A stretch of DNA of 20,507 nucleotides from a virus. The notes below the pieces were generated by a model, which made no database searches, had not been told where the DNA came from, and worked only from the letters and a program-made list of their open reading frames with translations. A program made the translations under genes and the position numbers. Location: the IMG/VR virus record IMGVR_UViG_3300044547_000234, positions 1 through 20,507 of that record; one strand, given 5' to 3'. Shown piece by piece: positions 1-20,507 of this stretch. Within the stretch, counting starts at the first letter, position 1. Every line of letters starts with the position of its first letter.

Positions 1-723
1 AAACACTCAGTATCAAGTTTGATTGGTCCTCCCCCTGGCTATGTTGGGTTTGGTGATAGTCAAGTAGGTGGCGGTCGGTTAATCAATGACTTAAGTAAGA
101 ACCCGCATAGTATTTTACTATTTGATGAAGTAGAAAAAGCACATCCTGATATCTTTAACATTTTCTTACAGATGTTAGATGAAGGTCGTATCACTGGATC
201 TAATGGTAAAGAAGTTAACTGTAAGAATACTATTATTATCATGACAAGTAACTTGGGTAGTAGTGATAGTGAGAAAAACAATATTGGTTTTGGTAATCAA
301 GAAAAGACAGGTGAGGATGACAAAGCAATTAAAGAGTTCTTCAAGCCAGAATTCAGAAATCGTGTTGATTTGATTTGTAAGTTTGGTAAACTAGATTTCT
401 TAGCAATTAAGAAAATTGTTGTTAAGTTTACAGAAGAATTGAAGAAATCATTGTTTGATAAGCATAATATTAGTTTGAACTTGAGTGAACCGGTAGTTGA
501 TTATTTGGCAGATAGGGGATATGATAAGAAGATGGGTGCTCGTCCATTAAGTCGTAAGATTGATGAATTGATTCGTGTACCATTAAGCAAGAAGGTATTG
601 TTTGAACGTATTAAAAATGCTACAGTAACGTGTGTGTTAGTAGATGATAAGATTCAGTTTAATGTAGTACAAAAATCAATAGCGAAGGTTGGAGAAGATG
701 GGATTATTGAAATCAGTCAATGA
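1..723 (+). CDS. ClpB/ClpA-family AAA+ unfoldase, C-terminal part (5' end outside window)
   Basis: The frame is open at the left edge, so only the last 240 residues are visible. They match the second AAA+ domain of Clp/Hsp100 unfoldases: a K-H-S-V-S start followed by the substrate-contacting pore loop PPGYVG (aromatic Tyr), Walker B ILLFDE (D42, E43 of the fragment), sensor 1 (TIIIMTSN), an arginine-finger FRNR (118-121) and the sensor-2 GAR (179-181) in the small domain. Such ATPases thread proteins through a hexameric ring for disaggregation, or feed ClpP if they carry its docking loop; I see no IGF/IGL-type ClpP loop in this part. Being on a phage contig it may remodel virion, replication or host proteins. 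The next gene starts inside its 3' end. The family is certain, the ClpA versus ClpB choice is not. Confidence 0.88.
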   Translation, partial: KHSVSSLIGPPPGYVGFGDSQVGGGRLINDLSKNPHSILLFDEVEKAHPDIFNIFLQMLDEGRITGSNGKEVNCKNTIIIMTSNLGSSDSEKNNIGFGNQEKTGEDDKAIKEFFKPEFRNRVDLICKFGKLDFLAIKKIVVKFTEELKKSLFDKHNISLNLSEPVVDYLADRGYDKKMGARPLSRKIDELIRVPLSKKVLFERIKNATVTCVLVDDKIQFNVVQKSIAKVGEDGIIEISQ

Positions 724-1423
724 TGTACCGGGTATAGATTATTACGATTACCGAGATACTGAATATTATAATAAGTTCAATTATCGGTTAAGATTTGTAA
801 TGCCCAGTATTAGATATATCATTAATGAGAATAAAGTTGATGGCTTGATGAAAAGATATAATGCTACTAGTGGTTGGCGAGTTATTAGAGCAGAAGATAG
901 ACCAATAGTTACTGAAAATCTAGAAGCACTTAAACAGTTAATAGAGTTACGTAATAGTGTTAAAAAGGATGGTAAAGCAACGGTTCGTTTAGAATGGAAT
1001 CATGCATCTGTTTTTAGCAATGACTTATCTTTTTTGAAAAATATTGAAAACATCAAACCTGAATTAGAATATGATTATACTCAGGTACAAACAAACAATT
1101 TTGTGGGTGTAAAATCATTTGTTAATGAGCCTAAGCATAAGTTTAGAGTATATTTGAAATCTAAGATAGTTAAGGGTGATTTAGTACCACAACTTGATGA
1201 TTTGTTAAAACGTACTCCTAGCTTATATCCCTGTAATTCATTAAAAAATTGGTTACTAGGTGCATTACTTACTACAAATCAACATACTTGGAGATATCGT
1301 TTTACTAGTCCTACACATTTCATTGATTATGATAATGAAAGTACATTAAGCTATCTAGCAATAATGTACGGAGATTATCTCGGAAAACGCTATAAATTAG
1401 AAAAACGTCCTGATCCTATCTAA
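698..1423 (+). CDS. Conserved-looking hypothetical protein, 241 aa
   Basis: I do not recognise this protein. It is Tyr/Asn-rich, has no signal peptide or membrane segment, and looks like a soluble mixed alpha/beta protein. The ATG at 698 was chosen because GGAG at 691-694 and AAGG at 685-688 lie just upstream; a TTG at 689 in the same frame is a weaker alternative. The start overlaps the end of the Clp-family gene by 26 bases, so the two are probably translationally coupled. The gene ends just before a late-promoter-like motif at 1427, so it probably closes the upstream transcription unit. Confidence 0.75.
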   Translation: MGLLKSVNDVPGIDYYDYRDTEYYNKFNYRLRFVMPSIRYIINENKVDGLMKRYNATSGWRVIRAEDRPIVTENLEALKQLIELRNSVKKDGKATVRLEWNHASVFSNDLSFLKNIENIKPELEYDYTQVQTNNFVGVKSFVNEPKHKFRVYLKSKIVKGDLVPQLDDLLKRTPSLYPCNSLKNWLLGALLTTNQHTWRYRFTSPTHFIDYDNESTLSYLAIMYGDYLGKRYKLEKRPDPI

Positions 1424-1426
1424 AAT

Positions 1427-1438
1427 GATAAATACTCT
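1427..1438 (+). promoter_or_regulatory. Late-promoter-like motif GATAAATACTCT
   Basis: The TAAATA core (1429-1434) matches the T4 late promoter consensus TATAAATA. It lies in the gap after the 241-aa gene, 24 bases before the ATG at 1459. The same ATAAATAC string recurs before other genes of this window, which supports a real regulatory role. Confidence 0.65.
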
Positions 1439-1458
1439 AATAAAATGGAGTATTTACC

Positions 1459-1623
1459 ATGGCAAAGATTGTAACAGAATCAATCGTAATCACTTTTAGT
1501 AAAATAGTAAAAGACAACGATTCAGGTACTAGTATTACTAGTCCTGATATCCAAGCGGCTTTAGAACAAGTTGCCCAAGAATTAATTGGTGATAGTGTAG
1601 TTGTTGAGGTTGTAAAAGCATAA
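1459..1623 (+). CDS. Small virion-associated-type protein, 54 aa (hypothetical)
   Basis: This is a short frame beginning MAKIVTESIVITFSK and ending EVVKA. It starts 24 bases after a late-promoter-like motif and its stop codon overlaps the next start (TAATG at 1621-1625), the tight coupling expected of real phage genes. A GGAG at 1447-1450 lies 8 bases upstream of the ATG. The product alternates hydrophobic and polar residues in its first half (beta-strand-like), followed by a likely helix (I-Q-A-A-L-E-Q-V-A-Q-E-L). I assign no function; its late-type promoter and neighbour suggest a small structural or scaffold component. Confidence 0.7.
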   Translation: MAKIVTESIVITFSKIVKDNDSGTSITSPDIQAALEQVAQELIGDSVVVEVVKA

Positions 1624-2009
1624 TGAGCCAAACAACTACTCTTATCCTATTGCCGCAAACAGCATATGTTAATCCAGGCAATGGAGCACCCTACACTGTT
1701 ACCGGTAACAGCCAACCCGGTGCGTCATACATTATTGCACCTCGTTCATTACAAACAGTTAATATCAACGTAACAAACTGTACTGGTAATATTACAATAG
1801 AAGCTAGTTTAGCTACAACCCCAAGTAGTACTGATTGGTTCAAAGTATATGAATTAACAGCTAACGCAAATGCGGCAGCTAACTCTGCTCCGCAAATTGC
1901 AAGTAATGCCTCAGTATACACAAATATAAATGGTAATTTTGTATATATGAGAGCAAAGGTCGTAGACTTTGAAGGTGGTGTAGTTAATTTTGTAAAGTTA
2001 AGTTATTAA
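1623..2009 (+). CDS. Beta-rich structural-type hypothetical protein, 128 aa
   Basis: The protein is rich in Thr, Asn, Ala and Val with short alternating hydrophobic stretches, including the segment ITIEASLATTPSSTDWFKV and a final strand pair ending VVNFVKLSY. This pattern fits a beta-sandwich decoration, fibre or neck protein of a virion, but I recognise no named family. The start overlaps the stop of the 54-aa gene (TAATG), and 11 bases separate its stop from the next ATG, so the three genes form one operon under the late motif at 1427. Confidence 0.72.
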   Translation: MSQTTTLILLPQTAYVNPGNGAPYTVTGNSQPGASYIIAPRSLQTVNINVTNCTGNITIEASLATTPSSTDWFKVYELTANANAAANSAPQIASNASVYTNINGNFVYMRAKVVDFEGGVVNFVKLSY

Positions 2010-2020
2010 GGAAATTTAAA

Positions 2021-2542
2021 ATGAGTACCGATATTTTTAGAAAATATATAGATATTATAAACGAGAATACAGTTGATATTAGTCAAGTTGCAAGTCAATT
2101 AAAATTTTTACCTACCCGTAAACAACCAAAACAATATAAATTTGTTAAAGATGGAGTTCCTGGTAAAATGCCAGCAATGACTTATACTGTTTCAGCACAA
2201 GAACAACCTGTTGTTACTATTACTAGCGATGGTAAAGAAACACAGAATGTTGCGTTACCAAACGATATTATTATGTCTGGTCCTAGTAGAGAAAATTATG
2301 TAGTTAAGGGTGCTAAATTTCCTAAACTATACGATGGTACTATGGGTGGTGTAGTTATTCCGGAACAAGGTCCTCGGTTAGTAGCGTTATACACAGGTCA
2401 ACAACCTATTACTTTTACTGCTCCTTGGGGAGAAAGTATGATAATGAAACCGGGTGATTACTTAGTTAAAGACGGGGATGCTGGTTATTATCGTGTAGCA
2501 AAAGTTGAATACGAACAGACTTATAATCCTCCTGGAAAATAA
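2021..2542 (+). CDS. Hypothetical protein with capsid-targeting-like N-terminus, 173 aa
   Basis: AAGGAA at 2009-2014 lies 6 bases before the ATG. The first 15 residues form an amphipathic segment ending I-I-N-E, then N16. This matches the (I/L)-x-E rule of T4-type prohead proteases and the layout of T4 internal-protein capsid-targeting peptides. The rest is a soluble beta-rich domain with a C-terminal signature TAPWGESMIMKPGDYLVKDG followed by YYRVAKVEYEQTY, reminiscent of a small barrel or cupin-like fold; I do not know its function. The next gene starts one base after its stop. The N-terminal processing is inference. Confidence 0.7.
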   Translation: MSTDIFRKYIDIINENTVDISQVASQLKFLPTRKQPKQYKFVKDGVPGKMPAMTYTVSAQEQPVVTITSDGKETQNVALPNDIIMSGPSRENYVVKGAKFPKLYDGTMGGVVIPEQGPRLVALYTGQQPITFTAPWGESMIMKPGDYLVKDGDAGYYRVAKVEYEQTYNPPGK

Positions 2543-2543
2543 A

Positions 2544-3671
2544 ATGAGAAATATTGTCATTATGCCAGGAGGCTTTCATCCGTTTCATGCAGGACATGCC
2601 GCACTATATAAGAGTGCTATAGCAGCCTTTAATAATGCTGATACGTATGTAGCCGCCACTAATGATACAAAAACAAGACCATTTCCTTTTGCCATTAAAG
2701 AGAAACTAGCAAAGCTTGCAGGCGTAGCTGACAAACACTTTGTTCAAGTTAAAAGTCCCTTTCAACCTAGAGAAATAACCGATCAATATAATCCCGAAGA
2801 AGATGTGTTAATCTTTGTTCGTAGTGAGAAGGATCGTAATGAAAGTCCTAAACCAGGTGGTACAAAGAAAGATGGTACGCCTGCATATTTTCAGCCATGG
2901 ACAGGTAAGAATGTACAACCATTTGGTAAACAAGCATATATTGCTTACTTACCTACAGTAGAGTTTGGTCCCGGCATTACAAGTGCAACAGAAATACGTA
3001 ATGCATGGCCTACATTGAATGATAAGCGTAAAACAGCAATGGTTATGAGTTTATACCCTGTTACACAAAAGAACCCTAAACTAGCCGCTAATGTTGTTAA
3101 AATGTTGGATATGAGTATGGGTAATGAATTGTCAGAAGGATCATTAAATGAATTTGCCCCACCGAGTGACGACAGAGGTGGCGGCGAGAATGATAGAAAT
3201 CGTAGAATAAGAAAACTATTAGAAATTGCTATACAAGTAGCAAAACAAAAAAATGTCTATGAATTGGGCATGATACATGCTATGAATATGATAGCAGGTG
3301 ATGAGTTTTTTAATACAGCAGTTGAAGGTATATTATCAGATATAACAGATAAAGAATATATGTTTGTGCTACAGAGTGCCTATAAAACAGTAAAACAAGG
3401 TTTGGCGGAAGGCGAAGAAATTGCTGAAGGACCTTTTGTTCAACGTCTTGGGCGCCCTAATAAAGTTAATATCTATGTAAGACATACTACAGGTAAACCC
3501 TCTTTACTTGTTGCAACTGATATCCCTTATTCAATATACGACAAGTTTATAAAGAAGGCTATACAAAAATATCCACAGTTTAAACAAACAGATTTCTCAT
3601 TTAAATCTGTTGATAAGGTTATGAAAGAAATTAAGGTTACCGAAAGCGTGGATTATTTAGAAGAAAAATAA
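2544..3671 (+). CDS. HxGH nucleotidyltransferase fused to two accessory modules, 375 aa
   Basis: Residues 1 to about 190 form a cytidylyl/adenylyltransferase-like fold: GGFHPFHAGH (9-18) holds the HxGH nucleotide motif, and ITSATEIR near 145-152 resembles the second ISSTxxR motif. Enzymes of this superfamily transfer AMP or CMP (NMN adenylyltransferase, phosphopantetheine adenylyltransferase, glycerol-phosphate cytidylyltransferase); the substrate cannot be read here. A linker follows with ELSEG and SLNEF (E198, E203), then a helical module, a second linker with GLAEG and EIAEG (E289, E295), and a basic module to the C-terminus. These linkers match the phi-x-E-G pattern of neighbouring proteins. 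The ATG at 2544 places the motif properly at the N-terminus; an upstream TTG would overlap the previous gene. Confidence 0.8.
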   Translation: MRNIVIMPGGFHPFHAGHAALYKSAIAAFNNADTYVAATNDTKTRPFPFAIKEKLAKLAGVADKHFVQVKSPFQPREITDQYNPEEDVLIFVRSEKDRNESPKPGGTKKDGTPAYFQPWTGKNVQPFGKQAYIAYLPTVEFGPGITSATEIRNAWPTLNDKRKTAMVMSLYPVTQKNPKLAANVVKMLDMSMGNELSEGSLNEFAPPSDDRGGGENDRNRRIRKLLEIAIQVAKQKNVYELGMIHAMNMIAGDEFFNTAVEGILSDITDKEYMFVLQSAYKTVKQGLAEGEEIAEGPFVQRLGRPNKVNIYVRHTTGKPSLLVATDIPYSIYDKFIKKAIQKYPQFKQTDFSFKSVDKVMKEIKVTESVDYLEEK

Positions 3672-3690
3672 TTTGACCCCCTTGTTTTGA

Positions 3691-3702
3691 TGTAAATAAT
3701 AG
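3691..3702 (+). promoter_or_regulatory. Late-promoter-like motif TGTAAATAATAG
   Basis: The TAAATA core at 3693-3698 lies 24 bases before the ATG at 3723, the same spacing as the motif at 1429 has to its gene. It differs from the other copies outside the core. A TTGACC at 3673-3678 could instead be a -35 element, but no well-spaced -10 is present. Confidence 0.45.
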
Positions 3703-3722
3703 TATCTAAACAAGAGGATAAA

Positions 3723-4679
3723 ATGGCAACAAAGAAAACATCTGAATCAACAGTCGCTAAAGCGGCAGCTAAAGCACCCAAAACAACTAAAGCAAGCAAG
3801 TCAGAAAAAACAGTCCCTGTAGAAAAAGTACAGGAAATTGCTGAACAGGCTGCAAAAGAACAACAACAGGCTCCTGCAGCCGGTCAAGTTCAGGTTAATG
3901 TAGACTTCCTAAAAACTACTAAAGTACATATCGCTATGCCTTGCTATGGTGGTATGCTAACTGAATCAACATTCATGTCATTCATCAAGTGGGCTAACAC
4001 AGCCCGGCAACTTGGTATTGATTGGACATTAGAAACAATGGTTAACGAAAGTCTTATCAGTCGTGCCCGTAATACACTAACTGCTAAGTTCCTAGATATG
4101 CCAGACGCAACACATTTATTCTTTGTTGACGCTGACATTGGTTGGGAGCCATGGCATCTATTAGTATTATTAAACCGTGACGTTGATGTCATCGGTGGAC
4201 TATACCCAATGAAGACTATGCCAATTAAATGGGTTGTTAACGGCTTTGAAGGTGCTGAAGAAGGATCAGATGGATTACAAGAAGTATCTAAAGCTGGTAC
4301 AGGTTTCTTATTAATGAAGAAACATGTATTTGAGAAATTAAAATCTCACCCTGCTGTTAAGCAATATAAAAACGATATTGGTTTAGATCCAAAGTATGAC
4401 CAACACTTAAAGACCTACTTTGATACAGCAGTTCGTCAGAATCGTTACTACAGTGAAGACTGGACATTCTGTGAAAATTGGCGTGACATAGGCGGTAAGA
4501 TTTGGATGGATAAGCGTGTTCTATTACGTCATAGTGGTAGTTATGTTTTCTGTCAAGAAAATCAAGAACACTTGATGAGAACAATTGGACCTATGTTCCT
4601 ACAAGAACAGCAAGAAAAATTCGGAATGAAGTTTACCGATAAAGACGGTAATGAAATTAAAAAAGTTACTGCCGCATAA
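3723..4679 (+). CDS. GT-A-like glycosyltransferase, 318 aa
   Basis: The first 60 or so residues are a low-complexity Lys/Ala/Thr-rich tail, probably disordered. From about residue 69 there is a Rossmann-type nucleotide-sugar domain: HIAMPCYGGMLTEST, then FFVDADIGWEP with a DxD metal motif (D136, D138), and a likely acceptor segment SEDWTFCENW with acidic residues that often serve as the base. The long charged N-terminus is unusual and may anchor the enzyme. It likely transfers sugar to phage DNA, a virion protein or host surface glycan. AAGAGG at 3712-3717 is a good Shine-Dalgarno. A terminator follows directly, so this gene may be transcribed as a single-gene unit. Confidence 0.78.
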   Translation: MATKKTSESTVAKAAAKAPKTTKASKSEKTVPVEKVQEIAEQAAKEQQQAPAAGQVQVNVDFLKTTKVHIAMPCYGGMLTESTFMSFIKWANTARQLGIDWTLETMVNESLISRARNTLTAKFLDMPDATHLFFVDADIGWEPWHLLVLLNRDVDVIGGLYPMKTMPIKWVVNGFEGAEEGSDGLQEVSKAGTGFLLMKKHVFEKLKSHPAVKQYKNDIGLDPKYDQHLKTYFDTAVRQNRYYSEDWTFCENWRDIGGKIWMDKRVLLRHSGSYVFCQENQEHLMRTIGPMFLQEQQEKFGMKFTDKDGNEIKKVTAA

Positions 4680-4680
4680 T

Positions 4681-4702
4681 AAAGCCCCGAAAGGGGCTTT
4701 TT
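4681..4702 (+). terminator. Rho-independent terminator
   Basis: AAAGCCCC (4681-4688), loop GAAA, then GGGGCTTT (4693-4700) form a perfect 8-bp stem with a stable tetraloop, followed by further T residues. It begins one base after the TAA of the glycosyltransferase gene. Confidence 0.93.
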
Positions 4703-4737
4703 AATGGATATGTTGTCACATATTTGACATACTATTC

Positions 4738-4748
4738 TAAATAAATAC
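4738..4748 (+). promoter_or_regulatory. Late-promoter-like motif, doubled (TAAATAAATAC)
   Basis: Two overlapping TAAATA cores (4738-4743 and 4742-4747) sit between the terminator and the ATG at 4752. Only 4 bases separate the second core from the start codon, so a start site 5-7 bases downstream, as in T4 late transcription, would fall on or just after the ATG unless the first core is used. Confidence 0.6.
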
Positions 4749-4751
4749 AAG

Positions 4752-5594
4752 ATGAAAAAGTATCGCACTATCTTTATCAGTGATGTTCATCTTGGTACTA
4801 GAGATAGTCAGGCAGATAAACTTAATAACTTTCTTAAGCATAATAGTTGTGACACACTATATCTTGTAGGAGATATAATAGATGCATGGCGCATACAACA
4901 AAACAAATGGCGTTGGAAACAGAGTCATACCAATGTTGTTCGTCGTGTACTAGGGCATGCCAAGCGTGGCACCCGAGTCGTTTACATAGCAGGCAATCAC
5001 GATGAGTTTCTTAGACCAATGATCCCGTATGGATTTAGTTTTGGTCTAATAGAAATTCATAATCAAATAGAACATATAGGTGCTGATGGTAAGCACTATT
5101 TAGTAACACACGGTGACTTGTTTGATGGCATCACAAGGTTAGCGCCGTGGATATCATTTTTAGGAGACAAAGCTTATGATTTCATTTTATCGCTTAATAG
5201 CAAATTTAATTGGATACGTCATCGTTTTGGTTTTGGGTACTTTAGTCTTAGCAAATACCTTAAATACAAAGTAAAAAAAGCCATAGATTTCATGTTTCAG
5301 TTTGAAAAAAATCTAGCAGGCTATTGTAGAAAACGTGGCTTTGATGGTGTTATATGTGGCCACATACACCACGCTGAAATAAAAGAAATAGATGGTGTCA
5401 CATATATGAATGATGGTGACTGGGTAGAATCCTGCACAGCATTAGTTGAACATCATACTGGACGTTGGGAAATAGTTACCTGGACTAAGGAGAAGGACAA
5501 TGTGGATACTGATAATATTAGCAGTTCATATGAACGAACCAAAAGACATACCGGCGAGAGTGGAGTTGATGTTCCAAGACAAGTTGTCGTGTGA
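4752..5594 (+). CDS. LpxH-like metallophosphoesterase (UDP-2,3-diacylglucosamine pyrophosphatase family)
   Basis: All calcineurin-type metal motifs of the LpxH family are present in order: SDVHLG (10-15), GDIIDAW (40-46), GNHDE (81-85), THGD near residue 120 and CGHIHHA near 202-208. The 280-aa length is a little above typical LpxH (about 240). LpxH cleaves UDP-2,3-diacylglucosamine to lipid X in lipid A synthesis; in a phage it could alter host LPS or act on another nucleotide-linked lipid, and I cannot tell which. There is no Shine-Dalgarno before the ATG, and the late-like motif is only 4 bases away. Its last 31 codons overlap a small gene in another frame, and a GT2 glycosyltransferase follows. 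Confidence 0.87.
   Translation: MKKYRTIFISDVHLGTRDSQADKLNNFLKHNSCDTLYLVGDIIDAWRIQQNKWRWKQSHTNVVRRVLGHAKRGTRVVYIAGNHDEFLRPMIPYGFSFGLIEIHNQIEHIGADGKHYLVTHGDLFDGITRLAPWISFLGDKAYDFILSLNSKFNWIRHRFGFGYFSLSKYLKYKVKKAIDFMFQFEKNLAGYCRKRGFDGVICGHIHHAEIKEIDGVTYMNDGDWVESCTALVEHHTGRWEIVTWTKEKDNVDTDNISSSYERTKRHTGESGVDVPRQVVV
5487..5496 (+). promoter_or_regulatory. Strong Shine-Dalgarno inside the lpxH-like gene
   Basis: AAGGAG at 5487-5492, followed by a second AAGG, lies 7 bases before the ATG at 5500. It sits within the coding sequence of the phosphoesterase and defines the start of the overlapping small gene. Confidence 0.7.
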
Positions 5595-5670
5595 ACAAAG
5601 TCTACAGAGCATGACATATTGGTTAAAGTTTAATCAATTCAAAATTGAAGGAAAGTGTGTTAAAAAATGA
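5500..5670 (+). CDS. Overlapping small membrane or secreted protein, 56 aa (hypothetical)
   Basis: This frame overlaps the last 95 bases of the phosphoesterase gene in a different frame and fills the apparent gap that follows it. Support comes from an AAGGAG Shine-Dalgarno at 5487, a stop that overlaps the next start as ATGA (5667-5670), and a coherent product. It begins MWILIILAVHMNE, a short hydrophobic segment that could be a signal or membrane anchor, followed by a soluble part with two cysteines (C31, C53) that could form a disulfide: SCEQSLQSMTYWLKF, then QFKIEGKC. Function is unknown. Its place between two envelope-chemistry genes suggests a role at the membrane or in the periplasm. 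Confidence 0.68.
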   Translation: MWILIILAVHMNEPKDIPARVELMFQDKLSCEQSLQSMTYWLKFNQFKIEGKCVKK

Positions 5671-6377
5671 AACTAAGTGATAAAATTACTATCGTAGTAC
5701 CTTGTAAAAACGAGGAAAATTACATCCATCATTTGTTAGATTCACTGCGTGGTCAAGATATTGGTGATACCAAAGTTATCATTGCAGATTGTTCTACCGA
5801 CAATACTAGACAGGTTATTAAGGATAACAGTAGTTTATTAAATGTTGAAATCATCGATGGCGGCCCTGTGTCTATTGCTAAGAACAATGGTGCTAAATTA
5901 GTCACAACACCATATATCTTATTCATTGACGCGGATGTTCGTTTCTTTAAGAATAATGTTATACAGGATGCTGTTAATTTGATTGAATCCAAGTCATTGG
6001 ATCTTATTGGCTTAAACATCAAATGTTATGATAAGGATCCAAGAGCAAAGCTAGGATTTATTATTTTTAATACAATTAACCATGCATTGAAATATTTCTC
6101 ACCCTTTGCAGTTGGAGCATTTATGTTGACACGTAGAGATAAGTTTGAAGAATTTGGCGGGTTCCCTGAAAGTTTTGCTACATCTGAGGACTATTTCTTG
6201 TCTAGGAAGTACAGCCCTAAAAAGTTCAGAATTGTTCGTCATCATTTTGGACAAGATAGTCGTAGATTTAAGAAGATGGGCTATCTTGGTATGGCTAAAT
6301 ATCTAGTTAAGAATTTTGTCAATCGTAATAACAAGCAATATTGGGATAAGCTGGATTCATCTAAGTATTGGAGTTGA
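5667..6377 (+). CDS. Family 2 glycosyltransferase, 236 aa
   Basis: The N-terminal half is a classic GT2 nucleotide-sugar domain: ITIVVPCKNEENYI at 8-21, an acidic ADCSTDN segment, and FIDADVRF with the DxD metal motif (D88, D90). The C-terminal half carries FGGFPESFATSEDYFL, the usual GT2 acceptor/base region (G-G-F-x(5-7)-S-E-D). A hydrophobic stretch near 128-155 could lie against the membrane but is not a clear helix. The start overlaps the stop of the 56-aa gene (ATGA), so translation is coupled. Together with the LpxH-like gene this suggests a late module that modifies LPS or another glycan. Confidence 0.86.
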   Translation: MKLSDKITIVVPCKNEENYIHHLLDSLRGQDIGDTKVIIADCSTDNTRQVIKDNSSLLNVEIIDGGPVSIAKNNGAKLVTTPYILFIDADVRFFKNNVIQDAVNLIESKSLDLIGLNIKCYDKDPRAKLGFIIFNTINHALKYFSPFAVGAFMLTRRDKFEEFGGFPESFATSEDYFLSRKYSPKKFRIVRHHFGQDSRRFKKMGYLGMAKYLVKNFVNRNNKQYWDKLDSSKYWS

Positions 6378-6410
6378 TAATTGTTTATTGAGTGATACTA
6401 TCAAACTACT

Positions 6411-6422
6411 GATAAATACTCT
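6411..6422 (+). promoter_or_regulatory. Late-promoter-like motif GATAAATACTCT
   Basis: The motif is identical over 12 bases to the one at 1427-1438. The TAAATA core (6413-6418) ends 4 bases before the ATG at 6423, leaving no room for a ribosome binding site. Confidence 0.65.
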
Positions 6423-8399
6423 ATGGACTTAAAAGAATTACATTCATTCAAAATGTCAGATGCGGTGACATTTCACGATAACCTCAATAGTAAATTATTT
6501 CGTGGGCAACATCTACAACCTGAAGTAGAACTACAATTAAAAACTATAGCACAAGACTTCCTGCAGGAAATGGGTATACATGATTTGGATGTACGTGATA
6601 TCACCGTTTCTGGAAGTAATGCAGCCTATAGCTATACAGACCATAGCGATTTAGATTTACATATCTTAGTCAATATGAAAGATTTACCGGATGATGACGT
6701 ATACCGTGAATTCTTCAAAGCTAAAAAAGATTTATACAATGATTCACATGATATAACTATCAATGGAATTCCAGTAGAATTATATATACAGGATGCGTCA
6801 GAACCTGTAACTAGCTTAGGTGAATATAGTGTGAAAGATAAAAAATGGTTGCGTTTGCCAACTAAGCGTAGAGCTAACTTTGATCAAACAGCTACTAAAG
6901 CAAAATATATAAAACTATTGGATATTATTGATACAGCATTACATTCTGATAATATGGGTAAAGTTAATAAAGTATTGAAGAAGATTACGCAATATCGTCA
7001 AGCTGGATTAGATAAAGGTGGTGAGTTTGGTCCTGAAAATCTAGCATATAAAGCATTACGTAGCAGGGGCTATATTACAAAACTATATGATTTACGTGAT
7101 AGATTACATAGCAAACATTTAAGTTTGAATGGTATGTATTCTAATGTAAATGAAGCTGTTACTGATAATTATCTATATCACGCTACAATGCCTGCAGGCA
7201 TAATGCGTATACTGCGTACAGGTATAATTAAAGCAACTGATCGCCCACAACCATCTACTAAATCAAAAACACAATACCCTACAATTAGTACAACTAGGTC
7301 AAAACAATATGCAGAATCAAACGATTTTGTAGATTTCTTAAACTTAACTAAAGATGGCAATTCAGTTATATTAGTATTTGACCGTACTACCGTTGCTAAT
7401 CATTACAAAATGTTTAGTACAAGTCAAGGTACACAAACTGTAGGTGACGAATATGAAGAAGTAATTGTTGCCCCTAAAGGATCAATGCCAATCAAAGGAA
7501 CATTAAAGGGATTCTATTTCAACCCTAGACGCACAGAAGAAATAGAAGGATATAAAGATATACCTTGGTTCAACGAGTTATTGACCAGTCCATATTATAT
7601 AGGACCAAAACAAGGTGTGGCGGAAGGCTTGGATGAAGCAGTGGGTGGCAATTATTTGTATCACGCTACAAGTGCGAGTGGTCTTAAAGGAATGCTATCG
7701 TCTGGTAGTATTCGATCAGCAACTGGTCCACAGTCAGCAACCTCGGCTCAGACCAAACTGCCTACAGTAAGCGTGACTAGAGATTGGGGATATGCTAGTG
7801 GATCAAATGCATCCAAACAAATGGCCGAAATTGGCAGAGATGCAATACTAGTGTTGGATCGCAATACAATTGAAAGTAATTTTAAGACCTTAGGTACAAG
7901 TCAAAGCACTAACATTAAAGGGTTGTCATTCAATCCATACCTTAAGAAAAATGGCGAAGCACGGTCACAGAACACAGATCCAATGGCAAGAGCAAATGCA
8001 AAGGCCAAAATGAAATATGCTGAACCTACTGCCAAAGCAGGTGGAGAATTTGAAGAAGCAGTAGTTGTCCCAAAAGGTGCATTGCCTTTAAAAGTAACAA
8101 TGGTTGGATTTTGGATTAATCCTAAAAGCGAACTGACAAAAGATCCTGTCATTATGAATGATCCTCGTAGATTGGATATGGTAAGACCTAATCAATTTGT
8201 AAAAGCAAAACAAAATCAAGATGTGGCGGAAGCATCAGGTTATATCCCTAGTGAAAAACAGAAAAATGACCCTCGTTTTAGTACAGCACTAACAGTAGAT
8301 ATTAAGCCCGACAGTATCAAAAAGAACGCAAAAGCATTCTATTGGAATACTAGTAGAGCAGGTATTCCTCCAACAGCAAAGCCATCAGGCAAAATCTAA
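6423..8399 (+). CDS. Nucleotidyltransferase plus tandem ADP-ribosyltransferase-like domains, 658 aa
   Basis: Residues 1-240 are a polymerase-beta-type nucleotidyltransferase domain: GSNAAYSYTDHSDLDLHI with the metal pair D76 and D78. Two copies of an ART-like domain follow (about 245-401 and 402-603). Each opens with NYLYHAT, has a T-(I/V)-S-x-T-R strand, an ILV(F/L)DR strand, an (Y/F)-E-E turn before VVxPKG-type residues, and ends GFxxNP. The H/S-T/E-E arrangement resembles the ADP-ribosyltransferase fold, but the exact class is inference. Junctions carry VNEA (E244), GVAEG (E401), LDEA (E405) and VAEA (E603), matching a prohead-protease-like rule. A 55-residue tail ends the protein. T4 Alt is a packaged ART, which makes an injected role plausible. 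No Shine-Dalgarno precedes the ATG. Confidence 0.75.
   Translation: MDLKELHSFKMSDAVTFHDNLNSKLFRGQHLQPEVELQLKTIAQDFLQEMGIHDLDVRDITVSGSNAAYSYTDHSDLDLHILVNMKDLPDDDVYREFFKAKKDLYNDSHDITINGIPVELYIQDASEPVTSLGEYSVKDKKWLRLPTKRRANFDQTATKAKYIKLLDIIDTALHSDNMGKVNKVLKKITQYRQAGLDKGGEFGPENLAYKALRSRGYITKLYDLRDRLHSKHLSLNGMYSNVNEAVTDNYLYHATMPAGIMRILRTGIIKATDRPQPSTKSKTQYPTISTTRSKQYAESNDFVDFLNLTKDGNSVILVFDRTTVANHYKMFSTSQGTQTVGDEYEEVIVAPKGSMPIKGTLKGFYFNPRRTEEIEGYKDIPWFNELLTSPYYIGPKQGVAEGLDEAVGGNYLYHATSASGLKGMLSSGSIRSATGPQSATSAQTKLPTVSVTRDWGYASGSNASKQMAEIGRDAILVLDRNTIESNFKTLGTSQSTNIKGLSFNPYLKKNGEARSQNTDPMARANAKAKMKYAEPTAKAGGEFEEAVVVPKGALPLKVTMVGFWINPKSELTKDPVIMNDPRRLDMVRPNQFVKAKQNQDVAEASGYIPSEKQKNDPRFSTALTVDIKPDSIKKNAKAFYWNTSRAGIPPTAKPSGKI
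7155..7625 (+). other. ART-like module A within the 658-aa protein
   Basis: Residues 245-401, bounded by VNE at 244 and VAE at 401. By hand count the stretch 7201-7320 has 42 G+C in 120 (35%), like its surroundings. Key residues are H253 in YHAT, the STTRS strand and the EYEEV turn near 343-347. Confidence 0.55.
7626..8231 (+). other. ART-like module B within the 658-aa protein
   Basis: Residues 402-603, between VAE (401) and VAE (603). It shares YHAT (H414), the SVTR strand and the FEEAVVVPKG turn with module A, but has an Ala/Lys-rich insertion of about 45 residues before the E-E turn. By hand count 7681-7800 has 58 G+C in 120 (48%), clearly above module A, so the pair may not be a simple local duplication. 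Confidence 0.55.
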
Positions 8400-8423
8400 T
8401 AAGTTTCCATATTATGGTATTTT

Positions 8424-8435
8424 GATAAATACACT
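8424..8435 (+). promoter_or_regulatory. Late-promoter-like motif GATAAATACACT
   Basis: The TAAATA core is at 8426-8431, 23 bases before the ATG at 8455. It shares 11 of 12 bases with the copies at 1427 and 6411. Confidence 0.65.
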
Positions 8436-8454
8436 AATAGTATGGGAATCCGTT

Positions 8455-9534
8455 ATGAAAATCAAACAAATCACTGAAAATACAACATCAGGCTCAATCG
8501 CTACAGTAGAAACCGCATTAGGTGGCACACAAAGTAGAGGAAATCCTAGTATATATGGTGGAAAGAAAGTAGGCTCACTATTCAAGGGTAAAAAGACTAA
8601 AGCCCCATATGCTAATAGCATTAATGAAGGTGCTGAACTTAGTGAAGCACAACTAGAAGAAGATGATGTTATTGTCGTTCCTGGACAAGGCCGTGGTCGT
8701 AAAAATGGATTTATTCCACATGGTAAAAGTCGTATAGACCACGAAGTTGAGATGGCACGTAGTGATTTATTCAGTGCCGCAAAGAATGCTCAACAAGTTT
8801 ATTCAATGATTAAAGATGTTAGTGAAGAAGAAGGACTTGATGGTTGGGTACAAGAAAAGATTATTAAAGCTAATGACTATCTAAACACAATACGTGAATA
8901 TTTAGAAGGTAAACAAGTTCAGGGTGTAAATGAAGGCGTTGCTGACATGCATAGTAATGAATTACTAAACACTGTTAGAGGTGCAATTAGAAAAGCAATT
9001 AAAGAAACAGGTGACCAATCATTGTCAAAAATCTTTGTTTGTTTACGAGATGCTAGACCAGCAAGTGAAGCATTAAAAAATATCACAAGTCCAAATTCTC
9101 TAGCAGAGGTAGATAATGCTTTGCAAGAAGTAGGTATTGACTTTGATGACCTCCTTGATTTTATCAATAAACAAGCAGAAAAATACGGTCGACAAGGTGT
9201 ATCAGAAGGCTCACAACGAGGTGATACACTAGTTACTGACTCATTAAAAATAATGCGTGGTCCAGAAGTAACTGATGCTATCAAGGCATTAAAGACCGTT
9301 CTAGGAGATAGAGAATACAATAGCCGTCGTGGTTTTTATAATTTCTATGTTAAACAAATAGTTGATAATTATGGTCAGCAAGGTATGAATGAAGGAGCTA
9401 AAGTGGACCGCATGGTTAAACATGTAGCACAATCAGAAAAAAAATTAGGCAAGAGTAAAGACAAAGCAGAAAACATTGCGTGGGCTACAGCTAACAAACG
9501 TGGCATGTTAAATAACAAGAATAAGAAAGCGTAA
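8455..9534 (+). CDS. Modular protein with capsid-targeting-like N-terminus and QGVxEG linkers, 359 aa
   Basis: The ATG at 8455 gives MKIKQITEN, resembling T4 internal-protein capsid-targeting peptides (phi-x-E); a TTG further upstream would run through the promoter motif. The protein is a string of modules separated by INEG (E58), LSEA (E64), GVNEG (E160), GVSEG (E251) and GMNEG (E313). They are a Gly/Lys-rich low-complexity stretch; a helical module of about 90 residues (HEVEMARSDLF to YLNTIREYLEG); a second helical module; a third with Asp-rich helices; and a basic helical tail with KVDRMVKHV and AENIAWATANKRG. Of these I recognise only a type seen repeatedly in aquatic T4-like phages, without known function. 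The downstream gene starts 2 bases after its stop. Confidence 0.72.
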   Translation: MKIKQITENTTSGSIATVETALGGTQSRGNPSIYGGKKVGSLFKGKKTKAPYANSINEGAELSEAQLEEDDVIVVPGQGRGRKNGFIPHGKSRIDHEVEMARSDLFSAAKNAQQVYSMIKDVSEEEGLDGWVQEKIIKANDYLNTIREYLEGKQVQGVNEGVADMHSNELLNTVRGAIRKAIKETGDQSLSKIFVCLRDARPASEALKNITSPNSLAEVDNALQEVGIDFDDLLDFINKQAEKYGRQGVSEGSQRGDTLVTDSLKIMRGPEVTDAIKALKTVLGDREYNSRRGFYNFYVKQIVDNYGQQGMNEGAKVDRMVKHVAQSEKKLGKSKDKAENIAWATANKRGMLNNKNKKA

Positions 9535-9535
9535 T

Positions 9536-12500
9536 ATGAGCAATATTCTTAAAGGTATATTAAACGAAGTCAGTCCGCATAACTATGACAGTGATTGGGA
9601 TTATCAGGATGCTCTAGCACGTAGTGGCAAATCACGTTCTAGTTATCGTTCACAAGAAGATGACACATCTGATGCTGATATTGAATACTCTAAAAAGATG
9701 TATCAACTAAGCCAAAAACAAAAACGTGATGCGGACCATGATAGATTAGCAACTGGTACAAATGAAGGTATAGATGATCCATGGGGAGATCAAGGTAACT
9801 TTGCAGGTGATAAGCCAGTTAATCTTGGTGGTGTATCTATTAAGAATATACAGACTGGTGACACAGTTAAGTATCTTGGACAACCATCAAAAGTAGTTGC
9901 TATGAGTAAGGATCGTAAACATTCTCGCATTACAATTACTAAGGGTATAGGTACTGTTACACAAGATGTATTAACAAGTGATTTACAGCAACTAGGTCAA
10001 GGTAAAACAATAGAAGAAGATAACACCAATAGAATGAAAATGGATGATTATTACAATTTAGCTGACGCTATTCAGGAAAAGCTTAGACAAGCAATTAAGA
10101 TGGGTAATAACGAACTTGTAGATAAATTATCCAAAGAACGTGCTGACTTAGATGCACGTGTTAAAAAATATGGCTTGATGCCAGAATCACAACTAGATGA
10201 AATCTCTAATGAGAAGTTAAGTCAATACAAGACAGCGGCGGCATTAGATGCAGGTAAAGCTGATAAGGAAGGTGACTACAAACGTGGTGATAAACGTTTC
10301 AGTGGTATTGTTAAAGCAACTAAGAAACAGTTTGCAAACGATACAAAGAAGTCTGGTATCAGTCAAGGTATAAATGAATTTTCCCCTATTAAACCACCTA
10401 CTGCCGGGGCATTTGGTGGCAATAAAGATTATGGTCAGCCCACCAGTTCACGTTACTTGGGCAACAACAAGTTTGTGGTAGGAACTACCAACAATTATGT
10501 GTTGACCGCAACTGTGGACAAATGGGGCCTGGAATGGGACGAGGACGATGAAATATGGTTCTTGGACAGTCCTGGTGCTGTGTACATTGCTGATGCTACT
10601 GAAGGTGAAATAGAATTACCTGCTCCACAAGAACAAAGAAATCAAATACACGATTTGGTAAGTGATTATCTTAACGCTAGAAATTCTGCCGACTTACAAA
10701 AGGTAGCCGCATATTTTGGTCATAGTCCTGATGGTGAAATGGCAACAAATGAAGCTGTTTCAGGAAATAGATTTAACAGTAAACAAGAAGTTATTAATCA
10801 TTTTGTTAAAAACGGTAAAAGTGCGGCAGCAGGCGCAGCGGCATGGGAACGTGGTTATAGAGGTTCATCTAAAAAACCAATAGAGTTAAAAAAACCACCA
10901 CAAAGAAGTTACCATGATGATTTGGATGATAAACGCTATTCATCAACATTTGAAAACTTAGGTGATCAATTAAAATCTAAATCATTAGAAGCATTAACAC
11001 AACTTAAACAACAAATTGAACAAAAACGTATGGATGATTTAGCTCAATGGGAACAAGATTTTAGAAATAATGTTGCTAGTAAGATGAGAAGTCAACCGAT
11101 ACGTTCACCAGAAGCAACACCAGTTGCACAACCTGGTGAAAAGCATTCTATATTAAAAGCTAGATTATCACAATTAAATAATGCTATACAAAAGCAACAA
11201 CTATTAGATAAGTTAATTGATAGAATAGAACGTAAAGGTTTGTTAACTCCTGCAATGCAGAATGATACCGATACTAGTATGCACGTTAAGTATGGTGCAA
11301 AAGATAACTATCAATCATTGAATAAAAAATTAGACAATGCTATTTCAATGTTACAGGATAGATTGTATATACGTAAAAAGTCAGGTTTGAAAGAAGGACA
11401 TGATGAGCGTGATGAATATGATAATCCTAGACAAGGTAGAGATTATGGCAAGGGAAATCTATTTGTAGATCCAGGTTCAAATGAATTTGAAAAAAATGTA
11501 CCAGTCAGTGTACCCGGTGGACCACGTGGCGCACCAAAAAATCTTAAAGGTATTTCAAAAGCATTACCCGCTGATGCATTTGGTCGTACAACAGGTAAAA
11601 TACCTGCAGGTAAACCCGGCAAAGTTCACAGTAAGATGAGCAATACAGATGAAGTTGATGAAGGTTGGAGTCAAAAATATAAATCTAGTATCAACTGTAG
11701 TCATCCTAAAGGCTTTAGTCAAAAAGCTCATTGTGCTGGTAAGAAAAAACACAATGAAAGTATTGACAATGTTATGGAGATGACATGTCCTGATTGTGGT
11801 ATGTGTGAAACTCATGTAGACCATACTAATTTAGAAGAAGCATGTTGGAAAGGTTATCACAAAGAAGGTATGAAAACCATGTTTGGAAAACAATATCCAG
11901 ACTGTAGAAAGAATAAAAAGAAAACTAACGAAGAACAACTAGATGAAAAATGTTGGGACACACATAAACAAGTAGGTATGAAAAATAAAGGTGGACGAAT
12001 GGTCCCTAAATGTGTGCCTAAAGAAAGTATAGCGGAAGGCATGCCGTCTGACAATGACATGGGTTCTACTACTGGTGGTGCTAAAATGACATTAGGTCAA
12101 TGGAAACAAATGTGGATGAAGAAAATGCCAAACGCTGACTTTGCCGCAATGTTTAGATCACCTCCTAATATGCGAGGTAGTGCTATAGCATACTTTGATG
12201 GTTGGGTAAACAACCCTGATGCTAGATGGGATCCGCAACAAGGTGTAACGGAAGAAAAATGTCCACATTGTAATGGTCCAATGTTCAGTGAAATGATAAT
12301 GAACGAAAAGAAAGATGCTTGTTACTATAAAGTAAAGAGCCGTTACAAAGTGTGGCCAAGTGCCTATGCTAGTGGTGCATTAGTTAAGTGTCGTAATAAA
12401 GGTGCAAGCAACTGGGGCAATGGTGGAAAGAAAAATGAAAGCTCTATACTAGAAGGTATTGAACAAGCGGACGAAAGTTTGCACGATTGGTTCAATAAAG

Positions 12501-12715
12501 AAAAATGGGTTCGCATGGATACTAAAGGGAAGATTAAAGGTCCATGTGCTAGAGAACCAGGAGAAGGTAAACCAAAATGCTTGCCACAAAGTAAAGCACA
12601 TAGTCTAGGTAAAAAGGGTCGTGCTAGTGCCGCTCAACGTAAGCGTAGAGAAGATCCTAATCCAGAGCGTAGTGGTAAAGCTATCAATGTTGATACAAAG
12701 AAAAATAAAGGCTAA
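9536..12715 (+). CDS. Giant modular, Cys-rich mosaic protein, 1059 aa
   Basis: It begins MSNILKGILNEV, again a short segment ending phi-x-E (E11). At least ten more phi-x-E sites fall at apparent module borders: TNEG (E77), LDEI (E222), GINEF (E281), TNEA (E406), LKEG (E620), VDEG (E709), LDEK (E804), IAEG (E834), GVTEE (E906) and ILEG (E973). Visible modules include helical stretches, a small acidic domain (about 282-406) with unusual base composition, a Cys module (C751, C754, C757), two CW-x18-C units (770-826), a CPHC start at 909, a YKVWPSAYASGALVKCR module near 935-950 resembling the DUF5872 type, and a basic C-terminal domain (about 978-1059). No enzyme motif is clear. It could be a polyprotein of small injected proteins or a long virion component. 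Confidence 0.72.
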   Translation: MSNILKGILNEVSPHNYDSDWDYQDALARSGKSRSSYRSQEDDTSDADIEYSKKMYQLSQKQKRDADHDRLATGTNEGIDDPWGDQGNFAGDKPVNLGGVSIKNIQTGDTVKYLGQPSKVVAMSKDRKHSRITITKGIGTVTQDVLTSDLQQLGQGKTIEEDNTNRMKMDDYYNLADAIQEKLRQAIKMGNNELVDKLSKERADLDARVKKYGLMPESQLDEISNEKLSQYKTAAALDAGKADKEGDYKRGDKRFSGIVKATKKQFANDTKKSGISQGINEFSPIKPPTAGAFGGNKDYGQPTSSRYLGNNKFVVGTTNNYVLTATVDKWGLEWDEDDEIWFLDSPGAVYIADATEGEIELPAPQEQRNQIHDLVSDYLNARNSADLQKVAAYFGHSPDGEMATNEAVSGNRFNSKQEVINHFVKNGKSAAAGAAAWERGYRGSSKKPIELKKPPQRSYHDDLDDKRYSSTFENLGDQLKSKSLEALTQLKQQIEQKRMDDLAQWEQDFRNNVASKMRSQPIRSPEATPVAQPGEKHSILKARLSQLNNAIQKQQLLDKLIDRIERKGLLTPAMQNDTDTSMHVKYGAKDNYQSLNKKLDNAISMLQDRLYIRKKSGLKEGHDERDEYDNPRQGRDYGKGNLFVDPGSNEFEKNVPVSVPGGPRGAPKNLKGISKALPADAFGRTTGKIPAGKPGKVHSKMSNTDEVDEGWSQKYKSSINCSHPKGFSQKAHCAGKKKHNESIDNVMEMTCPDCGMCETHVDHTNLEEACWKGYHKEGMKTMFGKQYPDCRKNKKKTNEEQLDEKCWDTHKQVGMKNKGGRMVPKCVPKESIAEGMPSDNDMGSTTGGAKMTLGQWKQMWMKKMPNADFAAMFRSPPNMRGSAIAYFDGWVNNPDARWDPQQGVTEEKCPHCNGPMFSEMIMNEKKDACYYKVKSRYKVWPSAYASGALVKCRNKGASNWGNGGKKNESSILEGIEQADESLHDWFNKEKWVRMDTKGKIKGPCAREPGEGKPKCLPQSKAHSLGKKGRASAAQRKRREDPNPERSGKAINVDTKKNKG
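10379..10753 (+). other. Base-composition-anomalous module in the 1059-aa protein
   Basis: This covers residues 282-406, from just after GINE to TNE. By hand count 10441-10560 has 56 G+C in 120 (47%), against 35 in 120 (29%) at 10861-10980. Codon choice also shifts toward C/G-ending codons (GAC, AAC, CTG, GTG). The protein segment is a small acidic domain with WGLEWDEDDEIWFLDSPG. This points to a separately acquired module. Confidence 0.6.
11840..12025 (+). repeat. Tandem CW-(H)-GMK-C modules
   Basis: Two units start with Cys-Trp (C770-W771 and C806-W807), contain a His-Lys pair (H775, H810) and GMK (778-780, 814-816), and end with Cys exactly 20 residues after the first (C790, C826). A phi-x-E-like site (LDEK) separates them. 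The spacing suggests a small metal- or disulfide-stabilised unit present twice. Confidence 0.65.
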
Positions 12716-12717
12716 TA

Positions 12718-13158
12718 ATGTTATCAGATAATTTAAAAGTACTATTAGCTAGTACACAAAGTTTTGCTATTAAAACACAAAACTTCCATTGGAATGTGGA
12801 GGGAAGTAACTTTCCACAATATCACGACTTCTTTAATACATTGTATGAAGATGTAAATGCTACTATTGATCCTATCGCTGAATATATTAGAATTCTAGGT
12901 CAATATACTCCTGGCAGTTTGTCACGTTATACTGAACTAAGTATTATACAAGACCAAACTAAAGTTCCAAGAGCAGAACTTATGTTTGTTGAGTTACTAC
13001 AAAATTGTGAAACAATGACAGAACTTGTTGTTGCTATGTTTGACGAAGCTACAAATGAACGTCAACAAGGTATTGCTAACTACATGGCTGAGTTACAAGA
13101 CTTATACGGCAAGAAAGCATGGTTCATTCGTTCTACATTAAAAAGAGAACGTGAGTAA
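12718..13158 (+). CDS. dps: Dps-family ferritin-like protein, 146 aa
   Basis: The four-helix-bundle signature NFHWNVEGSNF is present, and the inter-subunit ferroxidase residues are all in place: H24, H36, D51 and E55. Their spacing (12, 15 and 4 residues) is identical to that of H51, H63, D78 and E82 in E. coli Dps. Dps oligomers oxidise Fe(II) with peroxide, store iron and can bind and protect DNA. The length is short for Dps (E. coli 167 aa) because it lacks the basic N-terminal tail. It starts 2 bases after the modular-protein gene and overlaps the next start (TAATG). It could protect phage DNA from oxidative damage or be packaged; it has no obvious capsid-targeting N-terminus. Confidence 0.9.
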   Translation: MLSDNLKVLLASTQSFAIKTQNFHWNVEGSNFPQYHDFFNTLYEDVNATIDPIAEYIRILGQYTPGSLSRYTELSIIQDQTKVPRAELMFVELLQNCETMTELVVAMFDEATNERQQGIANYMAELQDLYGKKAWFIRSTLKRERE

Positions 13159-13406
13159 TGAGAGCAACAGAATTTATCACTGAGCAAGCTAATCCTAAAA
13201 TAGATTTGACACCAAACTATCCTAACTACGAAGTATTAGTAGGAGAGTTTATTGGCATGAGAAAGAATAGAGCAAGATTCTTAATTATAGCATCTGAACT
13301 TAAGCCAGGTGTACGTGAGACAGATAAGATATTTAGAGCAAAAACAACTAATACACCAATCAGTGTTGAGATTAGTAAAGTAAAAAATAGAACAGTAGTA
13401 GGATAA
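13158..13406 (+). CDS. Small basic protein with capsid-targeting-like N-terminus, 82 aa
   Basis: It begins MRATEFITEQ, closely similar to the start of the gene at 13947 (MRAIELYES) and to T4 internal-protein signals with a phi-x-E site (E9). The remainder is a compact module with NYEVLVGEFIGMRKNRARF and ends SVEISKVKNRTVVG, which looks like a small RNA-binding or OB-like beta domain. Function is unknown. Its start overlaps the Dps stop codon (TAATG), so it is coupled to Dps. Confidence 0.68.
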   Translation: MRATEFITEQANPKIDLTPNYPNYEVLVGEFIGMRKNRARFLIIASELKPGVRETDKIFRAKTTNTPISVEISKVKNRTVVG

Positions 13407-13408
13407 AC

Positions 13409-13849
13409 ATGAAAAAAATATTAATAGCAATAACACTAACATTAACAACTATGGTAGCATTTGCACAAAAACAAAAGCCAATGAATATATATGATTTTCC
13501 AATCACTAGAGTTATTGACGGAGATACTGTAGCATTTCAAGCAACATTCTTACCCCCACCATTAAAACAAGAACTAAGTATTCGTGTATTTGGTGTTGAC
13601 ACACCTGAAAAAGGTCATAGAGCCCAATGTCCAAGTGAAGACCAACGTGGTCAGGCTGCTTCAGCTTTCACTAAAAATGCTATAGCTAAAGCACAGAAAC
13701 GTCAAGTAGCTATTGCTGATTGGGATAAGTATGGTGGACGTGTATTGGGTGACATATTACTTGATGGACAAAGTTTAAGAATGATGTTAATACAGAATGG
13801 ATTTGCAAGAGAATACTACGGAGAAGCTAAAACTTCTTGGTGTAACTAA
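13409..13849 (+). CDS. Secreted staphylococcal-type nuclease (SNase/thermonuclease family), 146 aa
   Basis: Residues 1-19 form a typical signal peptide (MKKILIAITLTLTTMVAFA) with an A-F-A cleavage site before Q20. The mature part has the SNase active site: RVIDGDTV near the start, RVFGVDTPEKG with R59, D64 and E67, and DKYGGRVLGD with R111, equivalent to R35, D40, E43 and R87 of the S. aureus enzyme. SNases cut DNA and RNA with Ca2+. A C-terminal Cys is present. It likely acts in the periplasm or outside the cell, where it might degrade host or competitor nucleic acid. It starts 2 bases after the previous stop. Confidence 0.9.
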   Translation: MKKILIAITLTLTTMVAFAQKQKPMNIYDFPITRVIDGDTVAFQATFLPPPLKQELSIRVFGVDTPEKGHRAQCPSEDQRGQAASAFTKNAIAKAQKRQVAIADWDKYGGRVLGDILLDGQSLRMMLIQNGFAREYYGEAKTSWCN

Positions 13850-13850
13850 C

Positions 13851-13925
13851 ACCCTTAGGACCGTAACTTAGTTACGAGGGTAGGCGGCTTCTGCCTTAAG
13901 TTATCCAATTCGCTACTGGACCTTA
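13851..13925 (+). ncRNA. Structured intergenic RNA candidate with three hairpins
   Basis: The gap between the nuclease and the next gene holds strong inverted repeats. CGTAAC (13862-13867) and GTTACG (13871-13876) form a perfect 6-bp stem with a TTA loop, enclosed by ACCCT (13851-13855) and AGGGT (13877-13881). AGGCGG/CTGCCT (13882-13887, 13891-13896) form a 6-bp stem with one G-U pair and a CTT loop. TCCA/TGGA (13904-13907, 13917-13920) make a short third stem. There is no T-tract after the stems, so a simple terminator is unlikely, and no complete tRNA cloverleaf fits. It could be a small RNA, an mRNA-processing or stability element, or a degenerate tRNA. Confidence 0.45.
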
Positions 13926-13933
13926 TAAGTGAG

Positions 13934-13945
13934 CATAAATACTAA
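13934..13945 (+). promoter_or_regulatory. Late-promoter-like motif CATAAATACTAA
   Basis: The TAAATA core (13936-13941) ends 5 bases before the ATG at 13947, with no Shine-Dalgarno between. It resembles the close-set copies before the genes at 4752 and 6423. Confidence 0.6.
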
Positions 13946-13946
13946 T

Positions 13947-14900
13947 ATGAGAGCAATAGAACTATACGAATCAGCCGCAACTGACCTAGCTAAGAAACTT
14001 CCTAGCTTAGAAAAGCACGACTATAATACCATTGATAAACTAATGAAAAAGATAGCAAAGAAACATCGTATAACCGGTGATGCATTGCATGATTTGTTTG
14101 TTAGAAAATATCATAAGACTCCGGACAGTTGGATTAAAGATAAACTAGATGAGGTTGGAGGACGACATTACAACCCGGATGGTACAACATATCGCGGATC
14201 CTATAATAAAATGCCAACATTAAATGATCCTAACGATATTTATAACAGAGCAGAACGAGTGCCATATAAAGATCCAGCTGGTGAAGATCCTGAAATAGAT
14301 GATAGTATTAAACAAATTATTCAAAATGGCTTAAACAGATTAACCGATGACCAACGAAAAGTATTAATTTTAAGATTTTGGTATGATATGACATTACAAC
14401 AGATTGGTGATAAGTTTGACTTGTCTAGAAATAGAATAAGAGAAATTGAAGCTAAAGGATTAAGACGATTGCGAGATTCCGCTAGACATAATGGATATGA
14501 TCCTGAGTTATTAAAACCCTACATTACTGAATCTGAACAAGAAGATTTAAATAACAATCCTATTGTAAAGAAGTTTCTTGCTTGGACAAGTAAGAAGTTA
14601 AATTTAGAAACTACTCCAAAGATAGAGTTTAGTTATGATAGTGATGAAGCGCAAGAAGGTCATCATACTGGTAGACACAATCCAGAGACGGGTGAAGTAT
14701 GGGTGTATTGTGCTAATAGAAATTTAGTAGATATATTACGCACTGTTTTCCATGAATTAACACATGTGCGTCAGGGTGAATTAAATATGATTAAACCGGG
14801 CGATAGTTATCCCGGTAGTCCAATAGAAGCAGAAGCGGATGTGATGGCTGGCAAGTATATTAAGATATTTGGCAAAGCACATCCAGAAATCTTTCAATAA
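13947..14900 (+). CDS. Sigma-region-4/zinc-metallopeptidase fusion with capsid-targeting-like N-terminus, 317 aa
   Basis: The ATG at 13947 gives MRAIELYES, matching the 82-aa protein's start; a GTG at 13929 would translate the promoter motif. Three regions are separated by phi-x-E sites LYES (E8), LDEV (E69) and ITES (E195). Residues 9-69 are a helical module. Residues 70-195 contain a sigma70 region 4 helix-turn-helix (LTDDQRKVLILRFWYDM, then TLQQIGDKFDLSRNRIREIE), which in sigma factors contacts -35 DNA and the RNA polymerase flap. Residues 196-317 are a zincin with HELTH and a downstream E in PIEAEADVMAGKY, as in ImmA/IrrE-like metallopeptidases. If cut at these sites it yields a DNA-binding piece and a protease piece. 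Functions are by family; processing is inference. Confidence 0.8.
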   Translation: MRAIELYESAATDLAKKLPSLEKHDYNTIDKLMKKIAKKHRITGDALHDLFVRKYHKTPDSWIKDKLDEVGGRHYNPDGTTYRGSYNKMPTLNDPNDIYNRAERVPYKDPAGEDPEIDDSIKQIIQNGLNRLTDDQRKVLILRFWYDMTLQQIGDKFDLSRNRIREIEAKGLRRLRDSARHNGYDPELLKPYITESEQEDLNNNPIVKKFLAWTSKKLNLETTPKIEFSYDSDEAQEGHHTGRHNPETGEVWVYCANRNLVDILRTVFHELTHVRQGELNMIKPGDSYPGSPIEAEADVMAGKYIKIFGKAHPEIFQ

Positions 14901-14910
14901 AGAGTAACAT

Positions 14911-15840
14911 ATGTCAATAACAATAACAGGTGGGATAACAATAAATGGTGGTGGATTTACTATAGTTGCACCACCACCGGTAGAGAAAAAAGCTATATTT
15001 GGTTATGGATTTACCAGTGCTGCGGTATCATTAACCAACCTAGTATCAAACACAGGGGTAGTTAGTAATGATGTTACAGGTGTTGGCACTGGTAGACAAC
15101 TACTAGCTGCCGCAGGTTACGGTACAGATAAAGCTATATTTGGATATGGATACAGTGTGGCAAATTCATCAATAACCAATTTAGTATCAAACACTGGAGT
15201 AGTTGCTACAGATACTACAGGTGTTGGTACTGGTAGACAAGGACTAGCGGCAGCCGGTTATGGAACAGATAAGGCTATTTTTGGTTACGGTAATGGTGGT
15301 TCAGTCACAGCAATAACCAATCTAGTATCAAACACAGGCGTTGTTGCCGGTGATACCACAGGTGTTGGTACTGGTAGAAACAATCTTGCGGCAACTGGAT
15401 ATGGCACTGATAAAGCTATATTTGGATATGGAATGGGTGGTGGTTCTACTGTAGTATCAATGACTAACTTAGTAAGTAATACAGGGGTGGTTGCTGGTGA
15501 CACAACAGGTGTTGGTACTGCTAGATTTAATCCCGCAGCTGCCGGGTATGGCACTGATAAAGCTATATTTGGATATGGAATGAATAGTGGTTATAATGTA
15601 GTATCAATGACCAATTTAGTATCAAACACTGGAGTAGTTGCTACTGATACATCAGGTGTTGGTACTGCTAGACGATTATTAGCAGCCGCAGGATATGGAC
15701 TAGATAAAGCTATATTTGGATATGGTTCTGCACCAGATACATCAATAACTAATCTTGTGTCAAATACAGGTGTAGTTGCTACAGATACATCAGGTGTTGG
15801 TACTGCTAGACAAGGATTAGCGGCTGCAAGTTACGGGTAA
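14911..15840 (+). CDS. Six-repeat beta-propeller-like protein, 309 aa (copy 1)
   Basis: A short lead (MSITITGGITINGGGF) is followed by six repeats of about 47 residues with the frame AIFGYG, a variable 6-10 residue loop, then TNLVSNTGVVATDTTGVGT and LAAAGYG. Periodicity, Gly/Thr richness and repeat count suggest a six-bladed beta-propeller, as in Kelch/RCC1-like phage proteins that sit on fibres or capsids. Binding specificity would lie in the variable loops after AIFGYG. No signal peptide is seen. AAGAG at 14900-14904 serves as a modest ribosome binding site. A paralogue of equal length follows after 22 bases. Confidence 0.78.
   Translation: MSITITGGITINGGGFTIVAPPPVEKKAIFGYGFTSAAVSLTNLVSNTGVVSNDVTGVGTGRQLLAAAGYGTDKAIFGYGYSVANSSITNLVSNTGVVATDTTGVGTGRQGLAAAGYGTDKAIFGYGNGGSVTAITNLVSNTGVVAGDTTGVGTGRNNLAATGYGTDKAIFGYGMGGGSTVVSMTNLVSNTGVVAGDTTGVGTARFNPAAAGYGTDKAIFGYGMNSGYNVVSMTNLVSNTGVVATDTSGVGTARRLLAAAGYGLDKAIFGYGSAPDTSITNLVSNTGVVATDTSGVGTARQGLAAASYG
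14989..15837 (+). repeat. Six tandem units of 141-147 bp in propeller gene 1
   Basis: The Ala codon of AIFGYG recurs at 14992, 15133, 15274, 15415, 15562 and 15709, giving intervals of 141, 141, 141, 147 and 147 bases; the last unit is shortened. Loops vary while flanks stay nearly constant in protein but differ at many silent sites. Confidence 0.9.
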
Positions 15841-15862
15841 TTATACAAAGAAAGAATAAAGA

Positions 15863-16792
15863 ATGTCAATAACAATAACAGGTGGAATAACATTAAATGG
15901 TGGGGGATTTACTATAGTTGCACCACCGGCAGGGGTAAAGGCTATATTTGGATATGGATCGGCAACCGGGGGAGTTAAACAATCACTGACTAATCTAGTA
16001 TCAAACACAGGTGTTGTTGCTACTGATACTACAGGTGTTGGTACTGATAGGAGTTATCTTGCAGCCGCGGGTTATGGAACTGATAAAGCAATATTTGGTT
16101 ACGGTCTTGCTACTGCGAGTGTGTCAATGACCAATAAAGTAAGTAATACAGGTGTAGTTGCTACTGATACAACAGGAGTAGGTACTGCTAGAATAGACCT
16201 TGCGGCAGCTGGTTATGGTACAGATAAAGCTATTTTTGGATATGGCCAAACCGATGGCGGAACGAAGCTATCAATGACCAACTTAGTAAGTAACACCGGT
16301 GTCGTTGCCACAGATACTTCAGGCGTCGGCACTGCTAGACGAGCACTTGCGGCCGCTGGCTATGGTACTGATAAAGCTATATTTGGTTACGGTAGTGATG
16401 GTACTAGAGTATCAATGACCAACAAAGTATCAAACACCGGCGCTGTTGCTAGTGATACCACTGGTGTAGGTACTGCAAGAACTGTTCTTGCAGCCGCAAC
16501 TTACGGTACAGATAAAGCTATTTTTGGTTACGGTCTTACTACTGTTAATGTGTCAATGACTAATCTAGTATCAAACACTGGTGTTGTTGCTACTGATACA
16601 ACTGGTGTTGGCACTGCTAGATATTTTCTAGCAGCCGCCGGATACGGAACTGATACAGCTATATTTGGTTATGGATCTACTGGATCAATGACATCAATGA
16701 CCAACCTAGTATCGAACACTGGAGTAGTTGCTACAGACACTACTGGAGTAGGTACTGCTAGGCAGGGATTAGCAGCCGCAAGTTACGGTTAA
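15863..16792 (+). CDS. Six-repeat beta-propeller-like protein, 309 aa (copy 2)
   Basis: This paralogue of the preceding gene has the same lead (MSITITGGITLNGGGF) and six repeats with the AIFGYG frame. The loops differ from copy 1, for example ATGGVKQSL, TDGGTKLSM and TTVNVSM. Five of six AIFGYG units are preceded by Lys, and the last has TDTAIFGYG instead. The same predicted six-bladed propeller applies. Having two adjacent copies with different loops suggests two receptor-binding or surface specificities, or a reservoir for recombination. Equal length and near-identical ends support a local duplication. Confidence 0.78.
   Translation: MSITITGGITLNGGGFTIVAPPAGVKAIFGYGSATGGVKQSLTNLVSNTGVVATDTTGVGTDRSYLAAAGYGTDKAIFGYGLATASVSMTNKVSNTGVVATDTTGVGTARIDLAAAGYGTDKAIFGYGQTDGGTKLSMTNLVSNTGVVATDTSGVGTARRALAAAGYGTDKAIFGYGSDGTRVSMTNKVSNTGAVASDTTGVGTARTVLAAATYGTDKAIFGYGLTTVNVSMTNLVSNTGVVATDTTGVGTARYFLAAAGYGTDTAIFGYGSTGSMTSMTNLVSNTGVVATDTTGVGTARQGLAAASYG
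15938..16789 (+). repeat. Six tandem units of 141-147 bp in propeller gene 2
   Basis: The Ala codon of AIFGYG recurs at 15941, 16088, 16229, 16376, 16517 and 16658, with intervals of 147, 141, 147, 141 and 141 bases. Arrangement and consensus are as in the first array. Confidence 0.9.
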
Positions 16793-16812
16793 ACAACAAT
16801 TTACCATAATCA

Positions 16813-16841
16813 TTGCTAACTAAATCATTCTATGTTACAAT
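16813..16841 (+). promoter_or_regulatory. Sigma70-type promoter before the tilS-like gene
   Basis: TTGCTA (16813-16818) and TACAAT (16836-16841) are separated by exactly 17 bases. The -10 ends 6 bases before the ATG at 16848, so transcription would start at or next to the start codon; there is no Shine-Dalgarno. Confidence 0.6.
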
Positions 16842-16847
16842 AGATAA

Positions 16848-17444
16848 ATGATTAAGTTAACAGTTCCATTACCCAAAAGTATCACAATCGCATGTAGCGG
16901 TGGTGTAGATAGCATGGCAGTTGTTGACTTTCTAAGTCGTAAACACGATATCACTATCGCCCATTTTAATCATAGAACACAAAACGGTGAAAAAGCCGCA
17001 GAGTTTGTTTCTAGGTACTGTGGTGAACATAGTATTGTTATGATGTACGGCTCACCTCGCAGTCAAAAAAATAGTAAAGAAAGTCAAGAAGAATACTGGC
17101 GTAGAGAACGCTATGAATTTTTAAATGATCTTGGCCCAGTCATTACTTGTCATCATTTAGATGATTGTGTTGAAACATATATTTGGTCAAGTCTTCATGG
17201 TACACCCAAAGTTATTCCATTAACTCGCAACAATGTAATTAGACCATTTCTAACTACTAGAAAACAAGACTTCATCTATTGGTGTGAAAGTCACAATGTA
17301 CCCTGGATAGAAGATGAATCAAATAAGAATTCCAGATATACCCGAAACTATATTCGCAATGAACTAATGCCACATGCATTACATGTCAATCCAGGATTAC
17401 CTAAATTGGTCAAAAAGATTGTAGAAGGTAAACAAAATACTTGA
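16848..17444 (+). CDS. tilS: TilS-like tRNA(Ile)-lysidine synthase, catalytic domain only, 198 aa
   Basis: The PP-loop ATPase motif SGGVDSM is at residues 17-23, HHLDD near 101-105, and the family signature ESNKNSRYTRNYIRNELMP near 157-175. TilS attaches lysine to C34 of tRNA-Ile(CAU), using ATP, so that it reads AUA codons. Bacterial TilS is usually over 400 residues; this version keeps the N-terminal catalytic domain and lacks most of the tRNA-recognition C-terminal part. Other PP-loop enzymes (TtcA, MesJ-like) are possible, but the ESN...YxRNxIR signature favours TilS. In an AT-rich phage rich in AUA codons a lysidine enzyme would aid translation. It starts without a Shine-Dalgarno. Confidence 0.83.
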   Translation: MIKLTVPLPKSITIACSGGVDSMAVVDFLSRKHDITIAHFNHRTQNGEKAAEFVSRYCGEHSIVMMYGSPRSQKNSKESQEEYWRRERYEFLNDLGPVITCHHLDDCVETYIWSSLHGTPKVIPLTRNNVIRPFLTTRKQDFIYWCESHNVPWIEDESNKNSRYTRNYIRNELMPHALHVNPGLPKLVKKIVEGKQNT

Positions 17445-17469
17445 CTTCTCTACACAAACCAAGTATACT
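17441..17469 (+). promoter_or_regulatory. Strong sigma70-type promoter for the dsbA-like/polymerase operon
   Basis: TTGACT (17441-17446) and TATACT (17464-17469) are separated by 17 bases, close to the host housekeeping consensus. The start site would be near 17476, giving a short leader with AAGGAG at 17482-17487 before the ATG at 17493. The -35 overlaps the stop codon of the TilS-like gene. Confidence 0.8.
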
Positions 17470-17492
17470 AACTAATTATTTAAGGAGAAACT

Positions 17493-17759
17493 ATGTCAGA
17501 TTATAACAGAACCTTTAACGGTGAAGCTAAGATTAAACTAACTCAACTAGTCAATGAAGGTATGCATGTCCTACATGAAATTGATACATTGAATGGTGGA
17601 TTGAGCGACACTATCAAAGCAGTAGCAGAAGAACTTGAAATCAAGGCTTCTACACTAAAGAAAGCAATTAAAATTGCACACAAAGCTTCATTGGGTCAAA
17701 CAAACAAAGACCACGATGAACTCAATACAATCTTGGAAACAGTCGGCAAAACTCTATGA
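17493..17759 (+). CDS. DsbA-like double-stranded DNA-binding protein, 88 aa
   Basis: This is a small, mainly helical protein with a central I-D-T-L-N-G-G-L-S-D-T-I-K-A segment and a Lys-rich helix (KASTLKKAIKIAHKAS). Length, helix pattern and position directly upstream of gene 43 resemble the DsbA-type protein of T4-like phages, which binds double-stranded DNA near late promoters. The match is by general pattern, not by a diagnostic motif, so other small DNA-binding proteins are possible. AAGGAG at 17482 gives a strong start, and its stop overlaps the polymerase start (ATGA). Confidence 0.55.
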   Translation: MSDYNRTFNGEAKIKLTQLVNEGMHVLHEIDTLNGGLSDTIKAVAEELEIKASTLKKAIKIAHKASLGQTNKDHDELNTILETVGKTL

Positions 17760-20473
17760 GTTATGTGGATGCTATTCACAGTAGGGATGAGGATCGTATC
17801 TATGTCGTAGAGAGAAATAAAGACGGCAAAAGAGAATACAAAGAATACCCTACTAACTATGTATTGTATTATTCCGATCCTAAGGGTAAACATCGTAGCA
17901 TTTATGGCAATCCAGTCAGTCGTTTTAGCACTCGTAAACGACAAGAGTTTGAAAAAGAAAAACGTATTCATTCAGGTAAGAAATTATTTGAAAGCGATGT
18001 ACCGGTAATCTTTCGCTGTCTAAGTGAAAATTATCTTGGCATTGATGCACCTAAACTTCATACTTGTTTCTTTGACATTGAAGTAGACTTTGATCCTGAA
18101 AAAGGATTTAGTCCTACAAGTGATCCATTCAATCCTGTTACAGCTATCAGTTGTTACTTAGATTGGCTAGATCAATGTATTACATTAGTGATCGCTCCGA
18201 AACATATGAGCAGTGAAACAGCCCAAGAAATCACTAATGAGTTTGAGAACACAATGCTATTCAAATCAGAGAAGGAAATGTTTGACGTTTTCTTTCAACT
18301 CATTGAAGATGCTGATGTATTGACTGGTTGGAACAGTGAAGGATATGATATACCCTACATGGTCAATCGTGTTACTAGAGTGATGAGTAAGGATGATACA
18401 CGCAAGTTTTGCTTGATGGGTCAACTTCCTAAAGCACGTGAATATGAACGATTCGGTAAGAGTGAAACAACATATGACTTAGTAGGTCGTATTCACTTGG
18501 ACTATCTACAACTATACAAGAAGTATAACTATGAAAGTCGTCACAGTTATAAACTTGACAGTATCGGTGAGATGGAAGTAGGTGAAAACAAAACTCAATA
18601 TGAAGGTACTCTTGACCAATTGTATAACAAAGACTTTAAAAAGTTCATTGAATACAACAGACAAGATACTATGTTGTTGGTGAAGATTCACAACAAACTT
18701 AAGTTTTTAGAATTAGCTAATCAACTTGCACATGAAAATACAGTACTGCTTCCAACAGTTATGGGTTCGGTGGCAATGATTGAGATGGCAATTTTTAATG
18801 AGGCCCATGAACGTGGCTTAGTAGTACCAGATAAAAAACGAAAGACTGAAAATGATGATGAAATCCAGCAGGCAGCAGGTGCCTTTGTTGCTACGCCGAA
18901 AAGAGGTATGCATGAATATGTCGGAGCAGTTGACATCAACAGTCTCTATCCCTCGGTTATTCGTGCCCTCAACATGGCAGGTGAAACCATCGTTGCTCAG
19001 GTCAGACAAACAATCACTGACCAATATATGCACGAAAAGGGCGCACGATTAGCAAGTGAGAAGAAACGTCACAAAGAAGGTGATGACGCTGTTACAGGAT
19101 CTATTCTCTGGGAAAATCTATTCGGTGCATTAGAGTACACAGCTATTATGAATCAAGAACGTGGCACTATGCTTACAGTAGACTACGAAGATGGTCGTAG
19201 TGTAGAAATGTCAGCGGCAGAAGTCTGGAAGATGGTCTTTGACAGCCATAAGCCCTGGATGTTAAGTGCTAATGGTACAATCTTTACTTACGAAAAAGAA
19301 GGTGTAGTTCCTGGTCTACTAACACGTTGGTACTCAGATCGTAAAGAGATGCAGAAAAAACTCAAAGAAGCAACTACTACAGAAGATAGAGAGTACTGGG
19401 ATAAACGACAACTTGTTCGTAAGATTTTATTGAACTCGGCATATGGTGCATTGTTGAATGAACATTGTCGTTTCTATGATAAGCGTATAGGCCAAAGTGT
19501 AACACTATCAGGAAGACAGATTGTTAAACACATGATGAGTACTATCAATGAAACAGTTGAAGGTGTATATTCACATGACGGCAATGCTATTGTATATGGT
19601 GATACTGACAGTTGTTACTTTACAGCATATCCAACACTAAAGCCACAGATTGATAGTGGTGCATTAGAGTGGAATAAAGAAACTTGCATTGGTCTATATG
19701 ATGGCATCGCTGAACAAGCAAATGAATCGTTCCCTGCATTTATGGAGAAAGCATTTCATGCTCCTCGCAAGAATGGTGAGATTATCAAAGCTGGTCGTGA
19801 ATTGATAGGTGATCGTGCTATCTTTATTGTTAAGAAGCGGTATGCTATTAACATCTTTGACAAAGAAGGTAAACGTAAAGATAAAAATGGCGACTTGGGT
19901 GATATCAAAGCTATGGGTCTTGACTTGAAACGTGCTGATACTCCTAAATATGTACAAGAGTTCTTAATGAATGTACTACAAATGGTTCTTCAACAAGGTA
20001 AAGGTCGTACTGAAGTTATTGAGGCTGTCAAAGACTTCAAACGTGTACTAACCGCACAAGATAGTTGGACTAAGGGTTCTCCTAAAGGTGTAAACAAACT
20101 TACAATGTATGGTGACTTAGAAGCTAAAAGTAGTACAGGTCGTGCAAATATGCCCGGTCACGTAAGAGCCGCACTTAACTACAATTACTTACGTAGAGTA
20201 AACGGTGACCAATATAGTCAAAAGATTATTGATGGTATGAAGGTTGTGGTATGTAAACTCAAATCTAATCCATTAGGGTTTACAAGTGTAGCGTATCCTG
20301 TAGATGAATTACGTTTACCCAAATGGTTTACTGAGTTACCATTTGATGATTCAGCTATGGAACAAACATTAGTAGATGAGAAGATTGATAACTTATTGGG
20401 TGTACTTGGTTGGGATATTCGTAGTAATACTGATACCAATAGTACATTTGATGATTTATTTGTTTTCGGTTAA
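17756..20473 (+). CDS. 43: Family B DNA polymerase, T4 gp43-like, 905 aa
   Basis: The full domain set is visible and the length is close to T4 gp43 (898 aa). Exonuclease: FFDIEVDF with D107 and E109, NSEGYDIPYM with D198, and YNRQDTM with D304. Polymerase: motif A DINSLYPSVI with D393, motif B KILLNSAYGALLN near 556-568, and motif C YGDTDSCYF with catalytic D616 and D618. All proofreading and polymerising acidic residues are intact. The C-terminus ends FDDLFVFG, a hydrophobic tail like the sliding-clamp-binding peptide of gp43. It is the phage replicative polymerase. The start overlaps the stop of the DsbA-like gene (ATGA), so the two are coupled under the promoter at 17441. Confidence 0.96.
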   Translation: MSYVDAIHSRDEDRIYVVERNKDGKREYKEYPTNYVLYYSDPKGKHRSIYGNPVSRFSTRKRQEFEKEKRIHSGKKLFESDVPVIFRCLSENYLGIDAPKLHTCFFDIEVDFDPEKGFSPTSDPFNPVTAISCYLDWLDQCITLVIAPKHMSSETAQEITNEFENTMLFKSEKEMFDVFFQLIEDADVLTGWNSEGYDIPYMVNRVTRVMSKDDTRKFCLMGQLPKAREYERFGKSETTYDLVGRIHLDYLQLYKKYNYESRHSYKLDSIGEMEVGENKTQYEGTLDQLYNKDFKKFIEYNRQDTMLLVKIHNKLKFLELANQLAHENTVLLPTVMGSVAMIEMAIFNEAHERGLVVPDKKRKTENDDEIQQAAGAFVATPKRGMHEYVGAVDINSLYPSVIRALNMAGETIVAQVRQTITDQYMHEKGARLASEKKRHKEGDDAVTGSILWENLFGALEYTAIMNQERGTMLTVDYEDGRSVEMSAAEVWKMVFDSHKPWMLSANGTIFTYEKEGVVPGLLTRWYSDRKEMQKKLKEATTTEDREYWDKRQLVRKILLNSAYGALLNEHCRFYDKRIGQSVTLSGRQIVKHMMSTINETVEGVYSHDGNAIVYGDTDSCYFTAYPTLKPQIDSGALEWNKETCIGLYDGIAEQANESFPAFMEKAFHAPRKNGEIIKAGRELIGDRAIFIVKKRYAINIFDKEGKRKDKNGDLGDIKAMGLDLKRADTPKYVQEFLMNVLQMVLQQGKGRTEVIEAVKDFKRVLTAQDSWTKGSPKGVNKLTMYGDLEAKSSTGRANMPGHVRAALNYNYLRRVNGDQYSQKIIDGMKVVVCKLKSNPLGFTSVAYPVDELRLPKWFTELPFDDSAMEQTLVDEKIDNLLGVLGWDIRSNTDTNSTFDDLFVFG

Positions 20474-20507
20474 ATTGGTGTTGCAATTCGTAATATATTC
20501 CTATATA

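Follow-up and report, generated by a model that had tools for sequence, protein, structure and literature searches.

The open reading frame (ORF) at positions 6423 to 8399 of a viral DNA record encodes a nucleotidyltransferase (NTase) followed by two similar domains of the YHAT type, which raises the question of whether these enzymes act as one polypeptide or as separate proteins. The window, that is, the whole stretch analyzed, is a 20.5-kb virus record that is itself a fragment, and T4-superfamily jumbo phages have the DNA polymerases most similar to its own (Sinorhizobium phage Phosso, 48%; Agrobacterium phage Atu_ph07, 47%). The reading that we favor, with a probability of roughly 0.7, is that the ORF encodes a late, head-packaged polyprotein, which the prohead protease dices so that its enzymes are injected as separate proteins.

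Domain organization and the YHAT modules

The ORF lies on the + strand, starts with ATG, is intact and encodes 658 aa, and neither strand has another long ORF opposing it; copies 100% identical to it were found in three further contigs. Four parts were distinguished, all on the + strand: a Pol-beta-type NTase (residues 1-244, positions 6423 to 7154), YHAT module 1 (residues 245-401, 7155 to 7625), YHAT module 2 (residues 406-603, 7638 to 8231) and a conserved 55-aa C-terminal module, ASGYIPSEKQKNDPRFSTALTVDIKPDS...GKI (C-module, residues 604-658, 8232 to 8396), which is present in every full-length NTase orthologue. The first-pass annotation had read an NTase followed by two YHAT domains with conserved E-E turns, and this order was borne out: the two modules are true paralogues (53 of 173 residues identical, 31%, E 1e-28), each with an E-[YF]-E-E turn. 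Its bounds need correction, since it took residues 402-603 as one domain where a GLDE tetrapeptide (402-405) sits between the modules, and its domain list lacked the last 55 residues, which form a separate conserved module.

In the NTase the hG[GS] motif, the DxD motif and the third carboxylate are all present (GSN 64-66, D76/D78 and E119). The domain matched the profile phrog_36119 (E 6e-45), while its Pfam matches were weak and under the cut-off.

The YHAT modules carry H253, S289/T291/R292 and E343-x-E345-E346 (module 1) and H414, T452/R453 and E542-x-E544-E545 (module 2, which has an insert of about 40 aa). Among 13 diverse YHAT homologues N5-T11 (NYLYHAT), T47/R48 and E99/E101/E102 are invariant. 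The three-part active site of ADP-ribosyltransferases (ARTs), H or R, S/Y and E, would correspond to the invariant YHAT, TR and E-x-E-E, the catalytic roles being assigned by analogy. An AF2 model of module 1 was built from an alignment of the 13 homologues (pLDDT 77, pTM 0.73); a full-length model of the ORF product (pLDDT 41.8) was left out. Foldseek comparison of the module 1 model with the PDB gave four matches at a probability of at least 0.6, three solved ARTs and one DUF952 protein: 1s5b (0.99), 2o0q (DUF952, 0.89), 8baq (DarT1 with NAD+, 0.66) and 4z9c (0.60), the best E-value being just 0.019. The DUF952 domain is ART-like as well. Among the BFVD viral models ten matches passed 1e-3, and a phage DarT (E 4e-3) and a rifampin ART (E 0.18) ranked lower. 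The PDB matches of residues 245-401 at that probability are ART or ART-like, in agreement with the fold first proposed for them.

Sequence searches of the YHAT modules against Pfam, PHROGs and the PDB by phmmer and hmmsearch gave no match above the cut-off (Tox-ART-HYD1, E 0.09), so the assignment of the fold comes from the model; with moderate confidence we consider it likely that the modules have an ART fold. A search of 84,980 prokaryote genomes found no relative of the ART, and named phages gave matches at chance level only (E 3-10), among them one in Rhizobium phage RHph_I1_18 that covers 94%. The nearest relatives of module 2 lie within other polyproteins (L095 and L097; L numbers denote loci of related viruses).

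Kinship with T4 Alt, which had been suggested, was not sustained. Alt resembles the YHAT modules in that it is a packaged ART of a T4-type phage, processed by gp21 at both ends. However, Alt is an R-S-E ART, whereas all members of the YHAT family have H in the first motif (H253 and H414 here) and lack the arginine of Alt, ModA and ModB; the modules are therefore not of the Alt type, nor did they match Alt-type families by sequence. According to Iyer et al. (2017, PMC5512222), R-S-E ARTs such as Alt are absent from genuine polyvalent proteins.

An ART-like fold could also serve without ADP-ribosylation, as an RNA 2'-phosphotransferase-like enzyme, a NAD glycohydrolase or a binding-only domain, any of which is compatible with packaging. 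Weak matches to an RNA 2'-phosphotransferase phrog (E 0.12) and to DUF952, with no family above the curated cut-off, leave room for this possibility, which we nevertheless rate as the less probable one, since the invariance of H, T-R and E-x-E in 13 diverse members is what an enzyme would show and the fold matches include DarT1 with NAD+. We infer that the YHAT modules use NAD+ chemistry.

Module junctions and a probable cargo slot

The T4 prohead protease gp21 cleaves after L/I-X-E (PMC9026906). Both YHAT modules do open with the common junction E-A-V-x-x-N-Y-L-Y-H-A-T noticed in the first-pass annotation, and the prohead-protease rule at module joints explains it: the shared E-A-V is an [LIVM]-x-E/ site of gp21 specificity (a slash marks the predicted cut), and such sites bound modules throughout the family. 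In the ORF product, predicted sites are NVNE/A after E244 (7143 to 7157), the double site QGVAE/GLDE/A after E401 and E405 (7611 to 7640) and DVAE/A after E603 (8220 to 8234), all on the + strand.

To score joints independently of the motif, recurrent module breakpoints were taken from BLAST alone, giving 76 in 31 polyproteins. Of these, 68 lay within 7 aa of [LIVMFW]xE (21.4 expected, maximum 34 in 500 trials) and 43 within 7 aa of [LIVM]xE[AGS] (4.9 expected, maximum 11 in 500 trials). The control motifs [KRQN]xE (10 against 8.7), [LIVM]xD and [LIVM]xK showed no enrichment near breakpoints; [LIVM]xQ was enriched too (27 against 8.6 expected), probably because of the QGVAE linker. The boundary of the C-module reads [LIVM]xE/ASGYIPS in 28 of 28 orthologues, and its 19 distinct left contexts without exception have a hydrophobic residue at P3 and E at P1, with N, A, E, S, G, W, Q or T at P2. 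Binomial values for these contexts (8e-12 and 3e-24) are too strong, as some contexts are related, but the pattern is plain. Hydrophobic-x-E likewise precedes the ART module in all 14 distinct left contexts from public contigs. The site at the NTase end is looser: [LIV]xE is found there in 25 of 28 orthologues, P1' is often D, E, M or I, and three lack a site at the usual place. Taken singly, the protein has 4 sites against 1.5 expected (P 0.07); the site statistics rest on the whole family, whose members are partly dependent on each other.

The N-terminus of the ORF product (MDLKELHSF) has no clear capsid-targeting sequence. In the stand-alone ART L099, on the other hand, the start is MRAEEFMVE/AVGGNYLYHAT, the first nine residues resembling the T4 capsid-targeting sequence, and the NTase homologues of Cr30 (MRKFSQLLE/D) and Molly (MNLKTLVE/T) also have starts that look like one.

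The 20.5-kb window carries no gp21, but it and the other fragments are too short to show whether the protease is present in their genomes, and the protease and capsid genes considered come from relatives. Eleven large relatives were searched for the S77 protease, and gp21 (PF03420, E 1e-28 to 1e-29) was found together with gp23 in five of them. In the three inspected, gp22 is packed with [LIVM]xE[AGS], and gp23 starts MSKVLLE/GRW...ALLE/GLKG...LLAE/SSAG. The gp22 of a 348-kb relative has 15 [LIVM]xE[AGS] sites against 2.5 expected, and the excess in that genome falls on gp22, gp21, the cargo cluster and a further two long proteins; outside the top 45, the remaining 370 ORFs showed none (148 sites against 173 expected).

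These observations bear on whether the product is cut at all. An uncut polyvalent effector, packaged and working as one multidomain polypeptide with the [LIV]xE linkers as flexible joints, would have precedent in the single-polypeptide polyvalent proteins with NTase, ART, GNAT and peptidase domains described in PMC5512222, and cleavage of the ORF product is a prediction from sequence. Flexible joints need no hydrophobic-x-E, yet the 19 distinct C-module contexts obey the P3/P1 rule; moreover, the same E/AVGG junction closes the capsid-targeting-like leader of L099, and the cognate scaffold and capsid proteins carry the same motif. An uncut product is thus improbable in our view. Of the compound effector first envisaged, the presence of several transferase-type enzymes in one ORF stands, whereas its action as a single polypeptide is unsupported, a prohead-protease site being predicted at each boundary between modules.

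The linker is also repeated at the DNA level. The sequence CAAGGTGTGGCGGAA occurs at window positions 7611 (in the double site), 3396, 8920 and 12239 and in relatives, and is nearly identical between unrelated joints; the identical 15-mer was present in 43 of 93 distinct QG[VML]xE contexts, for which 29 different codings were counted in all. This repetition suggests that the linker may serve recombination as well, as a seed for module swapping. That it is nothing but such a seed, its glutamate motif having no proteolytic meaning, is the least probable of the alternatives: the linker has 29 codings, and many junctions other than QGVAE are still hydrophobic-x-E (NVNE, NIDE, LTE, ISE, MSE and SLNE). 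The recombination and proteolytic roles may both hold at once.

Orthologues in viral contigs keep the NTase (1-244) and the C-module and differ in the middle. The 28 orthologues with the same two ends have 21 architectures, in which the middle ranges from 0 to about 1,100 aa, from an empty slot in L014 (304 aa in total) to about 1,100 aa in L042. Underlying these architectures are 25 module clusters, an approximate count as the cutting-up splits a few domains. Named modules in the slot are a deaminase (E 1e-11), a GIY-YIG nuclease, a second Pol-beta NTase, GNATs and ART, with weak matches to PARP and KptA; L011, another polyprotein, has a 5'-nucleotidase-like domain. The same ART modules recur in the unrelated polyproteins L008, L010, L011, L095, L097, L098 and L102. 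The enzyme middle is swapped freely among related viruses, and, as in polyvalent proteins, a single phage ORF joins several effector domains of unrelated kinds that are reshuffled from one relative to another.

Other ART-looking modules, with sequences unlike the YHAT family, were seen in the slots of L034, L048, L022, L042 and L105 (LYHATYKQ, FVYHVTP, YLWHGSR, FFRGEP and VLYHGTP). An embedded peptidase domain was not found in the ORF at 6423 to 8399, and a HEVQH-type module is present in some orthologues (L042 and L036). Named phages gave no match to the C-module. A toxin-antitoxin reading was dropped because there is no fixed partner gene and the NTase occurs without any ART in orthologues (L014).

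Late promoter motif, virion proteins and neighboring genes

A T4-type late promoter motif, (g)ATAAATAc, lies at positions 6412 to 6419 (+ strand), 11 nt 5' of the ATG, and is found at -11 in 15 of 26 orthologues. In the 348-kb relative, 69 of 415 ORFs have ATAAATA in the 60 nt that precede them, against 4.4 expected. The ten longest genes bearing it include tail sheath, baseplate, fiber-like, terminase and virion structural genes, and genes without it include those for DNA polymerase, a Clp-type protease, SbcC and NrdA. The exact T4 late box TATAAATA was not enriched in the window (1 match against 3.0 expected); the form of the late box in this phage group is ATAAATA with a variable first base. 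From these motif statistics we infer that the ORF is transcribed late. About 11 of the 26 orthologues (L031, L044, L040, L026, L041 and others) have no promoter motif; there a proline-rich, coding-like stretch abuts the ATG, as if the gene were coupled or fused to the one upstream.

The NTase is homologous to gp156 of cyanophage S-CREM2 (37% identity, E 2.5e-40), and S-CREM2 gp160 is a homologue of the neighboring polyprotein at 9536 to 12715. Published mass spectrometry of S-CREM2 virions (PMC10665884, Table 3) detected ORF156 with 6 unique peptides (15.2% coverage) and ORF160 with 7 (13.1%), and the cytidylyltransferase gp154 with 3; its authors warn that proteins of this kind may have been co-purified, and the accessible text does not mention cutting. 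The N-terminus of gp154, MKNFSSFLTE/AD, is targeting-like. Packaging of the ORF product, which had been proposed from the analogy with Alt, is supported by the late promoter motif, the protease sites, the capsid-targeting-like leader of L099 and the NTase homologue in S-CREM2 virions.

The gene could instead be a middle or early host-takeover gene, expressed in the infected cell and unpackaged. In cyanophages the NTase gene lies near DNA polymerase or late sigma genes, outside the structural operon, and the gene in the window is about 9 kb from that for DNA polymerase. This location is outweighed by the ATAAATA motif at -11, seen in the window and 15 of 26 orthologues, and by the finding of an NTase homologue among the S-CREM2 virion proteins, so that we regard an unpackaged product as quite unlikely.

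Two genes of similar kind follow on the + strand. The protein encoded at 8452 to 9534, with ATAAATA 27 nt upstream, starts MKIKQITE/N, has internal QGVNE/G, QGVSE/G and QGMNE/G and contains 6 sites against 1.6 in shuffles (P 0.003, counted on a longer TTG-initiated ORF from 8422). The second polyprotein of the same kind, of 1059 aa (9536 to 12715), has 6 sites against 2.3 (P 0.013), and the cyanophage homologues that share modules with it are encoded next to terminase genes.

Several further observations were made in this region. The linkers of these two neighbors read QGVNE/G, QGVSE/G, QGMNE/G and QGVTE/E, and modules of the second recur in 371 phage records, nearly all of cyanophages. A cytidylyltransferase-like protein (PF01467) at 2505 to 3671 has QGLAE/GEEIAE/G near its C-terminus. 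The protein at 13929 to 14900 starts MRAIELYE/SA and seems to be a fusion of a sigma-region-4-like helix-turn-helix with a zinc metallopeptidase motif (HELTH); a C-terminal module like its own ends the L095 polyprotein. An 82-aa protein at 13158 to 13406 has the capsid-targeting-like start MRATEFITE/QA, and several similar starts (MRATEFIIE, MRAKEFITE and MRAIEFVTE) occur in the 348-kb relative (G003). Tandem paralogous proteins of about 45-aa repeats (AIFGYG...TNLVSNTGVVATDTTGVGTARQ) are encoded at 14911 to 15840 and 15863 to 16792. By eye, the products of 12718 to 13158, 13409 to 13849 and 16848 to 17444, near the cargo cluster, are Dps/ferritin-like, secreted thermonuclease-like and TilS-like (PP-loop), respectively.

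A proposed head-packaged polyprotein and its relation to known systems

In the mechanism that we propose, the gene would be transcribed late and its product, from which the head-packaged enzymes of a T4-superfamily phage derive, would enter the prohead core. A gp21-type prohead protease would cut after E244, E401/E405 and E603, giving predicted products of 28.1 kDa (NTase), 17.7 and 21.3 kDa (ARTs), 0.4 kDa and 6.0 kDa (C-terminal peptide). The freed enzymes would exit with the DNA and modify putative host targets as infection begins: the NTase would transfer nucleotidyl groups, and the ARTs would carry out NAD+-dependent ADP-ribosylation. Between the NTase and the C-module would lie a cargo slot in which each phage holds its own enzyme modules, bounded by protease sites.

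The nearest concept is that of the polyvalent proteins of phages and conjugative elements, which their authors liken to viral polyproteins (Iyer et al. 2017, PMC5512222). Like these, the ORF product is large, multidomain and predicted to be injected, combines domains drawn from the same set (NTase, ART, GNAT, nuclease) and belongs to a fast-shuffling family. Release of polyvalent proteins is ascribed there to embedded peptidases, common but not universal, whereas the ORF has a predicted site for a trans-acting prohead protease at each joint; prohead-protease sites are not named in the accessible text of that paper. 'Polyvalent protein' and 'prohead protease' occurred together only in PMC5512222, the latter just in a reference title, in a search outside which most subscription papers and bioRxiv lie.

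The nearest mechanism is that of the T4 internal proteins IPI-IPIII, which share cleavage at L/I-X-E, packaging in the prohead core and hypervariable cargo (PMC9026906) and have a counter-host role (PMC12373910). They carry one cargo per gene with one N-terminal cut, whereas the ORF encodes several modules with a predicted cut between each. The head ejection proteins of the giant phages SPN3US and phiKZ are likewise cut by an S77 prohead protease, which follows an x-x-E rule and acts on many packaged proteins, but the known cuts remove propeptides, and the accessible part of the source (PMC10052503) describes no precursor that yields several enzymes. S-CREM2 gp156 is an NTase alone, with neither ART nor C-module, and is annotated as hypothetical (PMC10665884). 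The components are known separately, and what would be new is a polyvalent polyprotein whose processing falls to the prohead protease, acting in trans. That this constitutes a distinct form of delivery in T4-superfamily and jumbo phages, in which a cargo-slot gene encodes a true polyprotein diced in trans inside the prohead so that enzymes between [LIV]xE sites are packaged and released, seems to us somewhat better than an even bet.

If true, the proposal would unite the gp21-cut internal proteins of T4 with the polyvalent injected effectors under a single mechanism, one that would extend to the 1059-aa neighbor and to many cyanophage proteins annotated as hypothetical. Culturable cyanophages carry homologues and have published virion proteomes, making the proposal testable from existing spectra. 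Hydrophobic-x-E at domain boundaries would also be a simple rule by which packaged effectors could be picked out from the unnamed proteins of phages, and it points to ARTs, deaminases, acetyltransferases and nucleases that are likely active in the first minutes of infection.
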